From Eubacterium sp. (lineage in GTDB: Bacteria; Bacillota; Clostridia; Lachnospirales; Lachnospiraceae): 60,530 bases of DNA. Positions 1 to 60,530 of the stretch are shown here, piece by piece. The stretch is taken from the NCBI GenBank assembly GCA_017437905.1, contig JAFRWY010000086.1, forward strand, positions 1-60,530, given 5' to 3'. The position numbers were made by a program, and so were the translations under genes. Below the pieces are notes generated by a model, which saw only the letters and a program-made list of their open reading frames with translations, had not been told where the DNA came from and did no database searches. Each line of letters opens with the position of its first letter. Positions within the stretch are counted from its first letter, which is position 1.

Positions 1-105
1 GGGTACCAGCAGGGAATGAACGGGTACCAGCAGGGAATGAACGGCTATCAGCAGGGAATGAACGGGTACCAGCAGGGAATGAACAACTACCAGCAGCAGG
101 GGATG
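1..105 (+). repeat. 21-bp coding tandem repeat
   Basis: Units of 21 bp starting at 1, 22, 43 and 64, with decayed copies after 85, encode MNGYQQG-like heptapeptides. Copies differ mostly at silent positions (gggtaccag versus ggctatcag). The array may extend upstream of the window. Confidence 0.9.
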
Positions 106-801
106 AACAATAACCGGCAGATGGGATCGAACGGTTATCCGCAGCAGGGCGGTACGAACGGCTATCAGCAGCAGATGGGATCAAACGGATATTCCCAGGG
201 CCCGGCCAACGGATACGGACAGAACAACCGGATGGGAGGACTTCGTCCCGCACCGGGAAATGGCATGTATCATCCGAATCGGAAGAGAAATATCATCATC
301 GGTGTGATCTCCGGTGTTGTGGTGCTTACAACCGTACTGCTGATTATTTTACTCTCCGGTTCCAATGGAGCTGCTACGCAGGAGGCGGCGGTTAAAAATT
401 ATATCGAGGCCTGCATGGATGGAAATACAGATAAACTGCTCGATGCAATGTTTCCATCGAAAATCCAGAAGGGAATCTCCGAAAATACCAAGAGGAATCT
501 GCGGGAGGAGATGTCAGAGTGTAATGGTCAGATCAGGGATCTTGAAATTGAATTCAGCTCCAGCGAATACTATACCACCAGCCTGCGCTCGGATATTCGT
601 AAAATTACCAAATACAATGGTGATGATATTATGATAGAGTCAATTGAGATGTATGAGGTTTCTTTTGAAGTTATGGGAAAATGGTACCGACCGACCAGTT
701 ACTTTTCCGGATCCGTTAAGAATCGCACATCATGGGATGATTATTCCTTCTACGTTATATGCTACAAGATGGACGGAAGGTGGTACTGTATAAGGGATTG
801 A
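1..801 (+). CDS. Membrane protein with Gln/Asn/Gly-rich repeat tail, 5' end outside window
   Basis: The frame is open from base 1, so the start lies upstream. The visible 266 residues begin with about 80 residues rich in Gly, Asn, Gln and Tyr, built on 7-residue copies of MNGYQQG. A basic patch (NRKRN) follows, then one membrane helix (IIIGVISGVVVLTTVLLII) and an outer domain of about 140 residues. The basic patch predicts the repeat tail inside the cell and the last domain outside. The start of the outer part (AAVKNYIEACMDGN) resembles NTF2-like DUF4878-type domains; this is a weak inference. The membrane helix nearly matches that of the next gene, so the two may be relatives. No function is known to me. 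Confidence 0.85.
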   Translation, partial: GYQQGMNGYQQGMNGYQQGMNGYQQGMNNYQQQGMNNNRQMGSNGYPQQGGTNGYQQQMGSNGYSQGPANGYGQNNRMGGLRPAPGNGMYHPNRKRNIIIGVISGVVVLTTVLLIILLSGSNGAATQEAAVKNYIEACMDGNTDKLLDAMFPSKIQKGISENTKRNLREEMSECNGQIRDLEIEFSSSEYYTTSLRSDIRKITKYNGDDIMIESIEMYEVSFEVMGKWYRPTSYFSGSVKNRTSWDDYSFYVICYKMDGRWYCIRD

Positions 802-847
802 CGTGGAGTGCAAATAGCAGTTGTTCCAAGGAGGAGGAGAATGCCTT

Positions 848-2104
848 ATGAAGTGTTATGCATGTGGAAAAGAAATTGGAGTGAATTACGGATACTGCCC
901 ACACTGTGGGACGATCTTCGGTGATGCAGCAGGCGGTGCACAGCCATCACAGCCAGCGCAGCCAGAGCCCCGTCATGACCAGTGGAACCAGCCACCGAAG
1001 CCTGAGCAGGGTCAGTGGAACCAGCCGCCGAAGCCTGAGCAGGGTCAGTGGGGGCAGCCACCGAAGCCTGAGCAGGGTCAGTGGAACCAGCCGCCGAAGC
1101 CTGAACAGGACCAGTGGGGTCAGCAGCCACAGCGTGATCAGTGGGATCAGCGACCCAATCCGCAGAATCCATGGAGCCGGCAACCGCAGCAGGACCGGTG
1201 GGATCAACCGGCATCGCAGCGTGACCAATGGGGTCAGCAGCCGAATCCGCAGAATCCCTGGAGCCAGCAGCCGCAGCATGACCAGTGGGGTCAGCCGAAG
1301 CCTGAGCAGGATCAGTGGGGTCAGCCTCAGGGATATGACCGTAACGCGTGGAATTCGCCGGACGGCGCTCTCCCGAATCAGGGACCGGACGGCGGAAATC
1401 CGGAGACAAGGCCTGAGAAAAAATCCAGGAAAGGTCTGATCATCGGAATCATTTCCGGGGTCGTTGTTCTGGCAGGAGCAGTTGTGCTGCTTTTCGTACT
1501 GGGCGTTTTCTCGTCCCAAAACGGAAAATACTCCACGCAGGGGAGTGACGGAAGCAAAGTTTCGCTTGAAATTGACGGTGAATCCGGAACACTGCGTGTC
1601 GGGGATGAGATTTCGATCCCGGTGACGGTAACCTTCGGTGACGAAAATGTAACACTGAAAAGTGATACCGGAAGCGTAACCGCTGCATACGACAAGAGCA
1701 ATAAAACCATCACCCTGCAGTCTGCACAGGTATCTGAACTGGGTGCTGTATCCGGATCTCTGGATGGAACGTATACCTTTACTTCCGCGAAAATGGCAGG
1801 GGTGACCATGGATGTTGCTACCATGTCGGAGGCAATGAAGCAGATGGGATACGATTATGATATCAGCGAATTTAAGATCACGATCAGCGGCGAAAGTGCT
1901 ACCATAAATCTGATGGGACAAGGCGGAACCTGCAGTGTGAGTGTCAGTGGAAACAGGATCACATTTTCCGAATACGGAAGAGATTTTGAAGGGGAATATG
2001 ACAAGAACAAGGGTACCATATCCATCGAACAATCCGGAGCATCCCTGATATTCTCCAAGTCCGGTTTATCGGACGGTTCAAGTTATGTCCTCGTAAAGGA
2101 ATGA
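848..2104 (+). CDS. Zinc-ribbon membrane protein with Pro/Gln/Trp repeat linker
   Basis: The start is placed at ATG 848, 8 bases after AGGAG (835-839); an in-frame TTG at 821 overlaps the ribosome site and is less likely. The 418-residue protein opens with a zinc ribbon (CYACG ... CPHCG). About 150 residues of tandem repeats follow, based on PKPEQGQWNQP and later NPQNPWSQQPQ. Then come a basic patch (RPEKKSRK), one membrane helix (LIIGIISGVVVLAGAVVLL) and a beta-rich outer domain of about 190 residues. Topology should be N-in, C-out. Its helix is close to that of the upstream gene. Zinc-ribbon plus single-helix proteins are common in Clostridia, but the function of this one is unknown. The adjacent vWA gene suggests a shared complex (inference). 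Confidence 0.9.
   Translation: MKCYACGKEIGVNYGYCPHCGTIFGDAAGGAQPSQPAQPEPRHDQWNQPPKPEQGQWNQPPKPEQGQWGQPPKPEQGQWNQPPKPEQDQWGQQPQRDQWDQRPNPQNPWSRQPQQDRWDQPASQRDQWGQQPNPQNPWSQQPQHDQWGQPKPEQDQWGQPQGYDRNAWNSPDGALPNQGPDGGNPETRPEKKSRKGLIIGIISGVVVLAGAVVLLFVLGVFSSQNGKYSTQGSDGSKVSLEIDGESGTLRVGDEISIPVTVTFGDENVTLKSDTGSVTAAYDKSNKTITLQSAQVSELGAVSGSLDGTYTFTSAKMAGVTMDVATMSEAMKQMGYDYDISEFKITISGESATINLMGQGGTCSVSVSGNRITFSEYGRDFEGEYDKNKGTISIEQSGASLIFSKSGLSDGSSYVLVKE
975..1125 (+). repeat. 33-bp coding tandem repeat
   Basis: Near-identical 33-bp units encode 11 residues (PKPEQGQWNQP), with variation at the residue after Trp (Asn or Gly). More decayed copies continue to about 1330. Confidence 0.85.
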
Positions 2105-2143
2105 TCCTGATCGTTTGATTCAATATCTGACCCGGAGGTGGAT

Positions 2144-5100
2144 ATGTACTGGAAGTTATTCATCGTTTTTGCATGCTTTGTCTTGGTGGATCTGCTGGGA
2201 CATAAGCTTTTTAAGATCAAAAGAAAAGCATTTGAATGGATCCTGCTCCTGACGGTTGTCGCGGGAACGGTTGTTTTTTCCGTGTTCACGATCCGGAGCT
2301 TTGGGAAAAACGGTGGTTCGGAGGATTTTGATCTGTACCGTGCTTACCGTTACATCTCCGACGGAGACGGAGATGTTGCAGTCAAAATCCTGGATCAGAT
2401 GGAACGGTCCGGTGCGGATAAGGATTCCATTTATGCCATGCGTGCTTTTGCGGCCGCCGGTTCCGGAGATTATCTGAACGGATATTTTAAGGCGGTTCAG
2501 ATCCTGGAGCGGGATGATCTGGATGAAACATTACGGAAGAGCATGATGAAGCTCCGTGATATCTGCAGGGAGCAGATCGGTCTCGGCGGAGCGGTGCTTA
2601 CGGCAGATGCATATGATTATGACTTTGATCAGTATGTGACGGCGATCACCGCCGATCCGGGAAGTCAGACTTCCACAGGTCCGGAGAATTCGGCTTCCTA
2701 CGAAGTTGACCAGCTGATGAAGGAGTATGTTGGAACGCTGGATTTCTCCGCGGAGGAGAAGGAGTTCTCTGACAGATATACCATCGACCGCTGGGTTGAA
2801 GGGAAAAGTCCGGAGACGATGGATATCTACCGGCTGGAGCAGTTTGAGGATAAGTACGGAACCAGTGAAGATATCCTGAAGCTGAAGAGCAAATACTATG
2901 TGGATATACATGATTATCTGTCGGCCAAGGAAGCGGCCAAGGAACTGATCAACTTCGCGGATACTCCGGCGAATACGATCATCCTTACGGATATCATTGC
3001 GGATGAGGTCCATAGCAGAGAAGAGGACGTGGTCCGTTATTACGAAGGAAAACTGGGAAAAGACGTCTGGGGAGGCGATGACAGTTCCTATGATCCTTAC
3101 GGAACGGAATACGGCGGATATGATAACTCCCGGTCGGACGGATGGCTGGACGAGGAGGATGAAGAGATCAGTGCGCTGCTGAAGGCGGCGGATCAGAAGT
3201 TTCGGGAGGCAAATGAAAAAGAACGGAACTATGGCAGCGATGCGGCGAAGGATATCGAGGAACTGAGAGAGGCCGGCCGTGAACTTGTGCGGAAAGCTAA
3301 CCGGATCGAAGCAGAACGTGCGATCAACTTCATTCTGGCAAGAGACCCGGACGGAACCGACGATACGGGAATCTACCGGCTGGAGATGGCAAAGCTTTAT
3401 GTTGCAACCGGCAATAAGGAGAAGGCAGAGGAGTATATCTACAAGCTGATCACATCCGGTCAGGCAGTCAGAGAGGATTCCCTGATCAGGGACGAACTTG
3501 AGAAGGTGATCGCAGAGTATAAAATGATGGACAGCGAAACCGGTACTCCCGGCTTCCTTCGTGCCATCACACAACTGATCACAAGGCACAGTCAGAACAT
3601 CGTTGAGAACAGAGAAGGAACGATCAACGGAGAATTCAGCGATTACATGGAGGAGACTCTGGTCTACTCCAAGATCTACGTCCATGTGAGCCGGGTGGAT
3701 GCAACAGCGTATCCGGAGATCACCGCTTATGTGAATATCAGCGGTAAGAAGAAGGATTACGAGGCGGAAGAACTGGTCAGCGATTTTAAGAAGGAAGACT
3801 TTACACTGGTGGATACCGAGTATCAGATCAGTGATTTCGAACTGGTTACAAATGAAGCGGCAAAGCAGATCAATATCGCACTTGTTATGGACAAGAGCGG
3901 AAGTATGGACGGCAGTGCGCTGGATAATGCAAAATCCGCCGCCAATGCTCTTGTGGATCAGATGAATACCGATACACAGAAGATATCCGTAGTTGCCTAT
4001 GATTCCTCGGCTGCCAGCTACGCGGATCTAACCTCTTCAAGAGAGGAACTGCGTACTGCGATCGGCGGAATATACGCCAGCGGAGGAACAAATATCGGAT
4101 CCGGGCTGACACTCGGAATGGAACAGTTATCCGGGGCTTCCGGAATGGGTGCGGTGATCCTTATGTCTGACGGTCACGACGGTGGTGAGTGGGAGACGAT
4201 CGCAGCATGCATAGAACAGGCGAAGGCAACAGGCGTAAGCATATATACCGTTTGTTTCGGTTCGGACGCGGATGTGGATCTTATGAGCCGGATCGCCGAG
4301 TCCAGCGGCGGCAAGATGATCGTGGCAGATTCCGAGAATCTGGCCAATATCTACCTTACGCTTCAGAAATATATCGTAAACAATTACTGCTTCAAGTATA
4401 CGGTAACTGCGAATCCGGAGAGGAATTCCCGGAACCTTGAAGTGATCCTGCCGCAGTACAGCACCTATGAGGTTCGGGATTACCATGTGGGAAATGCGGA
4501 TGCGGAATACATCGGTGAAGAGGCTGCAAATGACGGAACCATTTTCGGGATCGGTCAGAAGACCATCGGTATCGCGACCATCGCACCCTCAAGCATTTCC
4601 GCAAAGGCGGCGCAGGAGGGCGTAACGCTGGAACTTACCGGAAACGGTCTGGAGGATATCAGCAGTATCGAGATCGGCTCCGTGAAGCTGTCGGATATTA
4701 AAGCCGGAGAAGACGGGAAGATCACCGCGGTGCTGAAGGGTACCGTTCCGGTAGGAAGCCATGATATCCGGATCAGCACGAATGACGGACGGTATGCACA
4801 CAGCAGGATCCGGTTCCGTGTATTTGACGGAGGAACTACAAAATCCGTAAAGATCGGACATACGCTGATCATGGCGGATGAGATCGGCAGGGCCGGCGAT
4901 AATGAACTGGTGGCCAGCGGAAATGTACTGATCAATAACTTCCTGCATTTCAGCGGGGATCTCAGCATTTACTCGTATGATATTCCTGCGAATATAGAGA
5001 ATACGCCTATGCTGGATCTGGGACAGTACGGAACGCTGGGTGGCAACGGAAGACTGTATCTGAACTGCGGACAGGATGCTGAGACTACGGGATTTGCGGG

Positions 5101-6253
5101 AGAGAACCTGAGCGGTGACTTCGTGATCCTGGATGGTGCCGTATCGATCGAAGTATCCGAGGACCATGCGTATTTCAATCTGAGTGGGGGTGACGAGCTG
5201 ATACCGGGTGTCCTGAAAAATGCAACCGGAGAAGTAACGCTCTATCCCGGATATCTGAAATGCAAGGTGACAAGGGCAGATCTTTCTCCGATTCTGGATT
5301 CGATCCGTCAGTCTCTTACCGGAGGAACACTCCGCTATACGGAACAGGCCATGGCGGAAATGGATCTTACGCTCATCGCAACCTATGGTTCGGTTGAATT
5401 CGGCGGCTCCTATCAATGCGGGGATCAGGATACTGTCTTCGAGATCAGCAGGGGTCTAAAGATCCGGGGCTTCAGCGGAACCATGAATTCTCTCGATAAG
5501 GAGAAGCGGATCTGGAGTCTGAATACGAAGATCGAACAGGAGTCCATGGGAGCGGATCAGGATTCGGAAGCAACGGAAGCCAGAGTATGGGCTCTTTCCA
5601 TCGGTTCGAAGGGGCTCACGGCGGATACGGTGGAACTGTCCGTGGGAACGGAAGCATATTCCTTCTACGATACGATTTACATGAAGAATGCAACCGGAAA
5701 GATCGACGGTCTTTCTTCCCGGGCTGCAGATGCGGGAGACGTGGTCATTTCCGCGAATATCGAACTGGAAATGAAGCCTGCGGATAAGGACGCCTGCGTG
5801 GTTTATAAGAGCCTTAAGGACGTGCTCGGAACAGGAAAGTCGGATGCTGCGGAGCTGAGGGTCAACCTTTCGGATTTCCGGATCGATGCGAAGGCGGCCA
5901 TGGATGTGCCGGGATCTGAAGGTGCGGAAGTACAGATCGGCATAGACGGAAGCAGTCTGAGGATCGAGAGGAAGGGTGATTATGATATACAGTTCCTGGG
6001 CAGTCATATGACAGGAAAAGGCGAGGTGGTCTATACATCGGAACGGGTATCTGACGGCTGGTTCCGGAAGTATAAGGTCAGAACGGATCAGGGAAGCCTG
6101 ACAGGACCGGGAGTCAGCGCAAAGCATGACGGAGCCTACAGTTATGAGTTCTGGAACGAGCCGGGACAGCAGGACGGATATGCGTGGCTGAAGTACGGGA
6201 AGACCTACAGGGGTGTATATTATAATTATGACGGTGCCCCGGATCTGAGATAG
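2144..6253 (+). CDS. Giant membrane-anchored von Willebrand A domain protein
   Basis: ATG 2144 is chosen because GGAGG (2134-2138) sits 5 bases upstream; GTG 2138 overlaps it. The 1369-residue protein has two N-terminal membrane helices (about 4-20 and 31-48) joined by a basic loop (HKLFKIKRKAFE), so nearly all of the rest should be outside. Residues of about 60-480 are helical and repeat-like, possibly TPR-type. A vWA domain follows with a full metal site: DKSGSMDG near 582, Thr in ASGGTNIGSG near 645, and MSDGHDGGE near 674. The last 550 residues are beta-rich. Intact MIDAS residues predict metal-dependent ligand binding. It lies 39 bases after the zinc-ribbon gene and is probably in one operon with it. 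I know no close named relative. Confidence 0.92.
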   Translation: MYWKLFIVFACFVLVDLLGHKLFKIKRKAFEWILLLTVVAGTVVFSVFTIRSFGKNGGSEDFDLYRAYRYISDGDGDVAVKILDQMERSGADKDSIYAMRAFAAAGSGDYLNGYFKAVQILERDDLDETLRKSMMKLRDICREQIGLGGAVLTADAYDYDFDQYVTAITADPGSQTSTGPENSASYEVDQLMKEYVGTLDFSAEEKEFSDRYTIDRWVEGKSPETMDIYRLEQFEDKYGTSEDILKLKSKYYVDIHDYLSAKEAAKELINFADTPANTIILTDIIADEVHSREEDVVRYYEGKLGKDVWGGDDSSYDPYGTEYGGYDNSRSDGWLDEEDEEISALLKAADQKFREANEKERNYGSDAAKDIEELREAGRELVRKANRIEAERAINFILARDPDGTDDTGIYRLEMAKLYVATGNKEKAEEYIYKLITSGQAVREDSLIRDELEKVIAEYKMMDSETGTPGFLRAITQLITRHSQNIVENREGTINGEFSDYMEETLVYSKIYVHVSRVDATAYPEITAYVNISGKKKDYEAEELVSDFKKEDFTLVDTEYQISDFELVTNEAAKQINIALVMDKSGSMDGSALDNAKSAANALVDQMNTDTQKISVVAYDSSAASYADLTSSREELRTAIGGIYASGGTNIGSGLTLGMEQLSGASGMGAVILMSDGHDGGEWETIAACIEQAKATGVSIYTVCFGSDADVDLMSRIAESSGGKMIVADSENLANIYLTLQKYIVNNYCFKYTVTANPERNSRNLEVILPQYSTYEVRDYHVGNADAEYIGEEAANDGTIFGIGQKTIGIATIAPSSISAKAAQEGVTLELTGNGLEDISSIEIGSVKLSDIKAGEDGKITAVLKGTVPVGSHDIRISTNDGRYAHSRIRFRVFDGGTTKSVKIGHTLIMADEIGRAGDNELVASGNVLINNFLHFSGDLSIYSYDIPANIENTPMLDLGQYGTLGGNGRLYLNCGQDAETTGFAGENLSGDFVILDGAVSIEVSEDHAYFNLSGGDELIPGVLKNATGEVTLYPGYLKCKVTRADLSPILDSIRQSLTGGTLRYTEQAMAEMDLTLIATYGSVEFGGSYQCGDQDTVFEISRGLKIRGFSGTMNSLDKEKRIWSLNTKIEQESMGADQDSEATEARVWALSIGSKGLTADTVELSVGTEAYSFYDTIYMKNATGKIDGLSSRAADAGDVVISANIELEMKPADKDACVVYKSLKDVLGTGKSDAAELRVNLSDFRIDAKAAMDVPGSEGAEVQIGIDGSSLRIERKGDYDIQFLGSHMTGKGEVVYTSERVSDGWFRKYKVRTDQGSLTGPGVSAKHDGAYSYEFWNEPGQQDGYAWLKYGKTYRGVYYNYDGAPDLR

Positions 6254-6336
6254 CAGCAAGTCCGGCAGCTGACAGAGCAGGCCGGAAAACGTCTGTTGTC
6301 AGGAAACCGAGAATAAGCAGGGATGAGGATCTGTAA

Positions 6337-7860
6337 ATGAATAGAAGACTTTTTAAATGGCTCTTTCTTCTGGCACTGATGGCCGGGGGCCTCTTCGCGG
6401 TTCCCTCAGGGGTGTACGCAGAACCGGTCACCACTACGGTTGATGTGGAGGAAGGCTATGAGAACGGAGCAATCTTTCATATAACATGGGCTGACAAGAC
6501 CGTCGCGGCAGACATCGAACTGACTGCACCGGACGGGACAGTCTACAGTGCGAAGAAGACGCCGGATGCGGTGAGCGAAATGGAAGGCGGTGTATATATC
6601 ACTGTCCCCAATGCACAGGCAGGAACCTGGACGGTTACCGGTGCGGAGAATGCAGGCAGTCTGTACGCAGAATGCGGAAAACTTCCTTCGGAACTGGCGA
6701 TCAGCAGCTTTGTTGTATCCGTCAGCGGACAGGAAGGGACAGCCACTCTGTCGCTTGCCAATGCATCGGAGGATGCAGATGTCTGGATCTATGCGGATAC
6801 GGACAGTGACGGATACGATGGAGTGGAAGTGGCAAATAGCAGCAGCTATGACTCCGCCAAAGGAACATATCAGCTGGACCTGTCCCGTCTTACGCAGGGA
6901 GAATATCATTTCTTTGCGAATGTAAAGGACGGGAAATCCTGGACCAGGGGTTATATGGACGGTTATGTCAGTTACCAGGGTGTGGCCACTGCGACAAAAC
7001 TGCAGGTAGGCGCAGGCTCCAATGGAAATGACGGATACTATGCGCGCTGGAATGCGCCGGATGTGGAAGATGCGGAGCGTATCACCTATACGGTTCAGGT
7101 TTATGATGCGGACCATAACCGGATCGACGCCATGAAACTGGAGGGAATCCTTTCCTTCGAAGGAACCTTTGCTTCTGATCAGGATAAGGTACTGATCGCC
7201 GTAACCTATCCAGACAGCGGATATGATCTGGTTGAGGTGAACAAGGGAACTAAGATCAACGCGGAGCTGATCTTCGGAATTGAAGCCGGTGTTACAAACC
7301 AGAGCTTTGTGGATGTGGAGATCACATCCGGCGGAAAGGTCAGTGTCGAGGGATATGTCAATGACGAGAAGAAACTGTCAGGGGAAGAAGCAGGAACCTA
7401 CCGAGTCATGCTTGAGAACGGAATGAACCGGATCCTGTTCCGGCTGGTGGATGAAAGCGGTACCATGAAGGATTATGAGACCAGGATCCAGCTGGATTCC
7501 GAGCCGCCGCAGCTGGCGGTGACGGAGGATCTGAACGGGACGGTGACTCAGGGGGACTATGTATATATCAGCGGATACACGGAAACCGGTGCAACGCTCA
7601 AGTTGAATGACAGGGAGATCACACAGGAGAACGGATTCTTCAATGAGAAGTTCATGCTTTCCGGCGGGGATAATACCATCGTCCTCTCGGCGGTCGATCC
7701 TGCCGGAAATGAGTCCAGATACCAGGCTGTTGTAAGGAAGGGAAGTGTAGAGGAAGAGAAGGATATCCTCAGCTGGATCATTGCGGGCAGTGTATTCCTT
7801 GTTCTTCTGGTGATCTATATCATCGTCTTCGTCAAAGGGAACAGGAGGAAAAAAGCATGA
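6337..7860 (+). CDS. Secreted Ig-like repeat protein with C-terminal membrane anchor
   Basis: The 507-residue product starts with a signal peptide (MNRRLFKWLFLLALMAGG..., likely cut after GVYA). The middle is beta-rich; two stretches near 350-440 (PPQLAVTEDLNGTV and SAVDPAGNESRYQA) look like bacterial Ig or bacterial-adhesion repeats. It ends with one membrane helix (about 480-500) and a short basic tail (KGNRRKKA). The main body should therefore be outside and held in the membrane. Its TGA overlaps the next ATG in ATGA at 7857, a sign of coupled translation. It probably works with the vWA protein upstream (inference from context only). Confidence 0.88.
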   Translation: MNRRLFKWLFLLALMAGGLFAVPSGVYAEPVTTTVDVEEGYENGAIFHITWADKTVAADIELTAPDGTVYSAKKTPDAVSEMEGGVYITVPNAQAGTWTVTGAENAGSLYAECGKLPSELAISSFVVSVSGQEGTATLSLANASEDADVWIYADTDSDGYDGVEVANSSSYDSAKGTYQLDLSRLTQGEYHFFANVKDGKSWTRGYMDGYVSYQGVATATKLQVGAGSNGNDGYYARWNAPDVEDAERITYTVQVYDADHNRIDAMKLEGILSFEGTFASDQDKVLIAVTYPDSGYDLVEVNKGTKINAELIFGIEAGVTNQSFVDVEITSGGKVSVEGYVNDEKKLSGEEAGTYRVMLENGMNRILFRLVDESGTMKDYETRIQLDSEPPQLAVTEDLNGTVTQGDYVYISGYTETGATLKLNDREITQENGFFNEKFMLSGGDNTIVLSAVDPAGNESRYQAVVRKGSVEEEKDILSWIIAGSVFLVLLVIYIIVFVKGNRRKKA

Positions 7861-9263
7861 TCGTACTTTTAATCATCACGATCCTTCTTTCGCTTGTTTC
7901 CTGCGGATTCATGTGGTACGGATTTCACGTGATGAATCTGGTTCAGGGATACGGACTCCTGACCATGAACACGGAGGAAGGATATAAACTCGTAACGAAT
8001 TACAAGACATGGCAGCTGATCGGCTGGATCGCGGGAGCGGTGCTTCTTGTCTGTCTGATCGTTCTGGCGTTCCTTTTGAAGAAGATCCTGGCACCGAAGC
8101 TGGCGGCGGCAAAGGAACGAAGGGTAGAGAAGAAGAAACTACGGGAAGAGGCGATGCAGCAGGCAATGGCAAATGCCGGTGCGGATCAGGGATATGGGGT
8201 GCAGATGTATGATCCAAACCTGGCTCAGCAGCAGATGCAGGCCCGGATGAATATGCAGGGTCAGGCACAGATCCGCGTAAATCAGCCGGGTATGCAGGGT
8301 CAGCAGATGAATGCCCAGGCCCGTCAGATGCAGAATCAGGCGAATGCCCAGATGCAGCAGATGCAGAACCAGGCGAATATGCAGGCCCGGCAGGTGCAGC
8401 AGATGCAGGGGCAGGCAGAGATCCGGGTAAACCAGCCGGGTATGCAGGTGCAGCAGATGCAGCAGATGCAGAACCAGGCGAATGCCCAGGCCCGTCAGAT
8501 GCAGAACCAGATGAATGCACAGGCACAGCAGATGCAGAATCAGGCAAATATGCAGGCGCAGCAGATGCAGGGCCAGCAGATGCAGAATCAGGCAAGCACT
8601 CAGGCGCAGCAGATGCAGAACCAGGCAAATGCCCAGGCCCGGCAGGCCTATCAGCAGATGCGTGCGCAGCAGATGCAGGGCCAGATCCACGTAAACCAGC
8701 CGGGTATGCAGGCCCGTCAGATGCAGAATCAGGCAAGTGCCCAGGCGCAGCAGATGCAGAACCAGGCAAGTGCCCAGGCGCAGCAGATGCAGAATCAGGC
8801 GAATGCCCAGGCTCAGCAGGCGTATCAGCAAATGCGTGCACAGCAGATGCAGGGCCGGGCAGAGATCCGTGTAAACCAGCCGGGTATGCAGGGTCAGCAG
8901 ATGCAGAATCAGGCAAATGCCCAGGCCCAGCAGGCCTATCAGCAGATGCGTGCCCGTCAGATGCAGCAGGCCCGTGCCCAGCAGATGCAGAATCAGGCAA
9001 ATGCACAGTCACAACAGCAGGCCCGTCAGATGAAGAACCAGGCAAATATGCTGGCACAGCAACAGGCCCGGGCGCAGCAGCTGACACAGGCGCAGCAGCA
9101 GCGTAAATTACAACTGCAGGCACAGCAACAACAACTGAAACAACAGCAGCTGCAGGCGCATCAGCAACAGCAACAGCAAAAACAGCAGCAACTACAGGCC
9201 CGACAGCAACAGGGACAGCAGTCTCAGCAGGGCCGTCCGCCCCAGTCACCGGGGCAACATTAA
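7857..9263 (+). CDS. Two-helix membrane protein with long Gln/Met-rich cytoplasmic tail
   Basis: Translation overlaps the previous gene by 4 bases. The 468-residue protein has membrane helices at about 1-24 and 52-78. A strongly basic stretch follows (AKERRVEKKKLREE), then some 370 residues of Gln, Met, Ala and Asn repeats built on QQMQNQANAQA, ending in near-pure Gln runs. Positive charges after helix 2 place the tail in the cytoplasm. Three proteins in this operon thus put low-complexity Gln-rich tails on the inner face. Such tails can self-associate, but that is inference. No enzymatic domain is visible. Confidence 0.88.
   Translation: MIVLLIITILLSLVSCGFMWYGFHVMNLVQGYGLLTMNTEEGYKLVTNYKTWQLIGWIAGAVLLVCLIVLAFLLKKILAPKLAAAKERRVEKKKLREEAMQQAMANAGADQGYGVQMYDPNLAQQQMQARMNMQGQAQIRVNQPGMQGQQMNAQARQMQNQANAQMQQMQNQANMQARQVQQMQGQAEIRVNQPGMQVQQMQQMQNQANAQARQMQNQMNAQAQQMQNQANMQAQQMQGQQMQNQASTQAQQMQNQANAQARQAYQQMRAQQMQGQIHVNQPGMQARQMQNQASAQAQQMQNQASAQAQQMQNQANAQAQQAYQQMRAQQMQGRAEIRVNQPGMQGQQMQNQANAQAQQAYQQMRARQMQQARAQQMQNQANAQSQQQARQMKNQANMLAQQQARAQQLTQAQQQRKLQLQAQQQQLKQQQLQAHQQQQQQKQQQLQARQQQGQQSQQGRPPQSPGQH
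8222..9060 (+). repeat. Degenerate coding tandem repeats, Gln/Met-rich
   Basis: Units of about 33 bp encode QQMQNQANAQA, interleaved with rarer units encoding IRVNQPGMQ. The last part (9060-9225) is CAG/CAA-rich. The period is a multiple of three, so changes in copy number keep the frame. Confidence 0.85.
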
Positions 9264-9292
9264 AATTCATCATGAAAAATATCTGAAATCCT

Positions 9293-9321
9293 TTGTATAT
9301 ATGTGAAAAATGTGGTACAAT
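9293..9321 (+). promoter_or_regulatory. Sigma-A-type promoter for the STAS gene
   Basis: TTGTAT (9293-9298), 17 bases, then TACAAT (9316-9321). It lies in the 103-bp gap after the repeat-tail gene and 46 bases before the STAS start. Confidence 0.65.
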
Positions 9322-9366
9322 GCTTTCGAGAAATCAAAAAAATCCATCTGAAAAGGAGGCAAAGAA

Positions 9367-9663
9367 ATGACAATCAATAAGGAACAGAACGGTAGCACTC
9401 TGACAGTTTCAATCGAGGGACGTCTTGACACAACGACAGCACCGGAGCTTGAGCAGGAACTGAAGGCAGCTCTGAATGGTGTGACTGAACTTGTGATCGA
9501 CCTCGGTAAGCTGGATTATATCTCATCTGCAGGACTTCGTGTTCTCCTCTGGGCTCAGAAGACCATGAATCAGCAGGGATCCATGAAGGTGACCAATGTT
9601 CAGGAAGTGGTAAGTGAGGTATTTGAGGTGACCGGTTTTGCGGACATCCTTACGATCGAATAA
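9367..9663 (+). CDS. STAS-domain protein, SpoIIAA/RsbV-type anti-anti-sigma factor
   Basis: This 98-residue protein is a single STAS domain. The phosphorylation loop DYISSAGLRVLL is intact; in SpoIIAA and RsbV the Ser before AGLR is phosphorylated by a partner kinase. The N-terminal pattern GRLDTTTAPELEQEL is typical. The family binds a switch kinase/anti-sigma protein to free a sigma factor. No RsbW/SpoIIAB kinase or PP2C phosphatase gene lies in this window, so its partner must be elsewhere. AAGGAGG sits upstream of the ATG. It has its own promoter and terminator, so it appears to be a one-gene unit. Confidence 0.93.
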   Translation: MTINKEQNGSTLTVSIEGRLDTTTAPELEQELKAALNGVTELVIDLGKLDYISSAGLRVLLWAQKTMNQQGSMKVTNVQEVVSEVFEVTGFADILTIE

Positions 9664-9674
9664 TCAGGGGACGT

Positions 9675-9720
9675 AAGACACAACTGGCGTGTTCACACGT
9701 CGGTTGTGTCTTTCTTTATT
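9675..9720 (+). terminator. Rho-independent terminator after the STAS gene
   Basis: A perfect 10-bp stem (9675-9684 with 9703-9712) encloses a smaller CGTG/CACG stem. It is followed by TCTTTATT. Confidence 0.85.
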
Positions 9721-9726
9721 CAGACG

Positions 9727-11379
9727 ATGAGCACACAAACAGTGAAACCAACTTATGTGATCGGGCATAAAAACCCAGACACTGACTCTATCTCGGCTGC
9801 GATCGCTTACACTTATCTGAAGCAGAAGAAGGAGCCGGAGGAGATTTTCATAGCGGCCCGCTGCGGAAATATCAGCAGTGAGACCCAGTATGTACTGGAC
9901 CGGTTCGGTATTAAGCCACCCCGGTTTATTGGTGATGTCCGGACGCAGGTGCGCGACATGGAAATGCGCCATCTGAACGGGGTTCCGGAGGGGATGTCGC
10001 TGAAGGATGCCTGGGAGATCATGAAGGAGCATAAGGTAGTAACGCTCTGTATCACCGAGGGAAAACGTCTGTCGGCGCTCATCACCACCGGAGACATCAT
10101 GGAATCTTACATGGGCTCCTATGAAGCGAATACACTGTCGGATGCGAAGACCTCCTATATCAACATTGTTGCCACGCTGGACGGGGTGATGCTGGTTGGT
10201 GAACTGGGGGATATGCAGACTCAGGGCAAGGTCCTAATCGCTGCGGGAACACCGGATGCCATGGAAGAGCAGATCGCTCCCCATGACGTTGTGATCCTGG
10301 GTAATCGCTATGAATCCCAGCTCTGCGCCATTGAAATGGAGGCGGACTGCATCATCGTCTGTGCGGGTGCGAAGGTAACGGAGTCCATCAAGAAGCTTGC
10401 GGCCGAGAAGGGCTGCAAGGTCATCGTGACCCCGCATGATACCTTTACCGTAGCACGTCTTATCTATCAGAGCATTCCGATCCGCTATTTTATGCGGACG
10501 AAGGATCTGCAGACCTTTAAGGCGGATGATTATATCGAGGATGTTCTTCCGATCATGGCTTCCACGAGGCACAGATATTTCCCGGTGGTGGATTCCGCGG
10601 GGAATTACAAGGGCATGGTCAGCCGACGGAACTTCCTGGGTGCTTCCAGGAAGAAAGTCATCCTTGTGGATCATAATGAGAAGTCCCAGGCAGTTAACGG
10701 GATCGAGACTGCGGATCTTCTGGAGATCATTGATCATCACCGGCTCGGTACGGTGACAACGTCGAAGCCGGTATTCTTCCGGAACCAGCCGGTGGGCTGC
10801 ACCTGTACCATCATTTATCAGATGTTCATGGATGAAGGAATCGATATTCCGAAGGACATCGCGGGACTCATGCTTTCGGCCATCATTTCCGATACATTGC
10901 TGTACCGGTCCCCGACCTGTACAAATGTGGATAAGATTGCAGGCGAAAATCTTGCGCGGATCGCAGGTGTCGATGCGGAGGAACTGGCAAAGGCCATGTT
11001 CCAGGCGGGCAGTTATCTGGGAAATAAGACCGCGGGCGAGATCCTGCATCAGGATTTCAAGCGGTTTACAGCCGGAAAACACACGATCGCCGTGGGGCAG
11101 ATCAGTACCATGGACGCAAACGAGATCGAAACCATCAAAGAGAAGGTTCAGCCGGAGATGGACAAGATTCGGGAGCAGGACGATGTGGATCTGCTGTTCT
11201 TCATGATAACAAATATTTTAAAGGAGTCTTCGGAGGTGCTCTTCTCCGGAAACGGGGCTGAGGTCATCCTGGAGACAGGTTTCAATGTGACATCAAAGGA
11301 TCATAAGTCGGTTTATCTGCCGGGTGTGGTATCCCGGAAGAAGCAGATGGTACCGCTGATCACAGAGACCATGCGATGA
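9727..11379 (+). CDS. ppaC: CBS-domain manganese-dependent inorganic pyrophosphatase
   Basis: It hydrolyses pyrophosphate to two phosphates in the cytosol. The DHH-family signs are clear: HKNPDTDS near residue 13 and IIDHHRLG near 335, with the DHHA2 end domain (SYLGNKTAGEILHQDFK). Between the two halves of the DHH domain lies an insert with CBS (about 60-120), DRTGG (about 130-240) and CBS (about 245-300) parts. In this family the insert senses adenine nucleotides. The 550-residue length fits the CBS-containing type II enzymes. ATG 9727 is chosen because an upstream GTG at 9706 lies inside the terminator stem; no strong ribosome site is visible, which is odd. Confidence 0.95.
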   Translation: MSTQTVKPTYVIGHKNPDTDSISAAIAYTYLKQKKEPEEIFIAARCGNISSETQYVLDRFGIKPPRFIGDVRTQVRDMEMRHLNGVPEGMSLKDAWEIMKEHKVVTLCITEGKRLSALITTGDIMESYMGSYEANTLSDAKTSYINIVATLDGVMLVGELGDMQTQGKVLIAAGTPDAMEEQIAPHDVVILGNRYESQLCAIEMEADCIIVCAGAKVTESIKKLAAEKGCKVIVTPHDTFTVARLIYQSIPIRYFMRTKDLQTFKADDYIEDVLPIMASTRHRYFPVVDSAGNYKGMVSRRNFLGASRKKVILVDHNEKSQAVNGIETADLLEIIDHHRLGTVTTSKPVFFRNQPVGCTCTIIYQMFMDEGIDIPKDIAGLMLSAIISDTLLYRSPTCTNVDKIAGENLARIAGVDAEELAKAMFQAGSYLGNKTAGEILHQDFKRFTAGKHTIAVGQISTMDANEIETIKEKVQPEMDKIREQDDVDLLFFMITNILKESSEVLFSGNGAEVILETGFNVTSKDHKSVYLPGVVSRKKQMVPLITETMR

Positions 11380-11411
11380 CATGCAGGCGGGAAGCCGTGT
11401 GGCTAAGTGAG

Positions 11412-11543
11412 ACATAAGCCGCACAGGCAAGAGGTACATGAGCCGTACTCGCATGAGATGCATGAACTGTACTGGCAGGAGATACATGAGCCGTGCAGGC
11501 AGGAAATACATGAGCCGTGCAGGCAGGATGTACATAAGCTGTG
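11412..11543 (+). repeat. 24-bp non-coding tandem repeat, about 5.5 copies
   Basis: Units begin at 11412, 11436, 11460, 11484 and 11508, with a half unit from 11532. The consensus begins ACATGAGCCGTGCAGGCAGG. Units 4 and 5 are almost identical and outer ones have decayed. The array fills most of the 228-bp gap between ppaC and a degV gene; nothing else is seen there. Confidence 0.9.
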
Positions 11544-11607
11544 AACCGATGTGCGGTGTGTGACCGGAACGGCAGCGTGGGTTATTCTATACAAAAGGGG
11601 TTGTTGG

Positions 11608-12498
11608 ATGAGGGAGTTTACATTGTTTACGGACGTGAATACCGACGTCCATCCGGACTATGCAAAAGATGAGGGGATCGTGATCCTTCCGCAGTATTAC
11701 TACTTTGAAGGGGATGATATCATTTACGGGGACGAGATCCTGCTGGATGAAGAGACATTCTACAAGCGGTTGGCAGACGGGGAGACGGCGAAGTCTTCCG
11801 GCGTCAATCCGGACCGGGCACGCAGGACCTTCGAGGAGGAGCTGAAGAAAGGGAAGGATATCCTTGCCATCATATGTTCCTCGGGGCTCTCCATGAGTTA
11901 CCAGACCTGCCATAATGTGGCGGAGGAGCTGATGCAGGAATATCCGGGATCCAAGATCATCGTGATGGATTCCCTGAGCGAGTCCGGCGGTGCAGGGCTG
12001 ATGCTCTATGTGGCGCGGGACATGCAGAAGGAAGGCCGCACCATGGAGGAGATCCGGGATTATATCGAGTCCATCAAGCATAATTTTGTTGGAATGTTCG
12101 TGGTGGATGATCTGAAGTATCTGGTGCGTGGCGGACGGCTGAATCCCTTCAGCGGTGCATTTGGTACACTGCTGGACATTAAACCCATCCTGTACCTGAA
12201 TGAGGAAGGGAAGATCGTTCCGCTGAAGAAGGTACGGACCCGGAAGCGCGCGGTGAATGAGATCCTGCGGATCGCGAAGGATCTGCAGCCGGACCAGACA
12301 TATATGTATGTGGTCTATACCTACAACCGTGCGGATGCAGAGGAATTGGCGGATCGTGTGGAGTCGGAGCTTGGCATCAAGGTGAACCGGAAATACAATG
12401 TAGCCATGATCAATAATACCATTGGTGCACACACCGGGCCGAATGCCCTGGGACTTGGCTTTCTGGCTCACAGGAAATGGTCGGAAGTGAACGTGTGA
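11608..12498 (+). CDS. DegV family fatty-acid-binding protein
   Basis: The 296-residue product opens with TLFTDVNTDVHPDYAK, the DegV N-terminal pattern, and has the lipid-site loop SSGLSMSYQTC near residue 92. It also has KYLVRGGRLN near 172 and the closing IGAHTGPNALGLGF. DegV proteins bind a fatty acid; those acting with FakA (FakB) present it for phosphorylation. This is one of three degV genes here and lies far from fakA. ATG 11608 follows AAAGGGG by 7 bases; longer upstream in-frame starts lack a ribosome site. Confidence 0.93.
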   Translation: MREFTLFTDVNTDVHPDYAKDEGIVILPQYYYFEGDDIIYGDEILLDEETFYKRLADGETAKSSGVNPDRARRTFEEELKKGKDILAIICSSGLSMSYQTCHNVAEELMQEYPGSKIIVMDSLSESGGAGLMLYVARDMQKEGRTMEEIRDYIESIKHNFVGMFVVDDLKYLVRGGRLNPFSGAFGTLLDIKPILYLNEEGKIVPLKKVRTRKRAVNEILRIAKDLQPDQTYMYVVYTYNRADAEELADRVESELGIKVNRKYNVAMINNTIGAHTGPNALGLGFLAHRKWSEVNV

Positions 12499-12528
12499 CG
12501 GCTGGACGGATGATGAGAGGGTAGTAAG

Positions 12529-13242
12529 TTGGCTTACGAAATCAAGAAAAATACGGAGATCCTGAAACGGGAGAAGGCGGAGGCCGAGTTTCTGGAGAAG
12601 TATGGGGACCATACGGATGAGCTGCGAAGGGATCTGCCGACCTATGTGGATATGGGAGCGGTGAAGACCTCTTCCTCAAATCTCGGTAGGAAGCAGAAGC
12701 GGCTGGGCGTGGTCTACAAGATCATCGGCCTTTTGCTCATCGCTGCACTGGTCTTCGGTGCGGTTCTGGTGATCAAGCACGTCATCGGTTCCGGAGGCGA
12801 AGATATCACCAAATATCTTACCTTCACGGAGGTGGAGCTGGCGGATCATCTGGGACTTACCTTTGAGGATTATAATCAGCAGGCTCCGAAGGTTCAGCAA
12901 TACTCCGGCGGCACCGTGACCGTGCGGCAGGGAGGCAGTCTGCAGGTGATCTACATCAACGGGGATCAGGTGGGAGTTGCCACAGATGGCAGGGATTACC
13001 GATTCTACGGCGTCGGCGTAAATGATATGGAGGCCGATATCGCCGAGCTGATGACCTTTAAGTCGGATTATACCTTTAACGTCATCAATGACATGATGGG
13101 CGGGAGCTCCCAGTCTTACTATTATTGCGATACGGCAAAGAACCAGTGCCTGGTGCTGACTGTCAGTGACAAAACCCATCGGGTGGTATATATGACATTC
13201 TATACGGATCTAAAACTGATCAGCAAGGATCTCAGTTTCTAA
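12529..13242 (+). CDS. Single-pass membrane protein, unknown function
   Basis: The start is TTG 12529, 8 bases after GAGAGG. The 237-residue protein has a charged N-terminal part of about 60 residues, one membrane helix (VYKIIGLLLIAALVFGAVLV, about 64-85) and an outer domain of about 150 residues. The outer part contains a regular beta pattern (TVTVRQGGSLQVIYINGDQ). It begins 30 bases after the degV gene and is probably co-transcribed with it. A terminator follows at once. I do not recognise the family. Confidence 0.8.
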   Translation: MAYEIKKNTEILKREKAEAEFLEKYGDHTDELRRDLPTYVDMGAVKTSSSNLGRKQKRLGVVYKIIGLLLIAALVFGAVLVIKHVIGSGGEDITKYLTFTEVELADHLGLTFEDYNQQAPKVQQYSGGTVTVRQGGSLQVIYINGDQVGVATDGRDYRFYGVGVNDMEADIAELMTFKSDYTFNVINDMMGGSSQSYYYCDTAKNQCLVLTVSDKTHRVVYMTFYTDLKLISKDLSF

Positions 13243-13246
13243 GGAA

Positions 13247-13300
13247 AAGAGGCTTCGTCAACCGGTGCATGATTTTTGGTTGACGAAGCCTCTTTTTTTT
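13247..13300 (+). terminator. Strong Rho-independent terminator
   Basis: A perfect 17-bp stem (13247-13263 with 13278-13294) is followed by a T run to 13300. Confidence 0.95.
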
Positions 13301-13359
13301 GTTACACTCTTTTTTCGGATGATCCACCGGAGATGGAAACCGGGCCGGAGCATGTATCT

Positions 13360-13410
13360 CACTGCGGACAGTGCCTGGGCTGGAACAAGTATCACTGCGG
13401 ACAGTGCCTG
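13360..13410 (+). repeat. Duplicated mini-hairpin in symporter leader
   Basis: CACTGCGGACAGTGCCTG occurs at 13360-13377 and 13393-13410, exactly 33 bp apart. Each copy folds as a CACTG/CAGTG stem. A decayed third copy may begin near 13424. It lies 70-120 bases upstream of the symporter start. Confidence 0.75.
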
Positions 13411-13478
13411 CATTGGAGCGTGTATCACCTGAGGTCCATCATACAGGGATGTGGATCAGCTTGCGGAAGGAGTCGGGA

Positions 13479-14882
13479 ATGAACTGGTTATTTATCATAT
13501 GCATGGGAATCTATCTGGTGGCCATGATGGCCATCGGCTTTTATGACAGCCGGAGAAGCAGGGATTTCACTGAATATGCGGTGGCAGGCCGTCGGCAGAG
13601 TACCGTTACGGTATGTATGACCTTGCTGGCCACCGTGCTGGGGGCATCTGCCACCATCGGTATTACGGACACGGTATACAGTATCGGCTTCCCGGGAATC
13701 TGGTGGCTGGTGTTCGGCGCGGTAGGCCTCTTCCTGCAGTCACTGCTGCTGTCGGAACGGGTAAGAAAGATCGGCGCGGACACTCTGCCCCATCTGGCGG
13801 AGATCACCGTGGGAAGAGCTGCATCGGTGCTGCTTGCAGCCCTTATCACCATCGCCTGGGTGGGAGTGGTGGCAGGTCAGCTGGTGGCCATGCACAGCCT
13901 GGTGACCTTTGCCACGGGAAGCAGCAGCAAGTGGCTGATGCTTCTTCTGTCCGTCATCGTCATTGCCTATACAGCCCTGGGAGGACAGCTGTCGGTGGTA
14001 AAAACAGACCGGGTACAGCTGCTGGTGATCCTGGCGGGGATCCTTCTTACAGTCATCTGGCTCTTTGCCTCTACCCCCGGATCTGTGGGGGATGCGGCAC
14101 AGCAGGTGGAACTTCTGAATGATTCCTATGGTCCCATGAACCTCTTTACTCAGTTCTTCATCATCGGAGGCGTGTATTTCCTGGGACCGGACATCCTGTC
14201 CAGGAACTTCCTTTCCAGAGACGGACGGGCGGCGCGCCGGTCCGCGGCCATCGCCGGTATCGTACTGATGGTGGTGGCTTTCCTCATTACCATGATCGGT
14301 CTCTGGGCCAGGGAACATGTGACCGCGGAAGCTCTGGGGGGGCAGAAGACCTTGATGTATGTGATCTCGCTGCTTCCAAAATGGATCAGTGTGATCATGA
14401 GTCTGGGACTGCTGTCGGCCATTCTTTCCTCTACGGATACCTGCATCATCAACGCGGCAACCATATTCTCCCGGGATATCCTGGGAAAGAAGAGCGTAAC
14501 CTGTATCCGATTTACCGTGCTTGGGATCGGCGGTATCGCTACGGCCATTGCCCTTCTGGGCAGCGGCAATATTATCAGTATCCTGTCAGGCGCATATTCC
14601 ATCTACACGCCGGGGGTGATCTTCCCGCTGCTCATCGCCATTCTGGCACATGGAAAGCGGAGCATCAGAAAGCCGCTGTGGCTTGCGGCAGTGGCGGCCG
14701 GAGGCTGTTTCGGACTGGCGGGCACATTTATGAATCAGGTGCTGGTGGCCTGGGGAGTGCCTGAAAGTATCGTGTCCAACCTGTCTCTGATCGGAATGGG
14801 AGTATCGTTGATGCTTGCCCTGATGTCCGTAAGTTGGAACCGGCAGACGCATGCCGCAAAGGGAGCGAACAGTGGTTCTTAA
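13479..14882 (+). CDS. Sodium:solute symporter (SSS family)
   Basis: A 467-residue integral membrane protein with about 13 helices. Family signs include FTEYAVAGRRQ near residue 27, TDTVYSIGFPGIWW in helix 2 and the ALGGQLSVVKTDRVQ segment after helix 5. The family couples Na+ entry to uptake of a solute such as proline, pantothenate, sugar or carboxylate. The substrate cannot be read from sequence, and the neighbours do not reveal it. ATG 13479 follows AAGGAG. It is preceded by a terminator and a structured leader, and so is probably transcribed alone. Confidence 0.93.
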   Translation: MNWLFIICMGIYLVAMMAIGFYDSRRSRDFTEYAVAGRRQSTVTVCMTLLATVLGASATIGITDTVYSIGFPGIWWLVFGAVGLFLQSLLLSERVRKIGADTLPHLAEITVGRAASVLLAALITIAWVGVVAGQLVAMHSLVTFATGSSSKWLMLLLSVIVIAYTALGGQLSVVKTDRVQLLVILAGILLTVIWLFASTPGSVGDAAQQVELLNDSYGPMNLFTQFFIIGGVYFLGPDILSRNFLSRDGRAARRSAAIAGIVLMVVAFLITMIGLWAREHVTAEALGGQKTLMYVISLLPKWISVIMSLGLLSAILSSTDTCIINAATIFSRDILGKKSVTCIRFTVLGIGGIATAIALLGSGNIISILSGAYSIYTPGVIFPLLIAILAHGKRSIRKPLWLAAVAAGGCFGLAGTFMNQVLVAWGVPESIVSNLSLIGMGVSLMLALMSVSWNRQTHAAKGANSGS

Positions 14883-14908
14883 GGGGGTGCCCGACAGGAA
14901 TAATGGTC

Positions 14909-14937
14909 TTTCCAGAAGCCCTCACATATGATAGAAT
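14909..14937 (+). promoter_or_regulatory. Possible promoter for the HTH/kinase pair
   Basis: TTTCCA (14909-14914), 17 bases, TAGAAT (14932-14937). The -35 box is a weak match. Confidence 0.4.
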
Positions 14938-15017
14938 AGTCCGTGGGTAAACAGGTGCCGGCATAGCTTTCATGGATCCATGAATGCGGAATGTGTTTTG
15001 AAACGGAGGAGAATCAC

Positions 15018-15473
15018 TTGGGGGATAAATCAGCGAAGCTGTCAACTGAGGAATTATGGATGCGACTTTTCAGATCTGCCTCCGTCGGGGATTATCTGGA
15101 GCATACAGGTGATGCCTGTGAAATGCCTGCATTTTCCGAATATATATCGCAGCTGTGCAGGGAACGAAATGAAAAGCCGGAAAGCATCATAAAAAGGAGC
15201 AATCTGGATTCCTCCTATGGACACCGGCTTTTTTCAGGTGCACGAAATCCCTCCCGGGACACGGTTCTTCAGCTTGCCTTTGGCTTCGGGATGGATACGG
15301 ATGATGCGCAGCAGCTTCTGAAGATAGCCCGTGTTACCGCGTTACATCCCCGCGTCAAAAGAGATGCCGTCATCGCATATTGTCTGCATCACCGGATAAA
15401 TGTGACGGAAACGCAGATGGTGCTTTATGATCACAATCTGCCGCTTTTGGGGGTCAGACGTAATGAAGGATGA
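15018..15473 (+). CDS. HTH-type protein paired with receptor kinase
   Basis: TTG 15018 is chosen because GGAGGAG (15005-15011) sits 6 bases upstream; ATG 14991 has no such site. The 151-residue protein has a central helix-turn-helix-like part (ISQLCRERNEKPESIIKRSN, then GARNPSRDTVLQLAFGFGMD) and a conserved tail (LHPRVKRDAVIAYCLHH). Its stop lies 11 bases past the kinase ATG, so translation is coupled. I recall the same two-gene arrangement in other Lachnospiraceae. A role as substrate or regulator of the kinase is inference. Confidence 0.85.
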   Translation: MGDKSAKLSTEELWMRLFRSASVGDYLEHTGDACEMPAFSEYISQLCRERNEKPESIIKRSNLDSSYGHRLFSGARNPSRDTVLQLAFGFGMDTDDAQQLLKIARVTALHPRVKRDAVIAYCLHHRINVTETQMVLYDHNLPLLGVRRNEG

Positions 15474-16845
15474 TGCTCTTCTGCAATCCATACTGGAAAC
15501 ATATGATGATTCGGTTTATCCGGATGGATTTGCATCGGAATATGATATTATGGAATGCTTATCCGATCAAAACGGGATATGCACACTTCTTGTGCAGAAT
15601 AAAAACGAAGAAATCTGCATAGCGAAGTGTTATGACAAGTCCAAATGGAGGATATCCGACAATCGCGCGGTTCTGCAAAGCCTTGACCATGACGGCCTGC
15701 CGAGGTTTATTACTGAATTTGAAAGCGATACCATGACCGTAACGGTGAGGGAATACATCGAAGGGGTCCCTCTCAGCCGGTATGCGGAGGAAAATGAGCT
15801 GCACGAACAGGAAATCGTGGGAATATGCGTACGCATATGCGATATTCTCAGATACCTGCACCATAGAGACGAGCCGATCATCCACCGTGATATAAAGCCA
15901 CAGAATATTATTGTCTGCTCAGACGGGAGTGTATCGCTGATTGATTTTGATATAGCCCGTATCTACCGGCGTGGAAATGAGACAGACACCACATTCTTCG
16001 GGACGCCGGCCTACGCGCCGCCGGAGCAGTACGGTTTTTCGCAGACGGACGCACGGACGGACATCTATTCCCTGGGTATTCTGCTGCGCTGGCTGCTGAC
16101 CGGCAGCACAAAGGAGAATAAAAATGTCAGGGTCTATCGGCCGCTCGCAAAAATCATCAGAAAATGTACCGGCTTTGATCCCAAGGATCGTTTTACCGAC
16201 GTTTCGAGGTTAAAAAAGGCTCTCCTGCAGGCGAATCCCCGAACCCAGGGACTGCGCATGACTGCCATATCCTTTGGCGCCCTGCTTGCGGTAGGATTGT
16301 TGATCTTTGCGGGAGTCATGATCTACCGGACTGCTACCTACACGCCCTTCACCGCTGACGCCATCCCGGCATATCAGTCCGATGAGGAGAGGATTGCCGA
16401 TGCCGTAGCCTTCATGAAGGACAGATACGGTTCGGATATGTTCGATGAAAAGGACGATGTCGCTACGGTAGGAGATCTCCGCGCTGCGATGATCGAGCTG
16501 TACGGACTTGACCGCGAGTATGTGTATGGCATCAATACGGACATGCCAAGGGAGAGTGACGAATTCTTCATGCCCTGGGGATGGGATGACGGGCAGACCG
16601 TTGACCGGGATATTGCGATCTATGCAGCGGTCAAGGTACACGATCCTTCCATTGTCGCGGACTGGTCAGGCATTAAGGATGATAACGGCTATTACCCGGG
16701 TGTCCGTGTGGCGGTGGGCTTTGCGGAGGAAACAGGCATACTGACCGGAGTAAACCGTCCGAGTGATATTTCGATGGGGGAATTGGCGTTGATCCTTGCG
16801 AACTCGGACAGGGTGTTTGACAAAGCGAAAGGCAAGGAGGAATAA
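15463..16845 (+). CDS. Membrane serine/threonine protein kinase with outer SLH-like domain
   Basis: A 460-residue protein. The cytoplasmic kinase domain (about 1-265) has the ATP-site Lys in ICIAKCY, catalytic loop HRDIKPQN, metal loop DFD in place of DFG, and GTPAYAPPEQYG in place of the APE segment. No clear glycine-rich loop is seen. One helix follows (about 272-293), then an outer domain of about 165 residues containing YYPGVRVAVGFAEETGILTG, which resembles S-layer homology repeats. It is therefore a receptor-type kinase that may sense the cell wall. It is translated together with the HTH gene. Confidence 0.92.
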   Translation: MKDDALLQSILETYDDSVYPDGFASEYDIMECLSDQNGICTLLVQNKNEEICIAKCYDKSKWRISDNRAVLQSLDHDGLPRFITEFESDTMTVTVREYIEGVPLSRYAEENELHEQEIVGICVRICDILRYLHHRDEPIIHRDIKPQNIIVCSDGSVSLIDFDIARIYRRGNETDTTFFGTPAYAPPEQYGFSQTDARTDIYSLGILLRWLLTGSTKENKNVRVYRPLAKIIRKCTGFDPKDRFTDVSRLKKALLQANPRTQGLRMTAISFGALLAVGLLIFAGVMIYRTATYTPFTADAIPAYQSDEERIADAVAFMKDRYGSDMFDEKDDVATVGDLRAAMIELYGLDREYVYGINTDMPRESDEFFMPWGWDDGQTVDRDIAIYAAVKVHDPSIVADWSGIKDDNGYYPGVRVAVGFAEETGILTGVNRPSDISMGELALILANSDRVFDKAKGKEE

Positions 16846-16850
16846 AGAAG

Positions 16851-16874
16851 GGTGGTCTGTCAGGCCACCTTTTT
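16851..16874 (+). terminator. Rho-independent terminator after kinase gene
   Basis: A 7-bp stem (16851-16857 with 16863-16869, one G-T pair) is followed by TTTTT. Confidence 0.75.
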
Positions 16875-16956
16875 CAATTTTTCTTCTGATACTATGGTAT
16901 TCGGGGCATGGTACGTTTTCCCCAGTATCACAGAATGGAAAGGAGAAGGTTGAAGT

Positions 16957-18243
16957 ATGGTAAGAAGGAAGATTGCGAAGACGGGGAGGCTTCCCCTGTT
17001 GTTCACTCTGTGTCTGTCGTTGTTTCTGATAATTACCGCGTGGCCGGCGGAAGCACACGCAGAAGAGGGGAAAAGAATCAGTTTTGACGGCGACAGTACC
17101 TATGACTGGGCACATTTTTATTATATCGACTCTAAGGAAGACACCATCAGTGACCTGAAGATCCGGTTGTTGGATCCTGACAGCGAAGAGATCGATCCGG
17201 AGCTTTATACACTGACGGTCAGCCGGACATGGTGGGACGACGAGGCCGGAGAGGATGTCTATGAGACGGTGACGGCGCCTTACGGAATCTCCGGAGTGAA
17301 TCTGGAGGCAGGCTTTAACGAGTTCCGGGTAAGCGCGGTTATGAAGGATGATCCGGAGGACATAACGGAAGGGACCTTCTTCATCATCGATTCCCATTCC
17401 ATCTGCTGGATCTGTGCGGAGGTTACCTTCCCCGGATTCAAGAAAAAGGACGGGTGGCGTATGTGCGACAGATTCTGGGTGGACCTGGAGAAGCTTACCG
17501 CTCCGGTAGTGAAGGCCGGTGGGGAGAAGGTTCTCACCGAGGGAACGGATTATGAGGTAACCTACTTCACCAGAGTCGGAGATCTGGATGATATGAATAC
17601 CGAACGGGAAAAGGTTCTTGCGGGTGATAAGAAGTTGTCAGGCCTTCCGACGAAGCCGGGCGGATATGTGCTGCATATCCGGGGCATCGGTGACTACTAT
17701 GGTGAAACTGAGATCCTTCTGGATGTAGAGGGTGAACCGGTGAAGACCGGTTGGGAAATCTCCGGCAAAAAAAGGAAATATTATGATGAGGAAGGCAATC
17801 CCGTAACGGAATGGAAGAAGATCAGCGGGAAATGGTACTATTTTGACAAGCAGGGATGGATGGTGACCGGCTGGAAGAAGATCGGGAACAAATGGTACTG
17901 TTTTGATAATTCCGGAATCATGCAGACCGGATGGAAGAAGACGGGGAACAGCTGGTACTATCTCATGCCCGGGACCGGACAGATGGTGACGGGCTGGAAG
18001 CAGATCAATAAAAAATGGTATTATTTCAAGGCGGACGGAACCATGGCTGCCAACGAGTACTGCAAGGGCTATTGGCTGAATAAGGACGGAACCAATACCT
18101 ACACGGCGAAGGCGTCCTGGAAGAAGGATAAGACCGGCTGGTACTTCATCGATACGAAGGGCTGGTATGCGAAGAACCAGAAGCTTACCATCGACGGCGT
18201 GATCTACAGCTTCAATGCGGCGGGTTACTGTACCAATCCCTAG
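16957..18243 (+). CDS. Secreted protein with cell-wall-binding Trp/Tyr repeats
   Basis: A 428-residue protein. The signal peptide (LLFTLCLSLFLIITAWPAEA) is likely cut near HAEEG. About 230 residues of unrecognised beta-rich sequence follow. The C-terminal third has about six choline-binding-type repeats of the form GWKKIGNKWYCFDNSGIMQT. Such repeats bind choline or other wall polymers in Gram-positive bacteria. The first helix has strong hydrophobicity and no lipobox, so secretion and wall attachment are expected. It is a single-gene unit between two terminators. Confidence 0.9.
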   Translation: MVRRKIAKTGRLPLLFTLCLSLFLIITAWPAEAHAEEGKRISFDGDSTYDWAHFYYIDSKEDTISDLKIRLLDPDSEEIDPELYTLTVSRTWWDDEAGEDVYETVTAPYGISGVNLEAGFNEFRVSAVMKDDPEDITEGTFFIIDSHSICWICAEVTFPGFKKKDGWRMCDRFWVDLEKLTAPVVKAGGEKVLTEGTDYEVTYFTRVGDLDDMNTEREKVLAGDKKLSGLPTKPGGYVLHIRGIGDYYGETEILLDVEGEPVKTGWEISGKKRKYYDEEGNPVTEWKKISGKWYYFDKQGWMVTGWKKIGNKWYCFDNSGIMQTGWKKTGNSWYYLMPGTGQMVTGWKQINKKWYYFKADGTMAANEYCKGYWLNKDGTNTYTAKASWKKDKTGWYFIDTKGWYAKNQKLTIDGVIYSFNAAGYCTNP

Positions 18244-18343
18244 TATACCTGTTCTTAAATAACTCGACCGAATGCTTGCCCGCTTACACCGATAGTACGC
18301 CTCAAAAATCCTCAGTGTAGCCCGGCATAGCGGCACAATGCAT

Positions 18344-18398
18344 ATACAAAAAACATCCGGCGAGGGGAATCTCCCCTTCAGCTGGATGTTTTTTTGTA
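18344..18398 (+). terminator. Bidirectional terminator
   Basis: A long hairpin with A-rich left arm (from 18344) and T-rich right arm (to 18398) also pairs inside (AGGGG/CCCCT). It separates the wall-binding gene from the leftward ABC genes. Confidence 0.88.
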
Positions 18399-18426
18399 TC
18401 TGATATGATAGCGGAAATCAGCGCCT

Positions 18427-18513
18427 CATTGAAAGCGGTCATATCCCGATTCCGGTGGCGGAACCCGGCTCTACATTGAAAGCGGTCATATCCCGATTCC
18501 GGTGGCGGAACCC
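18427..18513. repeat. 40-bp direct repeat, 47 bp apart, over the permease stop
   Basis: Bases 18427-18466 and 18474-18513 are identical. The right copy contains the last codons and stop of the leftward permease gene; the left copy lies just beyond it. Confidence 0.95.
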
Positions 18514-19097
18514 AGCTCCTCATTGATGGCGTCCACGTCACGCTTCAGGGATCGGAACTGGCTGATGGCCATGATCACGGAGCACATTCCGGGAGCGGCT
18601 TTCTCATTGAAGAGAGTGCCGAAGATCAGCCCCAGTGCGATGAAGAACAGGGCGGAGGGAAGTGCAGTGAAAAGAGCCGACAGCAGTCCCAGCGGGTTCA
18701 GATCATATCCGGTGATGAGAGCGATGATATAGGATGCCGTGTAGGTGATGACGCCCTGGATCAGTGCAACCATCAGCATGGGCAGGATGTATCCGTTGGT
18801 AAAATTCCGGCTCTTCATGGGGGAGGCATACAGGCGGATCAGGAAGGAGCTTCCCCGGTCCGTGGCCACCTGAAGTGCGGTGAAGAGCATGATGAAGGTC
18901 TGTCCGAAGACGGCCACGCCCCCTGCCAGATTATCGATCCGGAAGATGGTCATGCCGGACTCCTTTGGGATGTTGGAATTCACCAGGCTCATGATGATCA
19001 GCATCACAACCGGAAATGCAACGCAAAAGATGTAACTCAGTACGTCGCGGGACATTTCCGTGAGATTTCTTCTTGCAAAGCTTACGGTTTTATTCAT
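18486..19097 (-). CDS. ABC-2 type permease, apparently C-terminally shortened
   Basis: A 203-residue membrane protein of the ABC-2 exporter class; the conserved ATDRGSSFLIRLYASPMKSR loop and the LFFIALGLIFGTLFNEKAAPG helix are clear. Homologues usually run to about 245 residues with six helices. Here the sequence after GMCSVIMAISQF turns into a polar tail (RSLKRDVDAINEELGSATG) and stops, so the last helix or two are missing. The stop lies in a 40-bp duplication, which points to local rearrangement. It may be a pseudogene or still form a pore. The ATPase partner lies just upstream on the same strand. Confidence 0.75.
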   Translation of the reverse strand: MNKTVSFARRNLTEMSRDVLSYIFCVAFPVVMLIIMSLVNSNIPKESGMTIFRIDNLAGGVAVFGQTFIMLFTALQVATDRGSSFLIRLYASPMKSRNFTNGYILPMLMVALIQGVITYTASYIIALITGYDLNPLGLLSALFTALPSALFFIALGLIFGTLFNEKAAPGMCSVIMAISQFRSLKRDVDAINEELGSATGIGI

Positions 19098-19171
19098 GAC
19101 AGACTCCTTTTCTTGTCTGATTGGGTTGTATCAGAGGTGACGACAGGCCCGCTGGCTGCAGACTGCAGGAG

Positions 19172-19888
19172 TTACCGGTCCGGCAGAGAGACGAAGACCT
19201 CCTCGAGTCCCTTCCTGCCGGTCCTTTCCTCCAGTTCGGAAAGGGTTCCCAGCTCCACAAGTCTTCCCCGGATCATGACTCCGATCCGGTCGGACAGCGC
19301 CTCTGCTTCTTCCATATAGTGGGTGGTGAGGATGATGGTGGTTTTTCCCTTCAGGTCGCTGATGATCTTCCACAGCTCCCGGCGGGCCAGGACGTCCATG
19401 CCCAGGGTGGGCTCATCCAGGAAAAGAACCTTCGGGTCGCCGATCAGCGCCATGGCGATGGACAGTCGGCGTTTCCACCCGCCGGAGAGGGTTTTTGCCC
19501 TTTTGCTCCGCACCTCTTCCAGTCCGAAATCCCGGATGATCCCTTCCGCGGCGTCCCGGTTCTTTCCATAAATCTCTGCCATGAACCGGAGATTCTCTTC
19601 CACGGTCAGCTTCTCGGCCACTGCCGTATCCTGGGTGGAGATGCCGATCATTTCCTTTACCCTATCCGGCTCCCGGCTTACATCATGCCCGAAGATCTCT
19701 GCCGTCCCCCGGGTGGGGGCAGTGAGGCAGGACAGCATGCGGATGGTGGTGGTCTTGCCGGCTCCGTTTACGCCCAGCAGGGCGAAGAGCTCTCCCTCGG
19801 GGATGGTCAGGTCCAGGTGATCCACAGCTGTTTTCTCGTTATATATCCTGGTCAGTCCGGTGGTCCGGATAGCGATCGATCCTTTCAT
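19172..19888 (-). CDS. ABC transporter ATP-binding protein (DrrA/CcmA-like exporter)
   Basis: A 238-residue ATPase that powers the ABC-2 permease encoded next. Walker A is GVNGAGKTTT, Walker B with catalytic Glu is VLFLDEPTLGMD, and the switch His is in LTTHYMEEAEAL. The signature motif is LSGGWKRR, with Trp where Gln is usual. AAAGGAG sits 6 bases before the ATG. Such pairs export drugs, peptides or lipids; the substrate is unknown. Confidence 0.93.
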   Translation of the reverse strand: MKGSIAIRTTGLTRIYNEKTAVDHLDLTIPEGELFALLGVNGAGKTTTIRMLSCLTAPTRGTAEIFGHDVSREPDRVKEMIGISTQDTAVAEKLTVEENLRFMAEIYGKNRDAAEGIIRDFGLEEVRSKRAKTLSGGWKRRLSIAMALIGDPKVLFLDEPTLGMDVLARRELWKIISDLKGKTTIILTTHYMEEAEALSDRIGVMIRGRLVELGTLSELEERTGRKGLEEVFVSLPDR

Positions 19889-20211
19889 GGCTTTCTCCTT
19901 TGACTCGAATTTAGGGCCTTCGGGAAGCCTGCTGCTTCTGCGGATTTGGTTTGTCTCTGCTCCGCTTTCCCGGCTGCCTGCTTTTTGTCTTTGTGAATCC
20001 GACTATATCTCATGGGATCGGGGTTGGAAAGATAATCCCGATGAACGGTATTTTTCGTCAGATGAACGGTCTGCAATATTTCTGAAAAAACTTTTTTATG
20101 TTTTAAGGTTTCTTTCAGATTGCTGCGGTATCATGGCATCATCAAAGGAACAAAGACACGGGCCTTGCCCGATGTGAACCAGGCGAAATACGGAGGAAAG
20201 GGGTACATACC
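19889..20211. other. 323-bp divergent intergenic region
   Basis: No gene is supported. GATGAACGGT occurs twice, at 20040-20049 and 20061-20070 (21 bp apart), which could be an operator. A weak leftward promoter (TTTCCA, 17 bases, TATAGT on the minus strand, about 20000-20030) may serve the ABC genes. No clear rightward promoter was found. Confidence 0.4.
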
Positions 20212-20982
20212 ATGAGTACATTCCAGGAAGTTTTCAAAAGAACAGAGATCAAATATCTCCTGAGTGAGGAGCAGTACGTAGCACTGATGCAGCGGCTGCA
20301 GGGCATCGCGGAAGTCGACCGGTACGGTGAGAGCGATATCCTGAATATCTACTATGATACCCCGGATTTCAACCTGATCCGTACTTCCCTGGAGAAGCCG
20401 GTGTATAAGGAGAAGCTCAGACTTCGCAGCTACGGTATACCGAAGGATGAATCCACTTCCTTTATCGAGATTAAGAAGAAGTACAAAGGTGTGGTCTATA
20501 AACGCCGGATCGATGCACCCTACGAGAAAGCCAGGAACTACTTGGACGGACGGGGCGAGCTTCTTCAGAAATCCCAGATCAAGGCAGAGATCGATGCCAT
20601 GAAGAACGGATATGCGGGCCTTCGGCCGGCCATGGCTATCTCCTACAAGCGGATCGCCATGGCAGGGATCCAGGATCCGAACCTTCGGATCACATTTGAC
20701 CGGCAGATCCTTTGGAGAACCGATAAGCTGGATCTGAAGGAAGGACCGAAGGGCGAAGATCTTCTGCAGCCGGGACAGCGTCTGATGGAGGTGAAGATCG
20801 CCAACGCATTTCCCATGGAGCTTTCGCGGATCTTCAGCGAGCTGGGAATCTTCCCGGTATCCTTCTCCAAGTACGGAAGAGGCTACGAGGTTATGATGAG
20901 CCGTCGCCTGGCAGGCGCCTACATCTACCGCCTTGCAGGCAGCGCAGTACAGAAGAACAGAGAGGCAGTGGCCTATGCCTGA
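20212..20982 (+). CDS. VTC-domain protein (polyphosphate polymerase-like)
   Basis: A 256-residue soluble protein with the VTC tunnel-fold pattern: KRTEIKYLLSEEQY at the start, IYYDTPDF, YKEKLRLRSYG, FIEIKKKYKGVVYKRR, and EVKIANAFP near the end. In yeast Vtc4 this domain makes polyphosphate from ATP, using basic residues in the tunnel and an acidic metal ligand; the matching Lys, Arg and Glu residues are present. In bacteria the gene usually lies beside a DUF4956 membrane protein, as here. Enzymatic activity is inferred. GGAGGAAAGGGG lies upstream of the ATG. Confidence 0.92.
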   Translation: MSTFQEVFKRTEIKYLLSEEQYVALMQRLQGIAEVDRYGESDILNIYYDTPDFNLIRTSLEKPVYKEKLRLRSYGIPKDESTSFIEIKKKYKGVVYKRRIDAPYEKARNYLDGRGELLQKSQIKAEIDAMKNGYAGLRPAMAISYKRIAMAGIQDPNLRITFDRQILWRTDKLDLKEGPKGEDLLQPGQRLMEVKIANAFPMELSRIFSELGIFPVSFSKYGRGYEVMMSRRLAGAYIYRLAGSAVQKNREAVAYA

Positions 20983-21045
20983 AATTCGATGACAAAAGTC
21001 TGCAAATAAATGTCAGGAACAGACTGACGAAAGGGGATGAACATT

Positions 21046-21723
21046 ATGACGAATATCTTTGATTCCATTTTTACGACGACAACACTCACGGGAACGAATT
21101 TCCTGATCGCAACCGGATGCTCCGTTATCTGCGGCATCGTGATTGCCCTCCTGTATAAGATCAGGAATCATTGCTCCAGGAGTTTTCTTATCACACTGGC
21201 AGTACTGCCTGCAGCAGTGCAGATGGTGATCATGCTGGTGAACGGCAACCTGGGTGCGGGGGTTGCGGTGGCCGGAGCCTTCAGTCTGGTACGCTTCCGT
21301 TCCGCACCCGGACGGGGCCAGGAGATCGCGTGTATCTTCGAGGCCATGGCCGTGGGCCTGGCAACCGGTATGGGATATATCGGGATCGCAGCCATCTTCA
21401 CTGTAGTGATCTCCCTGCTGATGCTGGTGCTGAATGTAACCGGCTTCGGTGACAGTTCCAAACAGGAGAGGATCTTAAAGATCATGGTCCCGGAGAATCT
21501 GGATTTCGAAGGCAAATTCGATCCGATCCTGGATAAGTACCTCAGCTCCTATATCATCGATGAGGTGAAGACCACGAATATGGGGAGCATGTATAAGGTC
21601 AGCTATCATGTGATCACAAGACCCGGTGTCTCCGTGAAGGCTCTGATGGATGAGCTTCGTACGGAAAATGGGAACCTGGAGATCAGCATGGGACGACCTG
21701 CCGTGGCCTACGACGAGCTGTAA
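21046..21723 (+). CDS. DUF4956 membrane protein
   Basis: ATG 21046 is chosen because AAGGGG (21031-21036) lies 9 bases upstream; ATG 21037 touches it. The 225-residue protein has three to four N-terminal helices, including LAVLPAAVQMVIMLVNGNLG and the conserved AGAFSLVRFRSAPGRGQEIA loop, followed by a cytoplasmic domain of about 85 residues. DUF4956 proteins commonly accompany VTC-domain proteins and are thought to form a membrane partner. The exact role is unknown. Confidence 0.92.
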   Translation: MTNIFDSIFTTTTLTGTNFLIATGCSVICGIVIALLYKIRNHCSRSFLITLAVLPAAVQMVIMLVNGNLGAGVAVAGAFSLVRFRSAPGRGQEIACIFEAMAVGLATGMGYIGIAAIFTVVISLLMLVLNVTGFGDSSKQERILKIMVPENLDFEGKFDPILDKYLSSYIIDEVKTTNMGSMYKVSYHVITRPGVSVKALMDELRTENGNLEISMGRPAVAYDEL

Positions 21724-21792
21724 AAGACGCTTCACGATCACTCTTTTCATAAATCCTTTTGCCAACCCTTTTTTATACACTCTCTTTACCCT

Positions 21793-21833
21793 GCCGGTGG
21801 CCAGCTCCCCTTTCCTGACCGCCGGCTTTTTTT
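21793..21833 (+). terminator. Rho-independent terminator after VTC/DUF4956 pair
   Basis: A 12-bp stem (21793-21804 with 21815-21826, one mismatch and one G-T pair) is followed by seven T. Confidence 0.88.
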
Positions 21834-21895
21834 CGTCACCGGGAACATGGAGTATAGCGGTGGCAGAATAACCGGAGGAAAGGGGAAGAAAAAGG

Positions 21896-21925
21896 TTGTG
21901 TGATGGGCATGAAATGCGGTAAAAT
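21896..21925 (+). promoter_or_regulatory. Putative promoter for the NRPS-like gene
   Basis: TTGTGT (21896-21901), 18 bases, TAAAAT (21920-21925). Confidence 0.5.
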
Positions 21926-22012
21926 AGATATTAGATTTTCTGCAGCAATGAAGGCAGGATCATGGGGGCTTTCATCAGACTAAATTCGGAACGATAACAG
22001 GAGGAGAAATGT

Positions 22013-25003
22013 ATGGGTACTATTATTGATCTGCTGGATCAGTACACGAAGGACACGCCGAATGCGGCCATCCTTTTCGACGATTCGCATTCCAAGGGCA
22101 TCACTTATACACAGCTGGATGACCTGACGGGACGTGTCTATGCATATCTGAAGAAGAAGGGCGTAGGAAGGGAGGATTTCGTCCTCATCAACCTGCCTCG
22201 TGGCGTACAGCCCATTATAGCCATGCTGGGCGTATGGAAGGCCGGCGCGGCCTGGGCATTGGTAGAGGATACCTATGCACCGGAGCGTATCAATTATATC
22301 CGTGAGGACTGCGGATGCAAGTTTGAGATCAACATGCAGGCCATGAGCGAGATCATTCAGACCGAAGCCCTGTCCGGCCACGAGACGCCGGATGACCATG
22401 ATGCAGCTTATGCCATCTACACATCAGGTACCACGGGAAATCCCAAGGGCGTACTCCATGAGTACGGCAATCTGAATCGCGCCATCGAGTCCATCCAGGT
22501 GAACGGCGAGACCCCGTTTACAAACAAGGACCGTCTGGCGCTGCTGGCACCCATGAACTTTGTGGCTTCCGTCATCGTGATCCTGAAGGGCCTCAGCATT
22601 CAGGGAGGAAAGATCTACGTGGTGAGCTACGCCACCATCAAGAACCCCATGGCTCTGAAGATGTTCTTCATGGAGAAGCGGATCTCCGTCACCTTCCTGA
22701 CTCCGTCCTATGTACGGATGCTGGGCAACCAGACCGGACCCTTCCTGCGCATGCTCTTCGTAGGTAGTGAACCGGCCAATAACGTATACAACAAGAAGCT
22801 GGATCTCATCAACATTTACGCCTGCTCCGAGAGCGGCTTTGCGGTTGGCGTGTTCCAGATCGATAAATCCTATGAGACCTGCCCCATCGGTAAGCCGGAG
22901 GTTAAGACGGACATCCAGCTGCTGGATGAGGACGGAAATGTGGTGCCCGACGGCGAGATGGGTGAGCTCTGCTTCGAGAATCCCTACGTCCGCGGCTATA
23001 TCAATCTTCCGGAGGAATCTGAGAAGGCATTCGTGAACGGTATGTATCATACCGGCGACCTGGCAAGGAAGAACCCCGACGGCAACTACGTGCTGCTGGG
23101 ACGCTCCGGCGATATGATCAAGATCAATGGTAACCGGATCGAGCCGGCGGAGATCGAGGCAGCCGTGAAGGCGGTCCTGGAGGTAAAATGGGTCGCTGCC
23201 CGCGGCTTCGAAGAGAACGGTAAGAGTTATCTCGCGGCATACTACACCGAGGATGTGGACGTGGATCCGGATTACATGCGGGAAGAGCTGTCCAAGCGTC
23301 TGCCCTACTATATGATCCCCGCATATTACATGAAGATCGATGAGATTCCTCTGAAGGCAAACGGCAAGATGGACCGGAAGGCGCTTCCCAAGCCGGATAC
23401 CAGTAATTTCAAGACCGAGTATGTGGCGCCGGTTTCCGAGACGGAGATCGCACTCTGCGAGGCTATGCAGAAGGTTCTGAAGGTAGATCAGATCGGTCTG
23501 CACGATGATTTCTATGAAATGGGCGGCGATTCCCTGGGCTCCATCCAGGTCATTGTGGAGAGCCACCTGCCGGGTCTCCAGGCCAGCGAGATCTTCCGCG
23601 GAAGAACCCCGGAGAAGATCGCGAAGCTGTATGAAGAGAATCACGCAAATGATGACGGTGAGGCACCGGAGGTTAAGAATGCGGAGGCTATGAAGCATGA
23701 CCATCCGCTGACGGCCGAGCAGCTTTATATGCTGGATTATCAGCTCTACACCCCCATGTCCACCATGTATAACCTGTTCTCCATGATGAAGGCGGATAAG
23801 GATGACTTCGATCTGGAGAAGCTGGCAGAGACCATGCGAACCGTGGTCCGGAATCATCCGGCACTGCTGACCACATTCCATTTCAATGAGGATGGAGATG
23901 TGATACAGCGCTACACCCCGGAGGTGGAACGTGAGATCCGGGTGGAGAAGATCACGGAATTTGAGTTCCAGAATCTGAAGGATACCCTGGTACAGCCCTT
24001 CCAGATCATCGGCGGATGTCTGTATCGCTGCCGGATCTTCGAAACCGAGAAGCACGGTTATATCTTCTTCGATGTACATCATACACTGTTCGACGGTACG
24101 TCCCTGAAGGTTTTCATGGGCAATGTAGGCAAGCTCTACATGGGCATGCTGCCGGATCCGGACTTCTACTACATGATGCTGCAGAAGCGGGAGGATGTGA
24201 TAGATACCGACTTCTACAATGAAAGCAAGAAGTACTTTGAGGACCGGTTCGACGGCGTGGAGTGGTCCAGCTATCCGAAGATCGATCATGAATCCCGTGA
24301 GAACGAGATGGGTGAGCTCTTCGCGGAGATGGGCATCGAGCAGCCCCAGATGGCAGCCATGGAACGGCGTTACAAGATCTCCCGCAACGAATTCTTCATC
24401 ACCGTGGCGGCGCTGTCCATCGCATTTTACAATAAGGAATATGACATCAAGCTGTCCTGGATCTACAACGGTCGTGAGGATCTGCAGATGATGAATACGG
24501 TAGGCCTTCTGTTCCGGGATCTGCCCATCGGACTTCGACTGCAGGATGATCATACCATACGGAACATCTTCGCAAATGTGCATGATCAGGTGCAGAAGGG
24601 CATCGAGCACAGCTGCTATCCCTATGTGGATACCCACAATCAGGTGGGCGGAAAAGAAAGCGCATACCTGCTCTATCAGCAGGACATCCGTGACATGGGC
24701 GATATGGGCGGCATGAACATCGAGACCGTGGATGTGCGTCAGAATCAGGCTGCATCCCAGACCATTCTGGATATGGAGATCCTGGACGGTTCTGACGGCC
24801 TGAAGCTGATGATCGACTATGCAGCCAGCCGTTACAAGGATGAGAGCATCGAGCGCTTCAAGGATATGTTCCTGCGGATTGCCCAGTCCCTGGTAACCCA
24901 GACCTCCCAGGAGGATCTGACTGTGAAGGAGCTCCGGAAGAAGATGGAAGATAAGAAGAACTTCTTCACGAAGGTGAAGGGTATCTTCAGAAGAAAGAAG
25001 TAG
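22013..25003 (+). CDS. NRPS-like protein, adenylation-carrier-condensation order
   Basis: A 996-residue cytosolic protein. The adenylation domain (about 1-460) has the ATP loop TSGTTGNPKG near 137, the YHTGDLARKNPDG motif and the end motif ANGKMDRKAL. A carrier domain (about 475-540) has GGDSLGS with the Ser for the phosphopantetheine arm. A condensation-type domain (about 565-970) has an intact HHTLFDG catalytic motif near 690. It would activate an amino or carboxylic acid, hold it as thioester and join it to an acceptor. There is no thioesterase or second module, and no PPTase gene is near. An esterase gene follows 57 bases later. GGAGGAG precedes the ATG. The product is unknown. Confidence 0.92.
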   Translation: MGTIIDLLDQYTKDTPNAAILFDDSHSKGITYTQLDDLTGRVYAYLKKKGVGREDFVLINLPRGVQPIIAMLGVWKAGAAWALVEDTYAPERINYIREDCGCKFEINMQAMSEIIQTEALSGHETPDDHDAAYAIYTSGTTGNPKGVLHEYGNLNRAIESIQVNGETPFTNKDRLALLAPMNFVASVIVILKGLSIQGGKIYVVSYATIKNPMALKMFFMEKRISVTFLTPSYVRMLGNQTGPFLRMLFVGSEPANNVYNKKLDLINIYACSESGFAVGVFQIDKSYETCPIGKPEVKTDIQLLDEDGNVVPDGEMGELCFENPYVRGYINLPEESEKAFVNGMYHTGDLARKNPDGNYVLLGRSGDMIKINGNRIEPAEIEAAVKAVLEVKWVAARGFEENGKSYLAAYYTEDVDVDPDYMREELSKRLPYYMIPAYYMKIDEIPLKANGKMDRKALPKPDTSNFKTEYVAPVSETEIALCEAMQKVLKVDQIGLHDDFYEMGGDSLGSIQVIVESHLPGLQASEIFRGRTPEKIAKLYEENHANDDGEAPEVKNAEAMKHDHPLTAEQLYMLDYQLYTPMSTMYNLFSMMKADKDDFDLEKLAETMRTVVRNHPALLTTFHFNEDGDVIQRYTPEVEREIRVEKITEFEFQNLKDTLVQPFQIIGGCLYRCRIFETEKHGYIFFDVHHTLFDGTSLKVFMGNVGKLYMGMLPDPDFYYMMLQKREDVIDTDFYNESKKYFEDRFDGVEWSSYPKIDHESRENEMGELFAEMGIEQPQMAAMERRYKISRNEFFITVAALSIAFYNKEYDIKLSWIYNGREDLQMMNTVGLLFRDLPIGLRLQDDHTIRNIFANVHDQVQKGIEHSCYPYVDTHNQVGGKESAYLLYQQDIRDMGDMGGMNIETVDVRQNQAASQTILDMEILDGSDGLKLMIDYAASRYKDESIERFKDMFLRIAQSLVTQTSQEDLTVKELRKKMEDKKNFFTKVKGIFRRKK

Positions 25004-25060
25004 AAGGGTGAAACTGTCGGAAGTGTTCCGGCAATCGCATCATCGTAATTGGAGTAGTAT

Positions 25061-26719
25061 ATGAGCAACGATATGAAAAAACGTATCCGCGCAGCCTACG
25101 GGGTGAATCGTGAAAGGGAGACGGTGGATGATCCTTCCTATGCGGCAGTTTGCGAGAACGGGACCTTCGTCGGAAGGCAGGCCGGTGAGACCATAGCCTT
25201 CCGGGGGGTTCCCTTCGCAAAGCCGCCGGTGGGAGACCGGCGCTGGAAGAAGCCGGAGGCACCGGATCCGGATACCCGGATCTTCGAAGCGTATTTCAAC
25301 GGCAAGAGTCCTATCCAGACGGAGTGGCCTACGGAGGTCGCGTCCTATTACCCCCAGGGAGAGGACTGTCTGTATCTGAATGTCTGGGTGAGTCCGGGCT
25401 TTCAGGGAAGGAAGAGAGCCGTGATGGTATTCTTCCATGGAGGCTCCTACGGTTGGGGCGGGACTGCGGATCCCCTGTATGACGGACAGGCGCTGGTTAC
25501 GGCCCACCCGGAGATCGTGCTGGTGACGGTTGGTTACCGGACCGGACTTATGGGATTTGTGGACTTTTCATCCCTTCCCGGAGGAGAGGCCTTCCCGGAT
25601 GCACCGAACCTTGGAATATGGGATCAGATCGAGGCCCTTCGGTGGGTGCATCGGAATATCGCTTCCTTTGGCGGGGATCCGGAATGCGTAACCATTTTCG
25701 GAGAATCCGCAGGCGGCGGAAGCGTGTCGATCCTGCCCTTTATCCCGGAGGCCAAGGGGCTGTTCTCCAGGTCTATCGCCCAGAGCGGGTCGGTGGCGCT
25801 GACATTTTCCAGGGAGGAATGTCAGGGCTTTACGAAGCGGCTGCTGGAGGCAAGCGGCGCCAAGACCATGGATGACCTGATGGCGCTGTCCGAGGAAGAG
25901 CTGCAGCGTGTTAACGAAGCGGTAAATATGTTTAATAATTTCCCCCAGCGGGACGGGGTGCTGATCCCGGAGGATCCGTATCAGTATTACGCGGAGGGGA
26001 AGACGGCGGATATCGATCTTCTGGTCGGAACCAACGCCAATGAGATGAATTACTGGATCGGTGAGCTGGGCGGCTTAATGTCCTATCGGTTCGGGATCCC
26101 GGTGAAATACGAGAACGATCTGAAGGCGATGGATGCCGGAAAGCGGAAGATCGTGAAGAAGTTCGTGGATCGGCAGAAGGGGCATCCCATCTGGCGCATA
26201 ACGGAATTCTACAATGAAATGATGTTCCGCCTGCCTGCCATCAGACAGGTGGAGGAGCATTGCAAGAATGGCGGAAAGGCCTACATGTATTTCTGGAAGG
26301 TGCCCAGCCATGTCCGCTTCCGGGGCGCCTGTCATGCGGTAGAGCTGGCATATGTATTCGGAAATGTGGACGAGACCATCTATACCGGCAAAAGGGCCAA
26401 CAAGACGATTTCGGAAATGGTGCAGCGGATGTGGGTGAACTTTGCAAAGACCGGAAATCCCTCCACGGTACCTTACCGGTGGCCTAAATACGGCCGGCAG
26501 TACCGTGCCACCATGATCATCGATACCAATACCCATGTGGAGATGTCTCCCAAGGACAGGTCCCGGCGGATGCTGCAGCCGATCCTGGACGAGCATGTGG
26601 ACATGAGTTACACGGAAATGAGTTATAATGTCCCCTTCGTTCGCAGCCTGGCTGCCGCCGGGGCATTGACGCTGGCTGCCGTGGGAACGGCAGTGGTACG
26701 GGGGCTTCGGAGGGGATAA
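25061..26719 (+). CDS. Type B carboxylesterase with C-terminal membrane helix
   Basis: A 552-residue alpha/beta hydrolase. The family start motif GVPFAKPPVGDRRW, the oxyanion segment FFHGGSYGWGG, the nucleophile elbow GESAGGGS (Ser near 215), the acid in GTNANEMNYW (near 328) and the His in GACHAVELAYVFGN (near 424) form a full triad. These enzymes cleave esters. The last 25 residues (AAGALTLAAVGTAVVRGLRR) are hydrophobic and end in basic residues, unusual for the family; they could tail-anchor the enzyme. It is probably co-transcribed with the NRPS-like gene and could release or trim its product (inference). Confidence 0.92.
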   Translation: MSNDMKKRIRAAYGVNRERETVDDPSYAAVCENGTFVGRQAGETIAFRGVPFAKPPVGDRRWKKPEAPDPDTRIFEAYFNGKSPIQTEWPTEVASYYPQGEDCLYLNVWVSPGFQGRKRAVMVFFHGGSYGWGGTADPLYDGQALVTAHPEIVLVTVGYRTGLMGFVDFSSLPGGEAFPDAPNLGIWDQIEALRWVHRNIASFGGDPECVTIFGESAGGGSVSILPFIPEAKGLFSRSIAQSGSVALTFSREECQGFTKRLLEASGAKTMDDLMALSEEELQRVNEAVNMFNNFPQRDGVLIPEDPYQYYAEGKTADIDLLVGTNANEMNYWIGELGGLMSYRFGIPVKYENDLKAMDAGKRKIVKKFVDRQKGHPIWRITEFYNEMMFRLPAIRQVEEHCKNGGKAYMYFWKVPSHVRFRGACHAVELAYVFGNVDETIYTGKRANKTISEMVQRMWVNFAKTGNPSTVPYRWPKYGRQYRATMIIDTNTHVEMSPKDRSRRMLQPILDEHVDMSYTEMSYNVPFVRSLAAAGALTLAAVGTAVVRGLRRG

Positions 26720-26783
26720 AGCAGGTTCGTCCCACCGTGACATAGGTTCTCCGGATCGGGAGACCGAACCGGAAGCTCCGCCC

Positions 26784-26830
26784 CATAGAAAAACCGCTCA
26801 GACCTTAAGGGCCTGGGCGGTTTTTCTATG
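26784..26830 (+). terminator. Bidirectional terminator
   Basis: An 18-bp stem (26784-26801 with 26813-26830, one G-T pair) has an A run on the left and a T run on the right, between convergent genes. Confidence 0.95.
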
Positions 26831-26875
26831 TGAGATTCCGATAAACAGGTATTTGGTAAGTAAGAACCCGGTAAG

Positions 26876-28090
26876 CTATTTTCCGGTGGTTGCTTCCTTT
26901 GCGGCAGATGCTTCCTCTGCCGGCGGATCCTTCGCATACAGCGCTTTCAGAAGTAAGGGTGTCAGGATGGAGCTTATGATGATCAGCAGGATCACCGCCG
27001 TGAAGTAGGCCGGTTCCAGCATCCCGGCTTTCAGCCCGCGCTGCGCCACGATCAGCGCCACCTCACCACGGGTCATCATGCCAACCCCCACCTTCAGCGC
27101 ATTATGTCCGCGGTAGCCCAGGAACCGGGCGGTAAGGCCGCAGCCCAATACCTTGGACACCAGTCCCACGGCCACGAAGGCCAGGGAGAACCAGAGGATG
27201 GTCATATCCAGGGTCCGGATGTTGGTCTGCAGACCGATACTGCAGAAGAACACGGGGCCGAATATGATGTAAGAGTTGGTGTCCATCTTCTGGGTGATGT
27301 ATTCCGAGTCCCGGAGTGAACAGAGGATGACGCCGGCGACGTAAGCGCCGGTGATGTCCGCCACACCGAAATATCTGTCCGCCACATAGGAAAGTCCGAA
27401 GGCCAGAGCGATACCCAGGATCGGGATCCGGCGGGTATGGGGATGCCGGTTGTCGTACCATTTGAAGAGCTTGTATATGATGATGCCGAGGACGACGGCC
27501 AGGGCGAAGAAGGCCAGAGTACGAAGCAGAACACCCCCCACATCCGAGTCCGGCTTCTTAAAGCCGATGACCACGGTGAGGACGATGATGCCGATGACAT
27601 CATCGATGATGGCTGCGCTCATGATGGTCTGGCCCAGCTCTCCCGAAAGCTTGCCCATCTCCCGCAGAGTGGACACGGTGATGCTGACGGAGGTTGCGGT
27701 AAGGATGGTACCGATGAAGATCGCCCGGTAGAACTCCTCCGAGCCGATGGCGGAGAATCCGTAAAATGCCATGTACAGCAGGGTTCCGAGAACCAGGGGA
27801 ACGAAGACGCCGGTGCAGGCGATGATAGTGGCCTTTACACCGGTTTTCTTCAGATCGGAAATGTTGGTCTCCAGACCGGCGGTGAACATCAGGATGATGA
27901 CGCCGATCTCGGCCATGCCTGCCAGGAAATCCGATGATTCCACCAGATTCAGAAGACTGGGGCCGATGAGGAGTCCGGCGATGATCTCACCGGCGACCTG
28001 AGGTGCTTTGCATTTCCGGGCCAGAAGACCGAAGAACTTGGCAGCTACAATGATGATGGCAAGTTGCCTTAAGATGTCTAATGTATCCAT
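26876..28090 (-). CDS. CPA2 family cation/proton antiporter (KefB/NapA-like)
   Basis: A 404-residue protein with 12-13 membrane helices. Features include KCKAPQVAGEIIAGLLIGPS in helices 2-3, FTAGLETNISDLKKTG, the ion-site region SAAIIDDVIGIIVLTVV with the paired Asp residues of electroneutral or electrogenic exchangers, and GMMTRGEVALIVAQRG. It exchanges Na+ or K+ for protons. There is no TrkA-N regulatory domain, so it is the short type. The start is at 28090 because GAGG precedes it. It is transcribed alone from the promoter at 28187-28215. Confidence 0.93.
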   Translation of the reverse strand: MDTLDILRQLAIIIVAAKFFGLLARKCKAPQVAGEIIAGLLIGPSLLNLVESSDFLAGMAEIGVIILMFTAGLETNISDLKKTGVKATIIACTGVFVPLVLGTLLYMAFYGFSAIGSEEFYRAIFIGTILTATSVSITVSTLREMGKLSGELGQTIMSAAIIDDVIGIIVLTVVIGFKKPDSDVGGVLLRTLAFFALAVVLGIIIYKLFKWYDNRHPHTRRIPILGIALAFGLSYVADRYFGVADITGAYVAGVILCSLRDSEYITQKMDTNSYIIFGPVFFCSIGLQTNIRTLDMTILWFSLAFVAVGLVSKVLGCGLTARFLGYRGHNALKVGVGMMTRGEVALIVAQRGLKAGMLEPAYFTAVILLIIISSILTPLLLKALYAKDPPAEEASAAKEATTGK

Positions 28091-28186
28091 GATTTGCCTC
28101 GAATAATTATAATAACGGATGGAAGGGACCGGCGGATATGCCGGCACATTTTCAGATTCGTACCGTATGGAATCCGAACGCCCCCT

Positions 28187-28215
28187 ATCATAGCACTTTT
28201 GATGAGGGGATACAA
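28187..28215 (-). promoter_or_regulatory. Promoter for the antiporter gene
   Basis: On the minus strand TTGTAT (28215-28210), 17 bases, TATGAT (28192-28187). Confidence 0.7.
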
Positions 28216-28282
28216 GCCACGTTTTTTATGAACGCATACGGTTCTCGAAAAGCCCGATGGCGTTTCGGAATCTTGCAATATC

Positions 28283-28311
28283 TTGCGGTAACCACAGTCG
28301 TGTGATAAAAT
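28283..28311 (+). promoter_or_regulatory. Promoter for the ABC importer operon
   Basis: TTGCGG (28283-28288), 17 bases, TAAAAT (28306-28311), 40 bases before the lipoprotein ATG. Confidence 0.7.
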
Positions 28312-28350
28312 GATTTTTTGGGAGTGCAGCCGAAAGAAAGGACGGATATC

Positions 28351-29481
28351 ATGAAAACTGTAAAACGGAGCAAAGTGTTTGGCAGGAGGATCCTGGCTGT
28401 TTTGATGCTGCTTGTGATGGCTCTGGGACTTGTGGCTTGCGGAGGTTCGAAGGACGGATCTACGGCCGTCGCAGGAACCGGCGAGGCGGATACGCAGAAG
28501 GGAAGCGAAGAGAACTCTTCTAAGGCGGGTGAAGCAGATACGGCGAAGACGGATGCTGTAACGACAAGTGAGACGGATGCCACGGAGGAAAAGATTTCGG
28601 ATGATGTTACAATCCGCATCGGTTCTCTGAAGGGCCCCACTACCATGGGACTGGTGAATCTGATGAAGGCCTCCGAGGACGGCGCGACGAAGGGAACCTA
28701 CGAGTTCCGCATGGAGACCCAGCCGGACGTGATCGCGGCTGCATTTGCATCGGGAGAACTGGACATCGCACTGGTGCCGGCAAATCTCGGAGCAACTCTG
28801 TATAAGAAGACAGAGGGCAGGACCAAAGCTCTCTATGTAAATACACTGGGTGTGATCTACTGTGTAACGGCAGATGAGAGCATCCACTCTGTCAGGGATC
28901 TGGCAGGAAAGACCGTGCTTTCCACCGGCCAGGGCGCAACTCCGGAATATGCGCTGGCATATCTTCTGAAGGAAAATGGTATTACGGACTGCAAGGTGGA
29001 ATTTAAGTCCGAGGCAACGGAGATCGCGGCACTGCTGGCAGAGGATCCGATGCAGATCGCCATTCTGCCGCAGCCCTTTGTAACCGTGGCAGAAAAGCAG
29101 AATGAAGCACTGAAGACCGCATTTTCCCTGACAGACGAATGGGATGCTCTGGGCACGGATTCCAGGTTCCTTACGGGCGTTACCATCGTTCGCAGTGATT
29201 TCCTGGAGGCACATCCGGAAGCGGTGCAGACCTTCATGGAAGAGGCGAAGGACAGTGCGGAGAAGGCTGTGTCCGACGTTGACGGCACCGCGGAGCTGGT
29301 GGCAGACTACGGTATCATCGAGAAAGCGCCCATCGCGAAGCTGGCGCTGCCGCAGTGCAACATCGTCTTTCTGGACGGCGCGGAGATGAAGAGCGCTCTC
29401 AGTGGATACCTGCAGACTCTGTTTGATCAGAATCCGAAGTCGGTCGGAGGAGCGATGCCGGGAGAGGATTTCTATTATTAA
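28351..29481 (+). CDS. ABC importer substrate-binding lipoprotein (SsuA/NitT class)
   Basis: A 376-residue lipoprotein with lipobox LGLVAC followed by a Ser/Thr/Glu-rich linker. The binding domain begins near 85 with VTIRIGSLKGPTTMGLVNLM and has FASGELDIALVPANLGATLY, DLAGKTVLSTGQGATPEYAL and the closing helices. This pattern is that of periplasmic-type proteins for sulfonates, nitrate/taurine or thiamine precursors. The ligand cannot be told. It heads a three-gene operon with its permease and ATPase. Confidence 0.93.
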   Translation: MKTVKRSKVFGRRILAVLMLLVMALGLVACGGSKDGSTAVAGTGEADTQKGSEENSSKAGEADTAKTDAVTTSETDATEEKISDDVTIRIGSLKGPTTMGLVNLMKASEDGATKGTYEFRMETQPDVIAAAFASGELDIALVPANLGATLYKKTEGRTKALYVNTLGVIYCVTADESIHSVRDLAGKTVLSTGQGATPEYALAYLLKENGITDCKVEFKSEATEIAALLAEDPMQIAILPQPFVTVAEKQNEALKTAFSLTDEWDALGTDSRFLTGVTIVRSDFLEAHPEAVQTFMEEAKDSAEKAVSDVDGTAELVADYGIIEKAPIAKLALPQCNIVFLDGAEMKSALSGYLQTLFDQNPKSVGGAMPGEDFYY

Positions 29482-29522
29482 GAGTGGTAATTCACGGAGC
29501 GTGGGATTGCGAAGTGTGAAAT

Positions 29523-30245
29523 ATGAAAAAAATGATCATCATCTGCATATGGCTCCTTCTGTGGCAGGGGATTGCATTACTGGTAGGAAATAATATCCTC
29601 CTGGTGGGCCCCTGGGAGACTTTATGCGCGTTGGTGCGTCTGGCGGGAACGGGAGAGTTCTGGCAGTCCCTGGGCTGGACATTTCTCCGGCTGCTGCTGG
29701 GGATCCTGCTGGGAACGGGTCTGGGATTTCTGCTGGCTTACGCAGCAAACCGGAAAACCCTGCTGCGGGAATTCCTGCAGCCGGCGGTGCATTTTATCAA
29801 AGCCATCCCCGTGGTGAGCTTCGTGATCCTGCTTCTGATCTGGACCGGAAATACCTGGGTGGCGTTTTACGTCGTGTCGCTGGTGACCTTCCCCATCGCA
29901 TACCTGAATATGTTAAGCGGACTGTCGGCCATGGACCCGAAACTCACGGAAATGGCGAAGGTCTTCCGGATGTCCGGAGGCAGACGGTTTCGCTATGTGG
30001 AGCTTCCACAGCTCCGCGCCAGTCTTTCGGCGGCCCTGGCTCTGACTGTGGGCATGGGCTTCAAGAGCGGCATCGCAGCGGAGGTCATCGGACAGGCACT
30101 GCACACCATCGGAAATGAAATGTACCGTTCCAAGATCTACCTGGAGACTGCGGAACTCTTCGCCTGGACAGCGGTAGTGATCCTGTGCTCCTGGCTGACG
30201 GAGAAGGGGCTCCAGCTGCTGCTCCGAAGGGTAAGCGGGAAATGA
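29523..30245 (+). CDS. ABC importer permease (SsuC/TauC-like)
   Basis: A 240-residue protein with about six membrane helices. The coupling loop for the ATPase (EMAKVFRMSGGRRFRYVELP) carries the conserved Gly of binding-protein-dependent permeases, and GFKSGIAAEVIGQ follows in the last part. The start at 29523 lies 41 bases after the lipoprotein gene. Confidence 0.93.
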   Translation: MKKMIIICIWLLLWQGIALLVGNNILLVGPWETLCALVRLAGTGEFWQSLGWTFLRLLLGILLGTGLGFLLAYAANRKTLLREFLQPAVHFIKAIPVVSFVILLLIWTGNTWVAFYVVSLVTFPIAYLNMLSGLSAMDPKLTEMAKVFRMSGGRRFRYVELPQLRASLSAALALTVGMGFKSGIAAEVIGQALHTIGNEMYRSKIYLETAELFAWTAVVILCSWLTEKGLQLLLRRVSGK

Positions 30246-30264
30246 TATATGAGAGGAACCAAGC

Positions 30265-30927
30265 ATGAAGATCCATGCCGATAAACTGTATAAGCGCGTC
30301 GAAACCATGGACGGTTCGGAGGGAGCGTATATGCTCCGGCCCATCTCCTTTGAGATCGAACAGGGAGAACATGTCCTTGTGACAGGCGCATCCGGCAGCG
30401 GGAAAACCACGCTGCTTTCTTTGATTGCGGGCTTGCAGAAACCCACCGGCGGAGAACTGACGCATATGGTGGATGGAGGAGCATCGGAGAAGGCACCGAG
30501 TGATAGCCGTGTGTCCATGATGTTTCAGGAGAATCGTCTGTTGAATGAGCTTTCCGCGGTGCGAAATATTCAGGTGATCCTGCCGAAACACTTCAAAAAA
30601 ACGGATGACAAGGCGGAAACACCGGGATCAGTGGAAGCGCTCATTCGCCGGCATTTGGAACGTGTCCTTCCCGGAGTTTCCATAGATAAGCCGGTGTCGG
30701 AACTCTCCGGCGGGGAGCGACGCCGCGTGGCGCTGGTGCGTGCGATCCTTGCGCCGGGAGAGGAGCTGCTGCTGGACGAGCCGTTTACCGGACTGGATGA
30801 GGCGGCGACGCAGACGGTGAAGGACTACATCGAGATAGAAACGGTGGGACGAACCGTGCTGCTGACAGACCACGAAGGAACACATTTTTCTGAGTGGCGG
30901 AAGATGAATTGTGCGCGCTGGCAATGA
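30265..30927 (+). CDS. ABC importer ATPase
   Basis: A 220-residue ATPase. Walker A is GASGSGKTTL, the Q-loop MMFQENRLL, the signature LSGGERRRVALVRAIL, Walker B ELLLDEPFTGLDE and the switch His in LTDHEG. It energises the preceding permease. Its TGA at 30925-30927 lies inside the left inverted end of the 265-bp element that follows; whether that element trimmed the original C-terminus cannot be told. Confidence 0.93.
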   Translation: MKIHADKLYKRVETMDGSEGAYMLRPISFEIEQGEHVLVTGASGSGKTTLLSLIAGLQKPTGGELTHMVDGGASEKAPSDSRVSMMFQENRLLNELSAVRNIQVILPKHFKKTDDKAETPGSVEALIRRHLERVLPGVSIDKPVSELSGGERRRVALVRAILAPGEELLLDEPFTGLDEAATQTVKDYIEIETVGRTVLLTDHEGTHFSEWRKMNCARWQ

Positions 30928-31188
30928 ACCATGCACAGACGCGAGATTCGCTGTGTGGGAGCTCGCTCCCACACACAGCGGAATCGAAGCGGATGTATAT
31001 GCGCGAACAATAAGCCGAGCGGGCATGCTTGCATGCCCATTCGGCTAATGTCGCGACATCGAGCGAAGCGAGACGGCGAATGCCGTGACATCGACGGGCG
31101 CTGCAGCACGGTGTGCTGCGATAAGCGCCGAATCGACCAAGCCGGCAGGCACGACTGCGAGGTGTCCGGAGATGGCGGCATGGTTCAT
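30924..31188. repeat. 265-bp palindrome-rich element with 11-bp inverted ends
   Basis: The ends ATGAACCATGC (30924-30934) and GCATGGTTCAT (31178-31188) are perfect inverted repeats. Inside are separate hairpins at 30945-30985, 31013-31046, the perfect palindrome ATGTCGCGACAT at 31048-31059, and GCAGCAC/GTGCTGC at 31103-31119. No transposase or protein gene is inside. It fills the gap between the ABC ATPase and hydrogenase genes. Confidence 0.8.
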
Positions 31189-31216
31189 ATAAGAATGGAA
31201 TAACAAGGAGACTGAC

Positions 31217-32698
31217 ATGATAACGAACGACCAGGGCATCGTAAGCCTGAAACATAAAATACTTGAAGGGGTTGCGCGTCTGGCATGGAATGACAACCTG
31301 ACGGAGGAAGCAAAGGATGCGCTGGTGTATCAGCTGATCCCGGGTCCCATCGCGCAGTATCGGTGCTGCATCTACAAGGAGCGTGAGATCGTGCGGCAGC
31401 GGATCCGTCTGGCGGAAGGACTCTGTCCCACGGCAGATCCGGATCGGCAGTCGGATAATGTGATCCAGATGATTAGTCCGGCCTGTGAGGAGTGTCCCAT
31501 TTCCTCGTATACCGTGACCGACAACTGCCGGCTCTGCGTGGGCAAGCCCTGCCAGAGCTCCTGCAACTTCGGAGCGATCTCCATCGGCCATCACCGTTCC
31601 CATATCGATCCCTCCAAATGTAAGGAGTGCGGGAAATGTGCGGAGGCCTGTCCTTACTCGGCCATCGCGCATCTGGAGCGTCCATGTAAGAAGGCCTGTC
31701 CGGCAGGGGCCATCACTTACGATGAGTATGGGATCTGCAGGATCGATGAATCGAAGTGCGTTCAGTGCGGACACTGTATCCATGCGTGCCCCTTCGGAGC
31801 CATTTCCGCAAAATCGTATTTAGTTGACATAATCCGAGAGATAAAAGCCGGGAAGAAGGTCATCGCCATGTGTGCGCCGGCTACGGAGGGCCAGTTCGGA
31901 GCGGACATTTCCATGGCATCCGTTCGTGCCGCGCTGCAAAAGATGGGTTTTGCGGACATGGTGGAGGTGGGTCTCGGCGGAGACATGACGGCGGCCTACG
32001 AATCCAGGGAGTGGGCGGAGGCACTGGAGACAGGGCGGAAGATGACCACCTCCTGCTGCCCTGCATTTATTAATCTGCTCCGGAAGCAGTTCCCGCAGCA
32101 GTTCGAGGAGAACAAATCCGAGATCGTGTCACCCATGTGCGCGGTCTCCAGGTATCTGAAAGCCATGAATCCCGGGTGTGTTACGGTGTTTATCGGGCCC
32201 TGTGTGGCGAAGAAGGCGGAATCGCAGGATCCGTCAGTGCCGGATAACGCGGATTACGTCATGACCTACGGCGAGTTCCGGGCGCTGCTTCGGTCGAAGG
32301 AGGTGGAGATGGAGCCGGTTGAGGAGGGTTACCAGGAGGCTACCGTCTTCGGCAAGCGTTTCGCGGCCAGCGGCGGAGTGGCAAATGCGGTGATGGAATG
32401 CATGCAGGAGCGCGGCGTGGATACTTCCCGGATCAGGCTCCGCAAATGTGCGGGTCCGAAAGACTGTATCCAGGCGGTGACGCTGCTGAAGTTCGGTAAG
32501 CTGCCGGAGGATTTTATCGAAGGTATGTACTGTCCCGGGGGCTGTGTCGGCGGACCCTCGAAGCATAAGGCGGAAAATGAGATCATGCGTGCCCGGGAGG
32601 GCCTGCTACAGAAGGCGGAGGACCGGAAGGTGCTGGAGAATCTTGAGAAGTATCCCATGGACAGATTCTCCATGTACCGCGACGGGAGGATGGACTGA
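31217..32698 (+). CDS. [FeFe] hydrogenase, group-B-like, monomeric with ferredoxin domain
   Basis: A 493-residue cytosolic iron-sulfur enzyme. Several cysteine-rich motifs lie in the N-terminal 200 residues, including CKECGKCAEACPYSA and CVQCGHCIHACPFGA, enough for at least two 4Fe-4S clusters. The H-cluster motifs are TSCCPAF near 279, GPCVAKKAE near 328 and MYCPGGCVGGP near 437. The TSCCPAF form and the domain order fit group B rather than the NADH-linked A type. It is expected to couple ferredoxin to H2, though group B enzymes are little studied. It may be read through from the ABC importer operon, as no terminator is seen between. Confidence 0.9.
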   Translation: MITNDQGIVSLKHKILEGVARLAWNDNLTEEAKDALVYQLIPGPIAQYRCCIYKEREIVRQRIRLAEGLCPTADPDRQSDNVIQMISPACEECPISSYTVTDNCRLCVGKPCQSSCNFGAISIGHHRSHIDPSKCKECGKCAEACPYSAIAHLERPCKKACPAGAITYDEYGICRIDESKCVQCGHCIHACPFGAISAKSYLVDIIREIKAGKKVIAMCAPATEGQFGADISMASVRAALQKMGFADMVEVGLGGDMTAAYESREWAEALETGRKMTTSCCPAFINLLRKQFPQQFEENKSEIVSPMCAVSRYLKAMNPGCVTVFIGPCVAKKAESQDPSVPDNADYVMTYGEFRALLRSKEVEMEPVEEGYQEATVFGKRFAASGGVANAVMECMQERGVDTSRIRLRKCAGPKDCIQAVTLLKFGKLPEDFIEGMYCPGGCVGGPSKHKAENEIMRAREGLLQKAEDRKVLENLEKYPMDRFSMYRDGRMD

Positions 32699-32710
32699 CA
32701 CAGAAAAACG

Positions 32711-32739
32711 TGGACGGTCTGCAGACCGTGTGATAGAAT
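32711..32739 (+). promoter_or_regulatory. Putative promoter overlapped by a 16-bp perfect palindrome
   Basis: TGGACG (32711-32716), 17 bases, TAGAAT (32734-32739). The palindrome ACGGTCTGCAGACCGT (32714-32729) covers the spacer, as a repressor operator would. It lies 150 bases before the small gene at 32889. Confidence 0.5.
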
Positions 32740-32888
32740 TAGGTCGGAAGGCCGCAAATGACCTTCCTGCACATAAAGAGTGCAGCGATATCATAGTTGG
32801 GGCAGGACACTTTTGGCCGCGGCATCATAGAGCGTGAGAAGTGATAAAACCCCGGAGAGACATTTCCGGGAGGGAGAAGGAGGATATT

Positions 32889-33254
32889 ATGGCAGCGAAT
32901 ATGACTTTTGAACAGGCTCTGAATCTGTACAAGATCCGGTACCGTGTGATGTATCACAATTATCTGGAGAGTCTGGCGGATCCGAATGCGTACATTACGC
33001 TGGAGAACATGTACGGTCGTCTCATGGAGATGCGATATGTTCTGATGGAGCTTTATAACGTGACCGAAGATGAGCTGGAGGGCCTTGCGGATGACGCCAA
33101 GAACGACCGGCCGGTGATCATCACCCGCGGAGATCATATCCGTACCATGACGGATGAAGAGCTGGCGGATATGTTCCTGGATGTAAAGGAAGGTAAACTG
33201 AATCCGGCGGAGATTACCGTGGACTGGCTGAAGGTGGAGGGTGAATTCCTGTAA
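32889..33254 (+). CDS. Small helical protein, unknown function
   Basis: A 121-residue acidic protein without membrane segment or signal. ATG 32889 follows GGAGGGAGAAGGAGG. The first 65 residues are helical (NMTFEQALNLYKIRYRVMYH...). The end (MTDEELADMFLDVKEGKLNP, then WLKVEGEFL) resembles tails of small phage-like or regulatory proteins with a conserved Trp-Leu-Lys. I do not recognise a family. Confidence 0.8.
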   Translation: MAANMTFEQALNLYKIRYRVMYHNYLESLADPNAYITLENMYGRLMEMRYVLMELYNVTEDELEGLADDAKNDRPVIITRGDHIRTMTDEELADMFLDVKEGKLNPAEITVDWLKVEGEFL

Positions 33255-33332
33255 ATCCCGGGTTGTGCAGACACAAAGCCGGACGGCATGGGTTTTTCTT
33301 GCTGATTAATAAAAGAGAAGAGCTACCGAACA

Positions 33333-33390
33333 GGCGCGGACGGGAGGCGTGTGTGATATGCATGGCCGGAACACAGTCCGCGCCGTTTTA
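33333..33390 (+). terminator. Long-stem hairpin, possible terminator before tatD
   Basis: A perfect 9-bp GC-rich stem (33333-33341 with 33376-33384) is followed by GTTTTA. The loop is long (34 bases), so it could instead be leader structure for tatD. Confidence 0.5.
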
Positions 33391-33411
33391 TCATAAAAAA
33401 GGTGAAAGAGA

Positions 33412-34212
33412 ATGGAAAAGAAAGAGTATTACGATATCGGGCTTAATCTGTTCTGCTCGCAGTTTAAGCACCCGGACAAGGTGCTGCAGCGGGCGGCAGA
33501 GGCGGGTGTGACCTGCATACTGACGGGCTCTGATCCAAAGGAAAATCAGACCATAGATACCTACCTGAAGGACCATCCGGAGGTGACGGTTTACGGCACG
33601 GCGGGACAGCATCCGCACAATGCGGATCATTTCTCGGAAGAGGTTCTGGAGGAGGTGCGCCGGATCTACACGGTGAATCCCCGCGTTGTGGCCGTAGGAG
33701 AATGCGGACTGGATTATAACCGTATGTTTTCGACAAAGGAGAATCAGCTGAGAACGCTGGAACGGTATGTGGCATTGGCAGAGGAGCTGCAGGCTCCCAT
33801 GTTCCTGCATGAGCGGGATGCGACGGAGGATTTTGCAGCGGTTTTTTCTGCGGTACCTGAGGTGGTGAAACGCTCTGTGGTGCATTGCTTCACCGGGGAT
33901 CGGGCAACGGCGGAGAAGTATCTGGACATGGGCTTCTCCATTGGTGTAACGGGCTGGATCTGCGATGACAGAAGAGCGGAGGAACTGAGGGATGCGGTCA
34001 GAGTGATCCCGAAGGACCGTATCCTGATCGAGACGGATGCGCCGTACCTTACTCCACGGAACGTGAAGGATCTCGGTCGGACAAATGTACCGGAGAACAT
34101 CGTCTATGTGGCGCGCACGTTGGCGGACTATATGCAGCTTCCGGAGGAAGAACTGATCCGCTGTACGGTTGAAAATACCAAAAGAGTATTCGGAATCGGA
34201 CAGGATCGGTGA
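33412..34212 (+). CDS. tatD: TatD family metal-dependent deoxyribonuclease
   Basis: A 266-residue TIM-barrel hydrolase. It starts YYDIGLNLFCSQFKHPDKVL, the DIGxNL form of TatD proper rather than the HxH form of YcfH or YjjV. Metal and catalytic residues lie in GTAGQHPHNA, VAVGECGLDYNR, MFLHERDA, VVHCFTGDR and ILIETDAPYL. TatD acts as a DNA exonuclease linked to repair and DNA decay. Length matches the family. GAAAGAG lies before the ATG. Confidence 0.95.
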   Translation: MEKKEYYDIGLNLFCSQFKHPDKVLQRAAEAGVTCILTGSDPKENQTIDTYLKDHPEVTVYGTAGQHPHNADHFSEEVLEEVRRIYTVNPRVVAVGECGLDYNRMFSTKENQLRTLERYVALAEELQAPMFLHERDATEDFAAVFSAVPEVVKRSVVHCFTGDRATAEKYLDMGFSIGVTGWICDDRRAEELRDAVRVIPKDRILIETDAPYLTPRNVKDLGRTNVPENIVYVARTLADYMQLPEEELIRCTVENTKRVFGIGQDR

Positions 34213-34284
34213 TCATCCGCAACATGCGGCCGCAGAAACGATTTTTAAATGACGGCCCTTTCTATGTTCGGGCGTTGTGTATGG

Positions 34285-34482
34285 TTATTCACCCGGCATA
34301 TCCAGCATGGAATCCGGGTTGGTCTGATTTGCCTGATCCACGGCGGTATTTGCCTTGTCGATCAGATTCTTTGCCAGATCCACCTGCTGATCGCCTACGG
34401 TTTTTTCCGGGCCGCAGCCGGTCAGAAGGGCTGCTGTGCCGAAAACCAGAAGCGAAGCAAGAAGTAAAAGACGTTTCTTCAT
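34285..34482 (-). CDS. Small lipoprotein, 65 residues
   Basis: Start at 34482, 9 bases after GGAGG. MKKRLLLLASLLVFGTAALL leads to lipobox LTGC, so it should be a membrane-anchored lipoprotein with a mature part of only about 43 residues (VDLAKNLIDKANTAVDQANQ), probably one amphipathic helix. No function is known. It is convergent with tatD. Confidence 0.8.
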   Translation of the reverse strand: MKKRLLLLASLLVFGTAALLTGCGPEKTVGDQQVDLAKNLIDKANTAVDQANQTNPDSMLDMPGE

Positions 34483-34712
34483 AACTGTAAACCTCCGTAT
34501 GGGTACCATTTGAACCGATTCGCAGCGCCGAATGCCTGCAGAATCTTTTTCTGTAAAAACAGAGTACACCCATTTCCACGCAACGTCAATTCGTTTCTTC
34601 GGAAGAACAGATCCAAATGGGAGGATATGACGCGAAATAAAAAGGCGGTTCGGATGATTCAACGAGGAATCATTCTGCCTGAAAATAGGACACAAAATAT
34701 TCACAATTACTG

Positions 34713-34739
34713 TTAGCACTCACGCTTGACGAGTGCTAA
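34713..34739 (+). promoter_or_regulatory. Perfect CIRCE operator (HrcA binding site)
   Basis: TTAGCACTC (34713-34721), 9 bases, GAGTGCTAA (34731-34739) matches the CIRCE consensus exactly. HrcA represses at such sites until heat stress. Confidence 0.98.
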
Positions 34740-34754
34740 CAGAAGTGGTATAAC
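34726..34754 (+). promoter_or_regulatory. hsp20 promoter embedded in CIRCE
   Basis: TTGACG (34726-34731), 17 bases, TATAAC (34749-34754). The -35 box lies in the CIRCE spacer and right arm, so HrcA would block RNA polymerase. Confidence 0.88.
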
Positions 34755-34839
34755 AGAATCAACAAAAGAAAAACACCTCACCGAAGGGTGAGTGGCATGC
34801 AGTCCCAACAGACTGCATAAGAAGAAAGGAGCGTTGAGT

Positions 34840-35277
34840 ATGTATTACCCGAATATTTTTAAAGGAACCGTTATGGATGATCTGATGAATGAGCTGATGG
34901 GCTACCCCTGCAACCTGGAGAAGGAGAAGGAAGTACCGGAAAGCATCGGCCGTATGGCTGCTGATGTAAAGGAGTATGACGACAGATATGAACTTGATCT
35001 GGAGCTTCCGGGATTCAGGAAAGAGGAAGTGAAAGTCGAGCTGGAGGATGGCTACCTGAAGATCTTTGCGGAGCATAGTGAAGAGACGGAAAAGAAGGAT
35101 GATGATGGCAAGTACCTTCGGAAGGAACGTCATTGCGGCAAGCTGCAGAGAAACTTCTACGTAGGCCCAAGGATCAAGAAGGATGGTATCAAGGCTGCGT
35201 TTGAAAACGGAGTTCTTGCATTGACGGTACAGAAAGAGAAGGAGGAAGAGAAGAAGGAAATCATAGATATCCTGTAA
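34840..35277 (+). CDS. hsp20: Small heat-shock protein Hsp20
   Basis: A 145-residue alpha-crystallin-type chaperone that holds unfolding proteins without ATP. The alpha-crystallin domain (about 40-135) has YDDRYELDLELPGFRKEEVK, LKIFAEHSEE and the closing ENGVLALTVQKEK. The IxI-like tail motif is in KKEIIDIL. ATG 34840 follows AAAGGAG. Control is by HrcA through the CIRCE site upstream. Confidence 0.96.
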   Translation: MYYPNIFKGTVMDDLMNELMGYPCNLEKEKEVPESIGRMAADVKEYDDRYELDLELPGFRKEEVKVELEDGYLKIFAEHSEETEKKDDDGKYLRKERHCGKLQRNFYVGPRIKKDGIKAAFENGVLALTVQKEKEEEKKEIIDIL

Positions 35278-35623
35278 ACTGAAATGTCTGAGCCTTATTT
35301 GGCTGACCTCTAAAGAAATAAGATAGAGTGAGATGTTTCCGCCCCTCTGCCTGAAAGGCAGGGGGGCGGATTTTGTCCTGTATGAAAATGCCAGACCGGC
35401 AGATAGGGATGTTTTTGAAATCGGATAAGCTCCATTTGCCGAAATGATTTTTTCACGGAATACGTAGATGAATTAAAAAGAGCAAAAAAATGGGACATTT
35501 TTTTCGAGGTTGAGGAAGAAAGGGTGTCTTAATTGTTATAGACACCAGAATCAACAGGCTTGCGGAAGCTGAAGGAATGTGATAACGTTATCCGCAAATG
35601 CTTGTCGACAGAAGGATATCCAT
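35278..35623. other. 346-bp intergenic region
   Basis: No gene is supported. It contains the hsp20 terminator (35339-35375), a GGTGTC/GACACC hairpin near 35523-35546, and the perfect palindrome GATAACGTTATC at 35581-35592, a possible operator 31 bases before the sigma gene. Confidence 0.6.
35339..35375 (+). terminator. hsp20 terminator
   Basis: A 14-bp stem (35339-35352 with 35356-35369, one G-T pair), loop GAA, then ATTTTG. Confidence 0.85.
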
Positions 35624-36181
35624 ATGGATGACAAAAGGATCATAGATTTATATCTGGCCAGGAATGAACGTGCAATTGAAGAAACAGACAGCCGATACGG
35701 GGAATTTTCACGGAATCTGTCGTTCCGCATCCTTAACTCCCACGAGGACGTGGAGGAATGTATAAATGATGCTTATCTGAGGCTTTGGAATTCTATCCCG
35801 CCGACGGTTCCGAACAGTCTGAAGGCGTATCTCGGACGGATCGTCCGGAATCTGTCGCTGAATCGGCTTCGGTGGAAGACGGAAAAGAAAAGGGACTGTG
35901 ATGCAAATGTTTTGCTGTCGGAGATTTCGGACTGTATCCCGGCAAAGGAAAATGTGGAACAAACCGTCGATCAGAAGCTTCTTTCGGAGCTGATTACAAA
36001 ATGGCTGTCCGAAGAGAAGAAGGTGAACCGCCGGATCTTTGTCCGCAGGTACTGGTATGGAAGCAGCTACAGGGAACTGGAGTAGCATTTCGGGTTGTCT
36101 GAGAAGATACTTATGGATCGGTTGTATCATATGCGGGGAAGACTAAGGAAATATCTGGAAAAGGAGGGAATATCCGTATGA
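35624..36181 (+). pseudogene. ECF-type RNA polymerase sigma factor interrupted by in-frame TAG
   Basis: ATG 35624 starts a sigma-70 region 2 (MDDKRIIDLYLARNERAIEE ... HEDVEECINDAYLRLWNSIP) and region 4 up to FVRRYWYGSSYRELE. A TAG at 36083-36085 then stops it at 153 residues. The same frame continues with the missing DNA-recognition helix and tail (HFGLSEKILMDRLYHMRGRL, then RKYLEKEGISV) to TGA at 36179-36181, which overlaps the next ATG in ATGA. So the gene was, or is, about 185 residues and translationally coupled to its neighbour. The stop removes the -35-binding helix. Options are a recent nonsense mutation, suppression, or a sequencing error. Confidence 0.85.
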
Positions 36182-37209
36182 GTAAAGATGATAAAGAGTT
36201 AAAGCTCATGAATGCGCTTACGGATCTTCCGGATGATATGCTCCTCGAGGCAGAGTGGGAAGAGGATGTGACTCCAACGGCTAAAAGAAGCCGGCACTGG
36301 ATCCCGATCCTCATAGCTGCAGCAGCGCTTGTGTTCGGACTCATTTCCTTGGGATTCGTTTCGGGCAGACCCCGTGTGGAGGAGGATGCTGAGGAGGCTG
36401 CGGGGAGGACTGAGGAAGCGTCCGCCGGTTTCAGCACCCCGGTTCCGGGGAGAGAGAATGCAGATAGCGCTCAGCAGACAGAGAGTACAGAGACGAAGAT
36501 AACGGCAGAGCCCAAGGGGACGGAACCCGGGAAAACGGAAGAGTCCAAGTGGACGGAAACCGGAGAAACGGCAGAGCCCAGGGGGACGGAAACCGGAGAA
36601 ACGGAAGAGCCCAAGGGGACGGAACCCGGGAAAACGGAAGAGTCCAAGTGGACGGAAACCGGAGAAACGGCAGAGCCCAGGGGGACGGAAACCGGAGAAA
36701 CGGAAGAACCCAAGGGGACGGAACCCGGGGATACGGCTGAAAACACGAAACCTGCCGAAAATACGGGGATGAAAGAGAAAAGAAAAGAAACATCAAAAAA
36801 GTATGATTCCACCAACGAGCAGGAGCTGTGTTATGATTCGGATTCTTATGTGCCGGGAAAAGAAGAGTCGAAGATGGCTGACTCCTCAGACATGATGATA
36901 TGTGATATGATGAACATGGAGACCGGTGGCGGACTCACAGGGAAAGGGTGGCTGCGGCTTGGAACAAAATGGTATTATTTCCATGAGGGAAATCGTTTCA
37001 CCGGTGTCAGCAGGATTGATGGAACATGGTATATCTTTGATGATGATGGGGTTTTACAGAGCACCATCGGAACGAAGCTTACCGATGGCTGGAAGAAGGT
37101 CGGGAACTATTGGTATTACTTTAAGAACGGAGCTTTGGTAGATGGGGAGCTTACCATCGGAGGAAAGGAGTACACCTTCGAGGACAGCCGGATGACCGGA
37201 GGCCCGTGA
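36178..37209 (+). CDS. Putative anti-sigma factor with repeat stalk and wall-binding repeats
   Basis: A 343-residue protein. The N-terminal 40 residues (NALTDLPDDMLLEAEWEEDV) look like the sigma-binding segment of clostridial anti-sigma proteins, and one helix (WIPILIAAAALVFGLISLGF) follows. Outside is a Thr/Glu/Gly/Pro-rich stalk with two 33-residue tandem copies, then about three Trp/Tyr wall-binding repeats (GWLRLGTKWYYFHEGNRFTG). It overlaps the sigma gene by 4 bases. It would tie a sigma factor to the state of the wall (inference). The partner is currently truncated. Confidence 0.85.
   Translation: MSKDDKELKLMNALTDLPDDMLLEAEWEEDVTPTAKRSRHWIPILIAAAALVFGLISLGFVSGRPRVEEDAEEAAGRTEEASAGFSTPVPGRENADSAQQTESTETKITAEPKGTEPGKTEESKWTETGETAEPRGTETGETEEPKGTEPGKTEESKWTETGETAEPRGTETGETEEPKGTEPGDTAENTKPAENTGMKEKRKETSKKYDSTNEQELCYDSDSYVPGKEESKMADSSDMMICDMMNMETGGGLTGKGWLRLGTKWYYFHEGNRFTGVSRIDGTWYIFDDDGVLQSTIGTKLTDGWKKVGNYWYYFKNGALVDGELTIGGKEYTFEDSRMTGGP
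36522..36730 (+). repeat. 99-bp coding tandem repeat
   Basis: Units begin at 36522 and 36621 with a partial third from 36720. Each encodes 33 residues of the form PGKTEESKWTETGETAEPRG and onward. The two full copies differ at very few bases, so duplication is recent. Confidence 0.92.
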
Positions 37210-37279
37210 GTTCCCCGGCGCGCGGAAGAACAAGGGGAAGGCATGCTAACCGGACTACTCAAAGAAAGGGGACGAAAAT

Positions 37280-38944
37280 ATGAAACTGGCAATAAAAAGA
37301 ACACGTAAATATCTTGCAGTCCTTCTTGCTGCAGTATTATTCGTAAATCTGTTTGTATTCACCGATGCTTCGGCAAAGACCAGGTCGGGTACCTGGGTTC
37401 GGGCAAAGAACGGAAAATGGTGGTACAGGTATGAGGACGGTACATGGCCGGCTGATGACTGGCTAAAATATAACAACAGATGGTATCATTTTGATAAGAC
37501 CGGTTGGATGCAGACCGGCTGGCTGAGAGATGGCAAGGACTGGTATTATCTGAACAGGAGCGGTGCCATGCGCACCGGCTGGATAAAATATGCGAAGAGC
37601 TGGTACTATCTGAACAAGTCCGGGAAGATGCATACCGGCTGGCAGCAGTATAAGGATCAGTGGTACTATTTCGGCGCCGATGGTGCCATGATGACCGGCC
37701 TCATCACGGTCAAAGGGAAGAGATATCTGATGGGCCCGGACGGAGCTTTCGTCTCGGAGCTCAGGGAACCGGACCGATACAGCAGGGCACTGTCTCAAAG
37801 TGCATTTCGCATGCTCCGGGCGGTTTATGAGACGGAAGACGTTCATCAGAAAAATGTTCTGATCAGTCCGACTTCGGCTGATATGGCATTGGGGATGGCG
37901 GCAACAGGATCGGATGACGGGAGCAACACACAGAAGCAGCTGATGCAGCTTTTGCTGCCCGGCTGTAAGGCAGCGAAGCCTTCAGAACTGAACACGGTTA
38001 TGGAAGATATGACGAAGCGGATGAACAGGACGAGGTTCCCGGAGCAGGTATCCTGGAATGTGGCAAATTCCGTTTGGGTGAAGACGGGTGACACCGTGGA
38101 ATTGAGGGATACGTTCATTTCAAATGTGCAGGATGCTTATTCGGCTGAACTGCACCATGCTCCGTTTGATGACAGCACGGTGGAGGAGGTAAACGACTGG
38201 GTGAAGAAGAACACCCGGGATCGGATTCCGAAGATCCTTGGAGAGCTGAACCCGGATACGGTGGTTTTGCTGATTAACGCCCTTGCCTTCGATGGTCAGT
38301 GGGCAGAACAGGTACCGGACTCCAGGGTGAAGGACGGTACATTTACCAATGCGGACGGAACCACCTCCGATGTGAAAATGATGAGTTCTCATGAAGACCG
38401 TGCGATCCTTCTGAACGGAGCCGTCGGTGTGATCAAGCCTTATCTGGGAAATGAATATAGCTTTGTAGGGATCCTTCCGAGGGAAGGACAGACGGCAGAG
38501 GAGTATCTGGAGGAGCTGATTACCACGGACGGAGAATCCTTCGCCGATGCGTATCTGAACGCTGATGCGAAGCGGGGGGTAAACGCTATGATCCCGGAAT
38601 TCAGGACGGAATACGGCGCTGTTCTGAACAGGACGCTGCAGAGCATGGGTGTTCTGGATGCCTTCATACCAGAACTGGCCGACTTCCGTGGTATGGTCAC
38701 GGATAACAGCGACAGTGTCTATATCTCCAAGGTTATCCAGAAGTCCATGATCAGCGTGGACCGGAAGGGGACAGAAGCGGCAGCCGTAACCGTAGTTGCT
38801 TATGAGAAGGCCACGGCGATTCTGACGGAAGAAAAACCCTACTCCGTGATCCTTGACCGGCCTTTCGTATATGCCATTGTGGATAATGAAACGGGAGTGC
38901 CCATCTTCCTGGGCATTCAGAACTGTATGCCGGATGCCGAATAA
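37280..38944 (+). CDS. Secreted serpin with N-terminal wall-binding repeats
   Basis: A 554-residue protein. A signal peptide (about 1-33, ending DASAKT) is followed by about five Trp/Tyr repeats (GWLRDGKDWYYLNRSGAMRT) to about 155, then a complete serpin domain (about 165-554). Serpin signs are LISPTSADMALGMAATGSDD, NVANSVWVKTG, LINALAFDGQWAEQV and the hinge RKGTEAAAVTVVAYEKATA near 495, whose small residues allow loop insertion as in inhibitory serpins. The closing RPFVYAIVDNETGVPIFLG is also typical. The bait bonds lie near YEKATAILTEE. It should trap serine or cysteine proteases at the cell surface. It lies 70 bases after the anti-sigma gene. Confidence 0.94.
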   Translation: MKLAIKRTRKYLAVLLAAVLFVNLFVFTDASAKTRSGTWVRAKNGKWWYRYEDGTWPADDWLKYNNRWYHFDKTGWMQTGWLRDGKDWYYLNRSGAMRTGWIKYAKSWYYLNKSGKMHTGWQQYKDQWYYFGADGAMMTGLITVKGKRYLMGPDGAFVSELREPDRYSRALSQSAFRMLRAVYETEDVHQKNVLISPTSADMALGMAATGSDDGSNTQKQLMQLLLPGCKAAKPSELNTVMEDMTKRMNRTRFPEQVSWNVANSVWVKTGDTVELRDTFISNVQDAYSAELHHAPFDDSTVEEVNDWVKKNTRDRIPKILGELNPDTVVLLINALAFDGQWAEQVPDSRVKDGTFTNADGTTSDVKMMSSHEDRAILLNGAVGVIKPYLGNEYSFVGILPREGQTAEEYLEELITTDGESFADAYLNADAKRGVNAMIPEFRTEYGAVLNRTLQSMGVLDAFIPELADFRGMVTDNSDSVYISKVIQKSMISVDRKGTEAAAVTVVAYEKATAILTEEKPYSVILDRPFVYAIVDNETGVPIFLGIQNCMPDAE

Positions 38945-39036
38945 CTGAATAAGTTACCTATAGATTCTCGGAATCCCAACCGGATTATCTGCGGATGCAG
39001 GACAAAGCTTCCGGGAATCTATGGAACCTGAAAGAG

Positions 39037-39077
39037 AAGGATCCCGATGCTCATTTGAGTGACGGGATCCTTTGTCA
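39037..39077 (+). terminator. Bidirectional terminator
   Basis: A 10-bp stem (39037-39046 with 39063-39072) is followed by TTTG; an inner CTCA/TGAG pairing extends it. A second imperfect hairpin (TAGATTC.../...GAATCTA) lies just before, about 38960-39023. Confidence 0.8.
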
Positions 39078-39196
39078 TTATTCTTCTCGGGATGACAGAT
39101 GATGTCAGGCTGAACAACGAGGGGAATGCACGCCGGAGGCTTGCACTTGTTCCGAACGACCAGGCACCGAAGCGAAGAATACTGATACTGTGGGTA

Positions 39197-42100
39197 TCAG
39201 GCATGAAACTGGAAGGATGCAAGGTCGAAGTCGGAGCCGGGGAGGAAGATCAGGTTCACCTTTCCGTCGCCATGGAACCCTTCTATGGGGAAGGTAAGAG
39301 TCTGCATCTCTTCGGACGGAGGAAATTCCACCACCTGCTTCACTACGGTATCGCCGGAGAAGAAGCGGATGTGGATGGGATTTGCAGCCTTCCTTGCGCG
39401 GCCGGTGATGGTGATGCCGGATACGCCGTCCCGGAAGTTCATGCCGGGGAATTCGATGTCCACATTATTGCCGATGCCGTAGATGCCGTCCTCCCGCTCC
39501 TTGAAGGTGTCCCCGGTGATCATGCCGTGCTCTGTGGCAAAAAGGAGACCGTAGGCCTTTTCCTGCCGGGTCATGCGGAACCCGCCAAGGACAAATCCGT
39601 GCTCAAACCGGAAGGTGAGACTGCGCACCCCGCGCAGCTTTTTTTTCAGCGGGAAGGTATCCTCCTGCAGTACGTTGTAATTCGACGGAACCGAATAGAT
39701 GCCGGAGAAGAGCAGCTCGGAGCTGTCCGGCCCACCGTCCCAGATCTCTACCGGTTCTTCGTTTCGGAAGGAGAAGAGGGAGAGGTGCAACTCGTCGGAC
39801 CCGTAGTCGCCGAAATCCACATTGTCAAAACGGATGACATTTCCGTCACCGAAATTCACGCTGCCCCGGAAGGAGAGCAGGGATTCCCTGGTGCTTTCCG
39901 CGAATTCACAGCCGTATACCATCGTATAGGGATCCAGTGTGGCAGCGCCGAAGCCTGTTACGGAGAACTCCAGATCCGAAAGGATCTCCGGGTGGTCCTT
40001 GCCGTTATTGGCAGAAGCCACCAGCCGGAACTCACCGTCACTCATGGCGGTCATGCGGGCACGGATCACCGGGCAGCCGGCATCCTTACGGTTAATATCT
40101 CCGGGATGGGTTCCGGCAGTGTGCGCTTCATCCTGGGATTCATTTTTCGCATTATTCTGAGGGCCGATCTGCCCATTCATCTGCGTGTCCTTCTGTGCAT
40201 TGCTCCGGGCGTCGTTCTGCGCATTCCTCCGCCCCCCCTTATCTGTCCCGCTTTGTGTTTTATTCTTCACATCATCTTCTTCCGAGACTGCAGGAAGAAG
40301 TTCGATCTTCACAGCGCGGCTCTCGATCCCGTCTGCCGTCACTGCCTTGAAATGAATGTCGGAATAGGTGGCATTTGCAGGCTCCACGGTTACCGTAAGC
40401 TCCGCAGCGGGCTGCTCGGGTGTCAGCGCAGAGCCCACCAGGGAGGAGGGGGTGCAGGACAGAGTCAGCTTGCGAATGGGAACCTCCGGAAGAGATGACA
40501 CATCGGAGGGTGTCGTTCCTTCCTTCCCGTGGAGGTCAGCTACACTCGCAACAGGCGCACTGCCCGGACGGGGTTCTGCAGGGAGAGAAGGAAAGGTCAG
40601 TGTCCCCGGGGTCAATCCTTCGGAGGTGACATGGACGGTAACCTCCCCGGGTTCCCGGGTGGCTGCCAGAATGGCCAGAAGCTTTCCGGAGAAGAGCTTC
40701 CGGGAGGAACACTTGTATTCGTCATAATCCGTGCTGTCCCCATTATCCAGGCCGACCAGAACTGCGGGGCCGGTGACGGACACCTGAACCCGGTTTCTTG
40801 CGTTACGGACTTCATTTCCTTTCGCATCTGTCACGGAGATCTGAATGAACTGCAGATCTTCGCCCTTCGCCTGTATGGAGTCGTACTCTGCTGCAAGACG
40901 GATGGCTGCCGGATTCCCGAAGCTTATGGTTTCCTCTGTGGCGATGATCCGGCCGTTGGCATCGTATGCCTCCGCCCGCAGGATTCCCGGATGGTATGGC
41001 AGCCGGAAATGGGCGGAGAAATCGGGATCCTGGGCCTGGTCCAGCATTTTCTCTCCAATCTTTTCGGGGAGAGCTGCTTCCTCTTTTTCCGGTGAAGCAG
41101 CGGAAACGCGGTTGACATAACTCTCACCGGCGGATCCCTTTCCGGAGGGGATACATCCAGCTATCGTTTTCTTCCCATCGTCAGGAATAAAGAACAGCGC
41201 CACCCTCGGGGCATTGGAATAGACGTCCACATCGATCATCTGTCCCTCGTTGAAATCCCAATAGGGTGAGATATGCACGAAGGGATCCGACCCACAGGGT
41301 ACCCATCCCGCCTTGATGATATACGCGGTGTCCTTGAAGAAGCCTGCGGTATCGATGTGTCCGAAGAAAGAATTCTTCGAGAAGTAGGGGGTGGGTTCAC
41401 CGATATAATCCCAGCCGGTCCAGATATACTGTCCCGCACAGAAGGGGCGGTCACGATCATCGGTGATGAAACGGTGCACGCTCCGGGCGCCCCAGTTGGT
41501 GGAGCAGTTGTCCAGGGAGGAGCACTGCCGGTCCTCGTAGGTCAGCAGGCGGTTGCTCTTTGGGAAATGATAGATGCCCCGGCTCTGTACCGTGGATGCG
41601 GTCTCGCTGCCGTAGATGCACCAGTGGGGGAACCTCTCGTGATGTTCATCATAGACGGACTCCAGATAGTTGTAGCCGGATACCTCGAAGACATCCTGGG
41701 TCTTCTGGGCATTCTCCCAGGCCACGAAGTTGGAGGCTATGGTGTTGTACGCATTGTGCCGCGGATCGTGAAGCTTCACAGCGGCCACCAGCCGCTCCGC
41801 GATGGCTACGGCGGAAAGGTTGTTGGTGTCCGGAATCTCATTTCCGCAGGACCACAGGATGACGGAAGGGTGGTTCCGGTCCCGGCGGATCCAGGCCTCC
41901 ACGTCCCGCTCGCACCAGTCGTGGAAGAAGATTCCGTAATCGTATTCCGTCTTCGGCATCTCCCACATGTCGAAGGCATCGGAGTTGATGAGGATCCCCA
42001 TCTCATCCGCCAGTTCCATCAGGGCGACAGCCGGGGGATTGTGGCTGGTACGGATGGAGTTGACTCCCAGTTCCTTCAGCTTTTCCAGCTGTCGTCTGGC

Positions 42101-43078
42101 AGCCTTTTTGTTAAATGCAGCCCCCAGTGCTCCCAGATCATGATGCATGCAGGCACCGTGGAGCTTCACATGCCGGCCGTTCAGGAAGAAGCCTTCGTCC
42201 GGAGAGAAGGCGATGGTACGAAGGCCGATCTTCTGAGTTACTGTATCCGTCGTGGCTCCCTGATACCGGAGTTCCGTCTCCAGTGTGTACAGATATGGAG
42301 CTTCGATATCCCAGCGGATGGGATCCCCGATGGTCAGAACCTGTGTGTTGACAGCGGGACAGGTGGTATGGGAAGGACCGGGGCCCGGGAGAGGATCTGC
42401 TTCGTCCGGGGAAGCTGCGACGAGGGTCTGTATGGAATGGGAGGAAGCAACAATCTGACTTTCCGGGCTTCGAAGAGTATGAAGCACTTCGCATTCATCT
42501 GCGTCCGAAAGGGAGGATGCAACCTCGGTATCGATGGTGATCCGGAAACCTGTATTCTCCGGGGAGGAAGCATCCCCTGCGGAAGAGGGCAGTTCCTCTG
42601 TATGCACATAGATACCGCCTTCGGGGATACGGACATGGTCTTTCGTAAGCATCCACACATCGCGGAAGATGCCGGCCCCGGAGTACCACCGGGTGTTGGG
42701 ATAACGGTAATCCACATAGACAAGCAGTTCATTTTCCCCCTCCTTCTGGTAGGGCGTCAGATCCACTTCAAATGAGGTATACCCATAAGGCCAGAAGAAG
42801 ATCTCCTGACCGTTCAGATATACGGTGGTCCGCATATATACGCCTTCAAAGAAGACGGAGTTATGCCGGGATGTGTCCGGAATCAGGGTACGGACATAGG
42901 CGCCCACAGAGGCCCGGTACAGGTGCTCCACATCCGTGATCATCCAGTCGTGGGGGATGGCTACGGGATGAAAGATAGACCCCGCAGCATCCTCCTCCAG
43001 ATGGTGGAAGACCTCTTCCGGTGAGGTGCCTGTGGGGAATTCCGCAAATCTCCATTTATCGTTGATCAGAGTTCTCAT
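39197..43078 (-). CDS. Large GH2 family beta-galactosidase
   Basis: A 1293-residue enzyme that releases beta-galactosyl or related sugars. It has no signal peptide. Order: sugar-binding domain (about 10-170, PHDWMITD and RWYSGAGIFRDVW), Ig-like domain, TIM barrel (about 290-620) with acid/base Glu in LWSCGNEIPD near 413 and nucleophile Glu in YGSETAST near 489, then DUF4982-type and Ig-like domains. An Asn/Gln-rich linker (around 935-1000) follows, and finally a carbohydrate-binding-like module. The length is above the usual 800-1000 for this group because of the linker and final modules. GGAGG lies 6 bases before the start. It is transcribed alone. Confidence 0.94.
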   Translation of the reverse strand: MRTLINDKWRFAEFPTGTSPEEVFHHLEEDAAGSIFHPVAIPHDWMITDVEHLYRASVGAYVRTLIPDTSRHNSVFFEGVYMRTTVYLNGQEIFFWPYGYTSFEVDLTPYQKEGENELLVYVDYRYPNTRWYSGAGIFRDVWMLTKDHVRIPEGGIYVHTEELPSSAGDASSPENTGFRITIDTEVASSLSDADECEVLHTLRSPESQIVASSHSIQTLVAASPDEADPLPGPGPSHTTCPAVNTQVLTIGDPIRWDIEAPYLYTLETELRYQGATTDTVTQKIGLRTIAFSPDEGFFLNGRHVKLHGACMHHDLGALGAAFNKKAARRQLEKLKELGVNSIRTSHNPPAVALMELADEMGILINSDAFDMWEMPKTEYDYGIFFHDWCERDVEAWIRRDRNHPSVILWSCGNEIPDTNNLSAVAIAERLVAAVKLHDPRHNAYNTIASNFVAWENAQKTQDVFEVSGYNYLESVYDEHHERFPHWCIYGSETASTVQSRGIYHFPKSNRLLTYEDRQCSSLDNCSTNWGARSVHRFITDDRDRPFCAGQYIWTGWDYIGEPTPYFSKNSFFGHIDTAGFFKDTAYIIKAGWVPCGSDPFVHISPYWDFNEGQMIDVDVYSNAPRVALFFIPDDGKKTIAGCIPSGKGSAGESYVNRVSAASPEKEEAALPEKIGEKMLDQAQDPDFSAHFRLPYHPGILRAEAYDANGRIIATEETISFGNPAAIRLAAEYDSIQAKGEDLQFIQISVTDAKGNEVRNARNRVQVSVTGPAVLVGLDNGDSTDYDEYKCSSRKLFSGKLLAILAATREPGEVTVHVTSEGLTPGTLTFPSLPAEPRPGSAPVASVADLHGKEGTTPSDVSSLPEVPIRKLTLSCTPSSLVGSALTPEQPAAELTVTVEPANATYSDIHFKAVTADGIESRAVKIELLPAVSEEDDVKNKTQSGTDKGGRRNAQNDARSNAQKDTQMNGQIGPQNNAKNESQDEAHTAGTHPGDINRKDAGCPVIRARMTAMSDGEFRLVASANNGKDHPEILSDLEFSVTGFGAATLDPYTMVYGCEFAESTRESLLSFRGSVNFGDGNVIRFDNVDFGDYGSDELHLSLFSFRNEEPVEIWDGGPDSSELLFSGIYSVPSNYNVLQEDTFPLKKKLRGVRSLTFRFEHGFVLGGFRMTRQEKAYGLLFATEHGMITGDTFKEREDGIYGIGNNVDIEFPGMNFRDGVSGITITGRARKAANPIHIRFFSGDTVVKQVVEFPPSEEMQTLTFPIEGFHGDGKVNLIFLPGSDFDLASFQFHA

Positions 43079-43186
43079 ATCTTCCTCCTGAAGGGCATGG
43101 ATTTAGCCCCATTGTAACCGGAATCCGCCGGTGTGTCTACATGGAAAATCGGTCCGAATACGCATGAAAACATTGTGCATCCGAGA

Positions 43187-43215
43187 TTGCATCCGAAGGC
43201 GGTTCATAGTATAAT
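43187..43215 (+). promoter_or_regulatory. Promoter for the GGDEF/EAL gene
   Basis: TTGCAT (43187-43192), 17 bases, perfect TATAAT (43210-43215), 34 bases before the ATG. Confidence 0.8.
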
Positions 43216-43249
43216 TATTCTGTATACCTGGCTATTTAAGGAGAAGGTT

Positions 43250-46200
43250 ATGGGGAGATATGAATACAATCCGATAGAGTTCTCGATGATGGAAAAGAGC
43301 CTGGTCCCTTTTGCCGTCTATCAGTATATCGATAAACGTGTTGTGACTATTGTTCTGTCAGAGGGCTTTCTGGATTTGTTCGGCTACGAGGATCGGGAAG
43401 AGGCATATGGTCTGATGGATAATGACATGTATATGCATACCCACCCGGATGATGTGGCCAGAGTTACTGAGGCTGCGATATGTTTTGCGGAGGACAGGGC
43501 CGGGTATGATGTGATCTATCGAACCCTGGTCCGCGGTGAGTATCGTATGATCCACTCCTTCGGGAAGCATTTCTATCCGGTGGAGGGAACCAGACTTGCT
43601 ATGGTCTGGTATGTGGATGAAGGAGTTTATGCCGAATCGGGAGAGATACGAAATGATCTGGTGTCACAGCATTTCAGTGATTCCCTGTTTGCGTCCAGTC
43701 TCCAGCGGAAGACGAATTATGATTACATGACCGGTCTTCCGAATATGACACATTTCTTTGAACTTGCCAGGAACTACCGGGATCGTACGGTAGAAAAAGG
43801 GAAACACTGTTCTCTTTGCTTTGCCAACCTGAACGGCATGAAGTTCTATAACAAAAAATACGGATTCAACGAAGGGAATAAGCTGATCCGTCTTTTCGCG
43901 GATCTTCTGGTGAAGTATTTTGGAAAAGAAAAATCCTGCCGGATCGCGCAGGATGATTTCGCATTTTTTTCTTACTCGGACCGACTGGATCAGACGCTGG
44001 ACAGCCTCTTCATGGAATATGAGGTGATGACCGGAAAAAGAGGGGCTTCCATCCGTGTCGGTATCTATCCGGATACCATGGGAGTTGTTGAGACGAGCCT
44101 TGCATGTGATCGTGCACGGTACGCATGCAATTCGGTACGTGATATCAGAAAGTCGACCTACGTCAGATTTGATGCAGCCATGCTGGAAAGTGAGTCCAGA
44201 CGGCAGTACGTGATCGATCATCTGGATCAGGCGATTGAGGAAGGCTGGATTCAGGCCTTTTACCAGCCCATTGTCCGCACGGCTACAGGACAGGTATGTG
44301 ATGAGGAGGCCCTGGCACGGTGGATCGATCCTATCAGTGGTATGCTGTCTCCGGCTGACTTTATCCCGGTGCTGGAGGATGCTGGGCTGATCTATAAAGT
44401 GGATCTGTATATGGTGGATCAGATCCTGAAGAAGATGAAGACCCAGCGTGAGATGGGGCTCTACGTGGTACCGACTTCCGTGAACCTCTCCAGGACAGAT
44501 TTTGACGCCTGTGATATGGTGAAAGAGATCTGCAGTAAGGTGGATGCTGCGGGGATTAGCAGGAAGCTGCTGACCATAGAGATTACGGAAAGTGTGATCG
44601 GAAGCGATTTTGATTTCATGAAGAAGCAGGTGGAGCGGTTCCGGAGCCTGGGCTTCCAGGTTTGGATGGACGATTTTGGAAGCGGTTACTCTTCTCTGGA
44701 TGTGCTTCAGAATATCCATTTTGATGTGATCAAGCTGGATATGCGTTTTATGAAGCAGTTTGATAATGATGAAAAGAGCCGGGTGATCATCACCGAGCTG
44801 ATGAAGATGGCCTTCGGTCTCGGCATCGAGACGGTATCTGAGGGTGTGGAACGTGTGGATCAGGTGGAATTCCTTGCCGAGGTTGGTTGTACCAAGCTCC
44901 AGGGATATTACTATTGTAAGCCGATCTCATCGGATGAAATCTTCCGGAGATATGAGGAAAGACGTCAGATCGGATTCGAGAACCCGGAGGAATCAGAGTA
45001 TTATTCGGCGATCGGAAAGATTAATCTTTATGATCCTTCCGCTGCAGTCAGCGAAGAAAGAAGAGCAGGAAACCGATACTTTGATACACTTCCCATGGCG
45101 ATCCTCGGGATCCGGGATGAGGAAATGAGTCTGCTTCGCTGTAACAACTCCTACCGTGAGTTTATGGAACAAACCTTTGGAAGCATCAGCCTGTACAGGG
45201 AGGCTCGGGTACCGAACTTCCGCGACGGAATGGGTGTTGTATTTGCCAGGGCCATCCGGCAGTGTGCAAAGGATGGAAATCGGGCATTTATCGAAGAAAG
45301 GATCCAAAATGATACTACGATCCATGCACTGGTCCGGCGGATCGCTTCCAATCCCGTTACCGGAGTCACTGCCTGCAATGTGATCGTTCTCGGAATCATT
45401 AAGGACACCGGGCAGGGAGTGACCTATGCGGATATTGCCAACAGTTTGTCGTCCGATTATATTTTCTTGTATTATGTAAACTTAAAAGAAGAGACCTTTA
45501 CGGAATACAAACCGGATCCTGCCGGGACGGAACTGACGGTAGAACGGCATGGAACGGATTTCTTCAGTGCCAGTCTCAGGGATGCGGAGGGTGTGCTCGA
45601 TCCAAAGGATCTGGATCGCTTTACATCCACATTCACGAAAGAGAATGTGATTCGGTCTCTGGATGAAAACGGAGCATTTACCATCACCTATCGTCTGCTG
45701 GCCGGGGAGGCTTCAATCTATGTTCATATGAAGGCCGTTCGGATGAGTCGTGACAAGGATCATATCATCATTGGTGTCAGCAACATTGAGGCACAGATGA
45801 AGACACAGATGAAGATGAGAAAACTGCAGGAGGAAAAGATCAACTTTGCCAGACTTTCCGCCTTGTCCGGGAATGCCATCTGCATATATTTCGTGAATCC
45901 GGAAACCGAAGAGTTCATTGAATATGCCGCAACTTCGGACTATAAAGGCCTGAATACGGCGAATAAAGGTGAGAATTTCTTCCAAAAATCAAGAGAGAAG
46001 AGTAAACTGGCAGTACACCCGGATGATCAGGTTCTTTTTGATACTTTGTTTACAAAGGAAAAGGTGCTGGAGGAGATCAAATCGAATGGCCTGTTTGTCA
46101 CCAGTTATCGTCTGCTGATCCAGGGACAACCGCGCTATGTGGTACTTCAGGGTGGACTGGTGGATGAGAATGAAGGTCAGAGACTGATCATAGCCATAAC

Positions 46201-46258
46201 TGATGTTGATGCCCAGGTACGAAGAGACCAGCAGTTCCGAAAGAAGGATGAAGAGTAG
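43250..46258 (+). CDS. PAS-GGDEF-EAL signalling protein, likely c-di-GMP phosphodiesterase
   Basis: ATG 43250 follows AAGGAG by 6 bases. The 1002-residue cytosolic protein has an N-terminal PAS-like domain (about 15-125), a degenerate GGDEF domain (active-site segment AQDDF near 233 instead of GGDEF) and an EAL domain (about 315-575). The EAL part is complete: EALARW near 352, ESVIG, MDDFGSGYSS near 473, and EGVERVDQ with the final KLQGYYYCKP. It should therefore cut c-di-GMP, while the GGDEF part may only bind GTP. The C-terminal 400 residues contain two related PAS-like blocks, each with a TKENV/TKEKV helix and SYRLL or TYRLL strand. Confidence 0.92.
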   Translation: MGRYEYNPIEFSMMEKSLVPFAVYQYIDKRVVTIVLSEGFLDLFGYEDREEAYGLMDNDMYMHTHPDDVARVTEAAICFAEDRAGYDVIYRTLVRGEYRMIHSFGKHFYPVEGTRLAMVWYVDEGVYAESGEIRNDLVSQHFSDSLFASSLQRKTNYDYMTGLPNMTHFFELARNYRDRTVEKGKHCSLCFANLNGMKFYNKKYGFNEGNKLIRLFADLLVKYFGKEKSCRIAQDDFAFFSYSDRLDQTLDSLFMEYEVMTGKRGASIRVGIYPDTMGVVETSLACDRARYACNSVRDIRKSTYVRFDAAMLESESRRQYVIDHLDQAIEEGWIQAFYQPIVRTATGQVCDEEALARWIDPISGMLSPADFIPVLEDAGLIYKVDLYMVDQILKKMKTQREMGLYVVPTSVNLSRTDFDACDMVKEICSKVDAAGISRKLLTIEITESVIGSDFDFMKKQVERFRSLGFQVWMDDFGSGYSSLDVLQNIHFDVIKLDMRFMKQFDNDEKSRVIITELMKMAFGLGIETVSEGVERVDQVEFLAEVGCTKLQGYYYCKPISSDEIFRRYEERRQIGFENPEESEYYSAIGKINLYDPSAAVSEERRAGNRYFDTLPMAILGIRDEEMSLLRCNNSYREFMEQTFGSISLYREARVPNFRDGMGVVFARAIRQCAKDGNRAFIEERIQNDTTIHALVRRIASNPVTGVTACNVIVLGIIKDTGQGVTYADIANSLSSDYIFLYYVNLKEETFTEYKPDPAGTELTVERHGTDFFSASLRDAEGVLDPKDLDRFTSTFTKENVIRSLDENGAFTITYRLLAGEASIYVHMKAVRMSRDKDHIIIGVSNIEAQMKTQMKMRKLQEEKINFARLSALSGNAICIYFVNPETEEFIEYAATSDYKGLNTANKGENFFQKSREKSKLAVHPDDQVLFDTLFTKEKVLEEIKSNGLFVTSYRLLIQGQPRYVVLQGGLVDENEGQRLIIAITDVDAQVRRDQQFRKKDEE

Positions 46259-46289
46259 CTGGCTTTGTAAAAAAAACAGTATGATCATA

Positions 46290-46332
46290 AAAAGGTCCGC
46301 CCTTCCATGTGTTATGGAGGGACGGACCTTTT
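46290..46332 (+). terminator. Bidirectional terminator
   Basis: A long stem (46290-46299 pairs with 46323-46332, extended inward) with AAAA and TTTT ends lies between the convergent GGDEF/EAL and hydA genes. Confidence 0.92.
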
Positions 46333-46360
46333 ACTTGTGCAATGGAATGGCTGATGGGCC

Positions 46361-48130
46361 TTAGTCGTTAAAGCCTTCCCTTGCGGCATATGTCGTATGA
46401 AGCAGCTTGTGAGCCTTATGGGAGTTCGGTGCACCAAGGAATTTATCATACAGCTCTATGATCTGCGGATTGTTGTGGGACTGACGTATCGTCTGTCTCT
46501 CATCCTCGGAGTACAGAGCCTTTGCACGCTTCTCCTTATAGGTGTCGATGATGTCATCGTCCTCGTTCGGCAGGAAGCAGGGCCGTACATACGGCTGACC
46601 GCCGCCGTTGATGCAGCCGCCCGGGCAGCCCATGATCTCGATGAACTGATACTTGGACTTGCCTTCGCGGATCTCATCCAGAAGTACCTTCGCGGACTTC
46701 ATGCCGGAAGCGATGGCTACATTTACGGTAGTGCCGTTGATGTCCAGGGACGCCTCGCGGATGCCCGCGTCATGACCTCTTACCTCTTCGAAGATGATAT
46801 CATCCTTTTCCTGACCGGTCAGCTTGAAGTAAACCGTACGGAGAGCTGCCTCCATAACACCGCCGGTAACTCCGAAGATCACGCCTGCACCGGAGTAGTC
46901 CCCCATAATGTCCGGATCCCAGTCCTCCTCGGGAAGACGGGTGAACATGATACCGCTTCGTTTGATCATCTTTGCCAGCTCACGGGTGGTGATGACAGCA
47001 TCCACATCCGGAAGTCCGTTTACTTGCAGCTGCTCACGCTGACGCTCGAACTTCTTGGCCACGCAGGGCATAACCGATACAACGAAGATATCCTCCGGGT
47101 CAATCCCCTTCTGTTCGGCCCACCAGGACTTGATGATGGCACCCTGCATTTCGTGAGGCGATTTGCAGGAAGACAGATGGGGCAGCAGATCTCCGTAATT
47201 GTACTCGGCATAGTTGATCCATCCCGGAGAACAGGATGTGATCATCGGAAGGATCCCGCCGTTCTGGATCCGGCTGAGGAGCTCATGGCCTTCCTCCATG
47301 ATGGTCAGGTCAGCGCCGAAATTCACATCATAAACCTTCTCAAAGCCCAGACGTCGCAGAGCTGCGATCATCTTGCCGGTTACGGGAGTCCCCACCGGAT
47401 ATCCGAATTCTTCGCCAAGCGCCGCCCGTACTGCGGGTGCAACCTGTACGATCACGTGCTTATTGGAACGCATGGCCTCGTCCACAAGATCGATCTCCGA
47501 ATGCTCCATCAGAGCACCGGTGGGGCAGACATTTACGCACTGTCCGCACTGGATACAGGGAGAATCCGAGAATCCACGGTTCTCAGCCGGGGATACGATG
47601 GTATTGAATCCGCGGTTCTCAAAGCCCAGGATACCCAGACCGTGTGCGTTCTGGCAGCGGGCTACGCAGCGGCCGCAGAGGATACATTTGGAAGTATCCC
47701 GAACCAGAGCCGGAGCCAGACGGTCCACATAGGTTTTGCTGTGCATGCCGGCAAATGCGTCATCCCGCGCACCGGTCAGCTTCGCTACATGCAGCAGCTC
47801 GCAGTATTCATTCTTCTCACACTGCTGGCAGTTCTGGTTGTGGTTGGACAGCAGCAGTTCCACGCTTTCTCTTCTTGCTTCCACGGCAGCGGGAGAGGAG
47901 ATACGAACCTCCATGCCCTCGGATACCGGGTATACACAGCTGGCAACCAGGCCTCTTGCGCCGGTGGCCTCAACGAGGCAGACGCGGCAGGAACCGAGAT
48001 TGCATTCACCGTGATTGAAGGTGCAGAGTGACGGGATCTCGTAACCGCAGCTCTTTGCAGCCTCCAGTATGGTCATTCCCTCTTCGACTTCGTAAGGGAT
48101 TCCTTCGATTTTGATGTTGATCTTTGCCAT
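46361..48130 (-). CDS. hydA: [FeFe] hydrogenase catalytic subunit of NAD-linked (bifurcating-type) enzyme
   Basis: Start at 48130, after GGAGGAAAG. The 589-residue subunit holds a 2Fe-2S domain (CTFNHGECNLGSCRVC), a His-Cys3 4Fe-4S site (HNQNCQQCEKNEYC), two 4Fe-4S clusters (CILCGRCVARC and CIQCGQCVNVCPTGA) and the H-cluster domain. The H-cluster motifs are TSCSPGW, MPCVAKKFE and GCPGGCINGGG. With HydB and HydC it makes H2 from NADH plus reduced ferredoxin, or the reverse. TSCSPGW has Ser for the second Cys of the usual TSCCPGW. The C-terminal extension (about 520-589) is the small-subunit-like part. Confidence 0.95.
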   Translation of the reverse strand: MAKINIKIEGIPYEVEEGMTILEAAKSCGYEIPSLCTFNHGECNLGSCRVCLVEATGARGLVASCVYPVSEGMEVRISSPAAVEARRESVELLLSNHNQNCQQCEKNEYCELLHVAKLTGARDDAFAGMHSKTYVDRLAPALVRDTSKCILCGRCVARCQNAHGLGILGFENRGFNTIVSPAENRGFSDSPCIQCGQCVNVCPTGALMEHSEIDLVDEAMRSNKHVIVQVAPAVRAALGEEFGYPVGTPVTGKMIAALRRLGFEKVYDVNFGADLTIMEEGHELLSRIQNGGILPMITSCSPGWINYAEYNYGDLLPHLSSCKSPHEMQGAIIKSWWAEQKGIDPEDIFVVSVMPCVAKKFERQREQLQVNGLPDVDAVITTRELAKMIKRSGIMFTRLPEEDWDPDIMGDYSGAGVIFGVTGGVMEAALRTVYFKLTGQEKDDIIFEEVRGHDAGIREASLDINGTTVNVAIASGMKSAKVLLDEIREGKSKYQFIEIMGCPGGCINGGGQPYVRPCFLPNEDDDIIDTYKEKRAKALYSEDERQTIRQSHNNPQIIELYDKFLGAPNSHKAHKLLHTTYAAREGFND

Positions 48131-48147
48131 AAGTCTTTCCTCCTCCC

Positions 48148-50031
48148 TTACTGTTTCGAAATCGCTCTCATGCGGCAGGTGCTGATGCAGGCACCGCACT
48201 TGATGCACTTCGAAGTATCAATGGTGTAGGAGGGCAGCTTGTGGCCTTCCGGTGTGTAAGCGGTCTTCTGGATCGCATTGACCGGACAGCCTCTGGAGCA
48301 GAGACCGCAGCCCACGCATTTGTCCTTGTCGATCACGTATTCCATCAGGTTCTTGCAGACGTGAGACGGACATTTCTTATCACGGATATGAGCAATGTAC
48401 TCATCACGGAAATGCTTCAGCGTAGATGTTACGGGGTTGGCTGCCGTCTGGCCCAGTGCACAGAGTGAGTTGGTCTTTACGGTCTTTGCCAGCTCCTCCA
48501 GCTGTTCCAGATCCTTCATGGTTCCCTTGCCCTCGGTGATCCGGGTCAGGATCTCCAGCATACGCTTGGTACCGATCCGGCAGGGAGAACATTTGCCGCA
48601 GGACTCGTCGCAGATGAACTCCATGTAGAACTTGGCTACGTCCACCATACAGTTGTCCTCGTCCATAACGATGGCTCCGCCGGAACCCATCATGGATCCC
48701 TTTGCCACCAGGTTATCGAAGTCGATGGGTTCATCCAGGAATTCTTCCGTCAGACATCCGCCGGAAGGACCACCGGTCTGGATGGCCTTGAACTTCTTGC
48801 CGCCCGGGATGCCGCCGCCGATATCGTAGATCAGCTCCCGGAGTGTGGTTCCCATGGGAACCTCCACCAGGCCGACGTTATTTACTTTACCGCCGAGAGC
48901 GAATACCTTGGTACCCTTGGAGTTCTCGGTTCCGACCTTTGCGAATTCCTCAGCGCCTTCACGCATGATGAAAGGAATGCAGGCCAGCGTCTCTACGTTA
49001 TTGATAATGGTCGGCTTCTCCCAGAGCCCCTTCACTGCCGGGAACGGCGGACGGGGACGGGGCATGCCGCGCTTACCTTCGATGGAGTTGAGAAGAGCAG
49101 TCTCTTCACCGCAGACGAAAGCACCTGCGCCCAGGCGGAGATGACAATCGAAGGTGAAATCGGTTCCCAGGATGTTCTTCCCGAGAAGACCGGCATCTCT
49201 TGCCTGCTTGATGGCATTGCGGAGACGTGCTACTGCGATGGGATACTCGGCACGAACATAGAAGTAGCCTTCCTTAGCACCGATGGCGTAGCCGGCGATC
49301 ATCATACCTTCGATCACGGCCAGGGGATTCCCCTCCAGGATGCTTCGATCCATGAACGCACCCGGATCACCCTCGTCACCGTTGCAGACTACGTATTTTT
49401 CATCGCTTTCCACGTTACGGGCAAACTGCCATTTCCGGCCGGAGGGGAAGCCTGCGCCGCCGCGTCCGCGGATACCGGAAGCCAGAACCTCGTCGATGAC
49501 TTCCTGCGGAGTCATGGACAGTGCGCGCTTCAGTCCCTGGAATGCACCGGAACCCAGTGCCTCGTTCAGATCCTCGGGATTAATCTCGCCGCAGCTGTGC
49601 AGTGCCACACGACGCTGCTTCTTGTAGAAGTTGATATCCTCCTGCTTCTTTACCTTTTCACCTGTGGCGGTGTCCACATAGAGCAGACGGTATACAACCG
49701 TATGATTTACGATATCCGTATGGACGATCTCATCCACGTCTTCCACTTTAACCAGACGGTAGAGGGTATCCTCGGGATAGATCTTAACGAAGGGACCCTG
49801 AGAGCAGAATCCGAAACAGCCGACGATGTTGACGGTCACCTGATCGTCCAGACCTTCGGCTTTCAGTACCTTTTCAAAACGTTCCTTGATCTCCATGGAA
49901 TTGTTGGAGAGACATCCGGTACCTCCGCAGAGCACGATGTGACGCTTGCCGTCCGCTCCGCTGAACTTTTCGTCCATGGCCTTCGTACAGGATGCGATGG
50001 AGCTTTCGAGAGTTTTAATATCCTTGATCAT
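48148..50031 (-). CDS. hydB: NuoF-like FMN/NADH subunit of the hydrogenase
   Basis: A 627-residue subunit. It begins with a thioredoxin-like 2Fe-2S domain (CGGTGC ... GCFGFCSQGP), followed by the NuoF core with FMN/NADH site (GRGGAGFPSGRKW, CNGDEGDPGAFMDR), the 4Fe-4S motif ESCGKCSPCRIGTKRM, and two C-terminal ferredoxin clusters (CVGCGLCSRGCPVNA and CIKCGACISTCRMRA). It is the NADH entry and likely bifurcation site. Its ATG overlaps the hydC stop by 4 bases (50028-50031). Confidence 0.96.
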   Translation of the reverse strand: MIKDIKTLESSIASCTKAMDEKFSGADGKRHIVLCGGTGCLSNNSMEIKERFEKVLKAEGLDDQVTVNIVGCFGFCSQGPFVKIYPEDTLYRLVKVEDVDEIVHTDIVNHTVVYRLLYVDTATGEKVKKQEDINFYKKQRRVALHSCGEINPEDLNEALGSGAFQGLKRALSMTPQEVIDEVLASGIRGRGGAGFPSGRKWQFARNVESDEKYVVCNGDEGDPGAFMDRSILEGNPLAVIEGMMIAGYAIGAKEGYFYVRAEYPIAVARLRNAIKQARDAGLLGKNILGTDFTFDCHLRLGAGAFVCGEETALLNSIEGKRGMPRPRPPFPAVKGLWEKPTIINNVETLACIPFIMREGAEEFAKVGTENSKGTKVFALGGKVNNVGLVEVPMGTTLRELIYDIGGGIPGGKKFKAIQTGGPSGGCLTEEFLDEPIDFDNLVAKGSMMGSGGAIVMDEDNCMVDVAKFYMEFICDESCGKCSPCRIGTKRMLEILTRITEGKGTMKDLEQLEELAKTVKTNSLCALGQTAANPVTSTLKHFRDEYIAHIRDKKCPSHVCKNLMEYVIDKDKCVGCGLCSRGCPVNAIQKTAYTPEGHKLPSYTIDTSKCIKCGACISTCRMRAISKQ

Positions 50032-50522
50032 GCGTTTGCTCCTTTCTCTGCATCCTGGTAGGAAGCTACGATGTCATGCACCTGGTTGACAGACACCTTC
50101 GGATAAACCTTGCCGTTGATGCTGACCGCCGGAGCGATACCGCAGGCTCCGATGCAGCGGAGCGCGTCGATGGTAAAAAGGCCGTCCTCCGTGGTCTGTC
50201 CGGGGCCAACGCCCAGAAGCTCGGAGAACTTGTCGATCACCTGCTGTGCACCCTTGACATAGCATGCAGTTCCGAGGCAGCAGCCGATGACGTATTTTCC
50301 CTTTGGTTTCAATGAGAAGAAGGAGTAGAAGGTAACTACCCCGTAGATCTCTGCTACAGAGATTCCGGTCTTTTCGGATACGACCTCCTGAACCTCCAGC
50401 GGGATATATCCGTATTCATTCTGGATATCGCTGAGGATCATCATGAGAGGCGTTTTCTCGTCCTTATACCGGTCGCAGATCTCTCTGATCCTGGCCGCCG
50501 CAGCGGCATTTAACTTCCCCAT
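50028..50522 (-). CDS. hydC: NuoE-like 2Fe-2S subunit of the hydrogenase
   Basis: Start at 50522, after GGAGGGAAACC. A 164-residue thioredoxin-fold 2Fe-2S protein with ligands in GCCLGTACYVKG and ALRCIGACGIAP, and the typical IQNEYGYIPLEVQEVVSEKT segment. It is the first gene of hydCBA, read from the promoter at 50560-50588. Confidence 0.96.
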   Translation of the reverse strand: MGKLNAAAAARIREICDRYKDEKTPLMMILSDIQNEYGYIPLEVQEVVSEKTGISVAEIYGVVTFYSFFSLKPKGKYVIGCCLGTACYVKGAQQVIDKFSELLGVGPGQTTEDGLFTIDALRCIGACGIAPAVSINGKVYPKVSVNQVHDIVASYQDAEKGANA

Positions 50523-50559
50523 AGGTTTCCCTCCTGAAATGATAGAATAAGACTTCTTT

Positions 50560-50588
50560 ATCATACCAAAAAATGACGGATTTCACAA
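50560..50588 (-). promoter_or_regulatory. Promoter of the hydCBA operon
   Basis: On the minus strand TTGTGA (50588-50583), 17 bases, TATGAT (50565-50560), giving a leader of about 30 bases to the hydC start. Confidence 0.82.
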
Positions 50589-50600
50589 GGATTATCACAT

Positions 50601-50651
50601 AGTGAAGTACAGTGAAGTTTTCAGTGAAGCGTAGTGAAGTTTTAAGTGAAG
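50601..50651 (-). promoter_or_regulatory. Five phased AGTGAAG (CTTCACT) repeats upstream of hyd promoter
   Basis: AGTGAAG starts at 50601, 50611, 50623, 50633 and 50645, so steps are 10, 12, 10, 12. Read on the minus strand these are CTTCACT sites ending 12 bases before the -35 box. The spacing matches direct-repeat sites of OmpR/PhoB-type regulators (inference). Confidence 0.8.
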
Positions 50652-50689
50652 CAGCAAGTCTGATCATACGAATTCAAGTCTCGCTCGCA

Positions 50690-50839
50690 AGACCCGGCGC
50701 GAGATTCGGGTCAGCCTTAGCTGACAAAATCCGATCCGAATCACCGCGCATCCTTGCGGTGATTTTGCCGCACGTGTTCTATAGTCAGGGATCACGACTA
50801 TAACCATGAAGATGGGCAGCCGCTTGCGTGACTGCCCAT
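50690..50839. repeat. Cluster of hairpins
   Basis: Stems include GATTCGG/CCGAATC (about 50702-50742) around CAGC/GCTG, AATCACCGC/GCGGTGATT (about 50739-50764), TATAGTC/GACTATA (50780-50802) and ATGGGCAG/CTGCCCAT (50812-50839). None is followed by a T run on the minus strand, so a simple terminator is unlikely. Confidence 0.65.
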
Positions 50840-50868
50840 TTCGGAGAGGTTTTTTGTTGTTGGTTGCT

Positions 50869-51270
50869 TTACTTCATCTTGTATGTCTCTATTCCGTTCG
50901 ACTCTACGAGTCTGCCAAGACGGCACCAGCCGTCAACCATGATACCATTGGTGCCGAAGTAATACCATTGGCCGTCTATCTTTCTCCACCGGGTAGCCAT
51001 GGCTCCGTTTGTGCCGAAGAAATACCATTTGCGATCGATCTTCTTCCAACCGGTTACCATATAACCGGTGGAATCAAAATAATACCACTTGCCGCCGTAA
51101 TTCAACCATTCATTCTTTGCATAAGAGCCGTCTGAGTAGGAATACCACCTGCCCTTTCTGTTATGCTTCCATGTTCCGCTTGCCGCATCTGCCGTGCTTC
51201 CCATTACCTGCGGCAGCATAAAGCCGAGGATCAGAAGGGTACAGCAAAGCTTCCTGGTTCGTTTCATCAT
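50869..51270 (-). CDS. Small secreted wall-binding repeat protein
   Basis: Start at 51270, 8 bases after GGAGG. A 133-residue protein: signal peptide (TRKLCCTLLILGFMLPQVMG, cut near ADAA) followed almost entirely by four Trp/Tyr repeats (GWKKIDRKWYFFGTNGAMAT). It has no other domain. It could coat wall polymers or compete for the binding sites of larger repeat proteins (inference). Confidence 0.87.
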   Translation of the reverse strand: MMKRTRKLCCTLLILGFMLPQVMGSTADAASGTWKHNRKGRWYSYSDGSYAKNEWLNYGGKWYYFDSTGYMVTGWKKIDRKWYFFGTNGAMATRWRKIDGQWYYFGTNGIMVDGWCRLGRLVESNGIETYKMK

Positions 51271-51322
51271 TTTTGCAACCTCCTTCCCACCCAAAACCAA
51301 CGAAAGCCATGCGCCGATTTTC

Positions 51323-51351
51323 TTGCCAAGTTCATGCATTTGAGGTAAAAT
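51323..51351 (+). promoter_or_regulatory. Promoter for the lipid cluster
   Basis: TTGCCA (51323-51328), 17 bases, TAAAAT (51346-51351), 86 bases before the acyl ligase ATG. A TGCGC/GCGCA hairpin follows in the leader. Confidence 0.65.
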
Positions 51352-51436
51352 AACTCTGTGCGCGTTTTTTGCGCAAATGATACGCTCCGCTGCAAAGATG
51401 CGGCGGATGGACCCACGATAGGATAAAGGAGCTGGC

Positions 51437-53050
51437 ATGAGAAATAAGAAATACCCATATTACGAGAACCCGGAGATCCGTGATTTAAAGGATCTTCTGG
51501 CGATAAAGGCTGAGGCACACCCGGAAAAGTCAGCATTCGTATACCCGGTCGACGGCGGCGGGGAGATGAACAAGGATTATATCGACCTCTATAATGATGT
51601 GAATGCACTGGGAACCTGGATGTATGCGCGGAAACTGCAGGGAAAGAATATTGCGATCATCGGAGAGAATTCCTATGAGTGGATCGTAACCTTCTTTGCT
51701 GCGGTCAACGGCGGAAATGTAGCCGTGGCCATCGATAAGGGACTTCCGGAGGATGAGATCCAGGAGCTTCTTAAGAAGGGTGAGTGCGATGCGGTCATGG
51801 TCAGTGGTTCCTGCAAAAAAAAGATCAGGAAGAAGACCGGCCGCAGGATTTACTGCATGGATGATTTCGAGGCCTATCTCGAGGAGGGACGCGGACTTCT
51901 GAACAAGGGAAAGACCGAGTATAAGAAGTACAATGTTCAGCCGGACAAAACGGCGGCGATCCTCTTTACCTCCGGAACCTCCGGCTTCAGCAAGGGCGTG
52001 GAGCTGACGAACCGGAATATTGCATTTGAGATCAACAATACCTGCAAACTGTTCCGTCTGGACGGAAATGTGGTAGCCGTCCTGCCGTTCCATCATGCCT
52101 TCGGACTGATCGTCGGGATTATGATGGTGCTCTATCACGGGACGACGATATTTATCAACAAGAGCCTGAAGCAGGTGAAGAACAATATGGAGGAGTTCCA
52201 GCCCCAGACCATGTTCCTGGTGCCGCTCTTCGTGGAGTTCTTCCACCGCCAGATCTGGGCGGAGATCAAGAAGAGGGGAAAGGAGAAAGCATTCCGGACC
52301 CTGATGAAGAGTACGAATATCATCGGAAAGATCGGTATCGACGTCCGGAAGCTGACCTACGATTCCATCCGCAAGGTATTCGGCGGAAATCTGCAGTATA
52401 TCATCTGCGGCGGAGCACCGCTGGATCCCATGTACGTGAAGGAGTTCCGTACATGGGGCATCGAGATCCTGAACGGTTACGGAACCACCGAGTGTTCTCC
52501 CTGTACCGCAGTAAACAGGCCCCACCATTATCTGGACGGGTCCGTGGGACAGATCGTTCCGGGAATCGATGCACGGATCACGGATGAGGGCGAAGTGGTC
52601 TTCCGGGGGGATCTGGTCATGAAGGGCTATTACAACGATCCGGATGCGACCGACATGGTGCTGAAGGATGGCTGGTATCATACCGGTGATCTGGGACATA
52701 TCACGGAGGACGGCTTTATCGTACTGACCGGCCGGAAGAAGAATCTGATCATCCTTTCCAACGGCGAGAATATCTCTCCGGAGGAACTGGAAATGGATCT
52801 TGCCCGGGACGATGCGGTGCAGGAGGTTCTGGTCTACGACGAGCAGTCGAAGATCGTGGCGGAGATCTTCCCGGATGAGGAGCATCGCGGAGATCAGGCA
52901 TACTTTGATGCCCTGAAGGATAAGGTGAATAAAGGAAGACCGCTCTATAAACAGATCGTGCGCGTGAAGTTACGCGATGTCGAATTCATCAAGAATGCCA
53001 GCATGAAGATCGTGCGGCACAAGAATATCTTCCCGCAGCAGACACAGTAG
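51437..53050 (+). CDS. Long-chain fatty acid acyl-CoA/acyl-ACP ligase (AMP-forming)
   Basis: A 537-residue enzyme that activates a carboxylic acid through acyl-AMP. Motifs: ILFTSGTSGFSKGVELTNRN near 173, GYGTTECSP near 351, YHTGDLGHITEDGF and GRKKNLIILSNGENISPEEL. The pattern is that of long-chain fatty-acyl ligases. Neighbouring fatty acid kinase, PlsX and ACP genes make a fatty acid the likely substrate; whether CoA or ACP is the acceptor is open. AAAGGAG precedes the ATG. Confidence 0.92.
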   Translation: MRNKKYPYYENPEIRDLKDLLAIKAEAHPEKSAFVYPVDGGGEMNKDYIDLYNDVNALGTWMYARKLQGKNIAIIGENSYEWIVTFFAAVNGGNVAVAIDKGLPEDEIQELLKKGECDAVMVSGSCKKKIRKKTGRRIYCMDDFEAYLEEGRGLLNKGKTEYKKYNVQPDKTAAILFTSGTSGFSKGVELTNRNIAFEINNTCKLFRLDGNVVAVLPFHHAFGLIVGIMMVLYHGTTIFINKSLKQVKNNMEEFQPQTMFLVPLFVEFFHRQIWAEIKKRGKEKAFRTLMKSTNIIGKIGIDVRKLTYDSIRKVFGGNLQYIICGGAPLDPMYVKEFRTWGIEILNGYGTTECSPCTAVNRPHHYLDGSVGQIVPGIDARITDEGEVVFRGDLVMKGYYNDPDATDMVLKDGWYHTGDLGHITEDGFIVLTGRKKNLIILSNGENISPEELEMDLARDDAVQEVLVYDEQSKIVAEIFPDEEHRGDQAYFDALKDKVNKGRPLYKQIVRVKLRDVEFIKNASMKIVRHKNIFPQQTQ

Positions 53051-53076
53051 CAGGAAAATGATTTGGAGGAACGGAA

Positions 53077-53946
53077 ATGTTCGTTATATTTACAGACACT
53101 GATACGGATCTCACACCGAAGGAAGCCGAGGAGTTCGGATACCATCTGATCAGCATGCCGTATTCCATCGACGGAAAGGAAGTCCGCCCGTATGTGGACA
53201 TTCAGGAATTCGATTCCCATGGGTTCTATCAGAAACTGAGAGACGGCGCACTTCCCACCACCAGTGCGATCAACGCCATGAATTATAAGGAGTATTTCGA
53301 ACCGGTGCTGGCGGAGGGAAAGGATATCCTGTATGTTCATTTCTCCCGTGTCATGTCGGCGACCTTTGACGCCATGGATCAGGCGATTAAGGAGCTGGAA
53401 GCAGCGTATCCGGGACGGAAGATCTATACCGTAGATACCAAGGGTATCACCATCGGAAGCCTGAATATCGTGAAAGAGATCGGAGACCTTTACAAGGCCG
53501 GCAAGTCTGTAGAGGAGATCCTTGCCTGGGCAAAGGAAGAGGTCGACCGCTTTGCAGTGTATTTCTTTGCGGATAATCTGACCTTCTTCCGTCGCAGCGG
53601 ACGTGTATCCGGACTGGCCGGTATCATGGGAAATATGATCGGTGTCCGTCCTATCATTCACATGGATGAAAACGGAAAAATGGTGAGCATCGGGAAGGAA
53701 CGGGGGCGGTACAATGCCATCGAACGCCTGGTGCAGTACGTGGAGGATCTGGCTGAGGATATCTACAGCCACAGAGTGGTCGTGGCCCACGCGGACGCAC
53801 CGGAGCTTGCGAAGAAGCTGTCCGACCTTCTGATCGAGAAGTTCGGCGTGAAGCTCAGGATCGAGATCGCGGTGGTAAATCCCACAGCCGGCAGCCATTG
53901 CGGGCCGGATACGGTGGGCGTCAGCTTCCATGCGAAGCATAGATAA
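53077..53946 (+). CDS. DegV family fatty-acid-binding protein
   Basis: A 289-residue protein with the DegV start (FTDTDTDLTPKEAEEFGYHL), FFADNLTFFRRSGRVSG near 165 and the end NPTAGSHCGPDTVGVSFH. The usual SSGLSGT loop is replaced by VHFSRVMSATFD, so ligand preference may differ. It begins 27 bases after the acyl ligase with a GGAGGAACGG ribosome site and probably supplies a bound fatty acid to FakA or the ligase (inference). Confidence 0.93.
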   Translation: MFVIFTDTDTDLTPKEAEEFGYHLISMPYSIDGKEVRPYVDIQEFDSHGFYQKLRDGALPTTSAINAMNYKEYFEPVLAEGKDILYVHFSRVMSATFDAMDQAIKELEAAYPGRKIYTVDTKGITIGSLNIVKEIGDLYKAGKSVEEILAWAKEEVDRFAVYFFADNLTFFRRSGRVSGLAGIMGNMIGVRPIIHMDENGKMVSIGKERGRYNAIERLVQYVEDLAEDIYSHRVVVAHADAPELAKKLSDLLIEKFGVKLRIEIAVVNPTAGSHCGPDTVGVSFHAKHR

Positions 53947-53957
53947 TATCGGAAATG

Positions 53958-54005
53958 AAAGCCTGGTCCCGCACCATCCTATGCTCGTGCGGGCTCCGGG
54001 CTTTT
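53958..54005 (+). terminator. Rho-independent terminator inside the lipid cluster
   Basis: A stem of about 17 bp with one mismatch and one bulge (left arm from 53958, right arm ending CGGGCTTTT) follows the degV gene. It may split the cluster into two units or attenuate it. Confidence 0.75.
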
Positions 54006-54053
54006 CCCGCAGTTGGAATCAGGGACAGAGAGGATCAAAGGGGGAAGACTTGG

Positions 54054-55184
54054 ATGATCAGGATCAGAGAGGTAAAGACGAAGAAGGAACAGCGGGCGTT
54101 TGTTCATTTTCCGCTGAAGCTGTATAAGGGCAATGAGTATTATGTGCCCATGTTCTATAACAGTGAGTTTGACATTTTCAAACCCGATTATGCATTCAAT
54201 AAGGTCTGCGATTCCGCCTGCTTCCTTGCACTAAAGGACGGCGAGGTGGTGGGACGGATCCAGGGGATCATCCAGAGGGAAGCCAACGAAAAATGGGGAC
54301 AGAAGCGTGTCCGTTTTACCCGGTTTGATTCCATCGATGATGTAAATGTGGCTGCGGCGCTCTTTACACGTGTGGAACGCTGGGCAAGAGAGAAGGGGAT
54401 GGAGGAATTCGTCGGTCCGCTTGGGTATTCGGATCTGGAACGTGAGGGCCTTCTGATCGAAGGCTTTGACCAGCCCCAGACCTTTGAGGAACAGTATAAT
54501 TACCCCTACTACCAGAAACTGATCGAAGCCTACGGCTTTGAGAAGGAGGCGGACTGGCTGGAGCACCAGCTTTACGCACCGGAGGAGAGGGCAGATCAGC
54601 TGGTTACCATCAGCCAGCGTCTGCTGGATCGTTTCGGACTGGAACTGGTTCAGGCAAAATCCAATAAAGAGATCATTGAAAAGCATATCCAGAAGGTCTT
54701 TAAGGTGGTGGAGACGGCATACTCCAGACTGTATGGCACCATGCCTCTGAACCAGGAGATCATCGACAATTACGTCAAGGACTTTAACCTGATCGTTCGT
54801 CCCCAGGACCTGGTGATGATCTATGACAAGAATCAGGAAATGGTGGCGTTTGCACTGATGTTCCCGTCCACTTCCGAGGCGGTACGGCTGTCCAACGGCC
54901 ATATCACGCCGGCCTTCATCAAGCGCTTCCTGCATGACAAGAAGCACCCGAAGGTTATGGATCTCGGTCTGATCGGCGTTCTTCCGGAATATGAGGCAAA
55001 GGGTGTGGTCATGATCATGATCGGTCTTCTGGTCAACCTGTTGATCGAGACGGATCTGGACCATCTGGAAACGAACCTGGTACTGGAAGACAACTACAAT
55101 ATGCTGAATATCTTCAAGCATTTTGAAAAACGTCAGAACAAGCGGAGAAGAGTATTTAAGAAGAAGATTGGAACGGAACAGTAA
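54054..55184 (+). CDS. GNAT-fold acyltransferase-like protein
   Basis: ATG 54054 follows AAGGGGG by 9 bases; upstream starts fall in the terminator. A 376-residue protein that begins MIRIREVKTKKEQRAFVHFP and has FPLKLYKGNEYYVPMFY, PLGYSDLEREGLLIEGFDQP and an acetyl-CoA-site-like segment (DLGLIGVLPEYEAKGV) near 303. The family is widespread in Clostridia and Bacteroidetes as a conserved N-acyltransferase-like protein of unknown substrate. Context suggests a lipid-linked acyl transfer. Confidence 0.85.
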   Translation: MIRIREVKTKKEQRAFVHFPLKLYKGNEYYVPMFYNSEFDIFKPDYAFNKVCDSACFLALKDGEVVGRIQGIIQREANEKWGQKRVRFTRFDSIDDVNVAAALFTRVERWAREKGMEEFVGPLGYSDLEREGLLIEGFDQPQTFEEQYNYPYYQKLIEAYGFEKEADWLEHQLYAPEERADQLVTISQRLLDRFGLELVQAKSNKEIIEKHIQKVFKVVETAYSRLYGTMPLNQEIIDNYVKDFNLIVRPQDLVMIYDKNQEMVAFALMFPSTSEAVRLSNGHITPAFIKRFLHDKKHPKVMDLGLIGVLPEYEAKGVVMIMIGLLVNLLIETDLDHLETNLVLEDNYNMLNIFKHFEKRQNKRRRVFKKKIGTEQ

Positions 55185-55187
55185 TAT

Positions 55188-56912
55188 ATGGTTTATTCGG
55201 ATTATAAATCTGTCGACGGAGATATGTTCGAAGTCTTCATCCGGAACGGGGCATCGGAACTGCATAAGAATATAAAGAAGGTCAACGATCTGAATGTCTT
55301 CCCGATCCCGGACGGAGATACCGGAGACAACATGTATCTTACCATCGCCGGAGGGATCCGGGAAATGCTCCGGGAACAGGATCACCGTCTCTGGAAGAAG
55401 GCCCGCGCGCTTGCAGGCGGAATGCTTCTTGCGGCCAGGGGAAACAGCGGTGTCATTCTGTCCCAGATCTTTGCCGGGATCAGTAACGGACTCGGAGAAT
55501 ATGAAAAGGTAACACTGAAGGAACTGACAGAGGCTTTTATGGCCGGCGTTGACCGGGCATATGAGACGGTAGTGAAGCCGGTGGAAGGGACCATCCTGAC
55601 CGTGGCAAGAGAGTCTGCCCAGCTGATGCAGTTCACCGATGAGGAGACCACCCTCGGTGAGTATTCGGATCACCTGCTCAGCGCCATGCATGATTCCCTG
55701 GCGAATACGCCGGAACTTCTGGATGTGCTGAAGGAAGCGGGAGTTGTGGACAGTGGCGGAGCCGGACTCTATATGATCGCCAAAGGTGCAGCCCGGGTAG
55801 TCCGGGGAGATGTCGATCCTGAGGAGGGGGCTTCGGAACCGGCCGGTTCCCTGCAGCAGGCAGGCGGTGCGGCACCGAAGATGGATCTTTCCCTCTTTAC
55901 GGCGGACAGTGTTCTGGAGTATGGCTACTGCACGGAATTCCTGCTCCGGCTGATGCATGCAAAGACCGATGTGGAGCATTTTGATGAGAAGGTGATCGTC
56001 GATTATCTTTCCACCATCGGTGACTCCATCGTATGCTTTAAGGATGACACCATCGTAAAGGTACATGTGCATACCATGACGCCCTCAAAGGCGCTGGATT
56101 TCTGTCAGCAGTTCGGTGAATTCCTGACGCTGAAGATCGAGAATATGATGCTGCAGCATAACAATCATGTGCTGCAGAAGGAAGATACGGCACCGGAGGA
56201 TGCGGACGAAGAGGAAGAGTCTGCGATCCCCACGGTGAAGAGGAAGAGAAGACCCTATGCTACCTGCGTGGTGACCAACGGACAGGGGATCATCGACATT
56301 TTCCGGGAAATGGGCGCGGACGAGGTCCTGATCGGCGGACAGGGAAAGAACCCTTCGGCTCAGGATTTTATCGCCTGTTTCGACCGGCTGAACGCAGATT
56401 CGATCTTCGTCTTCCCCAACAATTCGAATATCATCATGGCGGCGGAACAGGCAGCGGAGCTCTACGGGGATTCCCGGGTTTTCGTGATCCCCTCCAAGTC
56501 CATCGGCCAGGCCTACACTGCCATGTCCATGCTGGATATCAGCTTTGATACACCGGAGGAGGTGCGGGACAATTTCCTGGAGAACATGAACTATGCCGAG
56601 ACCGGTATGGTCTGCAAGGCCTGCAGGGATTACGCCTCGGAAGATGTGGTGGTAACGGAAGAAGATTACGTGGGCCTTTCGGCGAAGCAGCTGCTCAGTG
56701 CCTCGCCGGATAAGGTAATGGCCCTGAAGGAGCTTTGTGTGAAGCTGGGGATCGAGGACCGGGATATTGCCACCGTGATCTTCGGAACGGATGCTACGGA
56801 GGAGGACCGGGAGAGGGTAAGGGAACTCTTTGCCGGGGAGTGGCCGTCGAAGGAGTTCTATGAGATTGACGGACAGCAGGAGCTGTATGATGTAGTCGTG
56901 ATTCTTGAGTGA
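55188..56912 (+). CDS. fakA: Fatty acid kinase subunit FakA (DAK2/DhaL domain)
   Basis: A 574-residue cytosolic kinase. The DhaL ATP-binding domain (about 5-205) has NVFPIPDGDTGDNM with the Mg-binding Asp residues, and ARGNSGVILSQIFAG. A middle domain and a C-terminal DegV-like half (ATCVVTNGQGIIDIFREMGA ... PNNSNIIMAAEQA) complete the FakA layout. With a DegV (FakB) protein holding the fatty acid, it makes acyl phosphate, the substrate of PlsX or PlsY. It lies 3 bases after the acyltransferase-like gene. S. aureus FakA is about 550 residues. Confidence 0.94.
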   Translation: MVYSDYKSVDGDMFEVFIRNGASELHKNIKKVNDLNVFPIPDGDTGDNMYLTIAGGIREMLREQDHRLWKKARALAGGMLLAARGNSGVILSQIFAGISNGLGEYEKVTLKELTEAFMAGVDRAYETVVKPVEGTILTVARESAQLMQFTDEETTLGEYSDHLLSAMHDSLANTPELLDVLKEAGVVDSGGAGLYMIAKGAARVVRGDVDPEEGASEPAGSLQQAGGAAPKMDLSLFTADSVLEYGYCTEFLLRLMHAKTDVEHFDEKVIVDYLSTIGDSIVCFKDDTIVKVHVHTMTPSKALDFCQQFGEFLTLKIENMMLQHNNHVLQKEDTAPEDADEEEESAIPTVKRKRRPYATCVVTNGQGIIDIFREMGADEVLIGGQGKNPSAQDFIACFDRLNADSIFVFPNNSNIIMAAEQAAELYGDSRVFVIPSKSIGQAYTAMSMLDISFDTPEEVRDNFLENMNYAETGMVCKACRDYASEDVVVTEEDYVGLSAKQLLSASPDKVMALKELCVKLGIEDRDIATVIFGTDATEEDRERVRELFAGEWPSKEFYEIDGQQELYDVVVILE

Positions 56913-56977
56913 GTACTATGTGAGAGAACAATCTGCGGAAAAATAAGCTGCAGGATTTCGTATAAAGGGGGAAATGT

Positions 56978-57898
56978 ATGAGAAAATTTGCGGTATTTAC
57001 GGATTCAACCTGTAACCTGACCAGAGAAGAGATGCAGTGGGTCGGGATCCAGGAGATCATTCCGTTCCACATTTATATTAATGATAAAGAATATCTTGCC
57101 AGCGGAGACTGGGAATCCATCAGCGCGAAGGAATATTATGAGACCATCAAGAACGGTGCTACGATGCGTTCCTCGAATGCGACGGTTGCACAGTATGAGA
57201 AGGCCTTCCGGGTTGTGCTGGAGCAGGGTATGGATGTTCTGTCCATTTCCTGTACGGCTGTACTTTCCAGATCCTTCCATGAAAGCGTTGCGGCGGCCAA
57301 ACGTCTGCAGGAGGAATTCCCGGAAGCCAAGATCATCTGCATCGACAGTCATGGATGCCAATATTCCATGTCATTGCTGATCGAGGAGGCATGCCGCCAG
57401 AGGGATGAGGGCAGGAACATCGAAGAGGTCAGTGAGTGGGTTGAGAAGGAGAAGCAGTGCTTCAATGAAGTCGGCACCGTGGAGCGGCTGAGTTACCTCC
57501 GGAAGGCGGGACGTATCAGTGCATCGGCGGCATTCTTCGGCGGGGCATTCAGTATAAAGCCGATCATCGTTTATGATGAGGTGGGCAACAACGTGGCTAT
57601 CGAGAAGGTGCGCGGCCGGAAGGCATCCATGGAGCGTTCGGCGGAGCTTTGTGCAGAGTATATCCGCCCCGAGAAATTCTCCAAGGTCGGCATCGCACAT
57701 GCGGACTGTCTCGAGGAGGCAAAGCAGCTGGGGGAAATGATCCGCCGGAAATGCAAAGAGAAGGGGCATACGGCAGAGCTTTCCTTCCATTACGGTTACG
57801 TGGAATCCGGTGTCGGTTCTTCGGTCGGACCGGGTACGCTGATCGTCGGTTTCTATGGGAAGCCTGAGCTGCGTTCCCTGCATAATAAGAAAGGCTGA
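56978..57898 (+). CDS. DegV family protein, probable FakB partner of FakA
   Basis: A 306-residue protein starting FAVFTDSTCNLTREEMQ, with the lipid-loop segment SCTAVLSRSFHESVAAA near 90, RLSYLRKAGRISASAAFFGG near 170 and the closing GSSVGPGTLIVGFYGK. It presents a fatty acid to FakA. Position directly after fakA and before plsX makes it the best FakB candidate. The loop differs from the common SSGLSGT. Confidence 0.93.
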   Translation: MRKFAVFTDSTCNLTREEMQWVGIQEIIPFHIYINDKEYLASGDWESISAKEYYETIKNGATMRSSNATVAQYEKAFRVVLEQGMDVLSISCTAVLSRSFHESVAAAKRLQEEFPEAKIICIDSHGCQYSMSLLIEEACRQRDEGRNIEEVSEWVEKEKQCFNEVGTVERLSYLRKAGRISASAAFFGGAFSIKPIIVYDEVGNNVAIEKVRGRKASMERSAELCAEYIRPEKFSKVGIAHADCLEEAKQLGEMIRRKCKEKGHTAELSFHYGYVESGVGSSVGPGTLIVGFYGKPELRSLHNKKG

Positions 57899-57930
57899 TG
57901 TGTAAGATGCACGTCATTTGGAGGTAAAGG

Positions 57931-58947
57931 ATGAGGGTTTTAGTTGATTGCCAGGGCGCTGATAACAGCCCCGCGGCAGAGGTGGAAGGGGCGCTTCTGG
58001 CCCTGAAGGCAATTCCGGAACTCCGGGTGGTACTGCTCGGGGATGAAGAGAAGATCCGGGAGGTGATCTCCAGGCATAAGATCCGGACGCCGCGTCTTGA
58101 GATCGTACATGCACCGGATGAGGTGACCGGAAATGACAAGCCGACGGATGCAATCCGTCTGAAGAAGGACAGTTCCTTGATCCGGGGTATCCGGATGCTC
58201 CGTGAGGATGATACGGTGGATGCTTTGGTTTCCAACGGTGCCTCCGGTGTACTTGTGGCTGCGGCAACCCTGCGGATCGGAAGGATCGAAGGGGTGAGAC
58301 GGCCTGCATTTTGTCCCATGGTCCCCAACATGCTGGGTACGCCGGTGGGTGTCTGTGACAGCGGGGCAAATGTGGATGTAACTCCGGAGATGCTTCAGCA
58401 GTTTGCCATCATGGGAACCCATTATATGCAGGTGTTCCGCGGGATCGAGAACCCCAGGGTCGGACTTCTGAATATCGGGAAGGAAGAAGAGAAGGGAGAT
58501 GATCTCCGGAGAGAAGCCTATAAGCTTCTGGAGAAGACACCGGGGATCAATTTCTGCGGGAATATGGAAGCCAGAGAGTTCCTCAGCGGAGAGTATGATC
58601 TGGTCGTAGCGGACGGTTTCTCCGGAAATGTACTCTGCAAGTGTGCAGAGGGTACCGCGCTTGAGGTGTTAAAGCGCCTGAAGCGGGACATCAATTCGAA
58701 GAAGAAGTACCAGATGGGCGGCCTTCTGATGAAGAAGATGTTTGAGGAAGAGAAGGAGTTCATGAACTATCTGAACTATGGCGGATGTGCGTTGCTCGGA
58801 TGTGAGAAGGTGATCATCAAGGGCCACGGAAGCAGTGACAGGATCGCAACGAAGGTAAGCATCGAACAGGCCTGCAAGATGCTGAAAGGCGGTATGAACG
58901 AAAGAATCAGAGAGTCGATCGCAAGGATCGAAGGAGAGGAGCAGTAG
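57931..58947 (+). CDS. plsX: PlsX-type acyl-ACP:phosphate acyltransferase
   Basis: A 338-residue enzyme that interconverts acyl-ACP and acyl phosphate for phosphatidic acid synthesis. Family motifs: VDCQGADNSP at the start (the second residue after Asp differs from the usual DAMGGD), LVSNGASGVLVAAATLRIGR, RPAFCPMVPN, LLNIGKEEEKGDDL, FCGNMEAREFLSGEYDLVVADGF and the final GCALLGCEKVIIKGHG. The divergent start and local context suggest a second, specialised PlsX rather than the housekeeping copy (inference). Its stop is 2 bases before the ACP gene. Confidence 0.92.
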   Translation: MRVLVDCQGADNSPAAEVEGALLALKAIPELRVVLLGDEEKIREVISRHKIRTPRLEIVHAPDEVTGNDKPTDAIRLKKDSSLIRGIRMLREDDTVDALVSNGASGVLVAAATLRIGRIEGVRRPAFCPMVPNMLGTPVGVCDSGANVDVTPEMLQQFAIMGTHYMQVFRGIENPRVGLLNIGKEEEKGDDLRREAYKLLEKTPGINFCGNMEAREFLSGEYDLVVADGFSGNVLCKCAEGTALEVLKRLKRDINSKKKYQMGGLLMKKMFEEEKEFMNYLNYGGCALLGCEKVIIKGHGSSDRIATKVSIEQACKMLKGGMNERIRESIARIEGEEQ

Positions 58948-58949
58948 AA

Positions 58950-59177
58950 ATGTTTGAAGAGATCAGAGCCATGTTGGCAAAGCAGCTGAAGATCAAGGAT
59001 CCTTCGGTGATCCGTCCGGATTCCAAGATCAAGGAGGAACTGGGAGCGGATTCCATCGACGTCCTGCAGATCCTTCTGACACTGGAGGAAGAGCGGGGGA
59101 TCACCATCCCGGATGAGGAACTGGCAACCTTCACGGTTGTACAGGATGTGGTAGATTATCTGGAGAAGCAGCTGTAA
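58950..59177 (+). CDS. acpP: Acyl carrier protein
   Basis: A 75-residue carrier. ELGADSIDVLQILLTLEEE holds the Ser that takes the phosphopantetheine arm; DSI replaces the usual DSL. Length and acidic helices fit ACP. It is 2 bases from plsX and 1 base from the next gene, so translation is coupled. It probably carries acyl chains for PlsX or the acyl ligase. Confidence 0.93.
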   Translation: MFEEIRAMLAKQLKIKDPSVIRPDSKIKEELGADSIDVLQILLTLEEERGITIPDEELATFTVVQDVVDYLEKQL

Positions 59178-59178
59178 G

Positions 59179-59913
59179 ATGATTCAGGACTTAAAAGCAG
59201 ACTTTACATCTACATATAAGGGATTCAAGCTGAACCGGATCCTGGAACCACAGTACAGGCATCTGCTCCTGATGTTGTTCTGGCCGTTCTTTCTGGCCTC
59301 CTTCTTCATCTCGGAACAGATGGCCGTGGACAGAGGATTCACGATCGTGCACTGTGCGCTGGATGATCAGATCCCGTTCTGCGAGTACTTTGTCATTCCG
59401 TACGTGATCTGGTATCCCTTCTGGATCCTGATGGTGCTTTACACGGTAGCCTTTGATGTCCCGGCCTTTATCAAGTTCATGAAGTATATGATGATGACCC
59501 TTTCACTGGCGCTCTTCATCTATCTCTTCTGGCCCAGCGGACATGACATGTGGCCGGAGAAGTTCCCGCGGGAAAACTTCTTCACCTGGATCGTGGGACT
59601 GATCTATAAGGCGGATCATCCGACGAATATCTGTCCGTCGGAGCATGTCTCCACGGCCTTCGGTGTGGTGATGGCAGCCTACAGCACGAAGCGCCTATCC
59701 ACAAAGAAGTGGATGATCTACTTCTGGACGGAAGCCATCCTGGTGGCGTTCTCAGTGGTGTTCATCAAGCAGCATTCCATCATCGACGTTGCAGCGGCTG
59801 TTCCGCTGATCTTCGTCGGATATCTCTGGGCGTATTTTCCGGACCACCAGAAGAAGTGGAAGAAGAAGAGAGCAGCGAAGCGGAAGGCGGCAGAAGCCAC
59901 GCCGCCGGAGTAA
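59179..59913 (+). CDS. PAP2 family membrane phosphatase
   Basis: A 244-residue protein with about six membrane helices. The active-site motifs C2 (CPSEHVSTAF near 154) and C3 (KQHSIIDVAAAVP near 198, with His and Asp) are present. The C1 motif KxxxxxxRP is not clear; KADHPTN stands near its expected place. It may dephosphorylate phosphatidic acid or a related lipid phosphate. The tail is very basic (KKWKKKRAAKRKA). It closes the lipid operon. Confidence 0.88.
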   Translation: MIQDLKADFTSTYKGFKLNRILEPQYRHLLLMLFWPFFLASFFISEQMAVDRGFTIVHCALDDQIPFCEYFVIPYVIWYPFWILMVLYTVAFDVPAFIKFMKYMMMTLSLALFIYLFWPSGHDMWPEKFPRENFFTWIVGLIYKADHPTNICPSEHVSTAFGVVMAAYSTKRLSTKKWMIYFWTEAILVAFSVVFIKQHSIIDVAAAVPLIFVGYLWAYFPDHQKKWKKKRAAKRKAAEATPPE

Positions 59914-59961
59914 AATGTAACGTAAAACCGTGGCTGGGGACGATGAGACCTGGTCAAGCGG

Positions 59962-60155
59962 AATTACTATTCACAGTCCACAGCGTCGGTCGTCGCCCAT
60001 CCGCACCGTACCGGTGCGTCTGTCGCCACTACGTGGCTTGAGGCGCCGACGAGCCGTGGCCATTCCTGCTTCGCAGGAGAAAAAAGAACATCCACATGAC
60101 CATGAGCGTAAACGCTCGGTCATGTGGATGTTCTTTTTTACTGTGAATAGTAATT
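59962..60155. repeat. 194-bp palindrome-rich element with 16-bp perfect inverted ends
   Basis: AATTACTATTCACAGT (59962-59977) and ACTGTGAATAGTAATT (60140-60155) are perfect inverted repeats. Between them lie hairpins CGCACCG/CGGTGCG, GCCAC/GTGGC, TCCTGC/GCAGGA and a 22-bp terminator stem. No protein gene is inside. Confidence 0.88.
60080..60139 (+). terminator. Bidirectional terminator inside the 194-bp element
   Basis: A perfect 22-bp stem (60080-60101 with 60118-60139) with A6 and T6 ends and an inner GAGCG/CGCTC stem separates the PAP2 gene and the convergent AAA+ gene. Confidence 0.95.
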
Positions 60156-60164
60156 AGCTTATCG

Positions 60165-60530
60165 TCAGTCGTCCTGGGGACGTTCAAGTGCCGCATGTGT
60201 TTCGGACTCGATCATATCCTCACGTACGAAGGTCAGAAGATCGTCTTCCGTCATGTTCTCATCCTGTACGATACGGGTTGCCTGACGGTCGATGCAACGC
60301 TCGAAGTAGTTACGAACCAGACGCGCATTTGCGAAGTTCTTGGTCTTGCCGTCTACCATGCCGCGGAGATAAGCCTCTGCCATGGTTGCTGCGTTCGGTG
60401 TCAGAACGTAATCCGTCTCCTTGCACATGTACTTGAAGATCTCCATCAGCTCGCCGGCCTGATAATCCGGGAAATGGATGTACTTGTTGAAACGGGAACG
60501 AAGACCGGGGTTGGATTCGATGAACTCAAC
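60165..60530 (-). CDS. AAA+ ATPase, CbbX/SpoVK-like, 3' part only
   Basis: The frame stays open to the window edge, so the 5' part is missing. The visible 121 residues begin EFIESNPGLRSRFNKYIHFP, the sensor/arginine-finger segment (GLRSRF) of the CbbX/SpoVK AAA+ group, followed by the helical lid (NFANARLVRNYFERCIDRQA) and an acidic tail. These ATPases remodel other proteins. The Walker motifs must lie beyond the window. Confidence 0.87.
   Translation of the reverse strand, partial: VEFIESNPGLRSRFNKYIHFPDYQAGELMEIFKYMCKETDYVLTPNAATMAEAYLRGMVDGKTKNFANARLVRNYFERCIDRQATRIVQDENMTEDDLLTFVREDMIESETHAALERPQDD

What the first reader, a model, noticed from the sequence alone, without database searches (positions are those of the whole stretch)
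1..9263. Five-gene membrane operon joining an outer vWA giant with three Gln-rich cytoplasmic tails
Same-strand, closely spaced genes encode: two single-helix proteins with Gln/Asn or Pro/Gln/Trp repeat tails predicted inside, a 1369-residue protein with intact MIDAS vWA domain outside, an Ig-like anchored protein, and a two-helix protein with a 370-residue Gln/Met-rich tail inside. One layout recurs: a cytoplasmic low-complexity tail with a folded domain across the membrane. The tails could co-assemble into an inner scaffold that clusters the outer vWA adhesive or sensing parts. I recall no described system with this set.
Basis: partly seen in the sequence, partly recalled or inferred. Interest (0 to 1): 0.78.

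Follow-up and report, generated by a model that had tools for sequence, protein, structure and literature searches.

The report
Clostridial vWA envelope module, swappable tails
Three neighbouring genes in this bacterium probably encode a membrane complex with a large outer sensing or sticking protein; the set recurs in related bacteria, sometimes inside protein-secretion gene clusters, with a different inner tail from lineage to lineage.

Summary
The core is three genes: a vWA giant (P3), an Ig-like anchored protein (P4) and a two-helix protein (P5). P3 relatives were found in 37 genomes with eight family labels of one class; in 27 of 27 loci where P4 was found it lies directly 3' of P3. The Gln-rich tail is not conserved: of 15 readable separate P5 tails, 9 end in a zinc ribbon and 2 are Gln-rich (window and Eubacterium ruminantium); in 15 other loci P4 itself carries a P5-like extension, 6 of them ending in a zinc ribbon. 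P1 and P2 belong to families found across the genus, mostly without known P3. In 9 of 37 loci a Ser/Thr kinase lies within 5 kb of P3 (0.7 expected), and in 4 the module lies beside EssC and WXG100 genes of type VII secretion (T7SS). Best reading: an envelope complex with an exchangeable cytoplasmic docking tail, here in a stand-alone operon. The Gln-tail scaffold is not supported; a conserved membrane module is.

The parts
1..801 (+). P1 (5' end cut by the contig end): Gly/Gln/Asn repeat tail, one helix, outer domain; neighbour, not core
   Evidence: relatives of its helix and outer part in 33 of 61 genus genomes at E 1e-3
848..2104 (+). P2: CxxC-CxxC N-terminus (possible zinc ribbon), Pro/Gln/Trp repeats, one helix, outer domain; neighbour, not core
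   Evidence: family spread; a zinc-ribbon, Gln/Pro-linker, one-helix gene sits directly before P3 in L042
2138..6253 (+). P3: vWA giant, two N-terminal helices, outer domains (core)
3872..4348 (+). vWA domain of P3 with complete metal-site residues
   Evidence: PF00092, E 2.3e-21; invariant residues
6337..7860 (+). P4: signal-peptide-like start, Ig-like outer part, C-terminal helix (core)
   Evidence: Glucodextran_B E 1.7e-10; 42% identical to E. ruminantium
7857..9263 (+). P5: two helices with a short outer loop, then a Gln/Met-rich tail (core)
   Evidence: a profile of 13 other P5 proteins finds it at E 2.2e-6 among 672 ORFs
8154..9260 (+). Gln/Met-rich tail of P5, the variable part
   Evidence: 41% Gln, tandem repeats; replaced in relatives
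9367..9663 (+). STAS-domain (anti-sigma factor antagonist-like) gene, last gene before the terminator-like site
   Evidence: STAS E 2.9e-17, TIGR00377 E 2e-22; no BLAST match at E 1e-6 among the other ORFs of the fetched loci searched
9675..9712 (+). terminator-like hairpin, 17 pairs, then a T-rich stretch

Best explanation
P3, P4 and P5 form one complex in the cell membrane. P3 presents its vWA domain and other outer domains outside; P4 anchors by one helix and P5 by two, joined by a short outer loop. P5's cytoplasmic tail is an exchangeable docking arm: in many relatives it carries a zinc ribbon, in kinase-linked relatives it probably serves a kinase/phosphatase/FHA circuit, and in this lineage it has become a Gln/Met-rich repeat. 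An outer event (ligand, wall or neighbour contact, possibly metal-dependent) would be passed to, or held by, cytoplasmic partners. Shown: conserved gene order, homology of P5, tail replacement, kinase and T7SS neighbourhoods of relatives, and a two-helix extension of P4 in many loci. Inferred: that this extension is a P4-P5 fusion, complex formation, topology, signal direction and the role of the tail.
For: P4 directly 3' of P3 in 27 of 27 loci where P4 was found, of 37 (gaps -65 to 109 bp, same strand). Order P3-P4-P5 in 9 of 9 loci with P4 and a separate P5; 4-bp P4/P5 overlap in 5 of those 9. In 15 loci P4 is longer and ends in further helices (two more in 14, one in L044), 6 with a terminal zinc ribbon like P5; these 15 lie on one side of a branch of the P3 tree (100/100). 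P5 homology holds when window and E. ruminantium are left out of the profile (E 2.2e-6). A kinase within 5 kb of P3 in 9 of 37 genomes, 0.73 expected, P about 2e-8. EssC and WXG100 genes near P3, with a YukD match in two, at 4 loci.
Against: The P4 extension resembles P5 by layout; profile matches to P5 are weak (best L050 E 0.0033, L040 0.82 and 0.096 with two profiles), so the fusion is not shown by sequence. In 7 of 37 loci P3 and P5 stand without P4 beside them, and in 2 (L047, L049) no P5 was found; P5 lies 5' of P3 in L058 and L062. The window operon has no kinase, phosphatase or FHA gene; its kinase-like ORF (15427-16845) is about 9 kb from P3, beyond the terminator-like site. P3 is patchy: 22 of 397 sampled genomes of the family.
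Confidence: 0.5

Rival explanations
1. One reading: the Gln/Asn-rich tails of P1, P2 and P5 co-assemble into an inner scaffold that clusters outer vWA proteins.
For: Three low-complexity tails in one operon; E. ruminantium P5 also has a Gln/Met tail.
Against: Only 2 of 15 readable separate P5 tails are Gln-rich; P1 and P2 are absent beside P3 in E. ruminantium and their families occur in genomes where P3 was not found.
Confidence: 0.1
2. A stand-alone surface adhesin operon: P3 is a metal-dependent adhesin held by P4 and P5, with no signalling role.
For: The P3 profile matches vWA domains of CLCA, ITIH and the fimbrial protein Mfa5; Ig-like P4; patchy distribution; no kinase match at the 15 loci with extended P4 in the stretches fetched.
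Against: No LPxTG-type motif in P3 or P4 and no wall-binding Pfam match, though membrane anchoring does not exclude an adhesin; kinase, FHA and T7SS context of relatives.
Confidence: 0.22
3. The module is a T7SS accessory that works in trans with a T7SS encoded elsewhere in this genome.
For: Relatives lie beside T7SS genes at 4 of 37 loci; the window's genome has WXG100 matches on contigs C82 and C55, the second below the family cut-off.
Against: 21 of 37 genomes with P3 have no WXG100 match at E 1e-3, E. ruminantium among them; no EssC or WXG100 was recognised among the window's ORFs.
Confidence: 0.12

Closest known systems
T7SS variants T7SSe and T7SSj (PMC11217815; abstract, sections 9 and 14 and found passages read; supplements not seen)
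   Same: Relatives of P3/P5 lie among EssC with FHA, WXG100, YukD, membrane kinase, PP2C and DUF6382-FHA genes
   Different: 'von Willebrand' occurs twice in its text: once for TscE of T7SSc, a cytoplasmic protein, and once in the reference list; 'zinc' does not occur. The window locus has no T7SS genes
TsdI/TseI of T7SSd/e (PMC11217815, section 9)
   Same: Like P4: signal peptide, Ig-like domains, C-terminal helix
   Different: Far larger (1654 aa in O. uli); sequences not compared here
BatA/BatB vWA membrane proteins (names from NCBIfam NF047508 on relatives, and PDB 4jdu; operon features recalled)
   Same: Membrane-anchored outer vWA domain
   Different: Similarity within the vWA domain only; no MoxR- or DUF58-type match in the ten window proteins scanned
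Zinc-ribbon single-pass proteins (TcaA-like; recalled)
   Same: P2 layout: CxxC pairs, low-complexity linker, helix, outer domain
   Different: No Pfam match in the P2 outer domain

Membership tests
Type VII secretion system | EssC/EccC ATPase and WXG100 protein encoded with it | tested here: not met
   No WXG100 match on the window contig; no EssC recognised by eye among the window ORFs. Met at 4 of 37 related loci: G430, G793, G083, G1034
vWA proteins with metal site | DxSxS, Thr and Asp metal-site residues in a vWA domain (recalled) | tested here: met
   PF00092 E 6.2e-20; five residues invariant in the window and 7 relatives
Bat-type operon | MoxR ATPase and DUF58 protein beside BatA/BatB (recalled) | tested here: not met
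   no such match in the ten window proteins scanned
vWA-kinase-phosphatase triads (TerY-P type, recalled) | kinase and PP2C genes in the same unit | tested here: not met
   absent from the window operon; kinase plus PP2C at related loci: L065 by Pfam, L061 and L062 with PP2C by motif only
P3-P4-P5 module (described here) | P4 directly 3' of P3, then P5 | tested here: met
   window and 8 further loci with P4 and separate P5
Gln-rich co-assembling scaffold | tail conserved as Gln/Asn-rich in homologues | tested here: not met
   2 of 15 readable separate P5 tails
Zinc-ribbon proteins (P2) | match to a zinc-ribbon model over its cut-off | tested here: inconclusive
   15 bits against a 25-bit cut-off; two CxxC pairs present

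The most novel reading that the evidence does not exclude
P3-P4-P5 is an undescribed transmembrane coupling unit of Clostridia that has been built into several machines (kinase-controlled T7SS clusters, at least one Tad-like cluster, and stand-alone operons): the outer vWA complex gates or senses the envelope, and the exchangeable P5 tail decides which cytoplasmic partner is engaged.
Probability: 0.3. Interest if true: 0.72.

Novelty: new variant of a known kind. Interest (0 to 1): 0.5.

Why it matters
If right, a conserved membrane module of unknown function links outer vWA proteins with cytoplasmic signalling in Clostridia, and its presence beside T7SS genes in some species gives T7SS researchers a candidate component to test. 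It also shows how a striking low-complexity tail can mislead: the conserved part is the short two-helix core, and the tail is swapped between lineages.

Tried and rejected
Gln-tail scaffold: rejected as the main reading because the tail is not conserved. P1/P2 as core parts: rejected because their families occur in many genus genomes in which P3 was not found. Limits: many P2 matches cover only its low-complexity linker and are not counted as homology. Of the 37 genus genomes in both, P2 outer-domain matches (query from about residue 297) are in 11, and of these only the window's own genome is known to carry P3; but the single-protein search missed G022, found later by profile, and 24 of the 61 genus genomes were not, so absence of P3 is not proven.

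Defence system: PADLOC gave one weak match for the operon's six proteins, in the P2 low-complexity part and helix (E 5e-4). The kinase ORF at 15427-16845 as part of the system: it lies about 9 kb from P3, so a 10-kb rule would count it (10 of 37, 1.2 expected); I left it out because of the terminator-like site at 9675-9712 and unrelated genes between. My first motif scan missed 3 of 9 kinases, so I repeated the count with a profile made from eight of those kinases. L039 has a partial kinase match (E 1.2e-14) cut by its contig end and is not in the 9. Matches of vWA only (132 bits or less) were not counted as P3; those counted score over 200 bits, and five further loci came. L041 and L043 were fetched and not used as P3 loci. 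WXG100 presence in genomes with short P3 (7 of 9) against the rest (9 of 28), P 0.024, used groups chosen after seeing the data.
Full report
What is there. The window is a whole contig of a 3.09-Mb draft genome, so gene P1 is cut at its 5' end. Five + strand ORFs follow each other, then a STAS gene and a terminator-like hairpin at 9675-9712 (the number of such sites is close to that in shuffled sequence, so only its 17-pair stem and its place argue for it). P3 has a vWA domain with complete metal-site residues. The profile of P3 and relatives also matches, at E about 6e-5, a cyclodextrin glycosyltransferase stretch, which I take for an IPT/TIG-like domain (recalled). The region between the P3 helices and the vWA domain looks helical but has no Pfam match. 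P4 matches Glucodextran_B. P5 has only weak, sub-threshold Pfam matches and none in NCBIfam.

Relatives. A search of 61 genomes with P3 found one relative matching over most of its length, in G027; the other 10 matches outside the window's genome were to the vWA region and its flank. The genome-contig scan found Eubacterium ruminantium FB3002, with a contig of the same length as that of G027 (206,766 bases), so I take them to be the same; the species is listed in class Clostridia. There P3, P4 and P5 stand in the same order with the same 4-bp P4/P5 overlap, after a hydrogenase gene and before an ORF that I read as rpoB, without P1 or P2; identities are 38, 42 and 39%, the last inflated by the repeats. 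A P4 profile over 392 genomes of the order and a P3 profile over 397 genomes of the family and 391 of the class followed. P3 relatives over 200 bits are in 22 of 397 and 11 of 391 (the window's genome is in both); with G027, G083, G285, G342 and G420 this makes 37 genomes, with family labels f1, f5, f19, f31, f48, f66, f83 and f87. A sample of 398 genomes of the phylum gave only the window's own at E 1e-50.

Gene order. In the 37 loci P4 is of normal length in 12, longer with further helices in 15, absent beside P3 in 7 and unreadable at contig ends in 3. P5 is separate in 16, replaced by the P4 extension in 15, not found in 2 and unreadable in 4 (my tally). Where P4 exists (27) it is directly 3' of P3 on the same strand. 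The P4 extension has two more helices in 14 and one in L044 by the hydropathy threshold used; its likeness to P5 is one of layout. A tree of the vWA region of 34 of the 37 (3 lacked the motif used for cropping) has all 15 extended-P4 loci on one side and the 11 labelled kinase-linked on the other; the window pairs with E. ruminantium (100/99) on the latter side. Of those 11, L039 has a kinase cut by its contig end and L073 shows none, so 9 are full matches.

The tail. A profile of 13 P5 proteins without the window and E. ruminantium finds their P5 at E 2.2e-6 and 5.2e-7 among 672 ORFs. The 15 better matches are all P5 entries, 13 of them in the profile; the next one below is a one-helix protein at E 0.0081. 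So helices and loop are conserved while the tail is not. Of 15 readable separate tails, 9 end in a zinc ribbon, 2 are Gln-rich and 4 are short, absent or acidic (L037, L063, L064, L066). Of 15 extended P4 proteins, 6 end in a zinc ribbon, and the rest have short or other tails, such as Asn/Tyr-rich in L051. Zinc ribbons here are CxxC-CxxC motif matches. L071 and L072 are nearly identical and count twice. In L046/L107 acidic repeats lead to a zinc ribbon, which suggests that linker plus ribbon is the general form and that the window lineage kept only a linker; this is inference.

Neighbours. By a kinase profile, full kinase matches lie within 5 kb of P3 in 9 of 37 genomes (G083, G430, G449, G479, G513, G793, G985, G1034, G1068), 0.73 expected from the number of kinases per genome, P about 2e-8; within 10 kb, the window's own ORF makes it 10 against 1.2 expected. 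None of the 15 extended-P4 loci shows one in the stretch fetched; stretches differ in length and some end at contig ends. PP2C is present by Pfam in L065 and by motif in L061 and L062; FHA proteins by Pfam in L061, L062, L065 and L072; TPR-LRR or TPR-RCC1 proteins in L038, L058, L061, L062, L064, L065 and L071. In four genomes EssC and WXG100 genes lie near P3, mostly on one strand: G430 (EssC with FHA, two genes between it and P3; YukD), G793 (YukD, EssC, WXG100, then vWA-FHA, kinase, PP2C, TPR-LRR, P3, P4, P5), G083 and G1034 (EssC with FHA). Published T7SS variants e and j hold such kinase, phosphatase and DUF6382-FHA parts (PMC11217815; abstract, sections 9 and 14, and passages). At L061/L076 genes that look like Tad pilus genes precede the cluster, judged by eye.

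P1 and P2. P1-like sequences were found in 33 of 61 and P2-like matches in 37 of 61 genus genomes, mostly without known P3. Zinc-ribbon proteins stand next to or near P3 at other loci (L042, L046, L047, L058, L071, L072, L074 by motif; Pfam-supported in L042, L046 and L071). P2 may belong to a recurring kind of neighbour, but P1 and P2 are not fixed parts.

In print. Searches for DUF6382 and for combinations of vWA, zinc ribbon, kinase, T7SS and organism names gave nothing that, by its listing, describes this set; only PMC11217815 was opened. The library holds open-licence papers only, so this is weak evidence.

Verdict. A conserved three-protein membrane module with an exchangeable inner tail, here in a stand-alone operon. 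No function is shown.

Noticed in passing
window 15427-16845: Ser/Thr kinase-like ORF with one helix, 36 and 31% identical to the kinases beside P3 in L062 and L064; about 9 kb from P3 and outside the operon
   Followed up: partly
window 31217-32698; L017 5289-6767; L060 2977-4425: A monomeric [FeFe] hydrogenase gene (TIGR04105) stands directly before P3 in L017 and two ORFs before it in L060, but 22 kb downstream of the module in the window
   Followed up: partly
L037 5249-9484 and L040 10107-14090: P3 is split into two ORFs in these two genomes; real break or draft error not resolved
   Followed up: no
[quoted passage not shown]
   Followed up: partly
L064 6384-6968: P5 tail made of Glu-rich repeats with Thr-x-x-hydrophobic motifs, of the kind FHA domains bind (motif recalled)
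   Followed up: no
G000:C114 23763-34381: A P1-like sequence lies near three kinase-domain matches elsewhere in the window's genome
   Followed up: no
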